In this document: positions 1-64,000 of the stretch, one piece after another
Layout: every line of letters starts with the position of its first letter
How positions within the stretch are numbered: the stretch's first letter is position 1
Source of the DNA: Microvirga mediterraneensis
GTDB taxonomy: Bacteria; Pseudomonadota; Alphaproteobacteria; Rhizobiales; Beijerinckiaceae
Assembly: GCF_013520865.1 (NCBI RefSeq)
Contig: NZ_JACDXJ010000001.1
Coordinates: 744,001 to 808,000, forward strand
Reading direction: 5' to 3'
DNA length: 64,000 bases
Made by a program: the position numbers and the translations under genes
Notes under the pieces: model-generated
Databases searched by the model: none
What the model saw: only the letters and a program-made list of their open reading frames with translations
What the model was told of the DNA's origin: nothing

Positions 1-736
1 CGGCGCCGAGCACGTTTTCCTCGCGCAGGGCCGCCAGAGCGCTGTCCGCGTCCGAGGTGCCGTAGAGGCTCTGCAGTTCGTGGATGTTGGCGAAGAGGAT
101 GTCGAGGCTGCCGTCGCGCATGAGGCCCAGGAACTCGTCGCGGTAGCGGTCGACGCAGAAGGCGTCGGACAGGGTGAGGGCCACCTTGTTGCCGGCCTCG
201 TGGGCGATCTTCACCGCCTTGCGGAAGGCCTCCTTGGCGGCCGGCGGATCCCAGAGATAGCCTTCGAGATAGACGATGCTCGAGGCGCGCACCGTGTCCG
301 GGTTCACGTCGTCGGGCGTGAGGTTCTGGCAGGCGCCCAGATAGGTGTTCATGGTGCGCTCGCCATCCGGCGTCACCAGGATGAAGCTGCGCGCCGTAGC
401 GGGACCGTCCTCGGCGGGCTTCACGTCGTAATGGACGTCGATGGCCCTGAGGTCGTGGGCGAAGAGCTTGCCCGTCTCGTCGTTCTTCACCTTGCCGATG
501 AAGCCGGCCTTCACCCCGAGGGAGGCTGCGCCCGCGGCCGTGTTGGCTCCCGAGCCGCCCGACACGATCACCGCCGGGCCCATGTCGCCGTAGAGCTCCT
601 CGGCGCGGGCCTCGTCGATGAGCTGCATGGCGCCCTTATGCACCTTCTTGTGGAGCAGGAACGCCTCGTCCGTATGGGCGAGCACGTCAACGATGGCGTT
701 GCCGAGGGTGAGGACGTCGATGCGGGTCTGGGACAT
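1..736 (-). CDS. Adenosine kinase-like PfkB sugar kinase (3' end cut off by window)
   Basis: This is a PfkB/ribokinase-family kinase, closest in look to bacterial adenosine kinases, which phosphorylate adenosine or a related sugar/nucleoside with ATP in the cytoplasm. Starting from the ATG at 734-736, the translation opens with MSQTRIDVLTLGNAIVDV and soon shows the PfkB glycine-rich substrate motif GGSGANTAAG, followed by GKVKNDETGKLF. About 245 residues are visible; the C-terminal part with the catalytic Asp and ATP-binding motif lies outside the window, so activity cannot be judged. It is the last visible gene of a leftward block that also contains the XRE regulator and smr. A different PfkB substrate cannot be excluded. 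Confidence 0.85.
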   Translation of the reverse strand, partial: MSQTRIDVLTLGNAIVDVLAHTDEAFLLHKKVHKGAMQLIDEARAEELYGDMGPAVIVSGGSGANTAAGAASLGVKAGFIGKVKNDETGKLFAHDLRAIDVHYDVKPAEDGPATARSFILVTPDGERTMNTYLGACQNLTPDDVNPDTVRASSIVYLEGYLWDPPAAKEAFRKAVKIAHEAGNKVALTLSDAFCVDRYRDEFLGLMRDGSLDILFANIHELQSLYGTSDADSALAALREENVLGA

Positions 737-807
737 GAGCCACCGGGGTTATGAAATGACGGGGCGCTTTCGCATCCACCGCTCCGGCGGTCAAGGCTCG
801 GGTCTTC

Positions 808-1215
808 TCAGACAGTATCCTGCACCGCCTGGATGGGCACGGGCGAACGCCTCTCGCGGGTCTGGGCCCTGTCGAGAACCGCCAGCATGTCCTCGAGCTC
901 GCTCTCGGAGAGAGACCGGATCTCGCGGGCGAGGCGGTTGGCCAGCAGCGTCGCCTTCGGGTCCCCGCCTGCCGTGTCGATCTTCACCTTCGGGTCGGAG
1001 AGATCGGCGAGGCGCGTCAGCTCGTCGGCCTCGTCCCAGATGATGTGGAAATACTGCAGGACGCCCTGGATGAGCGCCCAGGTGGGCTTGCCGCGCTCGC
1101 CGCGCTCCAGGGCCGAGAGATAGGCGCTCGACACGCCGAGATGGGACGCCATGTCCTTCAACATCCGCCCGCGCTCCCGGCGCAGCTGCCGAACCCGTTC
1201 ACCGAAGGGAGTCAT
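808..1215 (-). CDS. XRE-family helix-turn-helix regulator
   Basis: A 135-residue DNA-binding regulator. Residues 3-60 form an XRE/Cro-C1 helix-turn-helix (FGERVRQLRRERGRMLKDMA, then SSAYLSALERGERGKP). The rest is a short alpha-helical tail with no recognised ligand domain, ending in a conserved-looking segment (SESELEDMLAVL). I chose the ATG at 1213-1215 because an AGGA ribosome-binding sequence sits seven bases upstream and because it lies just past the smr stop; the longer frame to 1263 would overlap smr. It follows smr in the same direction and is probably co-transcribed with it. The target genes are unknown. Confidence 0.8.
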   Translation of the reverse strand: MTPFGERVRQLRRERGRMLKDMASHLGVSSAYLSALERGERGKPTWALIQGVLQYFHIIWDEADELTRLADLSDPKVKIDTAGGDPKATLLANRLAREIRSLSESELEDMLAVLDRAQTRERRSPVPIQAVQDTV

Positions 1216-1219
1216 GTCG

Positions 1220-1789
1220 CTATCCTGTGCCCCGCCGCCGGCGGAGCCTGACATAGAGTGCACCGGATCCGCCGTGCTGGGGAGAGGCCTCCTCGAAGCC
1301 GATCACCACATGGCGCAGGTCGGGCAGGCGAAGCCAGTGGGGAACCATGCGGCGCAGCACCCCCCGTTCGTCGAACAGGCCGCCGGCAACGGCCGCCCCA
1401 CCCTTGCCGGTGATGACGAGGACGAGTCCGTAGCCGGAGCCCTGCGCCCGGTGCAGGAACCGCAAAAGGGCGAAATGCGCCTCTTCCTGGCGCATCCCGT
1501 GCAGGTCGATGACACTGTCCACCTCCTTGCGGCCCCGGCGCAGGGCCTGAAGGGTCTTGCGCTCCACCGGAGCCAGCGGGGGCAGGGCGGGTTTCGCCGG
1601 GGGCGGGAGCGGAGGCAGCACGGGCACGGCGGCCGCGGCCTGCGGTGCGGAGGCCGTGGCGGGTTTGTCCTCGGGTTCCGGCTCGACCGGGAGGCGCTTG
1701 CCTTTCATGGGCTTCACATGCCTGGCCACGTGAGACCAGAGCCGCTTCTCCTCGGAGCTGAGCTGGCGGGTGCGGCTTCGCTTGGGCAT
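1220..1789 (-). CDS. Smr-domain protein (MutS2-type endonuclease domain)
   Basis: A 189-residue stand-alone Smr-domain protein. Smr domains are nicking endonuclease or nucleic-acid-binding folds related to the C-terminus of MutS2. The N-terminal third (residues 1-30, with LSSEEKRLWSHV) resembles the start of alphaproteobacterial Smr proteins; residues 40-80 are a proline/alanine-rich linker; the Smr domain follows, with the DLHG motif (VIDLHGMRQEEA), the GKG motif (ITGKGG) and a C-terminal ALYVRLRRRR. The ATG at 1787-1789 lies inside the 3' end of mltA, giving a 76-base overlap in another frame. A later ATG at 1708 would avoid the overlap but would remove the conserved N-terminus, so I prefer the earlier one. 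Biological role unknown. Confidence 0.85.
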   Translation of the reverse strand: MPKRSRTRQLSSEEKRLWSHVARHVKPMKGKRLPVEPEPEDKPATASAPQAAAAVPVLPPLPPPAKPALPPLAPVERKTLQALRRGRKEVDSVIDLHGMRQEEAHFALLRFLHRAQGSGYGLVLVITGKGGAAVAGGLFDERGVLRRMVPHWLRLPDLRHVVIGFEEASPQHGGSGALYVRLRRRRGTG

Positions 1790-2955
1790 GAACGGGGGTT
1801 GGGCTGCAGGACCACGAACCGCACGGCATGACGGAGCAGGCCGGCGCGCCGTCCCGCCTCCTCGCCGCTGCCGAAGAAGAAATCGCCCCGCGCCGGGCCG
1901 ACGATGGCCGAGCCCGTGTCCTGGGAGATCATCAGCCGCCGCAGGGGCTCGGCCGTGTCGAGGGTGAGTGGCAATTGCCCGTCGAGCCAGACGGGAAGGC
2001 CATAGGCCCACAGGGATCGATCCACAGCGAGGCTCCGGCCGGGCACGAGCGGGGTGCCGGCGCCTCCGATGGGGCCGTCCTCGGGCGCGAGCTCGCCCGC
2101 CTCACGGAAGAAGATATAGGACTGGTTCTGCCGCATCAGAGCCTTGGCCGATTCCGGGTGGCTCTTGAGCCAGCCCATGAGCTTGTCCAGCGTCATGGTC
2201 TCCAGATCCATCTCGCCCCGCTGCACCAGAAGGCGGCCGATGGACGTGTAGGGCCGGCCATTGCGCCCGGCATAGGCCACGCGCATCACCGAGCCGTCGT
2301 CGAGGCGGATGCGGGCCGAGCCCTGCACATGGATGATGAAGGCCTCGCCCGGCTCGCGCAGATAGACGATGGGGCGGGCGAGCGTTCCTAAGGCTCCGTT
2401 CTCGATGGCGGCACGGTCGGGATAAGGCTCGTAGCCGCCCCGGGTGCGCCGGGCCGCCTGGAGGCCCTTGTCGAGGCCGGGCAGGGTTTCGCCCTGTGGG
2501 ATCGTGACGAGGTCGTCGGGCCGGTCGAGCAGGGGGACCCGATAGGTCGCGTCAGGCCTGCGCGAGCCCCGGAATTCGGGCTCGTAATAGCCCGTGAGGA
2601 AGCCGCCGCCGGACAGGGGCGTAACGGCGAGGGGCTGAAAACGGGTTTCGAAGAAGCGCCTCGCCTCGGCCCGGCCGAGACCGGGCGTCTTCAGGGCCTC
2701 GCGGCAGACGGCCAGGAGGTCCGCTTGCGGTGCCTGGGCCGGGCGAAGGGCGGCGGCACTGGCCTCGAGAGGCCGGCAGGAGCGCAGGAAGGCCTGGAAG
2801 GCGGCGGCGTGATCGTCCGCCTCCCAGCCGGCGAGATCCTGGAAGGACAGGGGCTCGAGCCGCGCCTGATCCGCCAGCGCCGAGGCCGAGCCAGTGGACA
2901 TGGTCAGCGTCCAGACGAGAGAGCAAGCGAGGAGGGCCCGCCCGGCATGCCTCAT
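1714..2955 (-). CDS. mltA: Membrane-bound lytic murein transglycosylase A
   Basis: MltA cleaves peptidoglycan glycan strands, forming 1,6-anhydro-muramic ends, in the periplasm. The 413-residue product begins with a signal peptide (MRHAGRALLACSLVWTLTMS). It contains the MltA barrel (GGGFLTGYYEPEFRGS) and a C-terminal 3D domain (LMISQDTGSAIVGPARGDFF, FGSGEEAGRRAG) carrying conserved catalytic-type Asp residues. There is no clear lipobox, so the protein is probably soluble in the periplasm. Its ATG overlaps the stop of the upstream Tim44-like gene (ATGA), so the two are translationally coupled. After the usual family end (RFVVLQPNP) the frame continues for about 25 low-complexity residues that overlap the start of smr. 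Confidence 0.93.
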   Translation of the reverse strand: MRHAGRALLACSLVWTLTMSTGSASALADQARLEPLSFQDLAGWEADDHAAAFQAFLRSCRPLEASAAALRPAQAPQADLLAVCREALKTPGLGRAEARRFFETRFQPLAVTPLSGGGFLTGYYEPEFRGSRRPDATYRVPLLDRPDDLVTIPQGETLPGLDKGLQAARRTRGGYEPYPDRAAIENGALGTLARPIVYLREPGEAFIIHVQGSARIRLDDGSVMRVAYAGRNGRPYTSIGRLLVQRGEMDLETMTLDKLMGWLKSHPESAKALMRQNQSYIFFREAGELAPEDGPIGGAGTPLVPGRSLAVDRSLWAYGLPVWLDGQLPLTLDTAEPLRRLMISQDTGSAIVGPARGDFFFGSGEEAGRRAGLLRHAVRFVVLQPNPRSCPSEAAPASSAPRRSGSGLTWPGM

Positions 2956-3674
2956 TGCCCCGCTTCGGTCGCCACAAGCTGCCAGTTGGGATCGCGGCTG
3001 CCGAGGGTGCGCGCGAAGGTCCACACGTCGGTGACGTCGGCCACGGTCTCCGGGCTGCCGTCGACCACGGTGCCGGAGGCGTCACGGGTGGCCGTGATGA
3101 GCTTGGAGAGGAAGCGCACGACGATCTGGGCCGTCTTGCCCTGAAGCTCGGCGCCCGCCATCTCGGCCTTGTCGATGGACACGAAGGTGGTCTCCACCGT
3201 CTCACCGCGGCGCTCGCGCTCGGTGATCGCCCGCTCGAAGCCTTCATAGACGTCGCGGGAGAGAAGATCCTTGAGAATCTTGCGGTCGCCCTGGGCGAAG
3301 GCGGTCACGATCATTTCATAGGCCGACTTGGCGCCCTCCAGGAACTCGGCCGCGTCGAAGCCAGGCTCCGCGCGGGCAATGCCGTCGAGGGCCTGGGCCG
3401 TGGGCGTGCCGGGCTCGGCGATGCCTTTCCAGCGCTCGGCCGGGGGGATTTCGGACGCGGGACGGGTACCGTTGGCGCCGGGCAGGCGCACCACATTGTG
3501 ATCGGGCTCGGCCGGCGCATTGCCTGGACGCAAGGGGGCATCCCGACGCGACATCGGGTCGAAGGGCGGTTGCTCGTTGCCGGTCTTCTGCCCCAGGACG
3601 GAGCGCAGACGCCAGATCACGAAAACGGCGAGTACGATAAAAATGAGGGTCGTGATGTCGAAGGAATCCTGCAT
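2952..3674 (-). CDS. Tim44/TimA-like inner-membrane protein
   Basis: A 240-residue Tim44-domain protein. In alphaproteobacteria these proteins have one N-terminal membrane anchor and a C-terminal domain homologous to the mitochondrial import-motor subunit Tim44. Residues 4-25 (FDITTLIFIVLAVFVIWRL) form the membrane helix; residues 28-90 are a polar, proline-rich linker; residues 100-235 are the Tim44 domain (FLEGAKSAYEMIVTAFAQGD, then VTDVWTFARTLGSRDPNWQL). I chose the ATG at 3672-3674 because it puts the anchor at the N-terminus; the open frame upstream looks non-coding. It is followed by mltA with an ATGA overlap and faces secB across a 262-base gap, a widely conserved neighbourhood. A role in membrane-protein biogenesis is inferred. 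Confidence 0.88.
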   Translation of the reverse strand: MQDSFDITTLIFIVLAVFVIWRLRSVLGQKTGNEQPPFDPMSRRDAPLRPGNAPAEPDHNVVRLPGANGTRPASEIPPAERWKGIAEPGTPTAQALDGIARAEPGFDAAEFLEGAKSAYEMIVTAFAQGDRKILKDLLSRDVYEGFERAITERERRGETVETTFVSIDKAEMAGAELQGKTAQIVVRFLSKLITATRDASGTVVDGSPETVADVTDVWTFARTLGSRDPNWQLVATEAGQ

Positions 3675-3936
3675 CGTCGATCCGTTGTGAGCCTGCCCGG
3701 GCCCGGCTGTCGCCGGGCGTTGTGTGGAGGAGGCGAAGGTGTCATCCTTCGCATATGGGGTCTTGAGGTCGTAACATCCACCTCCGCCCCCGACAAGCGA
3801 ATGAGTCGGCTGAAATCTTGCTTCATGTCGGAGAAGCTGATAGCGCGAATATCCATGGCCCGAAGCGAGCCGGCGCTTTGCCTGACGACGTGTTTCGTCC
3901 GGGCCCGACAAGACACCCCTCAGGGAGCATGAACCC

Positions 3937-4419
3937 ATGGCCGAGAACCCGGCAAACAACGGAGCGCCCGCGCTCAACGCCCTTGCGCAGTACTGCAAGG
4001 ACTTTTCCTTCGAGAACCCCAACGCCCCCCGGTCCCTGCAGCAGCAGTCGGAAGGCCCGCAGATCAACCTGCAGGTCAACGTGAACGCCAAGCAGCTCGC
4101 GGATGCGGATTTTGAGGTCGACCTGACCCTCGAGGGCGATGCCAAGATCGGCGGCAAGGACGTATTGTTCGCCTTCGAGCTGACCTATTCGGGCGTGTTC
4201 CGGATTCAGAACATCCCGCAGGAGCAGCTGCACCCGGTGGTGATGATCGAGTGCCCGCGCCTGCTCTTCCCCTTCGCCCGCCAGATCGTGGCCGATGCGG
4301 TGCGCAACGGCGGCTTCCCGCCCCTCTACATCGACCCGATCGACTTCGTCGCCCTCTACCGCCAGCGCGCCGCCGAGGTGCAGGCCCAGCAGAATGGCGC
4401 CGGTCCGACGCTGTCGTAA
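3937..4419 (+). CDS. secB: Protein-export chaperone SecB
   Basis: SecB is a cytoplasmic tetrameric chaperone that keeps preproteins unfolded and hands them to SecA. The 160-residue product has the normal family length and the SecB fold segments ([26 protein letters not shown]; a central [17 protein letters not shown]; and [20 protein letters not shown] followed by [17 protein letters not shown]). It is a single-gene unit divergent from the Tim44-like gene and followed by a strong intrinsic terminator. The start ATG is preceded by the purine-rich sequence AGGGAG. Confidence 0.97.
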
Positions 4420-4446
4420 GCCTTAGAACCATCGACGGATTTCAGG

Positions 4447-4482
4447 ATCGGGCGAGGCGGCTTCCGTCTCGCCCGATTTTTT
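4447..4482 (+). terminator. Intrinsic terminator of secB
   Basis: A GC-rich stem (4447-4460 pairing with 4464-4477, one wobble pair) with a three-base loop is followed at once by six T residues. It lies 28 bases after the secB stop codon. Confidence 0.9.
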
Positions 4483-4552
4483 ATGCCCGGACGGAGATGT
4501 CGTGAGAACGGTCGACATCTCCCTCCGGGAGCCGTGGGAATGATGCCGAACC

Positions 4553-5272
4553 TTAAGAGGACGCCTCCGGCGTGGTCTCGCCGAGATATTCGCGCCAGAG
4601 GGCATTGGGCCCGAGCTGCTGGATGAAGGCCTCATGGGCCGCGCGCTCGGCCTCGGTCAGGCGCGGGATCAGGGTGCGGGGACGGGCGTCGCGCGCCGCA
4701 GCCTGACGGGAAGCGGCCGACCGTGAGGTGGGTTTGAGCGAGAGGTCGAAGCCGACCTGCCGGCCGCCGATCAGCTCGATATAGACCTCGGCCAGGATCT
4801 CCGCGTCGAGGAGCGCCCCGTGCTTGGTGCGCCTGGAATTGTCGATTCCGTAGCGCGAGCAGAGGGCATCGAGGTTGTTCGCCGCGCCCGGATGCTTGCG
4901 CCGGGCCATCGAGAGCGTGTCGATCACATCGGGCAGGTTGAACGGCGTGTGTCCGGTGCGGGCGAATTCCGCGTTGAGGAAGCCGATATCGAAGGCGGCG
5001 TTGTGGATGACGAGCCGCGCATCGCGGACGAACTCGGCGAATTCATCGGCGATGGCCGCGAAGACCGGCTTGTCCTTAAGGAACTCGTCGGAGAGTCCGT
5101 GGACCGCGAAGGCTCCCGGCGAGACCGGGCATTCGGGGTTGATGTAGACGTGATAGCTCTTGCCCGTGGGGATATGGTTGAGCAGCTCGACGCAGCCGAT
5201 TTCGATCACCCGGTCGCCGTTGGCATGATTCGTGCCGGTGGTCTCGGTATCGAGAACGATTTCACGCAACAT
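4553..5272 (-). CDS. dnaQ: DNA polymerase III epsilon subunit (3'-5' proofreading exonuclease)
   Basis: DnaQ is the editing exonuclease of the replicative polymerase. The 239-residue protein carries the DEDDh-family motifs: Exo I DTETTG at residues 8-13, Exo II HNAAFDIGFLN, and Exo III with the catalytic His and Asp (HGALLDAEILAEVY). After residue 180 comes a basic, alanine-rich linker and a conserved C-terminal helix (FIQQLGPNALWREYLG) that in the family helps bind the alpha subunit. It lies downstream of coaE, separated by 15 bases, in the leftward maf-aroE-coaE-dnaQ block typical of alphaproteobacteria. Confidence 0.96.
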   Translation of the reverse strand: MLREIVLDTETTGTNHANGDRVIEIGCVELLNHIPTGKSYHVYINPECPVSPGAFAVHGLSDEFLKDKPVFAAIADEFAEFVRDARLVIHNAAFDIGFLNAEFARTGHTPFNLPDVIDTLSMARRKHPGAANNLDALCSRYGIDNSRRTKHGALLDAEILAEVYIELIGGRQVGFDLSLKPTSRSAASRQAAARDARPRTLIPRLTEAERAAHEAFIQQLGPNALWREYLGETTPEASS

Positions 5273-5287
5273 TACGAAAACTCTTCA

Positions 5288-5893
5288 TCAAAAACTGCGA
5301 CGCCGACCGGGCCGACCGGCGAGGCAGGCGAGGATCGACCGCACCTGCGCCTCGGCGGAGGCGAAACCGCGGCTGGAATCGACCAGGAAATGGGCACGGG
5401 CCCGCTTGTCGGCATCCGGCATCTGCTTGGCCAGGATGACACGAAATTTCTCGTCCGTCATGCCGGGACGGGCCAGGACCCGGTCGCGCTGAACCGAAGC
5501 CGGCGCGGTGACCACCAGAACCGCGTCGCAGCGCGCCTCGCCGCCGGTCTCGAACAGAAGGGGGATATCCAGGACGGCGACCGGCGACAGGGCCGAAACC
5601 TTTTCGAGAAAAGCCTCCTCCTCGTCCCGCACCAGCGGATGCACGATGGCCTCAAGCTGCTTCATGCCCTCCGGATCGCCGAGAACCACCGCCCCCAGCT
5701 TCGCCCGGTCGACGGCCCCGTCCGCGACGGTACCGGGAAAGACCTTCTCGATCAGCGGCGCGGCGCGGCCGCGATAGAGCCTGTGCACGGTGGCGTCGGC
5801 ATCGTGAACCGGCACGCCGAGCCTGCGGAAGAGATCGGCGGTGGCCGATTTTCCCATGCCGATGGAGCCGGTGAGTCCGAGCACGAAGGTCAT
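5288..5893 (-). CDS. coaE: Dephospho-CoA kinase
   Basis: CoaE performs the last step of coenzyme A synthesis, phosphorylating the 3'-hydroxyl of dephospho-CoA with ATP. The 201-residue product starts with the P-loop [14 protein letters not shown] (Walker A), then [11 protein letters not shown] and the family motif [19 protein letters not shown] is the second diagnostic motif. The start at 5891-5893 overlaps the aroE stop as ATGA, so translation is coupled to aroE. The C-terminus is basic (GRPGRRRSF). Confidence 0.96.
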
Positions 5894-6738
5894 CGATGCC
5901 CCTCGATATCGGCCAGGATCAGCGCCCGCAGCTCGGGCGTCACCTCCGGGGTGACGCCGAACCAGCGCCGGAAGCCGGGCACCGCCTGGTGCAGCAGCAT
6001 CCCCAACCCGTCGACGGTCCTCAGACCCCGAGCGGCCGCGGCCGCGAGGAGAGGGGTCTCCAGCGGAACGTAGACGATGTCCGCCACGGCCGCGTTCCCC
6101 GGCGCCCGGGACAGGTCGAGGTCGAGAGGCGGCTGACCCGCCATGCCGAGGGACGTGGTGTTGACGATGAATTGGGCATGCGGGATGACGCGCCCGAGGT
6201 CTTCCCACGCCGAGGTCTCAAGAGCCACGGAACTGCCGGGTCGCAGATCGCGGACAAGATCCTCGGCCTTCGACAAAGTGCGGTTCGTTACGAAAATCCG
6301 TTTCAGCGGCCGCTCCTGGAGCCCCGCCACCACGGCTCGGGCCGCCCCGCCGGCGCCGAGCACGAGGGCCGTATCCACATCCTGTTCCCAGCCTGTCCTC
6401 AAGGTAGCATCGAGATGGGCCATGAAGCCGGGCACATCCGTGTTGTCGCCCCAGAGCACGCCGTCCTCGATCCAGAGGGTGTTCACGGCGCCCACGCGCT
6501 CTGCCCGAGAGGTGCGGCGCTCGACGCCGAGGAAAGCCGCCTCCTTGTGCGGAAGGGTGACATTGCCGCCGGCGAAGCCCTGCGACGGAAAGCCCTTCAG
6601 GAATTCCCCGAAATCCACAGGCGCCACGTCGATGCGCTCGTAGGAGCCGTCGAGCCCGTATTGCTTCAGCCAATAGCCGTGGATCAGCGGCGACCGGGAA
6701 TGCTTGATCGGATGGCCGACGACGAAGGCCTTCGTCAT
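5890..6738 (-). CDS. aroE: Shikimate dehydrogenase (NADP+)
   Basis: AroE reduces 3-dehydroshikimate to shikimate in the chorismate pathway. The 282-residue protein shows the substrate-binding start [18 protein letters not shown], the catalytic Lys/Asn motif [13 protein letters not shown], the conserved Asp in [10 protein letters not shown], and the nucleotide-binding loop [12 protein letters not shown]. The C-terminal [14 protein letters not shown] is also typical. It lies between maf (12 bases upstream) and coaE (ATGA overlap), so these genes form one leftward operon. Confidence 0.96.
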
Positions 6739-6750
6739 GACATGAGGTCC

Positions 6751-7368
6751 TTAAAGGGCGAGGCTGCCGAGGCGGCGCAGGGAGGCGAGGAGCGAAAGGA
6801 GAGGGAGGCCCAGGATCGTGGAATGGTCTCCCTCGACCGTCTCGAAGAGATGAATGCCGAACCCTTCGAGCTGGTAAACACCGACGCTTTTGAGCACGTC
6901 CGGTCCGGCCAAGTCGAGATAGAGATCGATCGCCTGCTCGGTCAGGGGCCGCATGGTGAGATGGGCGCTCGCGGCAAAACGCTCGACGACCTGCCCGCCG
7001 ATTGCGATGGCTCCGGCCGAATGCAGGACATGACGACGGCCCGACAAGGCCATCAGATGAGCCTTGGCCGCATCGCGACTCGTGGGCTTGTGGAACACCG
7101 CGCCGTCGCATGCGAGAACCTGATCGGCCCCGAGCACGACCCGCTCCGGATGGCGGCGGCTGACGGCGAGCGCTTTTTCCTCCGCGAGGCGCCCGGCGAG
7201 CGACGGCGGATCGAGCGCCTCATGGGCGGCGGCGTCCTCGACGGCCCGCTCGTCGATGCTGGAATTCTGCGTCTCGACGGGAAGCCCCGCGCTCACGAGC
7301 AAGGCAAGCCTCGTCGCGCTGGTTGAGGCGAGGAGGAGTTTTTCGGCATGGGTCCAGAGCACCGGCAT
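6751..7368 (-). CDS. maf: Maf-family nucleotide pyrophosphatase
   Basis: Maf proteins hydrolyse non-canonical or modified nucleoside triphosphates such as dTTP/UTP or 7-methyl-GTP. The 205-residue product carries LLLASTSATRLALLVSAGLP, the SIDERAVED segment, the catalytic ALAVSRRHPERVVLGADQVL and the C-terminal KSVGVYQLEGFG followed by STILGLPLLSLL. The start ATG at 7366-7368 sits four bases past the ppsR stop; the frame upstream is not needed. Residues that fix substrate choice cannot be assigned confidently by eye, so the precise subfamily is left open. Confidence 0.92.
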   Translation of the reverse strand: MPVLWTHAEKLLLASTSATRLALLVSAGLPVETQNSSIDERAVEDAAAHEALDPPSLAGRLAEEKALAVSRRHPERVVLGADQVLACDGAVFHKPTSRDAAKAHLMALSGRRHVLHSAGAIAIGGQVVERFAASAHLTMRPLTEQAIDLYLDLAGPDVLKSVGVYQLEGFGIHLFETVEGDHSTILGLPLLSLLASLRRLGSLAL

Positions 7369-7372
7369 GAAT

Positions 7373-8203
7373 CTATTCCGCGATGAAGCGCAGGCGATGG
7401 TCGCGATAATGGTCAATGATCGCCGCGGCCGTCTCCTCGATGGAGCGCCGGGTCACGTCGATGACCGGCCAGCCGTTGCGCGCGAACAGCCGCCGCGAGG
7501 CCGCCAGTTCCTCGGCCACGGCGTCGCGGTCCACATAGGAGGTATCGTCGTCGGCGTTGAGGCTCAGCAGCCGGTTCTGCCGGATCTGCACGATCCGCTC
7601 GGGCGTCGCCACTAGGCCGACGATCAGCGCTTTCCGGGCGGTTTCGAGAACCGACGGCGGCGGCACGCCGGGCACGAGCGGAATGTTGGCCGTCTTCAGG
7701 CCGCGATTGGCGAGGTAGACGGCCGTCGGCGTCTTCGAGGTGCGGCTCACGCCCACCAGGATCACATCGGCGTCGTCGAGATCGTGCGGCAGGTGCCCGT
7801 CGTCATGGAGGAGGGTGAAGTTCATCGCGTCGATGCGCTTGAAATATTCCGCGTTCAGCATGTGCTGCGCGCCGGGCCGGGCCGTCGAATGGGTGCCGAG
7901 ATAGGAGGAGAGCAGGGCGTGGACCGGCTCCAGCACGGAAAGGTGCGGGGAGCCCGTGTTGCGGCAGACCTCCTCGAGCCGGTGAGCCAGATCCTGCTCC
8001 ACCAGGGTATAGAGCACGATGCCCGGCGCGGTCTCGATCTCGCTGATCACGCGCTCCAGCTGCGTGTTGGAGCGCACGAGGGGATAGACATGCTCGATGG
8101 CGGCGACGCCCTCATATTGCGCCACCACCGCGCGGGCGACGGTGATCAGCGTTTCGCCGGTCGAATCCGAGACGAGATGGAGATGAAAATAGCTGCGTCC
8201 CAC
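7373..8203 (-). CDS. ppsR: Pyruvate, water dikinase / PPDK regulatory protein (DUF299, RP001 family)
   Basis: DUF299 proteins are bifunctional kinase/pyrophosphorylases that switch phosphoenolpyruvate synthetase or pyruvate phosphate dikinase off and on by threonine phosphorylation. The 276-residue protein starts with [14 protein letters not shown] and has the phosphate-binding loop [18 protein letters not shown]. The start is a GTG at 8201-8203 with a GGAG-type site upstream; no in-frame ATG fits. This is the family of the RP001 gene that flanks hemE across the origin in Caulobacter and Rickettsia. It is transcribed away from the putative oriC and is followed closely by maf. Confidence 0.94.
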
Positions 8204-8236
8204 GGCGGATGCTCTCCAGGCAAAGGAGTCGATCAG

Positions 8237-8245
8237 TGTGGATAA
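8237..8245 (-). promoter_or_regulatory. DnaA box (perfect consensus)
   Basis: The + strand reads TGTGGATAA, so the minus strand reads TTATCCACA, the consensus high-affinity DnaA-binding nonamer. It lies 34 bases from the ppsR start, at the left edge of the putative origin. Only one perfect copy is present. Confidence 0.8.
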
Positions 8246-8398
8246 AACGCTCTCATCCGGAGGTCCAGCCGAGGGGCCTGTGGGTTTCGCCTCGATCCAT
8301 CAACAGGGCTCGTCATTGTGCGAGTCCGAAAGAGCCGATTTGGGAGAATCCGGCACGAATCAGCGCCAAGAATTCGATTCATATCTGGTTAATCTTCG

Positions 8399-8413
8399 TT
8401 AACGGGCTGTTAA
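8399..8413 (+). promoter_or_regulatory. CtrA-type half-site pair in oriC (TTAA-N7-TTAA)
   Basis: TTAA, seven bases, TTAA. The second half is followed by G rather than the consensus C. A further TTAA six bases upstream (8389-8392) and one at 8417-8420 make a TTAA cluster. In Caulobacter, CtrA binds such sites in the origin to block initiation. Confidence 0.5.
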
Positions 8414-8457
8414 GCTTTAAGAATCCGGAAAGGATTGTGACACCCTCGCCCCATCCG

Positions 8458-8473
8458 TTAATGACCCGTTAAC
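8458..8473 (+). promoter_or_regulatory. CtrA-type site in oriC (TTAA-N7-TTAAC)
   Basis: An exact match to the CtrA consensus TTAA-N7-TTAAC, placed between the GANTC-rich part and the AT-rich part of the putative origin, about 110 bases upstream of the hemE start codon. It could repress initiation, hemE transcription, or both. Confidence 0.6.
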
Positions 8474-8542
8474 GGCACGGGCCGTGTGGACCGCTTGTGG
8501 ACGGGCTTGCGGCTTTGCGATTCACGGCCCAAGAGAAACATC

Positions 8543-8563
8543 AGATTCTTAGATTCAAAGATT
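8543..8563 (+). repeat. Three AGATT iterons at exact 8-base spacing
   Basis: AGATT occurs at 8543, 8551 and 8559 in phase, inside the AT-rich segment between the DnaA/CtrA-site region and the hemE start. Two copies are part of GATTC (GANTC) sites. The array is a candidate unwinding element or initiator-binding array; no protein is known for it. Confidence 0.6.
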
Positions 8564-8583
8564 ATATTTTTAAGAGAGGGCCT

Positions 8584-9621
8584 GTGAGCGAACGTCCCAC
8601 CAAAGCGATCCTCCGCGTGCTGAACGGCGAGCCGGTCTGGCCGCTTCCGATCTGGATCATGCGCCAGGCCGGCCGCTACCTGCCGGAATACCGGGAGACT
8701 CGGAAGCAGGCGGGCTCCTTCCTCGATCTCTGCTACAATCCAAGGCTTGCCGAGGAAGTGACCCTCCAGCCGATCCGGCGCTTCGGCTTCGACGCCTCGA
8801 TCCTGTTCTCGGACATCCTGGTCATTCCCCATGCGCTCGGCCAGGACGTGCGCTTCGTCGAGAACGAGGGGCCCAAGCTCGATCCGGTGACCACCGAGAA
8901 GGATTTCTCGCGGCTGGCCGACGAGCTGCCGCTGGAGCGGCTCGATCCGGTCTTCGAGACCCTGGACCGCCTGAGCAAATCTCTGCCGAAGGAGACGACC
9001 CTTCTCGGCTTCTGCGGCGCGCCTTGGACGGTGGCGAGCTACATGATCGCCGGCAAGGGCACCCCCGACCAGGCACCGGCCCGGCTCACCGCCTATCGCG
9101 ACCCCGCCTTCATGGATGCGCTGATCGACAAACTGGTGCGGGCCTCCACGGCCTATCTCATCCGCCAGATCGATGCGGGCGCCGAGGCGGTGCAGATCTT
9201 CGAGAGCTTCGGCTCGGCCCTGCCGCCCGCTCTATTCGACCGTCTGTCCCTGAACCCGATCCGCCGGATGGTGGAGGGTCTTAAACAGGCTCGTCCCCAG
9301 GCCAAGGTGATCGTCTTCGTGCGCGGGGGAGGGGCCAATCTCCATCGCTTCGCCTCGGCTGGGATCGGCGATGGGCTCGCCCTCGACTGGACCCTCGATC
9401 CGGCCGTCGTGCTGCCGACCATGCCAGACACGGTCGCGACCCAGGGCAATCTCGATCCCCTGGCGCTGATCGCCGGCGGGGCGGCTTTGACCGACGGCGT
9501 CGATCACATCCTGGGCGCGGTGCGCGGACGCCCGCACATCTTCAATCTTGGGCACGGCATCCTGCCGGAGACACCGATCGAGCATGTCGCCCAGATGATC
9601 GCTCGCGTGCGGGGAGCCTGA
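8584..9621 (+). CDS. hemE: Uroporphyrinogen decarboxylase
   Basis: HemE removes four acetate carboxyl groups from uroporphyrinogen III to give coproporphyrinogen III in haem synthesis. The 345-residue protein begins with the GTG at 8584-8586, preceded by AGAGAGG; the longer frame runs into the origin and is not needed. Diagnostic motifs are PIWIMRQAGRYLPEYR (substrate-binding Arg residues), the catalytic Asp region FDASILFSDILVIPHALGQ, GFCGAPWTVASYM, and NLGHGILPETP near the C-terminus. The hemJ start follows five bases after the stop, so the two haem genes form an operon adjoining oriC. Confidence 0.97.
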   Translation: MSERPTKAILRVLNGEPVWPLPIWIMRQAGRYLPEYRETRKQAGSFLDLCYNPRLAEEVTLQPIRRFGFDASILFSDILVIPHALGQDVRFVENEGPKLDPVTTEKDFSRLADELPLERLDPVFETLDRLSKSLPKETTLLGFCGAPWTVASYMIAGKGTPDQAPARLTAYRDPAFMDALIDKLVRASTAYLIRQIDAGAEAVQIFESFGSALPPALFDRLSLNPIRRMVEGLKQARPQAKVIVFVRGGGANLHRFASAGIGDGLALDWTLDPAVVLPTMPDTVATQGNLDPLALIAGGAALTDGVDHILGAVRGRPHIFNLGHGILPETPIEHVAQMIARVRGA

Positions 9622-9626
9622 TCGCC

Positions 9627-10052
9627 ATGCTCTATCTCTGGCTCAAGGCGTTCCACGTGATCGCCGTCATCGCGTGGATGGCCGGCATGCTCTATCTGCC
9701 GCGCCTCTTCGTCTATCATTGCGACGCCCCGAAGGGCTCGATCCAGTCCGAGACCTTCAAGATCATGGAGCGGCGCCTGCTCAAGGCCATCATCAACCCG
9801 GCCATGGTGGTGACCTGGGTGCTCGGGCTGTATCTCCTCTGGGACGGCGGCTGGTACACCTCCGGCTGGATGCACGCCAAGATCGCTCTCGTGCTGATCA
9901 TGTCCGGCCTGCACGGGGTCTACGTGAAGCGGCTCAAGGAGTTCGCTGCGGACAGGAACACGAAGCCGGCGAAATATTATCGCATCCTCAATGAGGTCCC
10001 GACGCTCCTCCTGATCGGCATCGTGATCCTGGTGATCGTGAAGCCGTTCTGA
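9627..10052 (+). CDS. hemJ: Protoporphyrinogen oxidase HemJ
   Basis: HemJ is the membrane-embedded oxidase that converts protoporphyrinogen IX to protoporphyrin IX in many alphaproteobacteria and cyanobacteria. The 141-residue protein is strongly hydrophobic, with about four membrane helices (residues 1-22, 54-72, 80-98 and 122-140). It has the family signatures LKAFHVIAVIAWMAGMLYLPRLFVYH, with conserved His and Arg, and WMHAKIALVLIMSGLHG. It directly follows hemE, supporting a haem-biosynthesis operon. Confidence 0.95.
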   Translation: MLYLWLKAFHVIAVIAWMAGMLYLPRLFVYHCDAPKGSIQSETFKIMERRLLKAIINPAMVVTWVLGLYLLWDGGWYTSGWMHAKIALVLIMSGLHGVYVKRLKEFAADRNTKPAKYYRILNEVPTLLLIGIVILVIVKPF

Positions 10053-10116
10053 CGGCTTTGCAGGTGCGGAGTTCCGGGTCCAGAGTGAAACCTAGGATCG
10101 TGTGGCGAGGATAGCG

Positions 10117-10151
10117 CTGAACCCCCTCTCCCTGAGGGAGAGGGGGTTCAG
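10117..10151. repeat. Perfect 16-base inverted repeat between hemJ and rho
   Basis: Arms 10117-10132 and 10136-10151 are exact reverse complements with a three-base loop. The stem is pyrimidine-rich on one arm and purine-rich on the other. No U-tract follows, so it is not a classical terminator. A diverged relative of the stem (ctccctctcc ... gggggagggg) lies just upstream of yggS near 26038-26060, so this may be a dispersed palindrome. Confidence 0.75.
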
Positions 10152-10418
10152 AGTCTCATTCTGCCGTCGATCCAAATCCTGGCTTTGCCCGGCCCGAAAT
10201 GACCCTTTTGGATTCAATCCTTCAAAGCCTCTTGAGCCTGGGTGCGAATGAGGCTAAATAAGAATCCTCCTCCTCTACAGACAGGTGCGCTGCACGGGGC
10301 CCCCAGGGCTCTCTCTCAAGTCACCCCTCGTGAACTGAGCGGCCCTGTCGAACGTTTCCCCGATCTCCTCCGCGTACAGCCCCATCTGCCCGCGAATTTA
10401 CCCCGAGAGTGTTCCCCG

Positions 10419-11684
10419 ATGAGGGAAATCAAACTTCAAGACCTGAAATCCAAGACGCCCACCGAACTCATCGCCTTCGCCGAAGAGCTCGAGGTCGAGA
10501 ACGCGAGCACCATGCGCAAGCAGGAGCTCATGTTCGCCATCCTCAAGCAGCTGGCGGCACGCGAGGTGGAAATCATCGGCGCGGGCGTGGTCGAGGTGCT
10601 GCAGGACGGCTTCGGCTTCCTGCGCTCGGCCGATTCGAACTACCTTCCGGGCCCCGACGACATCTATGTCAGCCCAAGCCAGATCCGGAAATTCGGCCTG
10701 CGCACCGGCGACACGGTGGACGGCCCGATCCGCGGCCCGAAGGAAGGCGAGCGTTATTTCGCCCTGCTCAAGGTCAACACGATCAATTTCGAGGATCCCG
10801 AGAAGATCCGGCACAAGGTCCATTTCGACAACCTGACGCCGCTCTTCCCGCACGAGCGCTTCAAGCTCGAGCTCGACGATCCGACCCGCAAGGACTTCTC
10901 GCCGCGGATCATCGACATCGTGTCGCCCATCGGCAAGGGCCAGCGCGCGCTCATCGTGGCGCCGCCCCGCACCGGTAAGACGGTGCTGATGCAGAACGTC
11001 GCGCAGTCGATCACCACCAACCATCCCGAGTGCTACCTCATCGTGCTGCTCATCGACGAGCGCCCGGAGGAAGTGACCGACATGCAGCGCTCCGTGAAGG
11101 GCGAGGTCGTGGCCTCCACCTTCGACGAGCCGGCGACCCGCCACGTGCAAGTGGCCGAGATGGTGATCGAGAAGGCCAAGCGCCTCGTGGAGCACGGCCG
11201 CGACGTGGTCATCCTGCTCGACTCGATCACCCGCCTGGGCCGCGCCTACAACACGGTGGTGCCGTCCTCCGGCAAGGTGCTCACCGGCGGTGTTGACGCC
11301 AACGCCCTGCAGCGCCCGAAGCGCTTCTTCGGCGCGGCGCGCAACATCGAGGAGGGCGGTTCGCTCACCATCATCGCCACCGCGCTGATCGATACCGGCT
11401 CGCGTATGGACGAGGTGATCTTCGAAGAGTTCAAGGGCACCGGCAACTCGGAAATCATCCTCGACCGCAAGGTCGCCGACAAGCGCACCTTCCCGGCCAT
11501 CGACATCACCCGGTCCGGCACCCGCAAGGAAGAGCTGCTGGTCCCGTCGGACACGCTCAAGAAGATGTACGTGCTGCGCCGCATCCTCAACCCGATGGGC
11601 ACGGTCGACGCCATCGAGTTCCTGCTCGACAAGCTGCGCCAGACCAAGTCGAATCAGGAATTCTTCGACTCGATGAACACCTGA
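10419..11684 (+). CDS. rho: Transcription termination factor Rho
   Basis: Rho is the hexameric RNA helicase that terminates untranslated transcripts. The 421-residue protein has the N-terminal Rho-N helices ([20 protein letters not shown]), the cold-shock-like RNA-binding domain ([20 protein letters not shown]), the Walker A loop [12 protein letters not shown] near residues 180-190, the Walker B region [16 protein letters not shown], and the secondary RNA-binding loops. I placed the start at the ATG at 10419 because it gives the family N-terminus; the extra frame upstream is leader sequence. A 366-base leader with a palindrome precedes it and a strong terminator follows. Rho leaders are often autoregulated, but nothing here proves that. 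Confidence 0.97.
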
Positions 11685-11713
11685 GGCGGACCCTTCGCCT
11701 CCGACCATCAGAG

Positions 11714-11749
11714 CCCCATCCTCTCTGCCTGAGAGGATGGGGTTTTCGT
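11714..11749 (+). terminator. Intrinsic terminator of rho
   Basis: Twelve-base arms 11714-11725 and 11731-11742 pair perfectly around a five-base loop and are followed by a T-rich tail (TTTTCGTTT). It lies 29 bases after the rho stop and just before the opposite-strand mini-gene. Confidence 0.9.
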
Positions 11750-11755
11750 TTGCCC

Positions 11756-11854
11756 TCACAGCACGCCCATGAGCCACAGGATGATCAGGGTCAGCACGGC
11801 GGACACCAGGAGCGAACCTGCGCAGCCCAGGCGGTTCGAGAAGACAAAAAACAT
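11756..11854 (-). CDS. Single-pass membrane mini-protein (32 residues)
   Basis: A 32-codon frame starts with ATG at 11852-11854, preceded by the good ribosome-binding sequence AGGAGC, and ends in TGA at 11756-11758. The product opens MFFVFSNRLGCAGSLL and continues as one hydrophobic helix to the end (VLTLIILWLMGVL), so it is a predicted single-pass membrane peptide with a short FSNRLGC head. It starts 25 bases after the stop of the DMT transporter gene on the same strand and may be co-transcribed with it. Function unknown; conservation would be the deciding test. Confidence 0.6.
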   Translation of the reverse strand: MFFVFSNRLGCAGSLLVSAVLTLIILWLMGVL

Positions 11855-11879
11855 CGCCGCTCCTGTGATCCGTCCCGCA

Positions 11880-12800
11880 TCACCGCTTCACGGCTGAACC
11901 GAAGACGCCGCTCGCGAGCGCAACGCCGACGGACGCCAATGTTATCCCGACAAGTGCGGCGGCATCCGGGATCTCGCCGAGCAGGGGAACGGCGATCACC
12001 GCCGCCAGCACGATCGACAGGGGCGACACGGCAGCCGCCCGTGAAGCGCCGAGGTAATCGATGGCGAGCCCGTAGAGAACGATGCCGACGACGCCTGAGA
12101 AGAAACCCTGCACGATGGCCTGCAGGATCACGGACCCGGCCAATCCGTGGTCGAGCGCCTGGACCAGGGACGGAGCGCCCAAGGGCAGGAGGATCAGGAA
12201 TGACCACATCCCGATGAGAGCGGCGGCCTCGAGGGCGGACAAGCCGCTGCGGCGATAGGCATGGGTGTAGATCCCCCACAGGCAGGCGCCGCCCAAGAGC
12301 AGCACATGCCCACGCCAGGCACCGTTGCCGGCAAACAGCAATCCATAGCCGCCAATACAGAGGGCGCCGATCAGGATGAGGACAAATCCCGCGATTCTGG
12401 CGCGTCCGAGATGCTCGCCAAAGACGAGCCAGCCGATCATCGCCACGAAAAGCGGCATGGTGCCGGGCAGAAGCGGCCCGATCTCCGCCGCCGGGGCAAA
12501 TTGCATGCCGAGGGCGACCACGAAAAAGAACGGAGCTCCGGATCCGAGGAGCCCGATCCCTTTGAGCAAACCCAGTTTCTTCGGAAATAATCCGATCCGC
12601 CAGCTGATGGGAAGCAGCAGGAGCGCTGGAACGCCGAACCGAAGGAGGCCAACGGCGGCCGGCTTCAGGTCGTGCGTCACCGCGTGGCGGGTCGCGACGA
12701 GCCAGACCGCCCAGATGGTGACGGTTGCAAAAGCGACAAGCCAGCCGACGAAGGCCGGGCGGTTTCCAGACAGGGGCGTGGGACAGGTGAAATCGGACAT
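11880..12800 (-). CDS. EamA/DMT-family transporter (metabolite exporter-like)
   Basis: A 306-residue inner-membrane protein of the drug/metabolite transporter superfamily, with about ten hydrophobic helices arranged as two EamA repeats (first repeat around residues 15-140, second around 155-300). Such proteins export amino acids or other small metabolites. The start ATG at 12798-12800 gives MSDFTCPTPLSGNRPAF before the first helix. It is divergent from an Lrp/AsnC-family gene across 121 bases, a pairing common for amino-acid exporters. The substrate is not known. Confidence 0.85.
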   Translation of the reverse strand: MSDFTCPTPLSGNRPAFVGWLVAFATVTIWAVWLVATRHAVTHDLKPAAVGLLRFGVPALLLLPISWRIGLFPKKLGLLKGIGLLGSGAPFFFVVALGMQFAPAAEIGPLLPGTMPLFVAMIGWLVFGEHLGRARIAGFVLILIGALCIGGYGLLFAGNGAWRGHVLLLGGACLWGIYTHAYRRSGLSALEAAALIGMWSFLILLPLGAPSLVQALDHGLAGSVILQAIVQGFFSGVVGIVLYGLAIDYLGASRAAAVSPLSIVLAAVIAVPLLGEIPDAAALVGITLASVGVALASGVFGSAVKR

Positions 12801-12921
12801 GGCATGCCTCCTTGATCTCGTGAGCATAGGCTTGCCGGGGAGGGCATGTCCTTGCGAAGTTCGGCTTGATGCTTGCTCGTTCTTGGCAGAAAATTGCGCC
12901 TGGATCCCATCGTGTACAACC

Positions 12922-13431
12922 ATGCCTTATATCAATCTCGACGCTATCGACCTGCGCATCCTGAATGCACTTCAGGCTGACGGACGACTCACCAATCAAG
13001 AACTGGCCGATCAGATCGGCCTTTCGCCCTCGCCATGCCTGCGTCGCGTACGGCGTCTGGAGCGCGACGGCTTCATTCGCAGCTACCGGGCCGTACTGGA
13101 TCGGGACTCCGTGGGTCTCGGCCTCACGGTCTTCATCGAGATCAAGGTGGAAAAACACTCCCGCGACAATGCGCAGGCGCTTCAGCAGGCGCTCGCCGCC
13201 ATGCCCGAGGTGGTGGCTTGCCACATGGTTTCCGGCACGGCCGACTTCATCGCCGAGATCGTGGTGACCAATCTCAAGGCTTACGAGAAGCTCCTGACGG
13301 AAAAACTCCTGGTGCTGCCGATGATCGGCGACATCCGCTCCAATTTCGCCCTCACCCGCGTGAAATCCGACGCGGGCCTGCCCCTTACGCATCTCAAGCG
13401 CGGATCGGAGCGGCAGGAGCCGGATTGTTGA
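12922..13431 (+). CDS. Lrp/AsnC-family transcriptional regulator
   Basis: A 169-residue feast/famine regulator. Residues 5-62 form the AsnC-type helix-turn-helix (LDAIDLRILNALQADGRLT, LSPSPCLRRVRRLERDGFI); residues 70-150 form the RAM ligand-binding domain (VFIEIKVEKHS, MPEVVACHMVSGTADFIAEI). It is transcribed away from the EamA transporter, which is its most likely target, with an amino acid as the probable effector (inference). The translation start is the ATG at 12922; no strong ribosome-binding site is obvious. Confidence 0.92.
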   Translation: MPYINLDAIDLRILNALQADGRLTNQELADQIGLSPSPCLRRVRRLERDGFIRSYRAVLDRDSVGLGLTVFIEIKVEKHSRDNAQALQQALAAMPEVVACHMVSGTADFIAEIVVTNLKAYEKLLTEKLLVLPMIGDIRSNFALTRVKSDAGLPLTHLKRGSERQEPDC

Positions 13432-13587
13432 GAACTTCGTTTCTCTCCCCGCCGCATGTCGGACGTTTCCGACTTGCGCTGGAGGAAACCGGGTCGCGGG
13501 CAAACCCGAAACCTTATGTTTGTGGCCTTGCGCATCTTTTCACGCGAAGCCGATGCCCGCTTTTGCGTTCGATCCTCTGATTGCCGC

Positions 13588-15612
<2,025 letters not shown>

Positions 15613-15718
15613 GTCTGCTCCGGCGTCGGCTTTCCAGGGTTGCCGACCTGGGTTCGCGGCTCGTGGCCTTAAGACTTCATCAACCTTAAATCCTCTCAAG
15701 ATGACGAGGTTCATCCCC

Positions 15719-17029
15719 ATGCGTTCCGACGACACGATCTTCGCCATCGCCTCCGGTCACGGCCGCGCCGCCGTATGCCTGATCCGGATCAGCGGGCCGG
15801 AGAGCCGCAGGATCCTGGAGCTGATGGCCGGGAGGATGCCTGAGCCCCGGCGCGCAGTCGTGCGCACCCTCAAGGATCCGGTGACCGGCGAAGCGCTCGA
15901 CCAAGCGCTCGTGCTGTGGATGCCAGGCCCTGGAAGCTTCACCGGCGAGGATCAGGCCGAACTCCAGATCCATGGCGGGTTGGCGACTCGGGCCGCGGTT
16001 CTGCGCGCCCTCGGTTCCCTGGACAATTGCCGCGCGGCGGAAGCGGGTGAGTTCACCCGAAGGGCCTTCCTCAACGGGCGGATGGATCTTGCCCAGGTCG
16101 AAGGCCTGGCGGACATCATCGATGCCGAGACGGAGGCGCAGCGCCGGCAGGCCATGCGCCAGCTCGGCGGGCGGATGGGGAATGCCGCCGAGGGTTGGCG
16201 CGAAAGCGTGCTGCAGGTTCTGGCGCTTCTCGAGGCGAGCCTCGATTTCTCCGACGAGGGGGACGTGCCGGAGAATCTCGAGGCGGAGATCCTGCAGATG
16301 ATCGACCGGGTGGGCGGCGAGATCGGCCAAGCCTTGGCGAACCGCAGCGGCGAGCGCCTGCGCGACGGCCTGACCGTCGTGCTGGCGGGTCCACCCAATG
16401 CGGGCAAGTCGACCCTTATGAACGCGCTCGCCCGGCGCGACGTGGCCATCGTGTCGCCGATTGCCGGGACCACCCGCGATGTGATCGAGGTCCATTGCGA
16501 CCTGGGCGGACTGCCCGTGATCATCGTCGATACGGCAGGCCTGCGGGAGAGCGCCGATGTGGTCGAGCAGGAGGGCGTGTCCCGCGCCCGCGCCCGGGCG
16601 GAGAACGCCGACCTTGTGCTCTGGCTCGTCCCACCGGAAGGCGAGGAGACGGCGCCACCCCAGGCGCGGCGCCTCGTGCGCGTCGGGACGAAGTTGGATC
16701 TCAGCGGGTCCCGGCAAGATTGCGACCTGACGATTGCGGCTGCGACCGGTGAGGGTCTGCCGGAGCTGATCGCACGCCTGGAAGAGGAAGCCGCCGCGCT
16801 GATGGGGCAGGGGGATGCCATCGTGACCCGTGAGCGTCACCGCAAAGCCCTTGAGCGCGCCCATGCGGCTTTGGGCCGTTCCCGGGCGATGCTTGTGAAC
16901 CACGGACCTCTCGAACTGGCCGCCGAGGAAGCTCGGATGGCAGCCCGGGCCATTGGCGAGATCACCGGCCGGGTGGACGTGGAGGATGTGCTGGACCGCC
17001 TGTTCTCCAGCTTCTGCATCGGCAAGTAA
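15719..17029 (+). CDS. mnmE: tRNA modification GTPase MnmE (TrmE)
   Basis: MnmE works with MnmG to put the 5-carboxymethylaminomethyl group on U34 of tRNAs reading split codon boxes. The 436-residue product has the tetrahydrofolate-binding N-terminal domain ([20 protein letters not shown]), a helical domain, and the inserted G domain with Walker [15 protein letters not shown] near residue 223, DTAG at switch II, and a G4 motif with Thr in place of Asn (TKLD). It ends with the invariant FCIGK containing the essential Cys. The start could also be an ATG six codons upstream at 15701; I prefer 15719 because GAGG lies nine bases before it. Confidence 0.96.
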
Positions 17030-17161
17030 CGAAGCGCTCAGTAACTTTGAATCGAATCGGTGGGAGCCGGAATTCAGATGTTCACGAATCGGTGGAACAA
17101 TGCTGAATCGGGTGGGCACATCCTGTGAATGGAATGTGCAGAACAGGGGGCCGGTCCAGAA

Positions 17162-17177
17162 TGTTTCACGTGAAACA
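17162..17177. promoter_or_regulatory. parS: parS centromere site 1
   Basis: A perfect 16-base palindrome TGTTTCACGTGAAACA, the consensus ParB-binding sequence, in the gap between mnmE and mnmG. parA and parB lie 2.7 kb downstream and the putative oriC about 8.7 kb to the left, so it is very probably a functional nucleation site for the partition complex. Confidence 0.95.
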
Positions 17178-17348
17178 TTTTGCCCTTTTGACCTCTGTCG
17201 CGCAGGCCACTAGACCCAAGCCCATAGCGCGAAAAAAATGGTTCTAATTCTTAGTGCCGGGCTGATGCGCCCAGCGTGACGAGTGTGTCGAGCGAGTTCC
17301 GAAGGTGCATATCTACCCCGGACACGATGCTCCACGATGGAGAAGGTC

Positions 17349-19232
17349 ATGAGTGAGGTGTTCGATGTGATCGTCGTGGGCGGGGGGCACGCTGGCTCCG
17401 AGGCAGCCGCGGCGGCGGCCCGCATGGGCGCGCGCACGGCCCTCGTCACGCACAGGCTGGCAACCATCGGGTCCATGTCCTGCAACCCGGCCATCGGTGG
17501 TCTCGGCAAGGGTCACCTTGTGCGCGAGATCGATGCCCTAGACGGGATCATGGGACGCATTGCCGACAGGGCCGGCATCCAGTTCCGCCTGCTCAACCGC
17601 CGCAAGGGTCCCGCCGTCCGGGGGCCGCGCACCCAGGCGGACCGTAAACTTTACGCCCGCGCCATGCAGGCCGAGCTGCTGCAGACGCCGAACCTGACGA
17701 TCGTCGAAGGAGAGGCGGACGATCTTATCGTCCAGGATGGCCGGATCGCCGGCCTTCTCCTGACCGATGGACGCGCGCTCGCGGCCGGGGCCGTGGTGAT
17801 CACCACGGGCACCTTCCTGTCGGGTCTGATCTATATCGGCGAGAAGAAGATCCCGGCCGGCCGAATGGGCGAGCGCCCGTCCCTGGGCCTGCCGAAGACT
17901 TTCGCGCGGCTTGGTTTTACCCTGGGACGACTGAAGACCGGCACACCGCCTCGTCTTGACGGGCGGACCATCGATTGGGCCGGAATCGACAAGCAGGCCG
18001 CCGATGATGAGCCGGTGCCGTTTTCCCTGCTCACCACCCGGATCGAGAACCCACAGATCGAATGCGGCATTACGCGGACCACGGACAAGGTTCACGCGCT
18101 GATCCGGGAGAACCTGCATCGCTCGGCCATGTATTCCGGCGATATCCAGGGCAGGGGGCCCCGTTACTGCCCTTCCATCGAGGATAAGGTGGTGCGTTTC
18201 GGCGACCGTGACGGGCACCAGATCTTTCTTGAGCCCGAGGGTCTCGACGATAGCACTGTTTATCCGAATGGGATCTCGACCTCTCTTCCCGAGGACGTGC
18301 AGCTAGCCTTCCTGCAGCATATTCCGGGCCTGGAGAAGGTCCGTATGCTCCAGCCGGCTTATGCCATCGAGTACGATTATGTCGATCCGCGCAACCTGAC
18401 CGCCGCGCTCGAAACCAAGGCGGTTCAAGGCCTGTTCCTGGCCGGGCAGATCAACGGCACCACGGGCTACGAGGAAGCGGCCGCCCAGGGACTGGTGGCC
18501 GGGCTCAATGCGGCCCGTAGGGCTTCCGGCCAGGACGGAACCGTGTTCGACCGGGCCGAATCTTATATCGGCGTACTCATCGACGACTTGATCACCCGCG
18601 GGGTGAGTGAGCCCTACCGGATGTTCACCTCCCGCTCCGAGTATCGCCTGAGCCTGCGTATCGACAATGTGGATGAGCGGCTGACCGGCAAGGGCCTTGA
18701 GCTCGGCTGCGTCGGTGTGGAGCGCGAGAGGCATTTCCGGCAGTCGCAGGTGGAAACCCGTGAGACCCGGCAGCTCCTGCAGGCCTTGAGCTTGACACCT
18801 CAGGAAGCGTCCCGTCGCGGTCTTGAGCTGAACCAGGATGGGGTTCGCCGCTCGGCCTATCAGCTTTTGTCCTATCCGAACATCGGCTGGAATGACCTGA
18901 CACGGGTCTGGCCGGAGCTATCCACGGTCAGCGTTCCGGTAAAGGATCGGCTGGAGACCGACGCGACCTATGCAGTTTATCTCGACCGCCAGCAGGCCGA
19001 TATAGCCGCCTATCGCAGGGATGAGGGCGTCGTCCTGGAGGAGACCATCGACTTTCAGGGACTGCCGGGCCTTTCGAACGAGATCAAGGCCAAGCTCGAT
19101 CTCGTCCGTCCCAAGACCCTGGGGCAGGCGGCGCGGATCGAGGGGATCACGCCCGCTGCCCTGACCCTGCTTGCCGCCCATGCCCGCAAGGGGTCGGGTC
19201 GGGTAAGTCGCGTGGCCGAACCTTTGTCTTGA
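17349..19232 (+). CDS. mnmG: tRNA uridine-5-carboxymethylaminomethyl modification enzyme MnmG (GidA)
   Basis: MnmG is the FAD- and NADH-dependent partner of MnmE in U34 modification. The 627-residue protein starts [20 protein letters not shown] (FAD-binding Rossmann motif). It contains the GidA signatures [20 protein letters not shown] and [15 protein letters not shown], the conserved CGITRTTD around the essential Cys, and [13 protein letters not shown]. An ATG four codons earlier (17337) is in frame; 17349 is preferred for the GGAG eleven bases upstream. Its gap to mnmE is about 320 bases and holds a parS site. rsmG starts 11 bases after its stop. Confidence 0.97.
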
Positions 19233-19243
19233 CGGAAACTCCT

Positions 19244-19858
19244 ATGACCACCGCATCCGACCTGAATGTTTCACGTGAAACATTCGAGAAGCTGGAAATG
19301 CTCGAACGCGAGCTTCGCCGCTGGCAGGCGATCAAGAACCTCGTCGGACCGGCGACCCTGACCCAAATCTGGGACCGCCACATCGTCGATTCGCTCCAGC
19401 TTCTCGATCTCGCCCCCGGTGCCGGAACCTGGCTGGACCTCGGTTCCGGGGCCGGATTTCCCGGTCTGGTACTCGCCATCGCGGGGGCGGAGAGGGGGCT
19501 CGAGGTCCACCTTGTCGAAAGCAATTCGCGCAAATGCGCCTTCCTCCGCCACATCGCCAGGCTGACCGGCGTGTCGGCGACGGTCCATGAAGCGCGGCTC
19601 GAGACCGTGGTGCCGGGCTTCATCGGCAAGGCCGATATCGTCTCCGCCCGTGCTCTGGCATCACTCGCCATGCTGCTGGATTGGACTGCCCCCTTGTTGA
19701 AAGCGGGGACAATAGGCCTGTTTCCCAAAGGGCGGGACGTCGAGTCCGAATTGACCGAGGCGCGGAAAAAGTGGACATTCGCGGCAGAGATCCTGCCGAG
19801 CCTGACCGATTCCGAAGCCAGGATTCTTCGCATAACCTCCATCGAGAGCCATTCATGA
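19244..19858 (+). CDS. rsmG: 16S rRNA (guanine-527-N7) methyltransferase RsmG (GidB)
   Basis: RsmG methylates G527 of 16S rRNA using S-adenosylmethionine; its loss gives low-level streptomycin resistance. The 204-residue protein has the SAM-binding loop DLGSGAGFPGLVLAI and the family motifs WDRHIVDSLQLL, LVESNSRKCAFLR and VSARALASLAMLL. The start is the ATG at 19244. The second parS palindrome lies inside the gene and encodes residues near 9-13 (VSRET), so the N-terminal amino acids are constrained by ParB binding. Its TGA overlaps the parA start. Confidence 0.96.
   Translation: MTTASDLNVSRETFEKLEMLERELRRWQAIKNLVGPATLTQIWDRHIVDSLQLLDLAPGAGTWLDLGSGAGFPGLVLAIAGAERGLEVHLVESNSRKCAFLRHIARLTGVSATVHEARLETVVPGFIGKADIVSARALASLAMLLDWTAPLLKAGTIGLFPKGRDVESELTEARKKWTFAAEILPSLTDSEARILRITSIESHS
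19267..19282. promoter_or_regulatory. parS: parS centromere site 2, inside rsmG
   Basis: A second perfect copy of TGTTTCACGTGAAACA, located eight codons into the rsmG coding sequence and 2.1 kb from the first copy. ParB bound here would spread over rsmG, parA and parB and could influence their transcription. Confidence 0.95.
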
Positions 19859-20694
19859 TGACCGATCGCAACGGATCCGAAGCAGGCGCGCGTGGCGTGA
19901 CGCCACGCGTTCTCGTGCTTGCCAACCAGAAGGGGGGCGTCGGCAAGACCACGACGGCGATCAACCTCGGCACCGCGCTCGCCGCCATCGGCGAGAAGGT
20001 TCTGATCATCGATCTCGACCCGCAGGGCAACGCCTCGACGGGTCTGGGAATCGACCGCAAAAGCCGTCAGGTCTCGACCTATCACGTGCTTGCCGGGGAA
20101 GCGTCGCTGTCCGAGGCGATCACCGAGACCGTGGTGCCCGGCCTGTCGGTTGCACCTTCGACCCTCGACCTGCTCGGCGTCGAATTGGAGATCGCCAATG
20201 AGCGGAACCGCTCGCATCGGCTTCGCTCCGCAATTCAGAGCCTTTCCGGCTCCGAGGTAAGTGAACCTTTTACCTATATTTTGATCGATTGTCCGCCATC
20301 GCTCAATCTCTTGACCATCAATGCCTTGGTCGCCGCTGACGCTGTTCTGGTCCCCCTCCAATGCGAATTTTTTGCTCTGGAGGGCCTCAGCCAGCTGCTC
20401 AAGACGGTCGAACAGGTCCGTTCAGCTCTCAACCCGGACCTGTCGATCCACGGTGTCGTGTTGACCATGTTCGACCCGCGCAACAACCTCTCGGGCCAAG
20501 TGGTGGCCGACGTGCGCGAGTTCATGGGCAGCAAAGTTTACGAGACCATGATCCCGCGCAACGTTCGCGTGTCCGAGGCACCCTCGCATGGCAAGCCGGT
20601 CCTGCTCTACGATCTGAAATGCGCGGGCTCGCAGGCTTATCTCCGTTTGGCATCCGAAGTCATTCAGCGTGAACGCGCCCTGCGCGCGGCATAA
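19855..20694 (+). CDS. parA: Chromosome partitioning ATPase ParA
   Basis: ParA is the Walker-type ATPase that moves ParB-parS complexes, segregating the origin. The 279-residue protein has the deviant Walker A QKGGVGKTTTAIN at residues 23-35, the switch I region DLDPQGNASTGLG, Walker B ILIDCPPSLNLL, and conserved motifs FFALEGLSQLL and IPRNVRVSEAPSHGKP. The first ATG (19855) overlaps the rsmG stop as ATGA, indicating translational coupling; a second ATG follows directly. It is an operon partner of parB, whose start is 17 bases beyond its stop. Confidence 0.97.
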   Translation: MMTDRNGSEAGARGVTPRVLVLANQKGGVGKTTTAINLGTALAAIGEKVLIIDLDPQGNASTGLGIDRKSRQVSTYHVLAGEASLSEAITETVVPGLSVAPSTLDLLGVELEIANERNRSHRLRSAIQSLSGSEVSEPFTYILIDCPPSLNLLTINALVAADAVLVPLQCEFFALEGLSQLLKTVEQVRSALNPDLSIHGVVLTMFDPRNNLSGQVVADVREFMGSKVYETMIPRNVRVSEAPSHGKPVLLYDLKCAGSQAYLRLASEVIQRERALRAA

Positions 20695-20711
20695 AACATT
20701 TGAGAGAGACA

Positions 20712-21599
20712 ATGGCAGAAGAAGGTAAGTCGCGCCTGGGCCGTGGATTGGCCGCCCTGATCGGGGAGGTCGGGGACGAGATGGGCAACCTTGAACGCAA
20801 GGGTTTCGTGCCGCGCCACGTGCCGGTGGAGTTCCTGCGCCCGAACCCGCGCAACCCGCGCAAGGTCTTCGATGACGAGGATTTGCAGGAGCTGACCCAG
20901 TCGATCAAGGATCGCGGCATTATCCAGCCCATCGTGGTGCGATCCGTGGTGCCGGGATCAACCGAGAACTATGAGATCGTCGCCGGCGAGCGCCGCTGGC
21001 GCGCGGCGCAGAAGGCGGGCCTGCACAAGGTGCCGGTGGTCGTCGTGACCATCGACGACAAGACTTCGCTGGAATACGCGATCCTCGAAAACGTCCAGCG
21101 CGCCGATCTGAACCCGATCGAGGAGTCGGAAGGCTATTCGCGCCTGATGGTCGAGTTCTCCTACACGCAGGAGAACCTCTCGAAGATCATCGGCAAGAGC
21201 CGCAGCCACATCGCCAACATGCTGCGTCTCGCCGATCTTCCGGCCGGCGTGCGCAAGCTCCTGATGGAACGCAAGCTCACAGCCGGCCACGGTCGCGCGC
21301 TCCTGTCCGTGAAGGACCCGGTCCAGGTGGCCAAGCGCGTCATCGACGAGGGCCTGAGCGTGCGCCAAGTCGAGGAGATCGCGCAGAACGACAACGCGAC
21401 GCCCGAGAAGGCGGAGGCCAAGGCGGAAAAAGCCGCCAAGGCGGAAAAAGACCCGGATACCCGCGCGCTCGAGCGAGCCCTGCAGGACGTGCTCGGCCTC
21501 ACCGTCAGCATCGACCACAAGGCCAAGGGCGGCGAACTGCGCATCAAGTACAAGACCCTGGATCAGCTCGACGGCCTGTGCCGGCGGTTGAACCCGTAA
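20712..21599 (+). CDS. parB: Chromosome partitioning protein ParB (parS-binding CTPase)
   Basis: ParB binds parS, loads as a CTP-dependent clamp and forms the partition complex. The 295-residue protein begins with the ParA-stimulating N-terminal tail (RLGRGLAALIGEV). It then has the ParB/Srx domain with the CTP-binding box GERRWRAAQKAG near residues 92-103 and ENVQRADLNPIEE, the helix-turn-helix LSKIIGKSRSHIANMLRL, and, after a repetitive Ala/Glu/Lys linker, the C-terminal dimerisation domain ending DQLDGLCRRLNP. Two perfect parS sites lie upstream. A hairpin repeat follows its stop by 20 bases. Confidence 0.97.
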   Translation: MAEEGKSRLGRGLAALIGEVGDEMGNLERKGFVPRHVPVEFLRPNPRNPRKVFDDEDLQELTQSIKDRGIIQPIVVRSVVPGSTENYEIVAGERRWRAAQKAGLHKVPVVVVTIDDKTSLEYAILENVQRADLNPIEESEGYSRLMVEFSYTQENLSKIIGKSRSHIANMLRLADLPAGVRKLLMERKLTAGHGRALLSVKDPVQVAKRVIDEGLSVRQVEEIAQNDNATPEKAEAKAEKAAKAEKDPDTRALERALQDVLGLTVSIDHKAKGGELRIKYKTLDQLDGLCRRLNP

Positions 21600-21619
21600 G
21601 CGCCGGAGACACTTTCCCA

Positions 21620-21706
21620 CGAGATGGCCGGCCTTGTGCCGGCCATCTCGTTATCAAGAATCGCCACACTTCAAGCAATCGAGGTCACCGGCACAAAGCC
21701 GGTGAC
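21620..21706 (-). repeat. Two-hairpin intergenic repeat, copy A
   Basis: Two stem-loops: 21620-21632 with 21638-21650 (13-base perfect arms) and 21684-21692 with 21698-21706 (9-base perfect arms). Read on the minus strand the order and the spacer text match copies B (26812-26902) and C (30988-31082), including the string CTCGATTGCTTGA shared with copy C. The first hairpin may also terminate parAB transcription. It fills most of the gap between parB and holA. Confidence 0.75.
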
Positions 21707-21736
21707 GACAGAGGATGAACTTGCGACAGGGGGACA

Positions 21737-22756
21737 TTACCGCCGCGCCGCGCGCGCGATGTCCAGCAGGGTCTTGGCCGCGATCGTATCATCCAGGTCG
21801 GAGAGGCGGCGGGTTTGCAGAAGGCTCGCCTGGAGAAGCGCGATGGCGTTCTTGAGATTGTCGCTCGTCCAACGCTGAAGGTGACGCTCAACCAATGGTT
21901 TGCGCCGGAAATGCAGGCTGCGCATGGTTTCCATGACGGCCGGGATCGGTCGGCCTTCCTCTACGGAAAGGCGTGCCGTCAGCAGCATCAGGGCATGGCG
22001 CAAGGCCGCGCCGAGCAGCACGGCCGCGTTGATCCCCTCGGCGGCCAAGCGCCGGGAGCCGGTCTCCAGGCCCGTGCCCTCACCGCCGAAAGCGGCATCG
22101 ACGACCGCATCCATGGCAAGACTCGACACGTCGCTCATGATCGCGTCCACGTCGGCCAACGTGATCTCGCGCTGGCCATGGGCATAGAGCATGAGCTTGG
22201 CGAGCTCGCCCCGGGTGGCCAGCCGGTCGCCGCCGAGGCTTGCGATCAGGGCCGTGCGCGCGTCGCGCTGGATGGAAAAGCCGCTCGCCTTCAGGGTCTC
22301 GTCGACCACGGTGCCGAGGTCACGGCCCGTATCCGCATAACAGGGCAGGGCGAGCGCTTTCTGCGAGCGCTCGCAGAGGGTCCTCAACGGCGAGGATTTC
22401 TGCAGGTCGCCTCCCTCGATGACGATCACCGTATCCTGGATCTCGCCCTTGAGCACCGCATCGACAGCCGGCGCGATGTTGCGCGAGGTCGATTTCACCC
22501 AGATCGCACGCTTGCCGCCGAACAGGCCCATCGTGCCGGCCTCATCCGCCAGCCGGGCCGGGTCCGCGGCGATGTCGTCGCCGTCGATGCGGATGAGCTG
22601 GAAGGGGTCGGCCGGGTCGTCCACGGAGCGCTCGGCGACAGTGCGGGCGCGCTCGTTGATCAGGCCCATATCGGGCCCGTAGAACAGGAAGACGCCGATC
22701 CGCGGATCGGGGCGCCGCAGCGCCCCTTCCACGTCGCCTGCTTTGACGGCGACCAT
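21737..22756 (-). CDS. holA: DNA polymerase III delta subunit
   Basis: HolA is the clamp-loader subunit that opens the beta sliding clamp. The 339-residue protein fits the family throughout: an N-terminal domain starting with FLFYGPDMGLINERARTV, then LFGGKRAIWVK, TVIVIEGGDLQKSSPLRTLCE and GDRLATRGELAKLMLYA, and a C-terminal domain with LHFRRKPLVERHLQRW. It lies four bases downstream of lptE on the same strand, in the leuS-lptE-holA order common in alphaproteobacteria. Confidence 0.95.
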   Translation of the reverse strand: MVAVKAGDVEGALRRPDPRIGVFLFYGPDMGLINERARTVAERSVDDPADPFQLIRIDGDDIAADPARLADEAGTMGLFGGKRAIWVKSTSRNIAPAVDAVLKGEIQDTVIVIEGGDLQKSSPLRTLCERSQKALALPCYADTGRDLGTVVDETLKASGFSIQRDARTALIASLGGDRLATRGELAKLMLYAHGQREITLADVDAIMSDVSSLAMDAVVDAAFGGEGTGLETGSRRLAAEGINAAVLLGAALRHALMLLTARLSVEEGRPIPAVMETMRSLHFRRKPLVERHLQRWTSDNLKNAIALLQASLLQTRRLSDLDDTIAAKTLLDIARAARR

Positions 22757-22760
22757 CGGC

Positions 22761-23297
22761 TCAGCTTGCGGTTGCGAGCGTCGCCGACAACCGGGTCTTC
22801 ACCTGCTGGGCCAGATCCTTGGCGAGCCTGATTTCCGCGTCGCGGCCCGCCCGGATGTTGGCGAAGCGCTGCGGGAAGCGGTCGAAGCTCGTGGACGAGG
22901 TCGCGGTGCCTTGGGTGACCACGGTCTTTCCGTCCAGGCTCGTCAGGGTATAGGTCAGGGTGCCGGCGACGATGACGGAGCTGGCCGTGCCCGTGGTGCT
23001 GTCGACGACCGGGCTCGAGCGGCTTTCGCTCAGCTTCAGGGCGAGCTTATAGCGCTTGGGCGTGTCCGACCCCGAGCCGTTGAGGGCATAGATCATCTCG
23101 CTGCGCAGGTAATGGCCGGCGTTCGCGAGCGACGGCGGCCAATCCGTCATCGGCACCTCGATGGAGGCGAGCACCGTCTGGAGCGACTCGCCTGAGGCCG
23201 TCGGCCCGTAGAGCGGCCGGAAACAGGCGGACAGGCCGAGAGACAGGCCCGCCACGACAACCACGTGAGCAAGGCTTTTCAAGTTAAGCGACGACAT
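22761..23297 (-). CDS. lptE: LPS-assembly lipoprotein LptE
   Basis: LptE is the outer-membrane lipoprotein that plugs LptD and helps insert lipopolysaccharide. The 178-residue product has a signal peptide ending in a lipobox (LSAC; Cys25), followed by the typical FRPLYG. The C-terminal part has the alphaproteobacterial pattern ([20 protein letters not shown]). Its ATG lies 14 bases inside the end of leuS, so translation is coupled. The amino-acid sequence of this family is poorly conserved, and the assignment leans on the lipobox, FRPLYG and the gene order. Confidence 0.9.
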
Positions 23298-25926
23298 TCA
23301 CGATCCTTTGGGGAACCACGATGATCTTGCGGGCGGGCTTGCCTTCCATGGCCTTCTGCACGGCCTCGAGCGAGAGCACGGCCGCCTCGACTGTAGCCTG
23401 ATCCGCATCGCGGGCAACCGTCACGTCGGCCCGCTTCTTGCCGTTGACTTGGACGGGCAGGGTGACGGTGTCCTCCACCAGCAGCGACCGGTCGAGAACC
23501 GGCCAGGCGGCTTCGGATACGAGGCCCGGCTGGCTCAGGGATTCCCAGCATTCCTCGGCGAGGTGCGGCATCATCGGGGCGAGCAGCTGCACGAAGATGC
23601 GCCCGGCATCCGTGAAGGCCGCGCCCAGACCCGGTTCGGCGCTGGTCCTGGCCTGATTGGACAGGTCCTGCAGGGCGTTGGCCAGTTCGTAGAGATGGGC
23701 CACGCAGCGGTTGAAGCGCAGGCGCTCCACATCGTCCTCGACGGCGGCCAAAGCCTTGTGCGCGGCCTTGCGGACGGCGAGCGCGATCGGGCCGTCGCCG
23801 GGAGCGCCATCGGCGCTGCCAATGCGCTCGGCGATGTCGCCGACGAGGCGCCACACGCGCTGGACGAAGCGGCCCGCACCCTGCACGCCTTCCTCGGTCC
23901 AGATCACGTCGCGCTCCGGCGGCGAGTCGGAGAGCATGAACCAGCGCGCCGTGTCGGCCCCGTAGGAGGCGATGATCTCGTCCGGATCGACCGTGTTCTT
24001 CTTCGACTTCGACATCTTCTCGATGGAGCCGATCTCGATAGGCTCAGCCGTTTCCACGTGGAAGGCCTTGCGGGTGTTCCCCTGAACCTCGAAGCGCACA
24101 TCGGCGGGCAGCACCCAGCCGCCCTTGGCATCCTTGTAGGTCTCGTGGACCACCATGCCCTGCGTGAACAGGCCCGCGAAGGGCTCGTCCAGGCCGGCAT
24201 GGCCCGTCTCCCGCATCGCGCGGGTGAAGAAGCGCGAATAGAGCAGGTGCAGGATCGCGTGCTCGATGCCGCCGATATATTGGTCGACCGGCAGCCAGGC
24301 ATCGACCGTCGCCGGGTCGGTGGGCTCATCCGTCAGGGTCGGGTCCGTAAAGCGCGCGAAGTACCAGGACGAATCGACGAAGGTGTCCATCGTGTCCGTC
24401 TCGCGCCGGGCCTTGCCGCCGCATTGCGGGCAATCCACGTGCTTCCACGTCGGGTGGCGGTCGAGCGGGTTGCCCGGCACGTCGAAGGACACGTCTTCCG
24501 GCAGCTCAACCGGAAGTTGGTCTTTCGGTACCGGCACCACGCCGCAGGCTTCGCAATGGATGATCGGGATCGGGCAGCCCCAGTAGCGCTGGCGCGAGAT
24601 GCCCCAGTCGCGCAGGCGGAAATTCACCTTGCGCTCGGCCACCGGGCGGTTGCCCCGGGTCTCTTTCTCCAGGCGGCGGGCGACCTCCTCCTTGGCTTCC
24701 GCGATGGTCATGCCGTCGAGGAAGCGGGAATTGATCATCCGTCCCTCGCCGTCATAGGCGGTATCGGTGATCACGAAGGAGGCCGGATCCACGTCCGGCG
24801 GGCAGACGACAGGCGTGTTGCCCAGGCCGTACTTGTTGACGAAATCCAGGTCGCGCTGGTCGTGCGCCGGGCAGCCGAAGATGGCGCCCGTGCCGTATTC
24901 CATCAAGATGAAGTTCGCTACGTAGACCGGCAGCGTCCAGTCCGGGTCGAAGGGATGTTCGGCGCGGATGCCCGTGTCGAAGCCGAGCTTCTCGGCCTTG
25001 TCGATGGTCTCCTGAGCCGTGCCCATGCGCTTGGTTTCTTCGATGAACGCCGCCAGCTCCGGGTTCTTGTCGGCGGCGGCCTTCGCCAGCGGATGATCGG
25101 GCGCGACGGCCATGAACTTCGCGCCGAACAGGGTGTCGGGGCGCGTCGTGTAGATCTGCAGCTCGGTCTCGCCGTTCGGCACGGTTTCCGGCTTCAGGGC
25201 GAAGCGGACCAGCAGGCCCTCGGAGCGGCCGATCCAGTTGCGCTGCATCAGGCGCACCTTCTCCGGCCAGCGGTCCAGGGTGTCGAGCCTGTCGTCCAGA
25301 TCCTGGGCGAAATCGGTGATCTTCAGGAACCACTGGGTCAGCTCGCGCTGCTCGACCAGGGCGCCCGAGCGCCAGCCGCGCCCGTCGATCACCTGCTCGT
25401 TGGCCAGCACCGTGTGGTCGACCGGGTCCCAGTTCACCTTCGCGGTCTTGCGGTCGACGAGGCCCTTTTCCAGGAAGTCCAGGAACATACGCTGCTGGTG
25501 CTTGTAATAGCTCGGATCGCAGGTCGCGATCTCGCGGCTCCAGTCCAGCGACAGGCCCATGCTCTGCAGCTGGGCGCGCATAGTGGCGATGTTGGCGTAG
25601 GTCCATGTCTTGGGATGGACCTTGTTCTGCATGGCGGCGTTCTCGGCCGGCATGCCGAAGGCGTCCCACCCCATGGGGTGGAGAACGTTGAAGCCTTTGG
25701 CCCGCTTATAGCGCGCCACCACGTCGCCCATGGTGTAGTTGCGCACGTGGCCCATATGGATGCGACCCGACGGATAAGGGAACATCTCGAGCACGTAGTA
25801 TTTCGGGCGCGGGTCGTCGTTGTTCGTCTTGAACAGGTCGCGGTCGTTCCAGACCTGCCGCCATTTCAGCTCGGCTTCCTTGGCGTTGTAGCGCTCGGGC
25901 CTCATTTTTCTCGTCACATCCGTCAT
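23284..25926 (-). CDS. leuS: Leucyl-tRNA synthetase
   Basis: LeuS charges tRNA-Leu and edits mischarged products. The 880-residue class I synthetase has the HIGH-type motif [20 protein letters not shown] near residue 50, the editing CP1 domain ([21 protein letters not shown]), a zinc-type Cys cluster (HCEACG, CPQCGG), the KMSKS motif ([13 protein letters not shown]) near residue 637, and a C-terminal beta domain ([13 protein letters not shown]). It heads the leftward leuS-lptE-holA operon and is divergent from yggS. Confidence 0.98.
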
Positions 25927-26086
25927 TGATCAGCGAAGCGGCTTGCGCCGCCGGGTTGCGGCGGACTAGGACACAGCTCTCCGGCGCGGTCAACGGTTTC
26001 GCGCGCGGGAGGCCGTCAAGTTTTGCGCCGGTGTGGCTCCCTCTCCGCATGGGGGAGGGGGTCGGGCGTACAGGAAGGAAGATCCC

Positions 26087-26767
26087 ATGAGCGAGAACGA
26101 CGCTGTCGAAGGCCTGAGGCAGGTCCGGGAAAGCATCCGGCGCGCGGCCTCCGATTACGGCCGCAACCCGGCCGGGATCACCCTCGTGGCGGTCTCGAAG
26201 ACCTTCCCGGCGGAGGCGATCGAGCCCGTGCTCGCGGCGGGCCAGCGGGTCTTCGGCGAAAACTACGTCCAGGAGGCCAAGGCCAAGTGGCCGGCCCTGC
26301 GCGAGCGCTACCCCGACGTGGAACTCCACATGATCGGCCCGCTGCAATCGAACAAAGCCAAGGAGGCGGTGGAGCTCTTCGACGTGATCCACACCCTCGA
26401 CCGCCCGTCCCTCGCCGAGGCGCTGGCGAAAGAGATCGCCAAGCAGGGGAGAAAGCCCCGCCTGCTGGTGCAGGTGAACACCGGCGAGGAGCCGCAGAAG
26501 GGCGGCGTGATCCCGACCGAGATCGATGCGTTTCTCGAAGCCTGCCGCGGCCGGTATGGCCTGGAGATCGACGGCCTCATGTGCATCCCGCCTGCGGAGG
26601 ACCCGCCGTCGCCCCACTTCGCCCTGCTCAACACCATCGCCAAACGCCACGGCCTGACATGGCTCTCCATGGGCATGAGTGCCGATTTCGACGCGGCGAT
26701 CCAGCTCGGCGCCACCCATGTACGGGTGGGCAGCGCGATCTTCGGCAGCCGGGCGAAGGTCAAGTAA
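26087..26767 (+). CDS. yggS: YggS/PLPBP-family pyridoxal-phosphate homeostasis protein
   Basis: PLP-binding proteins of this family buffer free pyridoxal phosphate and affect amino-acid and keto-acid balance; no enzyme activity is established. The 226-residue protein shows the PLP-lysine motif ITLVAVSKTFP, then FGENYVQEAKAKW, HMIGPLQSNKAKEAVELFD, LLVQVNTGEEPQKGG, and the phosphate-binding end SMGMSADFDAAIQLGATHVRVGSAIFG (written here in two overlapping pieces of the family signature). The start at 26087 has AGGAAGGA upstream. It stands alone, and a two-hairpin repeat follows. Confidence 0.95.
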   Translation: MSENDAVEGLRQVRESIRRAASDYGRNPAGITLVAVSKTFPAEAIEPVLAAGQRVFGENYVQEAKAKWPALRERYPDVELHMIGPLQSNKAKEAVELFDVIHTLDRPSLAEALAKEIAKQGRKPRLLVQVNTGEEPQKGGVIPTEIDAFLEACRGRYGLEIDGLMCIPPAEDPPSPHFALLNTIAKRHGLTWLSMGMSADFDAAIQLGATHVRVGSAIFGSRAKVK

Positions 26768-26811
26768 GCCAATCTATCGTCGGCGTCTCGAGGAACGGCA
26801 CCCTTCTCACG

Positions 26812-26902
26812 TCGTCACCGGCCTCGTGCCGGTGATCCCGATCGGAAAGGCGCGGCGCTCTTCCAATCGAGATGGCCGGGACAAGCCCGGTCATGACGGA
26901 GA
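26812..26902 (+). repeat. Two-hairpin intergenic repeat, copy B
   Basis: The first stem is TCACCGGC paired with GCCGGTGA around 26815-26834. After a diverged spacer the second stem is a GATGGCCGGG/CCCGGTCAT-type hairpin around 26871-26894. It matches copies A and C in layout and in the flanking strings GTCGTCACCGG and TCATGAC. It lies between yggS and the convergent aldo/keto reductase gene and may act as a bidirectional 3'-end structure. Confidence 0.7.
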
Positions 26903-26923
26903 GGTGATGACGTGGCGGGTTGT

Positions 26924-27919
26924 TTACCCCCGCTCGCTGTCCAGCATGGCCATCTGGGGAGCAGCGGAGCGGGCGCCCGCAGCAGAGCCTCTGGGCACGG
27001 GCTGCTCGATGGCCGCGAGATCCCCCTCCGTCAGCGTCACGTTGCGTGCGCCCAGCGCCTCGCTGAGCCGGTCGCGGCGGCGGGCGCCGATGAGCGGGAC
27101 GATGTCGTCGCCCTGGGCCGCCACCCAGGCGATGGCGATCTGCGCCACGCTGACGCCCTTTTGGTCCGCCACTCGCTTGAGAGCCTCGACCAAGGCCAGG
27201 TTTTTCTCCACGTTGCCTTTCTGGAAACGCGGGCTATGGGCGCGGAAATCGCCAGGACCGGCCTTGTCCTTGCTCCAATGGCCGCTGATCAGGCCGCGCG
27301 AGAGCACCCCATAGGCGGTGATGCCGATCCCGAGTTCGCGGCAGACGGGCAGGATGCTCTCCTCGATCCCACGCGAAATCAGCGAATACTCGATCTGCAG
27401 GTCGCAGACCGGATGCACGGCCGCGGCCCGGCGGATGGTTTCGGGGCCGACCTCGGACAAGCCGATATGGCGCACGTACCCCGCCTTCACCATGTCGGCG
27501 ACGGCCCCGATCGTGTCCTCGATCGGCACGTTCGGATCGAGACGGGCCGGGCGGTAGATGTCGATGTAATCGACCCGCAGGCGTTGCAGGGTATAGGCGA
27601 GAAAGCTTTTGACTGCCTGGGGCCGGGCATCGTAGCCGAGCCAGGCGCCGGTCGGATCGCGCATGGCGCCGAATTTCACGCTGATGAGCGCCTGATCGCG
27701 GCTGCGACCCTGGAGCGCCTCGCCGATGAGCATCTCGTTATGGCCCATGCCATAGAAGTCGCCCGTATCGAGCAGGTTGATCCCGGCCTCGAGAGCCGCG
27801 TGGATGGTGGCAATGCTCTCCGCTCTGTCGGCTGGGCCGTACATGCCCGACATTCCCATGCAGCCGAGGCCCAGGGCGGACACGAAGGGGCCGGTTTGTC
27901 CCAAGCGGCGGTGTTGCAT
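26924..27919 (-). CDS. Aldo/keto reductase family protein with replaced catalytic His
   Basis: A 331-residue AKR-superfamily (beta/alpha)8 oxidoreductase. Family motifs are [31 protein letters not shown] (Asp51 and Tyr56 of the catalytic tetrad), VKFG (Lys82), and the NADPH-binding C-terminal region [15 protein letters not shown] followed by [13 protein letters not shown]. At the site of the tetrad His the sequence reads YRPARLDP, with Ala125 where His is usual. A subfamily with this change exists, so it may reduce unusual substrates or work differently. The start at 27917-27919 gives [10 protein letters not shown]. It is divergent from a LysR-type gene, its likely regulator. Confidence 0.9.
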
Positions 27920-27982
27920 TTGATGATCTCCTGAAAAAGGGCTGGCCGCCGGTTCGTCGCGGCATGAAGGGATCATGCCTGC

Positions 27983-28016
27983 TTCCGGTTCGTGCGATAA
28001 TCCGGCATAACCGGAA
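27983..28016. promoter_or_regulatory. Candidate LysR operator
   Basis: Inverted repeat TTCCGGTT (27983-27990) and AACCGGAA (28009-28016), eight-base perfect arms 18 bases apart, with a further CCGG between. It sits in the 120-base space between the divergent aldo/keto reductase and lysR-type genes, where a LysR regulator normally binds. Confidence 0.55.
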
Positions 28017-28039
28017 CAGGCTGTTTGGATTTTCGAACA

Positions 28040-28966
28040 ATGAGCGACGTGGATCTGGCGGATCTCGAAGCCTTCGCGGCGGTTGCGCGGGCGCGAAGCT
28101 TCCGCAGCGTGGCGCGGCTGCGCGGCGTCTCGGCCTCCACCTTGAGCGAAGCCCTGCGGCGGCTGGAGACCCGGCTCGGGGTGCGGCTCCTCAACCGCAC
28201 GACCCGCAGCGTCACCCCGACGGAAGCAGGCCAGCGGCTGCTGGAGCGCTTAGGCCCGGCCTTGAGCGAGGTCGCGGCCGCGCTCGATGCGGTCAACGGC
28301 TTTCGCGATTCCCCGACCGGGACGCTTCGGCTCAATGTGCCTACGGCCGTGGCCCGCCTCGTGCTGCCGCCGATCGTCGGGCCGTTTCTGTCGGCCTATC
28401 CCGGCATCGCTCTGGAAGTGACCACCGAGGACAGCTTCGTCGATGTCCTGGCGGCCGGGTTCGATGCGGGCATCCGCTACGACGAGCGGCTGGAGAAGGA
28501 CATGATCGCCGTGCCCATCGGGCCGCGCGCGCAGCGCTTCGTCGTAGCCGGAGCACCGGCCTATTTCGCGGAACATGGCCGGCCGGTCCACCCGAAGGAC
28601 ATTCTGAACCACGCCTGCATCCGCCATCGCTTCGCCAGCGGCGTCATGCATCCCTGGGAGTTCGAGCGCGGCGGCGAAATCATCAAGATCACGCCGACCG
28701 CGCGGGTGATCGCCAACAGCATCGACCTGGAGATCGCCGCCGCGATTCAGGGGCTCGGCCTGATCGCCACCTTCGAGGGCTTCGTGGAGCAGGAACTGAA
28801 GAGCGGAATCCTCGAGCCGGTGCTGCAGGACTGGCTGCAGCCTTTCTCCGGGCCGTTCCTCTACTACCCGAGCCGTCGCCACATGCCCGCACCCCTGAGG
28901 GCCTTCGTGGACTTCATCAAGAAGCGAGAACGTCCCGGGATTGCATCCCAGACGCATCCCGGTTAA
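28040..28966 (+). CDS. LysR-family transcriptional regulator
   Basis: A 308-residue LysR regulator. Residues 3-60 hold the winged helix-turn-helix ([53 protein letters not shown]). Residues 88-295 form the periplasmic-binding-protein-like effector domain ([34 protein letters not shown]). It belongs to the group often found next to oxidoreductase genes. It is divergent from the aldo/keto reductase gene, and the dyad between them suggests control of that gene and of itself. Confidence 0.92.
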
Positions 28967-29244
28967 GCTTAAATTCTCGATCGCCATTTGAACCAGGGAG
29001 GGCTGCATGTTGGAAGCGATGCATCAACGCATGTTCGGCCCCTGGCACGCCCTGCAGCAGCTTGTTGCAGGGCCGGCCATCGAACGGATCTGACGGGCTT
29101 CCCTCTGTCTCCATCTCATTCTGGTCAGCTCTGAACGGCTCATCGCGCTACGGCTCCGCAAGGAGCCATGGTGCCTGACACGTTCCAGACCTTCTGCGCT
29201 TCCGATACCTTTGCCCGGGCGCGCCGCACCAGTGAGAAATCCCC

Positions 29245-30759
29245 ATGGCCGTTCTGAGCCTTCGCAATGTCACCGTCATTGCCCACACGCCCCTGTTCCA
29301 GAACCTGAACCTCGTCATCGGCGAGGGCGACCGCCTCGGTCTCGTGGCCGCCAACGGCGCCGGCAAATCGACCCTCCTGAAATGCATGGCCGGCCTTGCC
29401 GAACCGACCGAGGGCGAGTTCGTCCGCTCGCGAGGCCTGAGCGTCGCGCTCGTGGAGCAGGATGTTCCCGCGAACCTGCTCGACCTGTCCCTTCACGACG
29501 TGCTGCTGCGGGCATTGCCTGCGGACGAGCGCGCGGGTCAGGAATGGCGCGTCGACATGGTGCTCGACGAGTTCGAGACTCCGAACGAGCTTCGCACCTT
29601 GCCGATGCGCGCGCTCAGCGGTGGCTGGCAGCGGCTTGCGCTCATCGCGCGGGCGTGGATCACGCAACCGGATCTGCTGCTCCTCGACGAGCCCACGAAC
29701 CATCTCGATCTCGAAAAGCTCTTCAGGCTGGAGGCCTGGATCAACGCGGCCGGCTACACCGCGCCCGTCGTGGTGGCGAGCCACGACCGGGATTTCCTCG
29801 ATGCCTGCACGACGAAAACCCTTTTCCTGCGCCCGGAGGAATCCGTGGCTTTCGCGCATCCCTATCGCGGCGCCCGCGCCTTGCTCGACGCGCAGGATGC
29901 GGCGGCGCAGATTCAGCGCGACAAGACCCTGCGCGAGGTGAAGCGCCTGCGCCAGAGCGCTTCGGCGTTGCGCAATGTCGGCATCAACAGCGGCAGCGAC
30001 GCGGCGCAGATCAAATCCGCCCAGATCAAGCGCCGCGCCGACGCCTTGGAGCAGACTGCGCATTCCGTGCACAGGGAGCGGACGGGCGAAATCAGGCTTG
30101 CCAATCGCGGCACCCATGCGCGGGTTCTCGTGGCGCTGGAGAATGTCGCCGTGCAGGCACCGGACGGGCGCAAGCTCTTCACGGTTCAAAAACTCGACGT
30201 GGCGCAGGGCGAGCGGATTGTCGTGCTCGGCCGCAACGGGGCGGGCAAGTCGCAATTCGTGCGCCTGCTGCACGGGGCGATGAAGCAACAGGATGGCTTG
30301 CCAGGCATCCGAGTCAGCCCGAGCCTCGCCCTCGGCTATGTGGACCAGGACATGGCGCAACTGCCGCAAGGCGCGACCGCACACGACTTCATCCTGTCGC
30401 GCTTCCGCCTCGGCGACCAGCGCAGCCGCGCGGTGCTGGCGGAAGCGGGCTTTTCCATCGAGAGGCAAGGCCTGCCGATCGCGAAACTGTCGCCGGGACA
30501 GAAGGCGCGGCTCGGCCTGTTGGCGCTGCGCCTGTCGGATCCGAATGTCTATCTGATGGACGAGCCCACCAACCATGTGGACATCCCGGGCCGCGAGCAG
30601 CTGGAATCGGAAATCCTCGACGCCCAGGCCACCTGCATCGTCGTGTCCCACGACCGCAGCTTCGTCAAAACCATCGGCACTCGCTTCCTGCTGATCGACA
30701 AGGGCCGGCTGCGCGAGATCGACGGGCCCGAGACGTTCTATGAGAGCGTGCTCGGGTGA
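29245..30759 (+). CDS. ABC-F family ATPase
   Basis: A 504-residue soluble protein with two ABC ATPase domains and no membrane segment, typical of the ABC-F ribosome-associated translation factors, some of which protect against antibiotics. Domain 1 has Walker A AANGAGKSTLLK, signature LSGGWQRL and Walker B/D-loop LLLLDEPTNHLDLEKL. The charged linker (residues ~215-275, rich in Arg and Lys) is followed by domain 2 with Walker A GRNGAGKSQFVRLL, signature LSPGQKARLGLL and DEPTNHVD. Both sites look intact. It is a monocistronic gene; whether it acts in resistance or housekeeping cannot be told from sequence alone. Confidence 0.92.
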   Translation: MAVLSLRNVTVIAHTPLFQNLNLVIGEGDRLGLVAANGAGKSTLLKCMAGLAEPTEGEFVRSRGLSVALVEQDVPANLLDLSLHDVLLRALPADERAGQEWRVDMVLDEFETPNELRTLPMRALSGGWQRLALIARAWITQPDLLLLDEPTNHLDLEKLFRLEAWINAAGYTAPVVVASHDRDFLDACTTKTLFLRPEESVAFAHPYRGARALLDAQDAAAQIQRDKTLREVKRLRQSASALRNVGINSGSDAAQIKSAQIKRRADALEQTAHSVHRERTGEIRLANRGTHARVLVALENVAVQAPDGRKLFTVQKLDVAQGERIVVLGRNGAGKSQFVRLLHGAMKQQDGLPGIRVSPSLALGYVDQDMAQLPQGATAHDFILSRFRLGDQRSRAVLAEAGFSIERQGLPIAKLSPGQKARLGLLALRLSDPNVYLMDEPTNHVDIPGREQLESEILDAQATCIVVSHDRSFVKTIGTRFLLIDKGRLREIDGPETFYESVLG

Positions 30760-30830
30760 GGATGTATGGCGAGGTGCGATGACTGCGCTTAATTTGGGTG
30801 CGGAAGTGAGTACTTGCTGATTTATCTCAA

Positions 30831-30941
30831 CCCTCATCCTGAGGAGCCGCCGAAAGCGGCGTCTCGAAGGATCGTCCAGAGAGCACTGAAGACGCCCTCG
30901 TCCTTCGAGACGGTCACTGCGTGACCTCCTCAGGATGAGGG
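30831..30941. repeat. Nested palindromic intergenic repeat (111 bp)
   Basis: Outer 16-base arms 30831-30846 and 30926-30941 are exact reverse complements (CCCTCATCCTGAGGAG and its complement). Inside them, 30861-30871 and 30901-30911 pair perfectly, and each side carries a small hairpin of its own (CCGC-loop-GCGG after 30846; GGTCAC-TGC-GTGACC at 30912-30926). Elements with the text CCTCATCCTGAGGAG are, to my knowledge, dispersed widely in Rhizobiales genomes. Only one copy is in this window. Confidence 0.75.
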
Positions 30942-30987
30942 CTAAGCGGAGCGCATCCACGTTGGGAAGCGCCGCGATGAACACAAT

Positions 30988-31082
30988 CCACGCTATTACT
31001 GCCGTCGTGCCGATGATCTCGATTGCTTGAGGCGATGACTCTTTTAACAAACGGGATGGCCGGCACGAGGCCGGCCATGACA
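30988..31082 (+). repeat. Two-hairpin intergenic repeat, copy C
   Basis: This copy has a degenerate first hairpin (CCGTCGTGCCGATGAT), then CTCGATTGCTTGAGG, then the well-kept second hairpin GATGGCCGGC/GCCGGCCAT around 31054-31078 followed by GACAAAG. The spacer string CTCGATTGCTTGA is identical to that of copy A read on the minus strand. It sits 47 bases from the nested palindrome, so the gap 30760-31113 is almost entirely repeat-derived. Confidence 0.7.
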
Positions 31083-31113
31083 AAGATGCAGGAGCGAACC
31101 CTCTGCTTCTTTA

Positions 31114-31233
31114 TTAGTCGCCATTTCGCCACTTCAAAAAGATCAAGAGGAGTCCGAGAGCAAACACTGCTTCGTAGCCACTTCCTTTGAGATGAAAGCC
31201 AAGAAGCGAAAAATCGAAGCCATTGATGTTCAT
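31114..31233 (-). CDS. Membrane mini-protein candidate (39 residues)
   Basis: A 39-codon frame from ATG at 31231-31233 to TAA at 31114-31116, preceded by a strong AAGGAG ribosome-binding site nine bases upstream. The product starts MNINGFDFSLLGFHLKGSG and then has a hydrophobic stretch (YEAVFALGLLLIFLKW) ending in RNGD, so it is a possible single-pass membrane peptide. Base composition is lower in GC than in neighbouring genes. It lies in a repeat-rich gap downstream of the L,D-transpeptidase gene on the same strand. No homologue is recognised. Confidence 0.45.
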   Translation of the reverse strand: MNINGFDFSLLGFHLKGSGYEAVFALGLLLIFLKWRNGD

Positions 31234-31403
31234 ATGACTTTACTCCTTCAGCGAGAACGAGGCTGCGAGCCTGTTCTCAATCCAAGGTGCACCTAAGAGC
31301 TCGTTGCGAGAGGGTGACCTTGTCCCCCATTCTCGGTGACGGGGTGGGCTGTTAAGCGCGCAGCCGCTAAAATTTTTGACGCAAGCATAGAGGAGGCGGG
31401 CCT

Positions 31404-31937
31404 CTACCCCACGATCTCGATCCGCGTCTTCGGACCGATCCGCTCCAGCAGGCGGCGGATCATGCGTTTGTCGACGGCCACGCAGCCTTCCGTCGGCAGG
31501 AAGCCCGGGCGCGCGAGGTGGAGGAAGATGGCGCTGCCGCGGCCCTTGACGATGGGGCCGCGGTTCCAGGCGATGTCGAGCACCACGTCGTAGAGATGGT
31601 CGTCCCGCCACATTTTTTCGTGGCCGGTCGGGCAGGGCAGGGGCACGAGCCGGTTGTAGCGGCGGTCCTTCACGTCGTCCGACCAGCCGTCGCCGGGGCG
31701 GATCGGCCTTATCGGCAAGCCGGTTCGGGGCCGGGGGCCGCGGTCGGGCCGGTAGAAGGCCTGCAGGATCCCGAAGCGTCCGACCGGCGAGGCGCCGTCG
31801 CCCTCGCGCTTGGCATGGCGGGTGCCGGACCGTCCCAGGGCGCACGGGATCACGAGGTTTCCGGCCTCCAGCCGCCCGCGCCGGTGGTCGAGCGGGGAGC
31901 GAAAGACGCGGATGACATTGACGCGAGAACGTTTCAT
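31404..31937 (-). CDS. Compact L,D-transpeptidase (YkuD domain)
   Basis: A 177-residue protein consisting of little more than a YkuD catalytic domain, the fold that crosslinks peptidoglycan stems or anchors lipoproteins through L,D-peptide bonds. Visible motifs are GASPVGRFGILQAFYR, the His-containing HLARPG, and the nucleophile motif TEGCVAVD, where the usual S-x-G-C-[IV]-R is T-E-G-C-V-A; this divergent form occurs in a known subgroup. No clear signal peptide is present from the start MKRSRVNVIRVF, so the location is uncertain. It is divergent from the response-regulator gene. Confidence 0.85.
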   Translation of the reverse strand: MKRSRVNVIRVFRSPLDHRRGRLEAGNLVIPCALGRSGTRHAKREGDGASPVGRFGILQAFYRPDRGPRPRTGLPIRPIRPGDGWSDDVKDRRYNRLVPLPCPTGHEKMWRDDHLYDVVLDIAWNRGPIVKGRGSAIFLHLARPGFLPTEGCVAVDKRMIRRLLERIGPKTRIEIVG

Positions 31938-32173
31938 CGGCAGTGGAAGGGACGGGAGGTCCCTCTTGTTGTCAAGCTGGGAATGACTACTCTTATGCGT
32001 CGAGCATGATCCGACGCTCAAGGCTCGCGCCGGAGAAATCCGGGCGCCGATGGTCGAACCGGATCGTGCGCGGCGACAAAAGAGCGAATGGACCGGCTTG
32101 AGGCTTGAGGGTTCTTCGCTATTGAAAGGCCGCTTCTGCCAATTCCGCGGTTCCTCGTGTTAAAGGGTTTGAG

Positions 32174-32860
32174 ATGTCGAATGCCAGCCGCCTCCTCGTC
32201 GTCGACGACGATCAGGACCTGCGCGACACCCTAGCCGAACAGCTCGGATTCTATGACGAGTTCCAGGTTGCGACCGCCGAGACGGCCACGGGCGCCATCG
32301 AGGCGGTGAAGGGGGACCGGATCGATCTCGCCATCATGGATGTGGGTCTGCCCGACATGGACGGGCGCGAGGCGGTCAAGGTCATGCGCCAGAACGGCTT
32401 CCGCAGCCCGATCATCATGCTGACGGCCCAAGGCTCGGATGCCGATACTGTGATGGGCCTGGAGGCCGGCGCCAACGATTACGTGGTCAAGCCGTTCAAG
32501 TTCGCCGTGCTGCTCGCCCGCATCCGGGCGCAGCTGCGCCAATACGAGGCGAGCGAGGACGCGGTGTTCCAGATCGGTCCCTACATCTTCCGTCCCGGTT
32601 CGAAGCTGCTCACCACCGACAAGGGCTCCAAGCTCAAGCTGACGGAAAAGGAGACGGCGATCCTGCGCTATCTCTACCGCGCCGGTCAGGCGGTGGTCGG
32701 GCGCGACACCCTGCTCACCGAGGTCTGGGGCTACAATTCCAACGTGACCACCCATACCCTCGAGACGCATATCTACCGCCTGCGCCAGAAGATCGAGGCC
32801 GATCCCTCCAATGCGAGCATCCTGGTCACCGAGCCCGGCGGCTACAAGCTGATCCCCTGA
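32174..32860 (+). CDS. OmpR-family two-component response regulator
   Basis: A 228-residue response regulator. The receiver domain (residues 5-120) has the acidic pair in VVDDDQD, the phospho-acceptor Asp56 in IMDVGLPDMDG, the switch Thr in MLTAQG and Lys in VVKPFK. The C-terminal winged helix (residues 130-228) has KLTEKETAILRYLYRAG and THTLETHIYRLRQKIE. It resembles the essential envelope regulator CenR of alphaproteobacteria, but that is a similarity judgement without alignment. No sensor kinase is nearby. A cyclic-nucleotide-binding protein gene begins six bases after its stop, so the two are co-expressed. Confidence 0.93.
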   Translation: MSNASRLLVVDDDQDLRDTLAEQLGFYDEFQVATAETATGAIEAVKGDRIDLAIMDVGLPDMDGREAVKVMRQNGFRSPIIMLTAQGSDADTVMGLEAGANDYVVKPFKFAVLLARIRAQLRQYEASEDAVFQIGPYIFRPGSKLLTTDKGSKLKLTEKETAILRYLYRAGQAVVGRDTLLTEVWGYNSNVTTHTLETHIYRLRQKIEADPSNASILVTEPGGYKLIP

Positions 32861-32865
32861 CATCC

Positions 32866-33366
32866 ATGGCGCTCGACGACGATATCGCGGTTTTGAGCCA
32901 GGCTCCGCTGTTCAACCTGCTCGGGCGGGATGCCCTGCGCTTGGTCGCCTTCGCGTCCGAGAGCCGGACCTATCGCGAGGGCGACGTGCTGTTCCGCAAG
33001 GGAGACCGCTCGGACGGCGGCTATGTGGTGAGCCGCGGCGCCATCGCGCTCGACGCCGGCGAGAGTGGTTCGTCCGAAGCCTTCGTGGCCGGTCCGGGGG
33101 CGCTCATCGGGCAGGCGGCCTTGTTCGCCCGCATCGAGCGCCGCGCCACCGCCACCGCCCGCGAATCTTCGGCTATCATCCGGGTGACGCCGAGCCTCAT
33201 GCGTCGGGTGCTGGAGGAGTTCCCGGATGCCGCCGCGGCCATCCAGGACGCCATGGCGGACGAACTGGCCCTCCTCACGGAAGGTCTGGAGCGGGTCCGC
33301 CAGCAGCTCATCGCCATAGACGGCGAGGAGTTTCCGGCCAAGAAGCCGGATGAAGACAAGGCCTAA
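32866..33366 (+). CDS. Stand-alone cyclic-nucleotide-binding (CRP-like) domain protein
   Basis: A 166-residue protein made of one CRP-type nucleotide-binding beta-barrel (FASESRTYREGDVLFRKGD, GGYVVSRGAIALDAGESG, GPGALIGQAALFARIERRAT) and a C-terminal helix (residues 115-150). No helix-turn-helix follows, so unlike CRP/FNR it should not bind DNA itself; it may act on a partner protein. It is encoded directly downstream of the OmpR-type regulator in an apparent two-gene operon. The cAMP-contacting Arg-Ser pattern is not obvious, so the ligand is open. Confidence 0.85.
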   Translation: MALDDDIAVLSQAPLFNLLGRDALRLVAFASESRTYREGDVLFRKGDRSDGGYVVSRGAIALDAGESGSSEAFVAGPGALIGQAALFARIERRATATARESSAIIRVTPSLMRRVLEEFPDAAAAIQDAMADELALLTEGLERVRQQLIAIDGEEFPAKKPDEDKA

Positions 33367-33479
33367 ACATGGGAGCCAACAGGGGAATCCGCTTCTGGCT
33401 CCGATGCTTGGTCTTTAGCCCGGCGTGGAAAGCCGGGTCCACTTTTCGATGACGCGGCCCTCTGGGTCCGCACGATGCG

Positions 33480-34295
33480 CTAAAGCTCCAGCACCGCCGT
33501 CACCGGCGCGTGGTCCGAGGGGCGCTCCCAGCCGCGGGCGTCGCGGGTGACGTCGATGGAGCGCAGCGTGTCCTTCATGCCCTTCGACAGCCAGATATGG
33601 TCGAGCCGGCGGCCCTTGTCGGCGGCGGCCCAGTCGGGCGAACGGTAGCTCCACCAGGAATAGATCTTTTCAGGTTCCGGGCGCAGGACGCGCATGGCGT
33701 CGATCCACTCCGCCTCCTGGCGCAGCTCCTCCAGGGCCTGTGTTTCGACCGGGGTGTGGCTCACCACGTCGAGGAGCTGCTTGTGGCTCCAGACATCGTG
33801 TTCGAGGGGCGCCACGTTGAGGTCGCCCACCAGGATCGCCGGGCCCGCGGTCGGCTTCGCGCGGCTGCCCCAGGAGCGCATCTCGGCCATGAAGTCGAGC
33901 TTGTGCCTGAATTTCTCGTTGAGCTCCGGGTCGGGGATGTCGCCGCCCGCCGGGACATAGAAGTTATGGATCGTGAGCCCCGCCGCCCCCTTGGCCTCGC
34001 GGCTCAGGGTCACGGTGATGTGGCGGGCGTCCTGCCGGCCGCACATCTCCATCACGCTCGTCTCGGAGAACGGGTAGCGGGACAGGATGGCGACGCCGTT
34101 ATAGCCCTTCTGGCCCATATGGACCACGAAAGGATAGCCGAAGGCCTGCAGATCCTTGAGCGGCAGCTTGTCGTTCGGGCACTTGGTCTCCTGCAGGCAC
34201 AGGATGTCCGGGCGGCGCTCCTTCAGGAAGCGGCCCACCTGATCGAGGCGCAGGCGAACGGAATTGATGTTCCAGGTCGAGACGGTCAGTTGCAC
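33480..34295 (-). CDS. xthA: Exodeoxyribonuclease III
   Basis: XthA is an AP endonuclease and 3'-exonuclease for base-excision repair. The 271-residue protein carries the exonuclease-endonuclease-phosphatase motifs: STWNINSVRLRLDQV, the metal-binding Glu in LCLQETKCPNDKLP, NFYVPAGGD, the catalytic ILVGDLNVAP, and the ending RRLDHIWLSKG with SDHAPVTAVLEL. The start is a GTG at 34293-34295. It converges on the cyclic-nucleotide-binding gene and follows lolA on the same strand, 105 bases downstream. Confidence 0.95.
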   Translation of the reverse strand: MQLTVSTWNINSVRLRLDQVGRFLKERRPDILCLQETKCPNDKLPLKDLQAFGYPFVVHMGQKGYNGVAILSRYPFSETSVMEMCGRQDARHITVTLSREAKGAAGLTIHNFYVPAGGDIPDPELNEKFRHKLDFMAEMRSWGSRAKPTAGPAILVGDLNVAPLEHDVWSHKQLLDVVSHTPVETQALEELRQEAEWIDAMRVLRPEPEKIYSWWSYRSPDWAAADKGRRLDHIWLSKGMKDTLRSIDVTRDARGWERPSDHAPVTAVLEL

Positions 34296-34400
34296 GGCAG
34301 AAGCCCTTCGGAAGATCCTTCCGGGCTACGACAGATTTCGGCCGGAGGGAAGGGCGGGCTTCAGGATGAGGGCTCAGGGAGGAGACCTTCTTCGAAAATC

Positions 34401-35324
34401 TTACTTGTTCCCGCCGACGATCGCTTCGTACTGGATCTTGAACAGGTCCTGGTCGATCCGGCGGTCGCGCTCGGCCTTGTTCAGCACAACCACGGTCTGG
34501 AACCCCTGCGCGTCGATGATGCGCCACTGGTTCAGGTTTTCCACCTGGGGATCGAAATAGAGGGTGATGCGCGAGGTGCCGCCCAGGGTTGAGGAATCCT
34601 CCAGGCCGATGCGGATCGAATCGCCGTCGTTGGTGATGCCGATGATCCGGATGTCCCGGCCGAGATTGACCTGCTCGCGCAGGAGGAATTTCAACGGGGT
34701 CTGGGAGATCGAATAGAGGTCCTGGGTGGCGAGCTTGCGGTCGCGCACGGCGACCGAGCGCCCGTCGGCGATCACCTGGAGGGTGGCGGGCGGATCGTAT
34801 TCGAACCGCACCTTGCCGGGACGCTGGAGGTAGAGGGTGCCCCCTTGCCGCCGCCCGTCACCGCCCACTTGGGTGAAATCGGCCACCAGGGTGGTCAGGT
34901 TCGTGAAATAGGCATTGGCCCGTTCCACCACGGCGCTGTTCGACAGGGGCTGCTGCAGGGCCACGGGCTCCACGGCCGCGGCCATGACGGGCTTCGGCGC
35001 GATGGCCAGAGGCTCTGCTTCCGAGGCCCGCTGGATGTCCGTCAGGGCCGGGCGGCTCGGCGGCAGCGGCGCCGTCACGGCCAGGACCTGCTCCGCATTG
35101 GCGGGTCTCGGGATCACGGGCCGGGACGGCTGGATCTCGGCGACCGCAGGATGCGCGTGGCGGAAGGTCGCTGTCGGCAGCTGCTGGAGGGACGGGCCGA
35201 AGGCCTGGGCCGCCGCCGGACGGGTCGGGGCCAGGATCATGTCGATCGGAAGCGTCTGGGCCACGGCCGGCAGGGTGCCCGCGAAGAGGGCCGTTACCAA
35301 GCCGGCAAGGGGGATGGCACGCAT
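34401..35324 (-). CDS. lolA: LolA-like outer-membrane lipoprotein carrier with long N-terminal extension
   Basis: LolA ferries lipoproteins across the periplasm from LolCDE to the outer membrane. The 307-residue product has a signal peptide (MRAIPLAGLVTALFAGTLPA), then about 115 residues rich in Pro and Ala, and only then the LolA fold (YFTNLTTLVADFTQVGGDG, GTLYLQRPGKVRFEYDPPAT, VADGRSVAVRDRKLATQDLY). The carrier domain alone would be near 190 residues. The start at 35322-35324 has AAGGAG ten bases upstream. It lies 100 bases downstream of ftsK on the same strand, an arrangement usual in Rhizobiales. Confidence 0.9.
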   Translation of the reverse strand: MRAIPLAGLVTALFAGTLPAVAQTLPIDMILAPTRPAAAQAFGPSLQQLPTATFRHAHPAVAEIQPSRPVIPRPANAEQVLAVTAPLPPSRPALTDIQRASEAEPLAIAPKPVMAAAVEPVALQQPLSNSAVVERANAYFTNLTTLVADFTQVGGDGRRQGGTLYLQRPGKVRFEYDPPATLQVIADGRSVAVRDRKLATQDLYSISQTPLKFLLREQVNLGRDIRIIGITNDGDSIRIGLEDSSTLGGTSRITLYFDPQVENLNQWRIIDAQGFQTVVVLNKAERDRRIDQDLFKIQYEAIVGGNK

Positions 35325-35423
35325 CCGATTCGGTCTCCTTCGGAACATCATCGTGAACGCTGCTTGGCCATTGGGCATGGCTCAACAATGACGCGGGGCA
35401 GCGGCCAAGGTTCCGACAAAGTC

Positions 35424-38021
35424 TTAATCGTCTCCCATCCCGGGCGTTTCAAGCAGAATTTCGCGTTTCCCGGCGTGGTTGGCGGGTCCGACGATGCCCT
35501 CGTTCTCCATGCGCTCCATGAGCGAGGCGGCGCGGTTGTAGCCGATCTGGAGCCGGCGCTGGATGTAGCTGGTCGAGGCCTTCTTGTCGCGCAGCACCAC
35601 CGCCACCGCCTGGTCGTACAGGTCGCCGCCCGGCGCCCCGAACTCGCCCTGGTCGAACACCGGCGTGTCGGCGCCCGCGGCCCCGCCCTCGTCCTCCTCG
35701 GCCGTGACCGCCTCGAGATATTGCGGCCGGCCCTGGCGCTTGAGGTGCGCCACCACCTTCTCGACCTCCTCGTCCGAGCAGAACGGCCCGTGCACGCGCG
35801 TGATCCGCCCGCCGCCGGCCATGTACAGCATGTCGCCCTGGCCCAGGAGCTGCTCGGCGCCCATTTCCCCTAAGATCGTGCGGCTGTCGATCTTCGAGGT
35901 CACCTGGAACGAGATCCTTGTCGGGAAGTTCGCCTTGATCGTGCCGGTGATCACGTCCACCGACGGGCGCTGGGTGGCCAGGATCACGTGGATGCCGGCG
36001 GCGCGCGCCATCTGGGCTAGGCGCTGGATCGCGCCCTCGATCTCCTTGCCGGCCACCATCATCAGGTCGGCCATCTCGTCGACGATCACCACGATGTAGG
36101 GCAAGGGATCGAGATCCATCACCTCGTCCTCGTAGATCGCCTCGCCGGTCTCGCGGTCGAAGCCGGTCTGCACCGTGCGGGTGATGGTCTCGCCCCGGGC
36201 CTTGGCCTCGACCACTCGGGCGTTGAAGCCGTCGATGTTGCGCACGCCGAGCTTGGACATCTTGCGGTAGCGGTCCTCCATCTCGCGCACCGCCCATTTG
36301 AGCGCCACGACCGCCTTCTTCGGGTCGGTGACCACCGGGGTGAGCAGGTGCGGGATGCCGTCATAGACCGACAGCTCGAGCATCTTCGGGTCGACCATGA
36401 TCAGGCGGCACTCGGCCGGCGAGAGCCGGTAGACCAGCGACAGGATCATGGTGTTGATCGCCACCGACTTGCCCGAGCCGGTGGTGCCGGCCACCAAGAG
36501 GTGGGGCATGCGGGCGAGATCGGCGATCACCGGCTCGCCGCCGATGGTCTTGCCCAGGCACAGCGCCAGCTTCTGCTTCGAGGTCTCGAAATCCTGGCTG
36601 GCGAGCAGCTCGCGCAGGTACACGGTCTCGCGCTTGTGGTTGGGCAGCTCGATGCCGATCGCGTTGCGGCCCTGCACCACCGCCACGCGCGCCGAGACCG
36701 CGCTCATCGAGCGCGCGATGTCGTCCGCCAGCGAGATCACCCGCGACGACTTCGTCCCAGGCGCAGGCTCAAGCTCATACAACGTCACTACAGGGCCGGG
36801 ATTGACCTTCGTGATGGCGCCGCGCACGCCGAAATCCTCCAGCGTCCCTTCGAGCAGGGCGGCGTTCTGCTCCAGGGCCTCGGCCGAGATCGTGGGGACC
36901 GATGGCCGCTTCGGTTCGGCGAGCAGGTTGAGCTGCGGCAGCTGGTAATGTTCCTCGTCCAGGAGGGAAGGCTGCGCCTCGCGGGCCATGCGCTTGCCGG
37001 GCTTGGGCGCGGCATGGGCCGGTCCGACGCGCGTGGGCGCCGGTTCGGGTCGGGACGCCGGACGCGGGGAGGGCGGAGCGGGCCCGTCGTCATCCCAGCC
37101 GGCCTCGTCCTCGTCATGCATCGGTACGGAGGCCGGCGCGGGCCTCGGGCGCGCAGGAGCACCGTCGAGTACCGGCTCGCGCCGCAATCCGGGCTGGCGG
37201 GACGGGCGCTTCGGCTGCGCGGGCGCCTCCTCGAAATATTCGTCTTCGTGAGCGGAGCGGCGGCCTTCCTTCCAGCGTCGCGCGGTGGCGCGCAGGCTCA
37301 TGACGCCATGAGCCAGGGCCCCCAGGGACACGATGCCCCAGCCCGGCTCATCGTGGCCGATTTCCTCCGCCTCGTCCCAATCCTGGATCTTGCGCCGCCT
37401 GAGGGGCTGCGGCTCCTCGATCTCCTCCGGCTCCTCGTGATGCCGTCCCTCGTCCGGCCCGAGCCCGCAGGCGGCCGTGAGGCTGAAGATCGCGAGGCCT
37501 GCGAACAGGAAGCCCAGGACCGCGCTGGCCGAGCCGCTGGAGAGGCCCGTGATGGCCTTCGCCCCGGCGAGGATCGCATCGCCGACCACGCCGCCCAGGC
37601 CCGTCGGCAGGGGCCAGCTCTGGGTGGGAGGCATGGCGCTGGCCAGGGCCGTCGCGGCGCCCGCGCCGATGACCCAAAGGGCCAGGCGCAGCTGCAGGCG
37701 GCCGAGATCGCCGGATTTCATGAGGCGCCAACCCCAGAGCGCCAGGGGCAGCACGGCCGCGATGGCCCCCAGGCCCAAGAGCTGCATCAGCAGGTCGGCC
37801 ACGATGGCGCCGGGCCAGCCGAGGAGGTTGCGGACGGGCAGGGCGGTGGCGTTGTTGAGGCTCGGATCGTCCACCGACCAGGTGGCGAGCGCCACCGCGA
37901 CCGCGCCGGCGACGGCGATCAGGCACAGGCCCGTCAGCTCCTGCGCCCGGCGGGCGAGGAAGGCCCGGAAGGCGCTGAAGAGGCCATCATAGGCGGAAGA
38001 AGAACGGCGGGCCGCACGCAT
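35424..38021 (-). CDS. ftsK: DNA translocase FtsK
   Basis: FtsK pumps chromosome termini through the closing septum and activates dimer resolution. The 865-residue protein has four to five N-terminal membrane helices (residues 20-190), a proline-rich charged linker (about 195-360), the RecA-like motor with Walker [18 protein letters not shown] near residue 505-515, Walker [16 protein letters not shown], and the C-terminal gamma winged helix that reads polar KOPS sequences ([19 protein letters not shown]). I used the ATG at 38019-38021. A perfect CtrA-type site lies 61 bases upstream. Confidence 0.96.
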
Positions 38022-38081
38022 CAAACCACTCTAAAAATCCATAGGACGGGACAATCTCGCCAGGATGCTAGAGAAGCCGGG

Positions 38082-38097
38082 TTAAGGGTCCTTTAAC
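38082..38097. promoter_or_regulatory. CtrA-type site upstream of ftsK
   Basis: TTAA-N7-TTAAC exactly, and, because the motif is embedded in an inverted repeat, the same consensus is present on the opposite strand. It lies between ftsK (61 bases away) and the divergent copper operon (about 80 bases away). CtrA controls many division genes in alphaproteobacteria, so cell-cycle control of ftsK is plausible. Confidence 0.6.
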
Positions 38098-38175
38098 CGT
38101 AAGTGCATCGGGCGGAGAAAGTGGCCCAGGCGATCCCTGTTGACGTTTTCCTTCGAAGAGACGAGTGTCCGGCCC

Positions 38176-38559
38176 ATGACGCGCCGGGCTCCCCGAACCC
38201 ATTGGACACGCGCCGCCATCGTGGCGGTGATGGCCTATGCGTTCGTCCTGCAGGCTCTGCTTCTCTCGGTCAGCGGCTCTTTCCACACGGCCGTCGCGGC
38301 CAACGCGCAGGGGATCATCTGTCTTCAGGACGGGTCCTCCGCGCCGGATCATGGGCCGACGAAAGCTCATCAGAATCTCTGCTGCACCCTGAGCTGTCAC
38401 GGTGCGGGCACGGCTGGGCCGATTCCGACCACGGCCGTTCCCGGGCGGGTCGCACCTGTCGCGGCCGCCGCTGGCGTGAGGCCCGCCGGATCGCCGCATC
38501 TGCGGCTCACCTCCAACGTCCTGCCCTTGGGATCGCGCGCGCCCCCGCGCCTCGGCTGA
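38176..38559 (+). CDS. DUF2946-like small exported protein
   Basis: A 127-residue protein with one N-terminal membrane segment or signal (residues 14-38, AAIVAVMAYAFVLQALLLSVSG) followed by a Cys/His cluster (ICLQDG, HQNLCCTLSCHGAG) and a Pro/Ala-rich tail. This pattern fits the DUF2946 proteins, often encoded near copper-handling genes. It heads a rightward cluster with the YcnI-PCuAC fusion and SCO1. The Cys/His residues may bind copper in the periplasm (inference). The ATG at 38176 is chosen over an upstream alternative start because it places the hydrophobic segment near the N-terminus. Confidence 0.65.
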   Translation: MTRRAPRTHWTRAAIVAVMAYAFVLQALLLSVSGSFHTAVAANAQGIICLQDGSSAPDHGPTKAHQNLCCTLSCHGAGTAGPIPTTAVPGRVAPVAAAAGVRPAGSPHLRLTSNVLPLGSRAPPRLG

Positions 38560-38600
38560 CCCGCACTCGCCGATTTCCCAATTCCGCAAGGACTCATTTC

Positions 38601-39536
38601 ATGACTACGTCACGCATTGGCGCGCTTGTCGCCGCCCTCATGCTGTCCACGCCCGCCTTCGCCCATGTCACCTTCGAAGACGGCCAGACGGCGCCGAACT
38701 CCACCTACAAGGCGGTCCTGCGCATTCCCCATGGTTGCGACGGCAAGGCCACCCTCAAGGTCCGCGTCCGCATCCCGGAAGGCATCATCGCGGTCAAGCC
38801 CATGCCCAAGCCCGGCTGGAAGCTGGAGACCGCCAAGGGCTCCTACGTGAAGGCCTATCAGCTCTCCGGCGAGGCCGTCACGGAAGGCGTCACCGACATC
38901 GTCTGGACGGGCTCCCTCGACGATGCCTATTACGACGAGTTCGTGTTCCAGGCCCGCTTCACCGATGCCTTCCAGCCCGGCGCGACGGTCTATTTCCCCG
39001 TCGTGCAGGAATGCGACGGCGCAACCGCGGAATGGACCCAGGTGCCGGCTGCGGGCGAGGATCCGCACAGCCTGAAATCGCCAGCGCCCGGCGTGCGGAT
39101 CGCCGGAACCGCCACAGCCCCGCAGGCCGTGAAGGCCGGTACGCTCAGTCTCGAACAGGCCTGGTCGCGGGCGACCCCGGGCGGCGCCAAGGTCGGCGGC
39201 GGCTATGTGAGCATCACCAACACGGGTGCTGCGCCCGACCGGCTGATCGGCGGCTCGTTCCCGCTCGCCTCCAAGGTCGAGGTGCACGAGATGCGTCTCG
39301 ACGGCGACGTGATGCGCATGAAGCCGGTCGAGGGTGGGCTCGAGATCAAGCCCGGCGCCACGGTCGAATTGAAGCCGGGTGGACTCCATCTCATGTTCAT
39401 GGACCTGAAGGAGCCGCTGAAGGAAGGGCAGACCGTCAAGGGCACGCTCGTCTTCGAGAAGGCCGGTCCCGTCGAGGTGGAATACGCGGTGCGCGGCATG
39501 GGCGGCGGGGCCGCGCCGGCCGAGCACAAGCACTAG
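38601..39536 (+). CDS. YcnI (DUF1775)-PCuAC fusion copper chaperone
   Basis: A 311-residue periplasmic protein joining two copper-binding domains. A signal peptide (to residue 21, AFA) exposes His22 at the mature N-terminus, the copper ligand in YcnI-type DUF1775 domains; that domain spans residues 22-175 (AHVTFEDGQTAPNSTYKAVL; PKPGWKLETAKGSY; VVQECDGATAEW). Residues 190-300 are a PCuAC domain with the His/Met motif (EVHEMRLDGDVMRMKP then HLMFMDL). It ends in a His-rich tail (EHKH). It is followed 15 bases later by SCO1, so this operon probably delivers copper to cytochrome oxidase. Confidence 0.9.
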   Translation: MTTSRIGALVAALMLSTPAFAHVTFEDGQTAPNSTYKAVLRIPHGCDGKATLKVRVRIPEGIIAVKPMPKPGWKLETAKGSYVKAYQLSGEAVTEGVTDIVWTGSLDDAYYDEFVFQARFTDAFQPGATVYFPVVQECDGATAEWTQVPAAGEDPHSLKSPAPGVRIAGTATAPQAVKAGTLSLEQAWSRATPGGAKVGGGYVSITNTGAAPDRLIGGSFPLASKVEVHEMRLDGDVMRMKPVEGGLEIKPGATVELKPGGLHLMFMDLKEPLKEGQTVKGTLVFEKAGPVEVEYAVRGMGGGAAPAEHKH

Positions 39537-39551
39537 CCCGGGAGATCGGCC

Positions 39552-40208
39552 ATGACCATCAAACGCCTCCTCGTGCCGCTCCTGGTCTTCACCGCCGGCC
39601 TCCTGGTGCTGGTCGTGACGGCGGGCCTGCTGCTGTTCCCCTCGCAACAGCAGCAGAGCGCCGGCAAGGTGCCCATCGGCGGCCCGTTCAAGCTCACCAG
39701 CCATGAGGGGAAGCCGTTCACGCAGGACAACCTGAAGGGCAAGCCCTTCGTGGTCTTCTTCGGCTTCACCCATTGCCCGGAAGTCTGCCCGACCACCCTC
39801 TACGACCTGACCCAGGACATGGCGGCCCTGGGCAAGGATGCGGACCGGCTCCAGGCCGTCTTCATCACGGTGGATCCCGCACGCGACACGCCGGAGCTGA
39901 TGAAGACCTATCTCTCCTCCTTCGACCCGCGCATCGTCGGCCTGTCGGGAACCGAGGAGGAGATCGCCGCGGCGGCGCGCGCCTACAAGATCTACTACCG
40001 CAAGGTGCCGACCGAGGGACAGGACTACACCATGGACCACTCGGCGACCCTGTTCCTGATGGACAGCAAGGGCGAGTTCTACGGCACGTCCAACTTCCAG
40101 GAGCCGGAGGAGACCCGGCGGGCGAAGCTGCGGCAGCTGATCAAGAACGGGGAAAATCTCATCGCCGTCATTCCGGGGCACCGCAGGCGAACCCGTAAGG
40201 ACGCTTGA
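39552..40208 (+). CDS. SCO1/SenC copper chaperone of cytochrome oxidase
   Basis: SCO proteins are membrane-anchored thioredoxin-like copper chaperones that help build the CuA centre of cytochrome c oxidase. The 218-residue protein has an N-terminal membrane anchor (residues 5-29), the copper motif FFGFTHCPEVCPTTLYD with Cys75 and Cys79, and the third ligand His162 in DYTMDHSATLFLMD. VFITVDPARDTPELMKTYL is also diagnostic. It closes the copper operon and ends at a bidirectional hairpin shared with amtB. Confidence 0.95.
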   Translation: MTIKRLLVPLLVFTAGLLVLVVTAGLLLFPSQQQQSAGKVPIGGPFKLTSHEGKPFTQDNLKGKPFVVFFGFTHCPEVCPTTLYDLTQDMAALGKDADRLQAVFITVDPARDTPELMKTYLSSFDPRIVGLSGTEEEIAAAARAYKIYYRKVPTEGQDYTMDHSATLFLMDSKGEFYGTSNFQEPEETRRAKLRQLIKNGENLIAVIPGHRRRTRKDA

Positions 40209-40217
40209 GGGCAAATA

Positions 40218-40250
40218 GGAAAAGCCCCGGCCGCTCGGACCGGGGCTTTC
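40218..40250. terminator. Hairpin between convergent SCO1 and amtB
   Basis: Ten-base arms 40221-40230 and 40240-40249 (AAAGCCCCGG and its complement) around a nine-base loop, with short U-runs on both strands. It lies 12 bases after the SCO1 stop and 60 bases from the amtB stop, so it can serve both transcripts. Confidence 0.75.
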
Positions 40251-40309
40251 CACGTGAGCCTCTGGAAGGCTTCTTGCCGGATCGCTCGGGCCGAGCGATC
40301 CGGGTGATC

Positions 40310-41653
40310 TCAATAATTGTAGGCGCGCTCGCCGTGGTCCGCGAGGTCGAGGCCTTCGCGCTCCTGGTCCTGCGTGACGCGCAGGCCGACGATCAGGTCG
40401 GTGATCTTGTAGAGCACCACGGAGCCGATGCCGGTCCAGACCAGGGTGATCGCCACGGCGATGATCTGGGTCCAGACCTGGCCGCCGATCGAGTACTCGC
40501 CGACGCCGGTGCCACCGAGCGACGGAGCCGCCACGATACCGGTGCCGATAGCCCCGATGATGCCGCCGACGCCGTGGATGCCGAAGACGTCGAGGGCGTC
40601 GTCATAGCCGAGCGCGTTCTTCACGCCGGTGACGGCGAAATAGCAGACCGCGCCGGCCACGAGGCCGAGCACGATGGAGCCCATGGGACCGGAGAGTCCG
40701 GCGGCCGGCGTGATGGCCACGAGGCCGGCGACCGCGCCCGAGGCGATGCCCAGCAGCGAGGCCTTGCCCTTGCCGAGGGCTTCCACAGTCATCCAAGCGA
40801 GGCCGGCGGCGGCCGGAGCCAGGATGGTGTTGATGAGCGCGAGGGCGGCACCTCCCGTGGCCTCGAGGTTGGAACCGGCGTTGAAGCCGAACCAGCCGAC
40901 CCACAGAAGGCAGGCGCCGACGAAGGTGAGCGTCAGCGAATGCGGAGCGAGCAGGTCGCGGCCGTAGCCGATGCGCTTGCCGATCATGAGGGCGCCGACG
41001 AGGCCGGCGACGCCGGAATTAATGTGAACGACCGTGCCGCCCGCGAAGTCGAGGGCGCCGAGGCCGAAGAGATAGCCTTCCGAGAACCACACCATGTGGG
41101 CGATCGGGAGATACACGAAGGTCAGCCACAGGCCGGTGAAGATCATCACGGCTGAGAACTTGATGCGCTCGGCGAAGGCGCCGACGATCAGGGCAGGGGT
41201 GATGGCCGCGAAGGTCAGCTGGAACGCGATGAAGGTGAATTCCGGAATCGCCACGCCCTTGGTGAAGGTGTCGGCCGTGGAAGCCCCGTTGATGCCGGCG
41301 AGGAACGCTTTGGAAAAGCCGCCGATGAAGGCGCCGATGCCCTCGCCGCCGGACGTGAAGGCGAGCGAGTAGCCGTAGAACACCCACAGGATGGCCACCA
41401 GGCTGAACACGGAGAAGACCTGCATCAGCACGGACAGCATGTTCTTGGTGCGCACGAGGCCGCCGTAGAACAGGGCAAGGCCCGGAATCGTCATGAGGAT
41501 GACGAGGATCGTCGAGACGAGCATCCAGGCGGTGTCACCCTTGTCGACCGTGGGAGCCGTAGCAGCGGCGTCTTGCGCCAGGGCAGGGTCGAGCGCCGCG
41601 AGGCTCGAAGCCAGCGCGCCGAGCGCCGGCAGGAGGAGAGGACGGAACTTCAT
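40310..41653 (-). CDS. amtB: Ammonium transporter
   Basis: AmtB conducts ammonia/ammonium through the inner membrane and is closed by GlnK. The 447-residue protein has a cleavable N-terminal signal-like segment (ALDPALAQ) and eleven membrane helices, with the pore signatures GDTAWMLVSTILVILMTIPG, LFYGGLVRTKNMLSVLMQ, the conserved pore His in GTVVHINSGVAGLVGALMIG, and DVFGIHGVGGIIGAIGTG. It follows glnK by 35 bases, the standard glnK-amtB operon. Expression under nitrogen limitation is expected from the sigma-54 promoter upstream of glnK. Confidence 0.97.
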   Translation of the reverse strand: MKFRPLLLPALGALASSLAALDPALAQDAAATAPTVDKGDTAWMLVSTILVILMTIPGLALFYGGLVRTKNMLSVLMQVFSVFSLVAILWVFYGYSLAFTSGGEGIGAFIGGFSKAFLAGINGASTADTFTKGVAIPEFTFIAFQLTFAAITPALIVGAFAERIKFSAVMIFTGLWLTFVYLPIAHMVWFSEGYLFGLGALDFAGGTVVHINSGVAGLVGALMIGKRIGYGRDLLAPHSLTLTFVGACLLWVGWFGFNAGSNLEATGGAALALINTILAPAAAGLAWMTVEALGKGKASLLGIASGAVAGLVAITPAAGLSGPMGSIVLGLVAGAVCYFAVTGVKNALGYDDALDVFGIHGVGGIIGAIGTGIVAAPSLGGTGVGEYSIGGQVWTQIIAVAITLVWTGIGSVVLYKITDLIVGLRVTQDQEREGLDLADHGERAYNY

Positions 41654-41688
41654 CGGATCTAAACTCCGGAATGATCGAAGGAATGGAA

Positions 41689-42027
41689 TCAGAGAGCGTC
41701 GATGTCGGTTTCGCCCGTGCGGATGCGGACCGCCTTCTCGAGCGAGGTGACGAAGATCTTTCCGTCGCCGATCTGGCCCGTGCGCGCGGCTGCCGTGATC
41801 GCGTCGATCACCTGGTTCACCATCTCGCTCGCCACGGCCACCTCGATCTTCAGCTTTGGCAGGAAGCTCACGGCATATTCGGCGCCGCGATAGATCTCTG
41901 TATGCCCCTTCTGCCGTCCGTATCCCTTCACCTCGGTCACGGTGAGGCCGTGCACGCCGAGAGCGGTGAGCGCGTCGCGCACCTCCTCCAGCTTGAACGG
42001 CTTGATGACCGCCATCACGATTTTCAT
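41689..42027 (-). CDS. glnK: PII nitrogen regulatory protein GlnK
   Basis: GlnK is a trimeric PII signal protein that senses ATP/ADP, 2-oxoglutarate and (through uridylylation) glutamine, and it plugs AmtB. The 112-residue product has normal length, the T-loop with the uridylylation site Tyr51 (EIYRGAEYAVSFLPK), the B-loop TGQIGDGKIFV, and the C-terminal VRIRTGE. It is first in the glnK-amtB operon and is preceded by a sigma-54-type promoter at 42121-42135. Confidence 0.97.
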   Translation of the reverse strand: MKIVMAVIKPFKLEEVRDALTALGVHGLTVTEVKGYGRQKGHTEIYRGAEYAVSFLPKLKIEVAVASEMVNQVIDAITAAARTGQIGDGKIFVTSLEKAVRIRTGETDIDAL

Positions 42028-42120
42028 GGGTCAGGCCCCCTTTGAGACGTCCGCCCAACAATCCGGGCAGCGGTTTCCAACGTGAACCCGGCCTCATGGA
42101 CGGGTGTCGGGGTGATCTAC

Positions 42121-42135
42121 GCAAGAAACATGCCA
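42121..42135 (-). promoter_or_regulatory. Sigma-54 (RpoN) promoter of glnK-amtB
   Basis: The minus strand reads TGGCATGTTTCTTGC, matching the -24/-12 consensus TGGCAC-N5-TTGC, with GG and GC exactly ten bases apart. It lies 94 bases upstream of the glnK start. A TGCAC-N5-GGGCA dyad a little further upstream (about 42138-42154) could be an NtrC site, though it is imperfect. Confidence 0.75.
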
Positions 42136-42234
42136 AGCCTTGCCCGGCTTGTGCAAAGGGCTTCTGCCTCTTTGCTAGGCAGCCGAAGCTGGGCTATAAA
42201 ACGGCCTCATTGATGAATTTTTGGGCAGACTCTG

Positions 42235-43095
42235 TCAGGTCCGGCGCTCGCGGATGAGGCCTTCCTGGGCGACCGAGGCCACGAGCGTGCCGTCCTGCTT
42301 AAAAATGAGCCCGCGCGAGAAGCCGCGGGCGCCGCCGGCGCTCGGGGTATCCTGCGCATACAGCAACCACTCGTCGGCCCGGAACGGCCGGTGGAACCAC
42401 ATGGCGTGATCCAGGCTCGCAGGCTGGATATTCGGATCGAACACCGTCCGGCCATGGGGGAAGAGGGACGTGTCGAGGAGCGTCATGTCGGAGGCATAGG
42501 CCAGGACGCTTTGGTGAATGGCCGGATCGTCGGGCAGGCGGCCGAGGGTCTTGATCCAGACATGGAAGCGCGGCTCGCCCGGATCGCGGGAGGTGTAGCG
42601 GTTGATCTCCACGGGACGAATCTCGAGCGGACGCTCGCGCTCGTAATAGGTGCGCATCGGCTCGGGCATCTGCAGGAGGAGCCGGCCCTTCACGTCCTCC
42701 TCGCTCGGGAGTTCGTCGGGGCCCGGTACCTTCGGCATTTCGGCCTGATGTTCGAAACCCTCCTCCTCGCGCTGGAACGAGGCCGACATGGAGAAGATCG
42801 CCTGCCCATGCTGGATCGCCAGGACCCGGCGGGTGGTGAAGCTCTTGCCATCGCGGATGCGGTCCACCTCGTAGATGATCGGAACCTTGGGATCGCCCGG
42901 CAGCATGAAATAACCATGAAGCGAATGGGGATGGCGCCCCTCGACCGTGCGGGTCGCAGCCACCAGAGACTGCCCGATCACCTGCCCGCCAAACACGCGT
43001 TGCCAGCCGCTCTTCGGGCTCTGGCCGCGAAACAGGTTCACCTCGAGCGGTTCGAGATCGAGGATGGAGAGGAGATCGGAGACAGCACGGGACAT
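42235..43095 (-). CDS. tesB: Acyl-CoA thioesterase II
   Basis: TesB hydrolyses medium- and long-chain acyl-CoA to free fatty acid and CoA. The 286-residue protein is a double hot-dog fold with the family signatures NLFRGQSPKSGWQRVFGGQV, GQSLVAATRTV, HSLHGYFMLPGD, YASDMTLLDTSLFPHG, SLDHAMWFHRPFRADEWLLY (with the catalytic Asp region) and ARGFSRGLIFKQDGTLVASV. The start at 43093-43095 gives MSRAVSDLLSIL. It is divergent from the ubiH-like gene. Confidence 0.95.
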   Translation of the reverse strand: MSRAVSDLLSILDLEPLEVNLFRGQSPKSGWQRVFGGQVIGQSLVAATRTVEGRHPHSLHGYFMLPGDPKVPIIYEVDRIRDGKSFTTRRVLAIQHGQAIFSMSASFQREEEGFEHQAEMPKVPGPDELPSEEDVKGRLLLQMPEPMRTYYERERPLEIRPVEINRYTSRDPGEPRFHVWIKTLGRLPDDPAIHQSVLAYASDMTLLDTSLFPHGRTVFDPNIQPASLDHAMWFHRPFRADEWLLYAQDTPSAGGARGFSRGLIFKQDGTLVASVAQEGLIRERRT

Positions 43096-43285
43096 GGGTT
43101 CAAGGTCCTTCGATCGGCGACAGCCATCCATCGGTGAGTGCTTCGAGAAGGTCAAGCTTGACGCTGGCCGATGATTGGCCGACACCCACCTATAACGTCC
43201 GGAACCGGAGAATTTCCCGGGCGGATGCACTTTCGGACCGTGAGAGTGTTTCCCTCACCGGACAAGGCCTTGGGGAGTAGGAATC

Positions 43286-44551
43286 ATGAGCGCAGCGACG
43301 GGGATGGAGCGGCCGCGCATCGTCATTGCGGGCGGGGGCCTCGCGGGTCTGTCCCTGGCGCTGGCGCTGAAGAAGGCGCTCGGCGACGGGATCGGCGTGG
43401 TCATGTGCGATCCTGCCCTCAAACGCGATCCGCACGGAGACAAGCGCTCCTATGCGATTGCTGCTGCGGCGCGGCGGATGCTGACGGCGCTGGGGACCTG
43501 GAATCAGGTCGCCGACAGGGCCCAGCCGATCCTCGACATGGTGATCACCGACAGCCGCCTGCAGGACCCGGTGCGGCCGACCTTCCTCACCTTCGCGGGC
43601 GACGTGGACGGGCACGAGCCCTTCGCCCACATGATCACGGCGGGCGACCTGACCGCCGCCCTGCTGGAGGCCTGCCGGGAGGTCGGGATCGATCTCAGGG
43701 CCGAGGGCGTGAAGGGCTTCGCCCTGCATGGCGCCCATACGGAGGTGTCCCTGACGAACGGCGACAGCCTGCGGGCCTCGCTGCTCGTGGCTGCCGACGG
43801 CGCGCGCTCGCGCCTGCGGGAGCAGGCGGGCATCGGCTGGATTTCCTGGCCCTACCACCAATCCGGCATCGTGGCGACCATTGCCCATGAGCGCGATCAC
43901 GAGGGAAGGGCCGTCGAGCATTTCCTGCCCTCCGGCCCTTTCGCGATCCTGCCGCTGAAAGCCGAGCCGCAGGCCGACGGCAGCCTCAGGCACCGTTCGT
44001 CCATCGTCTGGACCGAGCGCGCCGAGAACGTGCCGGCCCTGCTGGATTCGCCTCCGGACGATCTCCTCGCCGAACTCGAGCGCCGCTTCGGGCTGCAGCT
44101 CGGCAGACTCGCATTCGAGACGAGGCCTCAGGCCTTCCCCCTGTCCTTCGGAGTCGCCCGCTCCTTCGTGGGCGAGCGGCTGGCGCTCCTGGGCGACGCG
44201 GCCCACGTGATCCACCCGATCGCCGGCCAGGGGCTCAATCTCGGCCTGCACGATGCGGCGGTGCTCGCCGAGATCGTGACCGACGCCCTGCGCCTCGGCA
44301 TGGACCCCGGCGCGGCCGACGTGCTCGACCAGTATGAACGGGCGCGCCGCGCCGACATCACGGCGATGGGCCTGATGACGGATGGCCTCAACCGCCTGTT
44401 CTCGAACGACATCCTGCCCGTGCGCCTGATCCGCGACCTCGGCCTCGGCCTCGTCGACCGGATGCCGGGCCTGAAGCGCTTCTTCATCCGCGAGGCGGCC
44501 GGCCTGCGCGGCGGCGAAGCGCCGCGGCTGTTGAGGGGCGAGACTCTCTGA
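43286..44551 (+). CDS. ubiH: UbiH/UbiF-family FAD-dependent monooxygenase
   Basis: A 421-residue class A flavoprotein monooxygenase of the UbiH/VisC/COQ6 group, which hydroxylates the ubiquinone ring. It shows the FAD-binding start IVIAGGGLAGLSLALALKKA, the DG motif VAADGARSRLREQAG, and the GD motif ALLGDAAHVIHPIAGQGLNLG, the UbiH family hallmark. The ATG at 43286 is preceded by GGGGAG. It stands alone, divergent from tesB. Which ring position it hydroxylates is not clear from sequence, since alphaproteobacteria use UbiL/UbiM/UbiH-type variants. Confidence 0.85.
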   Translation: MSAATGMERPRIVIAGGGLAGLSLALALKKALGDGIGVVMCDPALKRDPHGDKRSYAIAAAARRMLTALGTWNQVADRAQPILDMVITDSRLQDPVRPTFLTFAGDVDGHEPFAHMITAGDLTAALLEACREVGIDLRAEGVKGFALHGAHTEVSLTNGDSLRASLLVAADGARSRLREQAGIGWISWPYHQSGIVATIAHERDHEGRAVEHFLPSGPFAILPLKAEPQADGSLRHRSSIVWTERAENVPALLDSPPDDLLAELERRFGLQLGRLAFETRPQAFPLSFGVARSFVGERLALLGDAAHVIHPIAGQGLNLGLHDAAVLAEIVTDALRLGMDPGAADVLDQYERARRADITAMGLMTDGLNRLFSNDILPVRLIRDLGLGLVDRMPGLKRFFIREAAGLRGGEAPRLLRGETL

Positions 44552-44565
44552 AAAGGCCGCCGGAA

Positions 44566-44651
44566 GGATCCTCGACGGGCGCAAAAGCGGCTTTTTTATC
44601 GTTACTTGATAACATATAAGATCCTCATGACCGGTTCCGGTTCGAGGATCC
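44566..44651 (+). promoter_or_regulatory. 5' leader of the RTX gene with alternative base-pairing around its ribosome-binding site
   Basis: The ribosome-binding sequence GAGG (44644-44647) lies in TCGAGGATCC (44642-44651). Two upstream stretches are complementary to it: GATCCTC at 44620-44626 (7 bases, local hairpin) and GGATCCTCGA at 44566-44575 (10 bases, long-range). Either pairing would hide the ribosome-binding site. A possible -10 element TATAAG is at 44615-44620. RNA pairing is inferred, not shown; the repeats could instead be protein-binding sites. Confidence 0.45.
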
Positions 44652-44654
44652 ACC

Positions 44655-46883
44655 ATGACTGAAATCTACAAAGCCATTCTCCAGAGTTCCGACCTCTCGG
44701 GCGGAGTCGACAACCAGACCCAGTACAAGCATCTGACGGCCGAGGCAGGGACGACCTTTCTCGGATGGAGCATATCCGATCCCGACAGCGATGCCGGCGG
44801 CATCAAGGCGACCGCCAGCCACCGCCTCATCGTCGCCTATGACATCACTTTGAGCGTCAAGCTGAACGCGCTTGAGTTTTCGGGGGTGAGCAACACCGTC
44901 TACAACGAAGGAAAGATCGCCTCTAGTACCGGAACCGGCGTGCGCTTCTCTGGCACCGGGACCCACTCTGTCAGCAATGTCCTGCGCGGAACCCTTCCGA
45001 CGAGTGCCGCCAACCTGGATTCTCTGCAGGGCGGGAGCATTTCCGGCGTCGTCGGGATCGCCCTGACGCCATTGGGCAGTACCTCCAACCGCCTGGACCT
45101 CTTCAACTCGGGTCTCATCCAGGCGTCCTCCGGCACGATCATCATCGGCGGGGCAGGCGACGACCGGGTCATCAATGCCGGGCTGTTCCTGACGAGTGCC
45201 GCCGACGGCTCTCTCCTCGTCGACCTGAAGAACGGCAAGAACTTTTACGATGGGACGGCCGGAACCTACTTGGCCTCTCCAGGCACTACCTTGAGCGTCA
45301 CGATCAAGGGAGGATCTGCCGACGATACGTTTTATGGCGCCGCCTCCGGCGAAACCTTCATCGGAGGAACGGGCGTCAACATCATCAACGGCGGCAGTTC
45401 CACCAGCGCCACACAGAAAGACACGGTCGATTATTCGTGGGCGTCAGCGGCGCTCAATGTCAGCCTGGAGCGCACCTTCTCGCAATGGACCGGCGTGTCG
45501 ACCGATCTACTGGTCAACATCGAAAATCTCACCGGCGGCGCCTTCGACGATACGCTCACCGGAGACAGCTATGCCAACGTGCTCAAGGGCGGGGCGGGCA
45601 ACGACACCCTTGAGGGTGGCTACGGCGACGACGTGCTCGACGGTGGCAGCGATGCAAACGAAGTCAACACGGCGCGTTATACGGGCAGCCTGGCTACGAC
45701 CGTCGATCTCACAACTCAGGGACCCCAGAACACCGGCTACGGCTCCGATACGCTGATCAATATCCGCAACGTCGAAACCGGCGGAGGAGCGGACAAGCTG
45801 AGTGGGGATGCCAAGGACAACCTCTTCAAGAGCGGCGCCGGCAACGACAGGCTTGAGGGTCGTGGCGGCAAGGACACGCTCCAGGGCGAAGCCGGCGCGG
45901 ACACCCTCGTGGGCGGCGCAGGCGACGACACGCTGGACGGCGGCTCCGGCGAGGATACGGCGGAGTTCTCCGGCAACCGCGCCAACTACACTTGGAGCAA
46001 GAATTACGCGGACGGCAGCTACACGATCGTCGACAACACGGGTCAGGACGGCACCGACCTTCTCAAGGACATCCGCCTCTTGAAATTCGCCAATGGCACG
46101 GTTGCGCTCTCCAACGCTGCGCCGTCGGCTATCTTCCTCTCGACCTCAAGCATTTCGGAAACGGCCGCGCCGGGCAAGGTCGCGGATATCTACGGTTCCG
46201 ATGCCGACGGCGACACCTTGACTTACACGTTGGTGGACAGCGCCGGGGGCCTGTTCTCAATCGACGGGGAAAAACTCATCCTGAATGGCACGCTCGATTA
46301 CGAGATGGCGAAGCAGCACGTCATCACGGTCAAGGCCACGGACCCTTATGGCGGCGAGTTCACCAAAGTCATCACGCTCAGCGTCCGCAATGTGAACGAG
46401 TCCACGCCGCTCGTCCTCAGTGGGACCAAGAACGCCGACACTTTGTCGGGCGAATCCGGTAATGATCGTCTCTCGGGGCTCGCTGGAAACGATTATCTCT
46501 ACGGGAATAATGGTAACGACACGCTCGTGGGCGGCAACGGCATCGACGCCATGTTCGGCGGCGCTGGCAAGGACGTGTTCGTCTTCGACACCAAGCCCAA
46601 CGTGAAGACGAATGTCGAATATCTCTACGACTTCAACCCTGCAGACGACACGATCCACCTGAAGCTGTCCGCCTTCAAGGGCGTCGGCAAGAAGGGTGGA
46701 CTGTCGAAATCTGCGTTCTGGGCCGGCGACAAGGTGCACGATTCGAACGACCACATCCTCTACAACAAGAAGACAGGCGCCCTCTTCTTCGACCCGGACG
46801 GCACCGGCTCCAAACCGGCGCTGCAGATCGCCGTCATGCCCAAGAACCTCAAGCTGACGCACAAGGACTTCCTTATCGTCTGA
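44655..46883 (+). CDS. Secreted RTX calcium-binding protein with cadherin-like domain
   Basis: A 742-residue acidic protein without an N-terminal signal peptide. Residues 1-150 are a novel-looking beta-rich head. Degenerate and canonical RTX nonapeptides (GGxGxDxLx) occur in blocks at about residues 160-170, 215-240, 290-335 and 375-440 (for example GGAGNDTLEGGYGDDVLDGG). Residues 488-588 form a cadherin-like domain (SISETAAPGK, GSDADGDTLTYTLV). A last RTX block (589-640; SGNDRLSGLAGNDYLYGNNG) leads to a C-terminal end typical of type I secretion substrates (FDPDGTGSKPALQIAV). An adhesin or extracellular-matrix role is likely but not proven. No type I exporter genes are nearby. Confidence 0.88.
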   Translation: MTEIYKAILQSSDLSGGVDNQTQYKHLTAEAGTTFLGWSISDPDSDAGGIKATASHRLIVAYDITLSVKLNALEFSGVSNTVYNEGKIASSTGTGVRFSGTGTHSVSNVLRGTLPTSAANLDSLQGGSISGVVGIALTPLGSTSNRLDLFNSGLIQASSGTIIIGGAGDDRVINAGLFLTSAADGSLLVDLKNGKNFYDGTAGTYLASPGTTLSVTIKGGSADDTFYGAASGETFIGGTGVNIINGGSSTSATQKDTVDYSWASAALNVSLERTFSQWTGVSTDLLVNIENLTGGAFDDTLTGDSYANVLKGGAGNDTLEGGYGDDVLDGGSDANEVNTARYTGSLATTVDLTTQGPQNTGYGSDTLINIRNVETGGGADKLSGDAKDNLFKSGAGNDRLEGRGGKDTLQGEAGADTLVGGAGDDTLDGGSGEDTAEFSGNRANYTWSKNYADGSYTIVDNTGQDGTDLLKDIRLLKFANGTVALSNAAPSAIFLSTSSISETAAPGKVADIYGSDADGDTLTYTLVDSAGGLFSIDGEKLILNGTLDYEMAKQHVITVKATDPYGGEFTKVITLSVRNVNESTPLVLSGTKNADTLSGESGNDRLSGLAGNDYLYGNNGNDTLVGGNGIDAMFGGAGKDVFVFDTKPNVKTNVEYLYDFNPADDTIHLKLSAFKGVGKKGGLSKSAFWAGDKVHDSNDHILYNKKTGALFFDPDGTGSKPALQIAVMPKNLKLTHKDFLIV

Positions 46884-46907
46884 CAGAGGTCCTGACCCTC
46901 AAACGAC

Positions 46908-46934
46908 AAAGGCCGGGCTCGCGCCCGGCCTTTT
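46908..46934. terminator. Bidirectional terminator between RTX gene and ppa
   Basis: Arms 46908-46918 (AAAGGCCGGGC) and 46923-46933 (its exact complement) around a four-base loop, with U-rich sequence on both strands. It lies 25 bases after the RTX stop and 21 bases before the ppa stop on the other strand. Confidence 0.85.
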
Positions 46935-46954
46935 CGTGAGAAACCGCCAGCTTC

Positions 46955-47488
46955 TCAGCCCTGCTTCTTCGCCCGCTCGATCGCCTCGACGATCAGGCGG
47001 CGGGCCTCTTCGGCGTCGCCCCAGCGGATGATCTTGGCCCATTTGCCGGGCTCCAGGTCCTTGTAGTGCTCGAAGAAGTGCTCGATCTGCTTGATGGTGA
47101 TCTCGGGCAGATCCGTATAGGTCGCCACCCGGTCGTAGCGCTGGGTCAGCTTGCTCGACGGAACGGCGATGATCTTCTCGTCCTGGCCGCCGTCGTCCTC
47201 CATCACCAGAACGCCCACGGGGCGCACGTTCATGACGGCGCCCGGCGCGATGGCGCGGGTGTTGGCGACAAGCACGTCGCAGGGATCGCCGTCGCCCGAG
47301 AGCGTGTGAGGGATGAAGCCGTAATTGCCCGGATACCGCATGGAGGTGTAGAGGAAGCGGTCGACGAAGAGCGCGCCGGATTCCTTGTCCATCTCGTACT
47401 TGATGGGCTCGCCGCCGAGGGGCACTTCGATCACGACATTCACGTCGTCCGGCGGGTTCTTTCCAATCTTGATCGCGTCAAGGCGCAT
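46955..47488 (-). CDS. ppa: Inorganic pyrophosphatase (family I)
   Basis: Ppa hydrolyses pyrophosphate and drives biosynthetic reactions. The 177-residue protein is of the usual length and shows [20 protein letters not shown], the substrate segment [23 protein letters not shown] (metal-binding Asp residues, shown here as the family signature), [15 protein letters not shown] and [17 protein letters not shown]. It is transcribed as a single gene towards a hairpin shared with the RTX gene. Confidence 0.97.
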
Positions 47489-47770
47489 AGAGCTGTTCTC
47501 CGGAACAAGGCTTGAAGCATCGTCCCGGGTCGGGCCGCCTCCTGACGAGGAGACAGGCCGTCATACCGGACGATGCGGCAAAAGCTCGTTTTGAGAGCGG
47601 CTTGAACCCTTTAGGCCGAAAGGCCGCTTTCTGAAGCTTGGACGCTTCACTAGAGCATTGAGGTCAAAAGGGGAACCCACTTTTCGGCACCATCGGGCAT
47701 AGCGCACGACAGGAAGCGGGGCCGTCAGCAGGTCCGGCAACAACGATTCGGATCGGCCTCCGGGACGCTC

Positions 47771-48277
47771 TCACCGGAACAGATAGGCGACCTTGGCAAG
47801 CGGCGTTCCGCCGATCCGCTCCTCGACCCGCGCGATCGTCCGCCCGCCCATGCCCGCGTAGAAGGCGCAGGCGCGCTCGTTGGCCTCGAGCGCCCAGACC
47901 ACGATCCTGTCCATCCCGCGCGCTTTCAGGTCGTTGCGCACTGCGTTGAACAGGCGCCGCCCGAAGCCGACGCCCTGGTATTCCGGCAGCAGGTAGAGTT
48001 CGTCGATCTCCCCGTTCGCCGGCAGCGACCGGTCGCGGCAGCGGCCGTAGGAAGCGTAGCCGACGGCGCCCTGGCCCATGTCGAGCACCACCAGCGGACG
48101 CCCGCGCGCCACCGTGGAGCTCCACCAGCGCGCGCTGCGCCGGGCGAACATCTTGTCGAGGGTCACTCCCGGGATAATGCCGAGATATGCCTCTCGCCAG
48201 GCAGCATCGAAGACCCGCGAGAGCGCCTGGGCATCCCCGGACTTGGCGTGACGGATACTGACGAGAAGGTCGCTCAT
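47771..48277 (-). CDS. GNAT-family N-acetyltransferase
   Basis: A 168-residue GNAT acetyltransferase. The acetyl-CoA-binding core is visible as IDELYLLPEYQGVGFGRRLF (motif A, with the R/Q-x-x-G-x-G/A pattern) followed by VVWALEANERACAFYAGMGG (motif B). The substrate cannot be predicted. A perfect CtrA-type motif lies 53 bases upstream of its start, and the gene is read toward ppa, about 280 bases away. Confidence 0.88.
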   Translation of the reverse strand: MSDLLVSIRHAKSGDAQALSRVFDAAWREAYLGIIPGVTLDKMFARRSARWWSSTVARGRPLVVLDMGQGAVGYASYGRCRDRSLPANGEIDELYLLPEYQGVGFGRRLFNAVRNDLKARGMDRIVVWALEANERACAFYAGMGGRTIARVEERIGGTPLAKVAYLFR

Positions 48278-48329
48278 CGCATTAGCAAAGGGTCAGAGAA
48301 GCAATAATATCAGTTTCCCCGTGAAAGGG

Positions 48330-48345
48330 TTAACGGCGCCTTAAC
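48330..48345. promoter_or_regulatory. CtrA-type site upstream of the GNAT gene
   Basis: TTAA-N7-TTAAC exactly, with a G before the first TTAA, so the consensus reads on both strands (GTTAA-N7-TTAAC). It lies 53 bases upstream of the acetyltransferase start and about 270 bases downstream of the acnA stop. The acetyltransferase gene is the natural target. Confidence 0.55.
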
Positions 48346-48519
48346 GAAATGGGAAGACCGACGGTGAAAGCGTGGCATTCTCAGCAAATCCAGAGCGTTG
48401 AGGAAAGGGCCATAGTGACGCAAGCCGGCTATCGACAAGCCATTCCCAACGGAACGTCCGCGACAGAAAGACCGGCGCGGTCTCGCATGACGCAATCTCC
48501 GACAGCAGGGAAGCGGCGA

Positions 48520-48565
48520 CGAAACAAACGGGGCGCTTCATCACTGAAGCGCCCCGTTTGTTTCG
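48520..48565. terminator. Long palindrome downstream of acnA (second terminator)
   Basis: Arms 48520-48540 and 48545-48565 are exact 21-base reverse complements around a four-base loop, with GC-rich inner and T-rich outer parts (GTTTGTTTCG), so transcripts from either strand end in a U-rich stretch. It backs up the hairpin adjoining acnA. Confidence 0.75.
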
Positions 48566-48572
48566 GATGGAT

Positions 48573-48600
48573 GGCCCGCTCCTCATCCCAAGAGCGGGCC
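48573..48600 (-). terminator. First hairpin downstream of acnA
   Basis: Arms 48573-48581 (GGCCCGCTC) and 48592-48600 (complement) around a ten-base loop, 14 bases beyond the acnA stop. There is no good U-run by itself; it acts together with the palindrome at 48520-48565. Confidence 0.6.
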
Positions 48601-48614
48601 GCTTGTTTCGTGCT

Positions 48615-51320
<2,706 letters not shown>

Positions 51321-51537
51321 GGCGAATCCTCGCGTGCATTTGGGTTACGAACATGTGTTCGGCCGAAAGCGCGATAAGCGCGCGCCGCTCCGGGGGCGCC
51401 CGGACAGGGGAGAAGCGCGCGAGACGGATTGGACGCCTTGGCGCGCGGCGCAGCCAGGGGTGCTATAGATCATTTCGAACCATCCCGCTACACGGTTTAG
51501 AACCATTCTGGGGTGCAATGAGGGCAGGGGTCCGGGT

Positions 51538-52203
51538 TTGGGACAGGGTTTGCGTCTGAGCGTTAACGATTTGGCCTGCGAACGGGGGGAGCGCCGAATC
51601 TTCCAGGGCGTTTCCTTCGTGCTCGAATCCGGCGAGGCCCTCGTGATCACCGGCCGCAACGGCGCGGGCAAATCCACCCTGCTGGATTTGCTCGCCGGGC
51701 GTCTGACACCCGCCGGCGGCAAGATCCTCTGGGAAGGCGCGGGCGAGCGCACGCTCGCCGAATGCCTGCATTACGTGGGCCATCGCGATGCCCTCAAGAG
51801 CGCGCTCACGGCAGAGGAGAACCTGACCTTCGCGCGAGACTTCCTCGGGCACCCGGCGATGAAGCCGGGAGAGGCGCTCGATGCCGTGGGCCTCGCCCAC
51901 GCGGCCCGGCTGCCGGTGGCCTATCTCTCGGCCGGGCAACGGCGTCGCGTCGCGCTGGCCCGGCTCCTGGTGGCCGAACGTCCGCTCTGGCTTCTCGACG
52001 AGCCGACCTCGGCCCTCGATACCGCGTCCCAGGAAACCCTGCGCCTCCTGCTTGAGAAACATCGCGAAGCCGGCGGCATGATCGCGGCTACGACCCATTC
52101 GCCGCTGTTCCTGAGGGATGCGAAGGAAATCAGGATCGAACGCGTTATCCGTTCCTCTGCGAGGGTGGACGCCGAGCACGGTGAGGCGGGAGAAGCTCCA
52201 TGA
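51538..52203 (+). CDS. ccmA: Cytochrome c maturation haem-exporter ATPase CcmA
   Basis: CcmA is the ATPase of the CcmABCD complex that releases haem-loaded CcmE during cytochrome c maturation. The 221-residue protein has Walker A TGRNGAGKSTLLDLLAG near residue 38, a signature LSAGQRRRVALARLL and Walker B PLWLLDEPTSALD. No in-frame ATG exists near the start: the frame opens with TTG at 51538 or, more in line with family length, TTG at 51550 (then RLSVNDLACERGER). The stop overlaps the ccmB start (ATGA). Divergent from acnA. Confidence 0.93.
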   Translation: MGQGLRLSVNDLACERGERRIFQGVSFVLESGEALVITGRNGAGKSTLLDLLAGRLTPAGGKILWEGAGERTLAECLHYVGHRDALKSALTAEENLTFARDFLGHPAMKPGEALDAVGLAHAARLPVAYLSAGQRRRVALARLLVAERPLWLLDEPTSALDTASQETLRLLLEKHREAGGMIAATTHSPLFLRDAKEIRIERVIRSSARVDAEHGEAGEAP

Positions 52204-52868
52204 TCAGCTCCTTCCGCGCCCTCCTGATCCGCGACCTGAAGCTCGCCGCCCGCGTGGGCGGGTCGGGCGTCATGGGGCTCATCTTCTTCCTCATGATCGT
52301 GACGCTGATCCCCTTCGCGCTCGGGCCCGACCTCAACCTGCTCTCGCGCATCGGCCCGGCGATCCTCTGGATCGCCGCCCTGCTCGCGACGCTGATCGGC
52401 CTCGACCGGCTGTTCCAGGCCGATCAGGAAGACGGCTCCCTCGATCTTTTGAGGCTCTCGCACGCCCCCTTGGAAATCGTCGTGCTGGCAAAGGTTTTAG
52501 CCTATTGGCTCGTCACCGGCTTGCCGCTCGCCATCGCGGCGCCGTTCCTGGGCCTGCTGGTGGCGCTTTCGCCGGAAGGCATGCTCGCCATAGTGGCGAC
52601 CCTGCTGGTGGGAACGCCCGCGCTCACCTTCATCGGCGCGGTTGGGGCCGCGCTCACCGCGTCCCTGCGGCGCGGCGGGTTGATTCTGGCGATTCTGGTC
52701 CTGCCCTTCATGATCCCGACCCTGATCTTCGGCGTGTCGGCCGCCAATGCCGCCCTGGGCGGCACGATCCCGTTCGCGACGCCGTTCCTGATCCTGGCCG
52801 CCCTGTCGCTGATCGCCGCCGTGGTCGGGACGATCGGAGCCGCCGCCGCTCTGCGGTCTGGGGAGTAG
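52200..52868 (+). CDS. ccmB: Cytochrome c maturation membrane protein CcmB
   Basis: CcmB is the membrane subunit of the CcmAB ABC module. The 222-residue protein has six hydrophobic helices and the family landmarks FRALLIRDLKLAARVGGSG, LDRLFQADQEDGSLDLLRLS and AKVLAYWLVTGLPLAIAAP. It is translationally coupled to ccmA. The next genes of the pathway (ccmC, ccmD, ccmG) lie 2.6 kb further on, beyond four unrelated genes. Confidence 0.96.
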   Translation: MISSFRALLIRDLKLAARVGGSGVMGLIFFLMIVTLIPFALGPDLNLLSRIGPAILWIAALLATLIGLDRLFQADQEDGSLDLLRLSHAPLEIVVLAKVLAYWLVTGLPLAIAAPFLGLLVALSPEGMLAIVATLLVGTPALTFIGAVGAALTASLRRGGLILAILVLPFMIPTLIFGVSAANAALGGTIPFATPFLILAALSLIAAVVGTIGAAAALRSGE

Positions 52869-52880
52869 AAAGCCTTTCGA

Positions 52881-53558
52881 TCAGGCGGGGCTGAAAGCCG
52901 TATCGAACTGCGCCGTTCCCTCGCAGGTGAAGGTGAGAACGCGCCCAGTCCCGCGCCGGACCCAACCCCGGTCGGTCATGCGGGATAGGATCGCGGCCCC
53001 CAGGGCGCCGCCCAAGTGGCTGTGGCGCTCGCTCCAGTCGAGGCAGGCGCGGCAGACGGGCCGGCGGCCCTTTTCGAGCCGCGTGAGATCGATGCCGAAA
53101 TCGGCGAAGAAAGCGCGGCCCTTAGGCGTAAGGACCAGGTCGTGCCCGCCCTCGATGAGGCCCCGGCGCAGTGCGCCCTTCAGGAGCGCGACGCCGCGCT
53201 CCCCGGCGAGATGGTCGTAGCAGACCCGGGCGGACCGGAGCGCCGCGTCCTTCGGGCCGGTCCTGACCCGGGTGGCACCCGTGCGCTGGGCGAGACCCAT
53301 CAGGGCTTCGAGCACCTGGGCCACGTCCGGACCCGAGAGGCGGAAATAGCGGTGCCGCCCCTGCTTCTCCGCCGTGAGCAGGTTGGCGGCATCAAGCTTG
53401 GCGAGATGGCCGCTGGCCGTCTGGAGGGTCACCCCCGCCGCTTCCGCGAGTTCGCTCACGGTGAGCGCCCGCCCGTCCATGAGGGCGGTGAGGATGTTGG
53501 CGCGGGCCGGATCGCCGAGGAGCGCGGCCACGGAGGCGATGACGGGACCTTCTTTCAT
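52881..53558 (-). CDS. ArsR-family winged-helix regulator with C-terminal Cys motif
   Basis: A 225-residue regulator. Residues 1-95 form an ArsR-type winged helix (LLGDPARANILTALMDGRAL, TLQTASGHLAKLDAANLL, RHRYFRLSGPDVAQVLEALM). The C-terminal half (100-225) is not part of classical ArsR proteins and contains CRACLDWSERHSHLGGALG, where two Cys and His residues might sense metal, haem or redox state (inference). It is divergent from the NIPSNAP and ABM genes, with a 9-base inverted repeat in the 77-base space between. It probably represses that pair. Confidence 0.85.
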   Translation of the reverse strand: MKEGPVIASVAALLGDPARANILTALMDGRALTVSELAEAAGVTLQTASGHLAKLDAANLLTAEKQGRHRYFRLSGPDVAQVLEALMGLAQRTGATRVRTGPKDAALRSARVCYDHLAGERGVALLKGALRRGLIEGGHDLVLTPKGRAFFADFGIDLTRLEKGRRPVCRACLDWSERHSHLGGALGAAILSRMTDRGWVRRGTGRVLTFTCEGTAQFDTAFSPA

Positions 53559-53566
53559 ACTTCGAT

Positions 53567-53602
53567 CATAGCCGAACCATCGATGTAGAACAATCGGCTA
53601 TG
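53567..53602. promoter_or_regulatory. Candidate operator between arsR-type and NIPSNAP genes
   Basis: Perfect inverted repeat CATAGCCGA (53567-53575) and TCGGCTATG (53594-53602), 18 bases apart, occupying the space between the divergent starts at 53558 and 53636. It is well placed to control both genes. Confidence 0.6.
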
Positions 53603-53635
53603 CCGGGCGTGTTCCAGACACCCGGAAGGTTCAAG

Positions 53636-53965
53636 ATGATCCCCTGCTTCATTCGTTACGAGATCGCCCCGTTCAAGGTGCCCGCCTTCGAGGAATATGC
53701 CCGCAACGGGGGCCAGGCCATTCCCCGCTGCGGCGCGGACCTCATCGGCTATTACGCGCCGCACGAAGGTTCCGCCACGACCGCCTATGGCCTCTACAAC
53801 ATCAGGAACCTCGCCGAGTACGAGGCCTATCGCGAGCGCCTGAAAAATGATCCGATGGGCCGGGCCAACTACGAATTTGCCAAACGAGAACAGTTCATCC
53901 GCCGCGAGGACCGGATCTTCCTGCGGCTGGCCTCGACCCCTCATGCGGAGCTGATCAAACCATGA
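53636..53965 (+). CDS. NIPSNAP-family protein
   Basis: A 109-residue NIPSNAP-domain protein, a dimeric ferredoxin-like fold of uncertain function. Visible family text includes PCFIRYEIAPFKVPAFEEYA, LIGYYAPHEGSATTAYGLYN and YEAYRERLKNDPMGRANYEF. The ATG at 53636 has GGAAGG upstream; the frame upstream of it overlaps the operator region and is ignored. The stop overlaps the start of the ABM gene (ATGA), so both proteins are made together. Control by the divergent ArsR-type gene is likely. Confidence 0.88.
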   Translation: MIPCFIRYEIAPFKVPAFEEYARNGGQAIPRCGADLIGYYAPHEGSATTAYGLYNIRNLAEYEAYRERLKNDPMGRANYEFAKREQFIRREDRIFLRLASTPHAELIKP

Positions 53966-54327
53966 TCGCTGTGATCTTCGAAGTCTGGCCGGAAGGGGAT
54001 GAGGGCAAGCGGGATTATCTCGGTCTCGCGGCGGCGCTGCGCTCCGACCTGATGGAGATGGACGGGTTCATCTCCATCGAGCGCTTCCAGAGCCTGACCG
54101 AGCCGGGCAAGCTCCTGTCGCTCTCGTTCTGGCGCGACGAGGAGGCCGTGCGGGCCTGGCGCAACCTGCCCTCCCACCGCTCCACGCAAGGGGCAGGCCG
54201 GGCCGGTGTCTTCCGCGATTACCGCCTGCGGGTCGCGGGCGTGATCCGCGATTACGGACTGAACGAGCGCGAGCAGGCGCCGGCGGACAGTCGGGCGGCG
54301 CATGACGGCCTTATGGCCTCAGGCTGA
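53962..54327 (+). CDS. ABM-domain (antibiotic biosynthesis monooxygenase-like) protein
   Basis: A 121-residue dimeric alpha/beta-barrel protein of the ABM superfamily, whose members include quinone-forming monooxygenases and haem-degrading IsdG. Recognisable segments are MIAVIFEVWPEGDEGKRDYL, DGFISIERFQSLTEPGKLLS, SFWRDEEAVRAWRNLPSHRS and DYRLRVAGVIRDYG. It is coupled to the NIPSNAP gene. Its 3' end overlaps the convergent M23 peptidase gene by 17 bases. The substrate is unknown; location next to the haem-handling ccm genes may be coincidence. Confidence 0.85.
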   Translation: MIAVIFEVWPEGDEGKRDYLGLAAALRSDLMEMDGFISIERFQSLTEPGKLLSLSFWRDEEAVRAWRNLPSHRSTQGAGRAGVFRDYRLRVAGVIRDYGLNEREQAPADSRAAHDGLMASG

Positions 54328-55300
54328 TCCCGAAGGCCTGCTCGATGGCGGGCTTTCCGTCCCGCTCGACCCGGTAGACGGCGCGGTAGAGCCCGGGACG
54401 GAAACCGCCCTGCGGCTGCTTCACACCGGCAAAGGCCATCCATTGCGCCTTGGCCCGGTCGAGGGGCGGAGCCTTGTTCTGGGCCATCGGCTTGCCGTCA
54501 GGATCGAACAGGGTGAGGGTCTGAACATCTCCGCCTTTCAGACCGATGGCGCGGACGAAGGCCACGAGGGCAGGGGACCTCGTCGTCGGGATATCCTGTT
54601 CGGCCGCGCCGGATTCGATGGCGTCCATGGTCACGGGACCGGGGGCGAAGCCCTTGTTGAGGACGCTGCCGCCCTGATAGGCGAGGGTGCGCTGGAGCGA
54701 GGCCTCCCAGAGCGATGTGCCGCCGCCGCAGGACTTCTCCGGCGCGCCATAGGCGAAGGGATCGACGGGCTTGCCGTCCTTGCGCAGGGTGAAGTGCAGG
54801 TGCGGGAATTCCGTCATGCCCGACAGGCCGATCTTCCCGATCCGGTCGCCGGCTTTCACCGGATCGCCCGGCTTCACCGCGAGGCTGCCCTTCGCCATGT
54901 GGCAGTACTGCGCCTCCCAGCCGTTGCCTTGATCGATCAGAGCGCCGTTGCCGCATTCGGTGCTGGCGACGCTCTCCCGGCCTCGCCCGGACAAGGAGAC
55001 GTCCTCGACGCCGTCACGGACCCGCAGCACCTTGCCGTCGGCCGCCGCGATCACATCGATTCCGGCCCTCTGGGCCGCCATGGTCGGCACCCGGATATCG
55101 GTGCCGTCATGGGCGTCGTAGGTGAGGGTGCCGCATTGATAGTCGCTCGCGGCCGGCGACGGGTCGCGGTCCACGTAATGCTGGATGAAGCAGGTCCGGC
55201 CGATCTCGCAGGCGACGGGCAGGCGTAAGGAAATGTCCTGCGCGACCGCCGGAAGCGCGACGAGAGTAAGGCCGACGAGGCTCGTGAATCCAAGGCGCAT
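54311..55300 (-). CDS. M23-family metallopeptidase (LytM domain)
   Basis: A 329-residue exported M23 peptidase. It has a signal peptide (residues 1-20, SLVGLTLVALPAVAQ). The LytM core has the zinc/active-site pattern: HDGTDIRVP (His and Asp of HxxxD), ECGNGALIDQGNGWEAQYCH and HLHFTLRKDGKPVDPFAYG (HxH). Residues 210-329 are an extra C-terminal domain of unknown type. Such enzymes cut peptidoglycan peptide crosslinks in the periplasm. The start at 55298-55300 gives MRLGFTSLV. It lies inside the split ccm locus and on the opposite strand. Confidence 0.9.
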   Translation of the reverse strand: MRLGFTSLVGLTLVALPAVAQDISLRLPVACEIGRTCFIQHYVDRDPSPAASDYQCGTLTYDAHDGTDIRVPTMAAQRAGIDVIAAADGKVLRVRDGVEDVSLSGRGRESVASTECGNGALIDQGNGWEAQYCHMAKGSLAVKPGDPVKAGDRIGKIGLSGMTEFPHLHFTLRKDGKPVDPFAYGAPEKSCGGGTSLWEASLQRTLAYQGGSVLNKGFAPGPVTMDAIESGAAEQDIPTTRSPALVAFVRAIGLKGGDVQTLTLFDPDGKPMAQNKAPPLDRAKAQWMAFAGVKQPQGGFRPGLYRAVYRVERDGKPAIEQAFGISLRP

Positions 55301-55490
55301 GACCGCTCCGCAACAATGATGCGGGAGTATAGGCTGGATCATGAGGCGGATGAAGGGCAGGTCCTACGCAGAATTCCGGAATGCCCAGCGCCGCCTGAAC
55401 CACCTAAAAGCCCCATTCTGGCGAAAACGTTATACGGCTTGCGGCGATGTCTCCGTTGCAGGTGCAATTCAAGACCGCTACATCGAACCC

Positions 55491-56231
55491 ATGATCCGTG
55501 AGCTTGCCAATCCGACCCGCTTCATGAGCCTCAGCGGCACGCTCCTGCCGTGGGTGGGAGGCCTGGCGGCGCTCGTCATGGCCGCCGGGCTCTACATGGT
55601 CTGGTTCACGGCTCCGGCCGATTACCAGCAGGGCGAGACGGTCAAGATCATGTATATCCACGTGCCGGCCGCGTGGCTGTCCCTGTTCTTCTACATGATC
55701 ATGGCAAGCTCCGCGCTGGGCACCCTCGTGTGGCGGCACCCATTGGCCGACGTGTCGCAGAAGGCGGCTGCGCCCATCGGCGCCGCCTTCACGCTGATCT
55801 GCCTCGTCACCGGCTCGCTCTGGGGCAAGCCCATGTGGGGCACCTATTGGCAATGGGACGCGCGGCTGACGTCGATGCTGGTGATGCTGCTCATCTATCT
55901 CGGCATCCTGGCGCTCTGGCGCGCCATCGAAGAGCCGAACCGGGCTGCCCGGGCCGTGTCGATCCTGACCCTCGTGGGCGCGGTGAACGTACCCATCGTC
56001 AAATTCTCCGTCGATTGGTGGAACACCCTGCACCAGCCGGCCTCCGTGTTCCGCCTCGGCGGGCCGACGATCCATTCCTCCATGCTCGTGCCGCTCCTTG
56101 TCATGGCCGTCGCCTTCACGTTGGTCGGCGTGGCGCTGCATCTCTCCGGCATGCGCACGGAGATCCTGCGCCGCCGGGTGCGCACGCTCACCATCCTCGA
56201 GGCCGAGCGCCTCGACGCACAGGCCGCCTGA
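55491..56231 (+). CDS. ccmC: Cytochrome c maturation haem-handling protein CcmC
   Basis: CcmC presents haem to the chaperone CcmE. The 246-residue protein has six membrane helices and the tryptophan-rich WWD-type motif (GKPMWGTYWQWDARLTSMLV) with flanking His residues in YIHVPAAWLSLFFYM and PTIHSSMLVPLL. The ATG at 55491 gives the conserved MIRELANPTRFM. It begins the ccmC-ccmD-ccmG unit, separated from ccmAB by 2.6 kb. Confidence 0.95.
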   Translation: MIRELANPTRFMSLSGTLLPWVGGLAALVMAAGLYMVWFTAPADYQQGETVKIMYIHVPAAWLSLFFYMIMASSALGTLVWRHPLADVSQKAAAPIGAAFTLICLVTGSLWGKPMWGTYWQWDARLTSMLVMLLIYLGILALWRAIEEPNRAARAVSILTLVGAVNVPIVKFSVDWWNTLHQPASVFRLGGPTIHSSMLVPLLVMAVAFTLVGVALHLSGMRTEILRRRVRTLTILEAERLDAQAA

Positions 56232-56234
56232 ACG

Positions 56235-56390
56235 ATGTCGCACACGTTCTTCATCGCATTCTCCTACATCCTGACGGCGCTGGTGGTCGCAGGATTGATC
56301 CTGCGCGCGGTGATCGACCATCGCATCCAGGTCCGCGCGCTGGCCGAGCTCGAATCGCGTGGCATCGGCCGGAGGTCACGCCGTGGCTGA
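56235..56390 (+). CDS. ccmD: Cytochrome c maturation small protein CcmD
   Basis: A 51-residue protein with one membrane helix (residues 4-25, TFFIAFSYILTALVVAGLIL) and a basic C-terminus (VIDHRIQVRALAELE, then an Arg-rich end). This is the size, topology and position of CcmD, which holds CcmE in the CcmABC complex. It starts three bases after the ccmC stop and overlaps ccmG by eight bases. Confidence 0.9.
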   Translation: MSHTFFIAFSYILTALVVAGLILRAVIDHRIQVRALAELESRGIGRRSRRG

Positions 56391-56961
56391 CGTCGTCGAG
56401 CGCCCGCGCTCCCGCCTGATCTTCCTGCTGCCCGCGCTCGTCTTCGGCGCGTTGGTGGTGCTCTTCGGCGTACAGCTGATTTCAGGAAAAAACCCGGCCG
56501 AGGTGCCATCGGTCCTGATCAACAAGCCCGTGCCGATCTTCACCCTCGCGCCTCTCGAAGGCCTGCGGGCCAATGGCCAACCCGTGCCCGGCTTCTCGAA
56601 CGAGGACCTCAAGGGCCGCGTGACGGTGGTGAATGTCTGGGCGTCCTGGTGCGCCCCCTGTCGACAGGAGCATCCGCTGCTGGTGGATCTTGCCAAGGAC
56701 CCGTCGATCCGCGTGGTCGGCATCAACCAGAAGGACAACCCGGACAACGCCCGCCGTTTCCTCGGCGCGCTCGGCAATCCCTATGCCGCCGTCGGCGTCG
56801 ACCCTAACGGCCGCGCCTCCATCGACTGGGGCGTCTACGGCGTGCCCGAGACCTTCATCGTCGGTCCGGACGGCACCATCCGGTACAAGCATATCGGCCC
56901 GCTGACGCCGGAGAATTTTGCAGGTTTCAAGGAGCGCCTGAGCCAAATCCCGCGCGCTTGA
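56383..56961 (+). CDS. ccmG: Thiol:disulfide interchange protein CcmG/DsbE
   Basis: CcmG is the membrane-anchored thioredoxin-like reductant that keeps apocytochrome c thiols reduced. The 192-residue protein has one N-terminal helix (residues 12-32) and the active site [15 protein letters not shown] with Cys90 and Cys93, plus [20 protein letters not shown] with the cis-proline. I chose the GTG at 56383, which has GGAGG seven bases upstream. Its 3' end overlaps the convergent DUF188 gene by 35 bases. Confidence 0.94.
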
Positions 56962-57415
56962 GTCGGTTGATTGCCACATCGAGAGCGGAGAGGAAGGTCG
57001 AGCGGTCTTTCTGCGAAAACGGTTTCGGCCCGCCCGTCACCTCGCCCATGGCGCGCAGGTCCTCCATCAGGTTGCGGCTGGCGAGCGCCATGCCGACGGA
57101 AGCCTCCGTGAAGGGTTTTCCGGTCGGGCCGATCACGTCGGCACCGGCCTTCACGCAGCGGCTCGCCAGAGGAATGTCGGCGGTGATCACGATGGCGCCG
57201 CGCCGCGCGCGCTCAGCGATCCAGTCGTCGGCCGCGTCGAAGCCCGAACCCACCACAACCCGCTCGATCAGCGGATCCTGCGGCACTTGCAGGAAGGCGT
57301 TCGACACCACGAAGACCTTGACGCCGTGCCGTCCGGCGACGCGGTAGATTTCAGGCTTCACCGGGCAGGCATCCGCATCCACGTAGAGGGTGATCGGTTG
57401 GACCATCTCGTTCAT
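56927..57415 (-). CDS. YaiI/YqxD (DUF188, UPF0178) family protein
   Basis: A 162-residue DUF188 protein with a PIN-like acidic core: [66 protein letters not shown] and [11 protein letters not shown]. The acidic residues suggest a nuclease fold, but the family has no established function. The first ATG (57413-57415) or one three codons later may be used. It converges on ccmG with a 35-base overlap and is divergent from the cyclase gene. Confidence 0.9.
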
Positions 57416-57492
57416 AGGCCATATATTCCTGTGGGATGCGGGGACGCCGCCGGGATCTTTCCGGCTGCTCACGAGGGCATAACCGATCCGTA

Positions 57493-58896
57493 ATGGGCTT
57501 TGAGTCACGTGTCGACTGGACCATATCCATCCTGGAGAGCAGAAAGAACCCCGTGACTCCCCGATCCCGCATCCGCGCCGCGCTGGGCCTGATCGACAGG
57601 CTGCGGACATCTCCCTCCTTAAGCGATGCCACGCATAGGCTGATCCGCGAGGCCGATACGGGGGCGCTTCAGCGCGCCGGGCTCGCGCGCATGGTCACGG
57701 CCGGGCTGCTGCTCATGGCCGTCCTGGTCACCACGGCGGGCGTCGAGCTCACCAATCCCATCGCGCTCAGGCAGATCTGGGCGGCCGAGCTGACGCTGAT
57801 CCTCTTCGGAGCTTTGGGCTGGGGGGGCGCCTGGCTTGCGTCGAGACGGATCGGCATCGAGAAGCTGCCGGTCATCACGGCCGTGGTCGATGCGTGTCTC
57901 GTCCTCGGCAATCTCGGCTATACCCATTGGGGCCTCGGCATTCCCGGAAGCCTGTTCTCGGTGTTTCCGGTCGCCTGGGTCGTGCCGATCACCATGGCGG
58001 CGGCGGCCATTCACTACCAGCCCCGGCTCCAGGCCTTCGTGGCGGCGATCTATGTGATCGGTCTTTCGCTGCTCGCCTTCGGCAGCGGGTATCTGAGCCC
58101 GGCCGACCGCCAGGAGGATCTGGCGGAGATCGTCGGCGTGTTCTCGGCCCAGGCCAACATGGTCCGCGTCGTCATGGTGTTCGCCGCCGCCCTGATCCTG
58201 ATCCTGGTGGCGCGCCAGGGCCGCCTCATGCTGGAGCGGGCCGTGCGGGAGACGACCCTGCGCGTGACGCTCACCCGCTACCTGCCGCGGGAACTGGCGC
58301 CGATCCTCACCGACCAAGCCTTCGCGTCCCTGCGGCAGGGACGGCGCATTCCGGTGACCCTGCTCTTCGTGGACATCCGCGCCTCGACCACCTTCGGCGA
58401 GACCATGGAGCCGGCGCAGCTTGCGGTCTTCATCACGTCGTTCCGCCGCCGCGTCCTGAGGGCGGCCTCCCGGCACGGAGGCGTCATCGACAAGTTCACC
58501 GGCGACGGCGCCCTCATCCTGTTCGGCGTGCCGGGAGCCGGAGACGACGATGCGCGCCGGGCGCTCGCCTGCGGCCGCACTCTCCTGACCCTGATCGACC
58601 GCTGGAACGCCAAGCGCGGCTTCAACCCGCCGGTGCGCATCGGCATCGGCATCCACACGGGCGACGTGTTCTGCGGAGTGGTGGGGGACGAGAGCCGGCT
58701 CGAATTCACGGTGGTCGGCGAGACGGTCAACATCGCCTCGCGCATCGAGCAGGCCACGAAGACGGTGGATTGCGAACTTCTCGCCTCGCAGGAAACCGTC
58801 GTGGCGGCGGGCGAGGAAGACCATTGGGTCGAGGTTGCCTGCGACCCCCTGCCGGGGGTCACGCGCAAGATGGTGCTGATGAAGCCGGCCGGCTGA
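57493..58896 (+). CDS. Membrane-bound class III adenylate/guanylate cyclase
   Basis: A 467-residue protein with about six N-terminal membrane helices (residues 60-250) and a C-terminal class III cyclase domain (about 275-465). The two metal-binding Asp residues are in [10 protein letters not shown] and [11 protein letters not shown]; the Lys in VIDKFTGDG is the base-selecting position typical of adenylate cyclase; the partner motif reads [18 protein letters not shown], with Glu where Asp is common. [16 protein letters not shown] is also diagnostic. cAMP is the likely product, with some doubt. Starts at 57436 (ATG) or 57553 (GTG) are possible alternatives. Confidence 0.88.
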
Positions 58897-58899
58897 GGT

Positions 58900-59526
58900 T
58901 CACCCTCTCGCCCGTGCGATCGCCTCGCGCTTCTGCTCCAGGCTCATGCCGCCGATATAGGCTTCCGTCCCGATCAGGAAGGAAGGCGTCGCCACGAGGC
59001 CGAGATCGCTGCCTGTCGCGAAGGCGTCCTTCATCCAGCCGGTGGTCTTGTCGCTGTTGGCGATTTCGGTCACCCGCTTCCGGTCGCCGCCGAGCTTTTC
59101 CGCCTCCGCCAGCGCCCGCTCGCCGTCCACCGTGCCGCGCAGGGAGAACAGGGCGAGATGCAGGGGCAGGTAGCGCTCGGGACCGTAAAGCTGCAGATAG
59201 GCCAGGGCCGCGCGGGTCGCCGCAACCGATTGCGGGCTCAGCACGGCGAAGTTCACCAGCATGTAGGACAGCTCGGGTTCCGCCTTCAGCAGGTCGGGCA
59301 GGCTCTGCGCCGAACGTTTGCACCAGGGGCAGTTGTAGTCGAAATACTCCACCATGATCACGTCGCCGTGCTGGTGGCCGATGCGCACGATCGACGGGAG
59401 GTTCAGGGCGTTCTCGATCAGCTCCACCGGGATCATCTGCGGCTCCGGCGCGGATTGCGCAAAGGCGGAAGCCCTCGTGCCGGACAGGGCGAGACCGGCG
59501 AGAAGAACGCGGCGGGACAGGATCAT
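58900..59526 (-). CDS. DsbA-family periplasmic thiol oxidoreductase
   Basis: A 208-residue DsbA-like protein with an N-terminal signal peptide (RRVLLAGLALSGTRASAFA) and a thioredoxin fold with a helical insertion. The active site is FDYNCPWCKRS (Cys66 and Cys69) and the cis-Pro region is VATPSFLIGTEAYIGG. CPWC is typical of the alphaproteobacterial DsbA/Com1-like group. It converges on the cyclase gene, leaving three bases between the stops. A contribution to cytochrome c maturation or envelope protein folding is possible. Confidence 0.9.
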   Translation of the reverse strand: MILSRRVLLAGLALSGTRASAFAQSAPEPQMIPVELIENALNLPSIVRIGHQHGDVIMVEYFDYNCPWCKRSAQSLPDLLKAEPELSYMLVNFAVLSPQSVAATRAALAYLQLYGPERYLPLHLALFSLRGTVDGERALAEAEKLGGDRKRVTEIANSDKTTGWMKDAFATGSDLGLVATPSFLIGTEAYIGGMSLEQKREAIARARG

Positions 59527-59710
59527 GAACGATACTCTCGTGAGGTAAGACCCTCGTGCCGGTCGAACATGGCGATGGCAAGGCCAAGGTTCTTTTTCTC
59601 GCGGACTCGTGAGAGGCAAGGCATGGGCTTCATACCCGTGGACCAGGGCTTCGTTATCAGGTCGCGTTGAGCCATGATCACCCCCACAATCGTTCGACCG
59701 GGGAGAGCCG

Positions 59711-60610
59711 ATGGAGTCCGTTTTCAACGAGCATGAATTGGCCGTGATCCGGCGGGCTTTCGCAAAGCAGATTATGGCCCTTTCAGGTACCGAGGCCGAT
59801 GCCCCGCTCGAAGAGGCGTTCGCGGCGGTTCCACGCGAGCGTTTCCTGGGGGATCCGCCCTGGCAGATGTCGCGTGTACCGAGAGGGTACGAGGCCGTGC
59901 TTTCCCATGATCCTGCCGTTCTTTACCAGGACACTTTGTTCGCCCTCCTGTCCCATCGCGGCGTCAACAACGGCAGTCCATCGCTCCATGCGCGCTGGCT
60001 TCATGCAATGGCTTTGCGCGAGGGGGAGCGCGTCGCCCATCTGGGTGCCGGTAGCGGCTATTATACGGCCATCATGGCTCAACTCGTCGGAAGCCAGGGC
60101 CATGTTTATGCCGTCGAGTTCGATTCGGCTCTTGCCGAACGCGCCCGGGCGAGCCTCTCGGATACGTCCAATGTCACTGTGATCGAAGGTGATGGAGCCG
60201 AATGGCCGCGTGAAGGCGTCGATGCGGTCTATGTCAACTTCTCGGTGGAACGGCCTGCCGACGCGTGGATCGACTGCTTGCAGGCGGATGGCCGGCTCAT
60301 CTTTCCGCTCGGCGTTCCCCGTCCGAAACCCAGCCCCTCGGGCGGCACCCATTCCCTCTATGGGGCCGGGCTGTGCGTCACGCGTAAGAACGACGATCTG
60401 TCGGTGCGTTGCCTCGGACCGGCCTCCTTCGTCTGCGCGGAGGGCCGGCTGTCGCCGGGAGGCCCCGAGCGCGAGGTGCTGCATGCCGCTTTCGAACGCA
60501 GCGGCATCGAATTCGTGCGCAGCCTGATATGGAAACGAAATGCTCCACCTGGGCGGTGCTGGTTTACGGGATCCGGTTGGGCCCTGTCCTATGACGAGAT
60601 CGCCGGATGA
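59711..60610 (+). CDS. PCMT-like SAM-dependent methyltransferase
   Basis: A 299-residue protein of the protein-L-isoaspartate O-methyltransferase family, longer than the ~210-residue PCMT. It shows FAAVPRERFLGD, YQDTLFALLSHRGVNNGSPS, and the SAM-binding motif I VAHLGAGSGYYTAIMA followed by VYAVEFDSALAERA. The usual PCMT motif GSGQTIS is replaced by NNGSPS, and the C-terminal third is different, so repair of isoaspartate is uncertain. GGGGAGAG precedes the ATG. It converges on the GGDEF-EAL gene, with six bases between stops. Confidence 0.82.
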   Translation: MESVFNEHELAVIRRAFAKQIMALSGTEADAPLEEAFAAVPRERFLGDPPWQMSRVPRGYEAVLSHDPAVLYQDTLFALLSHRGVNNGSPSLHARWLHAMALREGERVAHLGAGSGYYTAIMAQLVGSQGHVYAVEFDSALAERARASLSDTSNVTVIEGDGAEWPREGVDAVYVNFSVERPADAWIDCLQADGRLIFPLGVPRPKPSPSGGTHSLYGAGLCVTRKNDDLSVRCLGPASFVCAEGRLSPGGPEREVLHAAFERSGIEFVRSLIWKRNAPPGRCWFTGSGWALSYDEIAG

Positions 60611-60616
60611 CGCAGG

Positions 60617-63256
60617 TCAAACGCCGGTCCAGGACGTGATCAAGGCCGGGACGTCCCCGGCCGGCATGGGGCGGCCGAAATGGTATCCCTGCACGAGGTC
60701 GCAGCTCATGCGCTGCAGGAGAGTCGCCTGGAAGGCGTTTTCCACGCCCTCGGCTACGACCTCGATGCCGAGATTGCGGCCGAGATTCAGGAGCGCCCTG
60801 ACGATCGCGGCATCGTCCGCATCCGTCTCCAGGCCGGCCACGAAGGTCCGGTCGATCTTGATCGCATCGACCGGATAGCGCTTGAGATGCGACAGGGAGG
60901 CGTAGCCGGTGCCGAAATCGTCGAGCGCGATCGTCACGCCCTCCGTGCACAGGGTGCGCAGCGCGCGCTCCACGTATTCGGCCCCGGAGCCGAGAAATAC
61001 GCTCTCGGTCACTTCCACTTCGAGGCAGTGGGCCGGCACGTTCATCCATCTCAGGTCTTCGAGAACGCGCTCGGCATAGTTGTCGCGCCGGAACTCGGCG
61101 GCCGACGCATTGATGGCGATGCGCCCGAAGGCAAGGCCCGCATCGAGCCAGGCGCGGACGTCCTTGAGGATGCAGGAGCGCATGCGCTCGCCGATGGCCG
61201 TTCCGAGCTCCGTGTCGTTGAAGGCGGGCGCGATCGTCTCGGGGGACTGGATTCCATTCCGGGGATGATGCCAGCGCAGAAGCGCCTCGAACCCGGCCAG
61301 CGCGCCCGTGGCGAGCGTCACCTTGGGCTGATAGAACGGCACGATCCAGTCGGACGCCACCGCGCGTGCCGCCACCTCCAGGGCCGAGGTGGTTCGCTGC
61401 GATTCCTCCCGCATGGTCGCAACGAACATCCTGAACGAGCCGCGCCCGGAGGTCTTGCTGCGATAGAGCGCCAGATCGGCCTGTTTCTGAAGCTCTTCCG
61501 GGCTCATGGCGAAACCGGTCGTGATGGCTCCGCCGATGCTCGTGCGGCAGTCCAGAAGCTTGCCGCTGCGTTTCAGGGGCTCCTGCATGCGGGTCAGGAT
61601 GGCGTGGGCCATCGCGGCCACGTCCCACTCGCCGGCGATCTCGGGCAGCAGCACGGCGAATTCGTCGCCGCCCAGGCGGGCGACGGTGTCGCCGGGTCGC
61701 ACCGCATGGCGCAGCCGCTGCGCGAATTCCTTCAGGAGATCATCGCCGGCATCGTGGCCGAACCGGTCGTTGATCTGCTTGAGGTGGTCGAGATCCATGA
61801 CCAGCAAGCCCGTGGCCCGGGGGGAGCCGGATGCGGCGTCGAGGGCCTGCTGCAGACGTTCGCGGAACAGCCTGCGGTTGGCGAGACCCGTGAGGTCGTC
61901 GTGATGGGCGGCCCAGCGGAGGGTTTCCTCCGTGAGCTTGCGGTCATGGATGTCCTCGACCGCCCCGTACCAGCGGATGATGGCCCCGTTTTCGCTTCGC
62001 CGGGGAGCAGCCCGGGAGCGGAACCAGCGATGGGTTCCATCCACCATGCGCAGGCGGTAGTCCATGTCCAGTCCTTCCCCCGCCTTGACCGCCTGGGACC
62101 AGCGGCTCAAGGAGGTGGGGGCGTCTTCGGGATGCAGCGCCCGGCTCCACCCGGAACCCAGCGCCTCCCGCGGGTCCATGCCTGTCAGGTCGTGCCAGCG
62201 CGAGGAGATGTCGAGGACGTTGCCCTGCGGGTCCGCCGTCCAGGAGATCTGCGGGTTGAGCTCGACGGAATGACGGTGATGCTCTTCGCTCTCGCGCAGC
62301 GCCACGTCGGTACGCTGCCGCTCGATGGCCAGAGCCGCAAGATGCAGCACGGCCTCCATGCGCTCCATCTCGCTGCCGGTCGGGGCGCGGGGCTCGCCAT
62401 AATAGAATCCGAAGGTGCCGAGCACCTCGCCGGAGCGGGACAAGATCGGCTTCGACCAGCAGGCCTGCAGCCCGTACGACAGGGCGAGGTCGCGCCAGTC
62501 GTCCCATAGGGGATCCGATGCGATGTCGGACACGATGATGCTGGTGCGCAGGTAGACGGCGGTGCCGCATGAGCCCTTGTTCGGTCCGACCTCCAGACCG
62601 TCGATGGCCGCGTTATAAGCCGGTGGAAGGCCCGGCGCGGCGCCATGCCGGAGCAGAGCGGTCTCCGCATCGTACAGTAGCACCGAGCAGCGGGCGCCGG
62701 GGAGCTGGACTTCCGCCAGCCGGCATAGGGCGGACAGGATCTCGCCGATAGGCTGGCCGGCGGCGACCATTTCCAGCACATGGGCATGGCCCTGCAGGGC
62801 GAGCTCCGCTTCCTTCCGGTCGTGGATGTCCTCCGTCGTGCCGTACCAGAAAGCGATGGCCCCGGTCTCGTCGCGCCGGGCCGCCGAGCTCGACCGGCAC
62901 CAGCGGTAGCTGCCGTCCGCCATCCTGATCCGGTATTCGCACTGGTAAGGGGTGCCGGCCGTGAGGCTTTCGCGCCTCGCTTCGACCAGACGGGGCAGGT
63001 CGTCCGGATGAACCAGCTTCACCCATCCGTTGCCGGTCAGCGCTTCGGGTGGCTGGCCGATCCACTCGGACCAGCCGGGCCCGACCTCGACGACCTTGCC
63101 GTCCGCATCGGCCAGCCAGGGGATCTGACGGCTCAGGGCGAAGGCGTAATGATACAGACTTTCATAGGTTTTCGATGCATTCCTCTGCGGCATGAGTAAA
63201 TTTTCTCGAATTAACTCATGGGAAGAAGTGAAGCCAACATCCTCATTCCAACGCAT
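60617..63256 (-). CDS. PAS-GAF-PAS-GGDEF-EAL cyclic-di-GMP signalling protein
   Basis: An 879-residue cytoplasmic sensor. PAS 1 is about residues 35-150 (PWLADADGKVVEVGPGWSEW), GAF 165-310, PAS 2 320-445 (GTHRWFRSRAAPRR), GGDEF 455-610 and EAL 625-875. The GGDEF site is intact (RLGGDEFAVLL) and has an RxxD product-inhibition site (RPGD) five residues before it. The EAL site has GFEALLRW, EVTESVF, DDFGTGYASLSHL, IKIDRTF and VVAEGVEN, so it also looks active. No membrane segment is visible. The ATG at 63193 is an alternative start. It is a single gene. Confidence 0.93.
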   Translation of the reverse strand: MRWNEDVGFTSSHELIRENLLMPQRNASKTYESLYHYAFALSRQIPWLADADGKVVEVGPGWSEWIGQPPEALTGNGWVKLVHPDDLPRLVEARRESLTAGTPYQCEYRIRMADGSYRWCRSSSAARRDETGAIAFWYGTTEDIHDRKEAELALQGHAHVLEMVAAGQPIGEILSALCRLAEVQLPGARCSVLLYDAETALLRHGAAPGLPPAYNAAIDGLEVGPNKGSCGTAVYLRTSIIVSDIASDPLWDDWRDLALSYGLQACWSKPILSRSGEVLGTFGFYYGEPRAPTGSEMERMEAVLHLAALAIERQRTDVALRESEEHHRHSVELNPQISWTADPQGNVLDISSRWHDLTGMDPREALGSGWSRALHPEDAPTSLSRWSQAVKAGEGLDMDYRLRMVDGTHRWFRSRAAPRRSENGAIIRWYGAVEDIHDRKLTEETLRWAAHHDDLTGLANRRLFRERLQQALDAASGSPRATGLLVMDLDHLKQINDRFGHDAGDDLLKEFAQRLRHAVRPGDTVARLGGDEFAVLLPEIAGEWDVAAMAHAILTRMQEPLKRSGKLLDCRTSIGGAITTGFAMSPEELQKQADLALYRSKTSGRGSFRMFVATMREESQRTTSALEVAARAVASDWIVPFYQPKVTLATGALAGFEALLRWHHPRNGIQSPETIAPAFNDTELGTAIGERMRSCILKDVRAWLDAGLAFGRIAINASAAEFRRDNYAERVLEDLRWMNVPAHCLEVEVTESVFLGSGAEYVERALRTLCTEGVTIALDDFGTGYASLSHLKRYPVDAIKIDRTFVAGLETDADDAAIVRALLNLGRNLGIEVVAEGVENAFQATLLQRMSCDLVQGYHFGRPMPAGDVPALITSWTGV

Positions 63257-63577
63257 ACAGGAAACCGAAACGCCTCGAATATCGAATGAATTCTTGGCCG
63301 ATAACGCAATGTCTGTCCATTAGGAGAAATGGACTAACGCGGTCTTTCCAAGCGCGTGGAGCTGCCGTTTTTTATTGATGATTTATTGATAAGGTTAAGA
63401 GACGTACGAGCGCCGATGCTCGCATGTGGCGAGTTGTGAGGCCGAGAACCGGGCTCGCAATGGTCTCCTGACGGCATCCTGGCCGATATGCTCCACCGCC
63501 CGATCAGGTGCAGGGCGGCGAGAGTTCCGTTCGAAGTGTCGAAAACTCTGGGAAGAGAGCCTTTTGCGTTCGACGTT
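63257..63577. other. Gene-free gap between the GGDEF-EAL gene and fabI
   Basis: This 321-base stretch has no convincing frame. It contains a weak 7-base inverted repeat (63315-63321 with 63328-63334) and an AT-rich run (63368-63395, TTTTTTATTGATGATTTATT region) that may hold the promoter of the GGDEF-EAL gene. Nothing else is recognised. Confidence 0.5.
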
Positions 63578-64000
63578 CTAACCTTCTTCCCCCGTCACGC
63601 CGGCGGCGTCCTGGGCCTTCAGGACATCGGGGCGCGGCATCGAGATGATGTTGTAGCCGGAATCCACGTAATGGATCTCGCCGGTCACGCCGTTCGAGAG
63701 GTCGGAGAGCAGGTAGAGGGCCGAGCCGCCGATATCCTCGATGGTCACCGTGCGGCGCAGGGGGGCGTGAGCCTTCTGGTAGGTGAACATGAGGCGGGCA
63801 TCCGAGATGCCGGCGCCGGCGAGCGTGCGCACGGGGCCGGCCGAGATCGCGTTGCAGCGGATGCCTTTCGGGCCGAGATCGGACGCGATGTAGCGCATGG
63901 AGGCTTCGAGCGCCGCCTTGGCCACGCCCATCACGTTGTAGTTCGGCATGACCCGGGTGGAGCCGCCATAGGTGAGGGTCAGAAGCGAGCCCCCGTTCCT
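63578..64000 (-). CDS. fabI: Enoyl-[acyl-carrier-protein] reductase FabI (5' end cut off by window)
   Basis: FabI reduces trans-2-enoyl-ACP with NADH in the last step of fatty-acid elongation. The visible 140 C-terminal residues begin in GGSLLTLTYGGSTRVMPNYN and continue with VMGVAKAALEASMRYIASDL (the Tyr/Lys catalytic region), IRCNAISAGPVRTLAGAGI, and the ending LLSDLSNGVTGEIHYVDSGY. This is the short-chain dehydrogenase-type FabI, target of triclosan. The Rossmann N-terminus lies beyond the window. Confidence 0.95.
   Translation of the reverse strand, partial: RNGGSLLTLTYGGSTRVMPNYNVMGVAKAALEASMRYIASDLGPKGIRCNAISAGPVRTLAGAGISDARLMFTYQKAHAPLRRTVTIEDIGGSALYLLSDLSNGVTGEIHYVDSGYNIISMPRPDVLKAQDAAGVTGEEG

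Follow-up and report, generated by a model that had tools for sequence, protein, structure and literature searches.

The gap between ppsR and hemE in Microvirga mediterraneensis is very probably the replication origin (oriC) of the Microvirga chromosome and, judging from comparisons of sequence, an origin of an ordinary kind. It occupies positions 8204..8583 of the window, by which we mean the whole stretch of 64,000 nucleotides analyzed here (C1:744001-808000; the assembly is 5.35 Mb long and contig C1 4.70 Mb). An origin at this place had been proposed from the letters of the window, and the proposal is supported by a conserved architecture, by synteny, by the highest combined motif score, by parS sites and parAB-type genes, and by a change of strand bias nearby.

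Organization of the ppsR-hemE gap

The gap separates a COG1806 gene from hemE, and both flanking genes match curated models. To the left, ppsR (COG1806/DUF299, the 'RP001' family; 7373..8203, minus strand) scores 343.6 bits against NF003742, whose cut-off is 225, and 161.4 against the PpsR equivalog model NF049928, under its cut-off of 350. To the right, hemE (8584..9621, plus strand, with an assumed GTG start) scores 382.8 bits against TIGR01464, whose cut-off is 302.95. The original prediction had recognized in these genes the pair that flanks the Caulobacter origin, and the model matches bear this out. Its remark that nearby genes point outward holds only roughly, since a small gene at 3937-4419 and two genes at about 11.9-15.7 kb face the gap.

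The gap is richer in AT than its surroundings, with a GC content of 0.52 compared with 0.655 for the window (48% and 34% AT, respectively). A perfect DnaA box, TTATCCACA on the minus strand (plus-strand reading TGTGGATAA), was correctly placed at 8237..8245; it is an exact match and the sole one in the window, and the whole 5.35-Mb genome contains six. Two cores of the sequence TGTGGA, at 8485..8490 and 8496..8501 (both minus strand), stand 11 bp apart, or one helical turn, as had been described. Because only one full box was seen, weaker boxes had been expected beside it, and conserved TGTG cores are in line with that expectation. In a search that covered the orientation of the box (minus strand) only, we found such cores at 8279..8284 (TGTGGG; TGTG in 39/39 and TGTGG in 28/39 of the Microvirga gaps described below), at 8317..8320 (NTGTG at columns 8316-8320 in 35/39, summing the four commonest words shown) and at 8436..8440 (TGTG in 28/39). 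DnaA sites are concentrated in the gap relative to the surrounding sequence, one as a full box and the others as cores.

Two CtrA-type sites of the form TTAA-N7-TTAA, the kind of site that the master cell-cycle regulator CtrA binds, lie at 8399..8413 (site A) and 8458..8472 (site B, followed by the predicted C at 8473). Four such sites occur in the 64-kb window against an expectation of 0.02, and two of the four are inside the gap. The AT-rich end that had been noted is the hemE-side segment 8514..8573, which we presume to be the unwinding element; it carries three AGATT repeats and, at a GC content of 0.32, is the lowest-GC 60-bp interval of the 64 kb, while the 30-bp interval at 8543 (GC 0.17) is the joint lowest of its length. 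The original prediction had not mentioned nine GANTC (CcrM-type) sites that span 8226..8556, starting at 8226, 8322, 8346, 8357, 8376, 8421, 8519, 8544 and 8552. In 2000 shuffles of the 380-bp gap the average was 2.5 such sites, and 0.05% of the shuffles reached nine. By the consensus of PMC1914354, WATCAN5WTR, an IHF-type site is absent from the gap and present in 2/39 Microvirga gaps; for this reason we file the gap as an oriC at the hemE-COG1806 locus and not as a full Cori-type origin.

Conservation within Microvirga

The closest relatives of the HemE protein are from Microvirga and are up to 97% identical to it. We aligned 39 Microvirga gaps, namely that of the window and those of 38 loci labelled Microvirga; one further locus with that label, L091, has a HemE identity of 72% and was grouped with the other 40 named loci. 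The two genes are divergent and adjacent in 78 of the 80 named loci. Both exceptions have no ppsR match, and one of them, L100, ends at a contig edge. Gap length across the genus is 373-553 bp, with the extra sequence of the longer gaps located mainly on the ppsR side.

At 8237 all 39 gaps carry TGTGGATA, the last base reading A in 18 of them and G in the other 21, and the TGTGGA cores at 8485 and 8496 are invariant (39/39 each). Exact six-base DnaA cores in these gaps are all in one orientation, with 119 occurrences of TGTGGA and none of TCCACA. A TGTGGA pair at N5 spacing is found in 39/39 Microvirga gaps, 2/40 of the other named gaps and 0/39 gaps sampled across the order; we rejected the 11-bp spacing as a general feature, since it is fixed only in Microvirga. 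Each CtrA-type site is intact in 30/39 gaps, and the right half is kept in 39/39 for site A and 36/39 for site B.

Conservation of individual GANTC sites ranges from 3/39 (8421) up to 39/39 (8519 and 8544). The total number is well above that in shuffled sequence, at 348 versus 94 in the 39 Microvirga gaps and 193 versus 89 in the 40 other named gaps. None of seven control palindromes reaches twice its expectation in Microvirga, while in the 40 other gaps controls are raised as well (AGNCT, 86 versus 46.5; ACNGT, 57 versus 37.9). The AT-rich end is a shared property too: across three sets of gaps, the GC content of the 60-bp segment that stops 15 bp short of hemE averages 0.41-0.47, compared with 0.55-0.59 for the rest.

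We also observed a nearly invariant block in Microvirga, TTGGGAGAATCCGGCACGAATC at 8340..8361, with two GAATC words 11 bp (one helical turn) apart. The arrangement GAATC-N6-GAATC occurs in 36/39 Microvirga gaps and in 1/168 other gap rows, among which two genomes are counted twice.

Motif score and partition sites

We scored 400-bp intervals by the sum of z-scores for TGTGGA cores, N7 sites (TTAA-N7-TTAA), GANTC sites and AT content, using 276 kb from our own genome and a 400-kb stretch from each of the Microvirga genomes G044, G041 and G032. The gap was the best-scoring interval in the stretches read from each of the four genomes. Its lead over the runner-up was large in three of them (39.9 versus 20.4, 45.3 versus 18.3 and 41.6 versus 14.8) and small in G044 (22.0 versus 18.8). 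On single criteria other intervals equal or exceed it: in G041, an interval at +18 kb contains 4 TGTGGA cores to the gap's 3, and in our own genome one at +173 kb equals the gap's 3 cores and the one upstream of dnaA has 12 GANTC sites versus 10.

Two exact copies of TGTTTCACGTGAAACA, which we take to be the parS consensus, lie about 9 and 11 kb to the right of the gap, at 17162..17177 just upstream of mnmG and at 19267..19282 inside rsmG; both are at the same relative place in all four Microvirga genomes. Next to them are partition genes of the parA-parB type (19891..21599, plus strand). The ParB domain scores 190.5 bits against TIGR00180 (cut-off 58.45), and the ParA-type ATPase scores under every cut-off shown. 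The gap has the proximity to parS and parAB by which a bacterial oriC is recognized.

Both the score and the parS sites bear on the possibility that the gap is merely regulatory, made up of promoter elements for hemE and ppsR, with the origin at another place, such as a point about 10-40 kb to the left. We consider this improbable, given that no other 400-bp interval in the 276-400 kb read per genome scores as high in any of the four genomes (with a small lead in G044) and that parS sites are close by. Most fits of strand bias, presented next, are on its side.

Strand bias

The minimum of the GC skew had been predicted to fall at the gap, and a minimum elsewhere, for example at dnaA, had been named as the result that would refute an origin here. 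The outcome is mixed but favorable: the sign of the strand bias changes near the gap (the main fits place the switch 7-43 kb to its left, and some fits of single genomes much farther off), and dnaA is disfavored. In the following, positions are counted from the gap midpoint in our own genome and from where the hemE match begins in the others.

Within 0-1.556 Mb, the range in which the octamer GGGCAGGG was located completely on both strands, it is in forward orientation at 23 of 81 sites to the left of the gap and at 77 of 86 sites to the right. As the genome stands, the best octamer switch is nevertheless at -31 kb, with the gap 5.0 log units below this best, and the GC minimum is at -43 kb. 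GC skew by itself is weak in this genome, ranging from -0.03 to +0.04 in samples of 12-20 kb, and is shifted left. In the three relatives most measures put the switch at -10 to -27 kb. Specifically, octamers in G044 switch at -10 to -19 kb, with the GC minimum at +172 kb; the fits in G041 are at -10 to -16 kb; and in G032 one octamer and GC skew give -19 to -22 kb and the other octamer +88 kb. A hexamer classifier, which rests on the eight hexamers (four complementary pairs) that passed its cut, reaches its minimum at -14 to -36 kb in the four genomes, in each case to the left of the gap. When corrected for gene strand, a joint fit of the four genomes is best at -14 kb (range -17 to -7) and 3.9 log units worse at 0; fitted singly with the same correction, G044 is best at +188 kb and G041 at +92 kb (range -12 to +121).

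Part of the leftward offset in our own genome is due to a local inversion. When the inverted block is restored to the usual orientation, the octamer switch comes to about -18 kb and the GC minimum to -7 kb, or to -11 kb if the block is taken to be narrower; overall, the best-fit switch is then 7-19 kb left of the gap. We infer that the residual shift reflects limited resolution and a gene composition shared among the genomes, because no region that scores comparably to the gap exists there.

The block is about 33-35 kb long (C1 ~710-745 kb, from coaA/his/hslVU to miaB), reaches into the first 0.8 kb of the window, and is inverted relative to most Microvirga. Among 40 genomes with miaB and hemE on one contig, the two genes are on the same strand in 33, on opposite strands within 14 kb in 5, and on opposite strands farther apart or on the other side in 2. 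In G038, one of the 33, 4.1 Mb separate miaB from hemE, which may be an effect of circular numbering. About 62 kb to the left of the origin in another locus we found a match to the ffh sRNA family (L032:6456-6507). In many draft Microvirga assemblies the contig stops downstream of hemE, at a distance of about 24-31 kb that corresponds to about 33-40 kb in the window; an RNA gene as the cause was rejected, as 18 such ends and 40 kb each of three relatives gave no Rfam match.

The possibility of an origin next to dnaA

We give next to no credence to an origin that adjoins dnaA (C1 ~918.6-919.7 kb), 166 kb to the right of the gap, although the region upstream of that gene resembles one. It holds a perfect DnaA box, with 12 GANTC sites and 2 TGTGGA cores in 400 bp, and its interval (C1 ~919.3-919.8 kb) has the second-best score in the 276 kb of its genome. 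The gene-corrected fit to our own genome as it stands barely separates the two places, at 3.3 log units below the best for the gap and 3.5 for dnaA. The orientation of the GGGCAGGG octamer led us to reject dnaA: 23 of the 27 sites that lie between the two places are already oriented as in the right arm, and a switch at dnaA is 18.6 log units below the best, compared with 5.0 for the gap. Undoing the inversion leaves the gene-corrected fit 10.9 log units below its best at dnaA and 2.3 below it at the gap. The joint fit has a deficit of 16.7 at +166 kb, which we do not count against dnaA, as that distance is the one in our own genome; taken alone, G044 prefers +166 kb to 0 (2.2 versus 3.1 below its best). 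The motif-rich region upstream of dnaA probably serves autoregulation of that gene.

CtrA-type sites in other families

If the TTAA pairs in these gaps were due to chance, they would favor no particular spacing. We counted 35 pairs at N7 spacing in 33 of the 40 named gaps that are not in the Microvirga set, whereas 30 other spacings average 1.1 pairs and none of them exceeds 8. A set of 39 gaps representing 23 further families of the order gave 21 N7 pairs in 20 gaps, with a mean of 0.6 (range 0-3) at other spacings, and 14 of the 23 families sampled had at least one. This set came from 40 loci chosen by hand from the matches listed, one of them without hemE; 20 of 44 family codes were left out because they had no ppsR match, were outside the matches listed or were omitted by choice. 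Three of the 20 positive gaps (L254, L272 and L275) are AT-rich, with a GC content of 0.34-0.40 at which TTAA pairs come more easily, and the N7 sites of L262 and L268 are within 30 bp of hemE. Poisson figures overstate the significance of such counts because the sequences are related, and counting families gives a fairer measure. In Microvirga itself there are 60 N7 pairs against a mean of 5.2 at other spacings, with k=3, 6, 14 and 17 also frequent because of extra TTAA words in the conserved block.

We examined two families through their best 30 loci each; G251 and G307 are counted both here and in the order set. Family f30 had a usable gap in 22 of its 30 loci, with 14 N7 pairs in 11 gaps and a mean of 0.47 at other spacings. 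Family f21, which we guess may be Rhizobiaceae, had a usable gap in all 30, with 2 N7 pairs in 2 gaps, even so slightly above the mean of 0.10 at other spacings. Among 40 loci from other orders of the class, in which the place of ppsR was taken from search coordinates and 16 showed both genes at first pass, hemE was present in 37, and 8 N7 pairs occurred in 7 gaps (mean at other spacings, 0.47).

Eight f30 loci were found without hemE beside ppsR. One of them, L318, has two N7 pairs in the 431 bp available; in the other seven, the first 600 bp upstream of ppsR contain no N7 site (0/7). The sites behave as if they had gone with hemE and could serve that gene, which favors a purely regulatory role for the gap. 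The same seven loci nevertheless retain 4-8 GANTC sites each, and six retain TGTGGA cores upstream of ppsR, and all 30 f21 gaps have hemE while only 2 have an N7 site; both observations speak against that role. In three f30 loci (L331, L340 and L341) the gene beyond the gap looks by eye like hemJ, and ppsR has kept the GANTC clusters and TGTGGA cores beside it. Family f21 keeps hemE mostly without N7 sites, which counts against a service of the sites to hemE; the f30 and f21 patterns pull the question of CtrA in opposite directions.

That question concerns a further reading, in which the gap is the origin but its TTAA-N7-TTAA sites are read by another regulator or serve only the transcription of hemE and ppsR. 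To this we assign rather less than an even chance. A motif by itself is no proof of binding, the N7 sites are absent from the seven f30 loci without hemE, and the Sinorhizobium meliloti oriC is not bound by CtrA according to excerpts of PMC4433202. Against it, the N7 spacing is that of the published CtrA consensus (PMC1914354 and PMC10225481, in excerpt) and is specific in several of our sets, and the genome has a ctrA gene with TTAACCAT in its own upstream region. The encoded CtrA orthologue scores 422.7 bits (cut-off 350), and TTAACCAT lies 118 bp before the gene, with four GANTC sites as well in the 500 bp read. A CcrM-like methyltransferase is also encoded, with a RAMA domain above its cut-off and 610 bits against the Caulobacter CcrM model, under the cut-off of 830; the 500 bp upstream of its gene contain neither TTAA-N7-TTAA nor TTAACCAT.

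Comparison with known origins

The Caulobacter crescentus origin, Cori, is likewise flanked by hemE and CC0001, a COG1806 gene, and resembles the gap in its CtrA-type TTAA-N7-TTAA sites, in having only a few DnaA sites of which most are weak, in its length of about 400 bp, and in its AT-rich part and GANTC sites (excerpts of PMC1914354, PMC4468827 and PMC3973325). The presence of GANTC in Caulobacter origins was already known (PMC3973325, in excerpt). Cori has five CtrA-type sites, whereas the Microvirga gap has two exact ones; it has G-boxes where the gap has one perfect DnaA box and TGTGGA cores; and, unlike Cori, the gap has no IHF-type site by the consensus given in the excerpted text of PMC1914354. 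The same source predicts origins in Rickettsiales, at hemE/RP001 in Rickettsia and hemE/COG1253 in Wolbachia, which share with the gap the hemE flank, the size and predicted CtrA-type sites, and in Rickettsia the ppsR (RP001) flank as well. CtrA-type origin sites outside Caulobacter had accordingly been predicted before, in Wolbachia, Rickettsia and relatives (PMC1914354, in excerpt). Rickettsia genomes are about 68-71% AT, so that TTAA pairs arise more easily by chance, whereas at the 65% GC of the present genome the spacing test is sharp.

Two species from the same order as Microvirga, S. meliloti and Brucella abortus, also have ctrA. Excerpts of PMC4433202 describe an S. meliloti oriC without CtrA motifs and unbound by CtrA, and excerpts of PMC2877005 report no binding of B. 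abortus CtrA to the origin; in contrast, exact CtrA-type sites are present in the Microvirga gap and in 14 of 23 families. A review, as far as its excerpt goes, states that CtrA-type sites are not seen in most related origins; PMC8116508 and PMC4588119 are further sources, likewise cited from excerpts. Among the matches listed in a search of titles and abstract openings in the open-licence literature, we found no study of the Microvirga or Methylobacterium oriC or of CtrA sites across Hyphomicrobiales origins. We put at even chances the proposition that CtrA sites at the origin go far back in Hyphomicrobiales and are widely retained there, rather than being peculiar to Caulobacter, that S. meliloti and Brucella, on which most is known in the order, would represent losses, and that CtrA would gate oriC in Microvirga and many of its relatives.

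A model for initiation

From the sequence we infer the activity of the origin, the action of DnaA, CtrA and CcrM on it, and the site of unwinding. DnaA would bind the strong box on the ppsR side together with the weaker TGTG cores in the same orientation, which end in the TGTGGA pair, and the bound DnaA would open the AT-rich stretch beside hemE. Phosphorylated CtrA may block or tune initiation from the two TTAA-N7-TTAA sites, which stand between the two DnaA clusters. The GANTC cluster could mark newly copied origins through their hemimethylation by the CcrM-type enzyme.

Implications

Microvirga is a genus of soil bacteria that also includes root-nodule bacteria. A location for its oriC would open replication, gene dosage and cell-cycle control to study in this genus. 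The part worth following is the conservation of N7 CtrA-type sites across the order: families in which the sites are kept and families in which they are lost would provide a contrast for testing how control of the origin by a two-component regulator is gained or lost.
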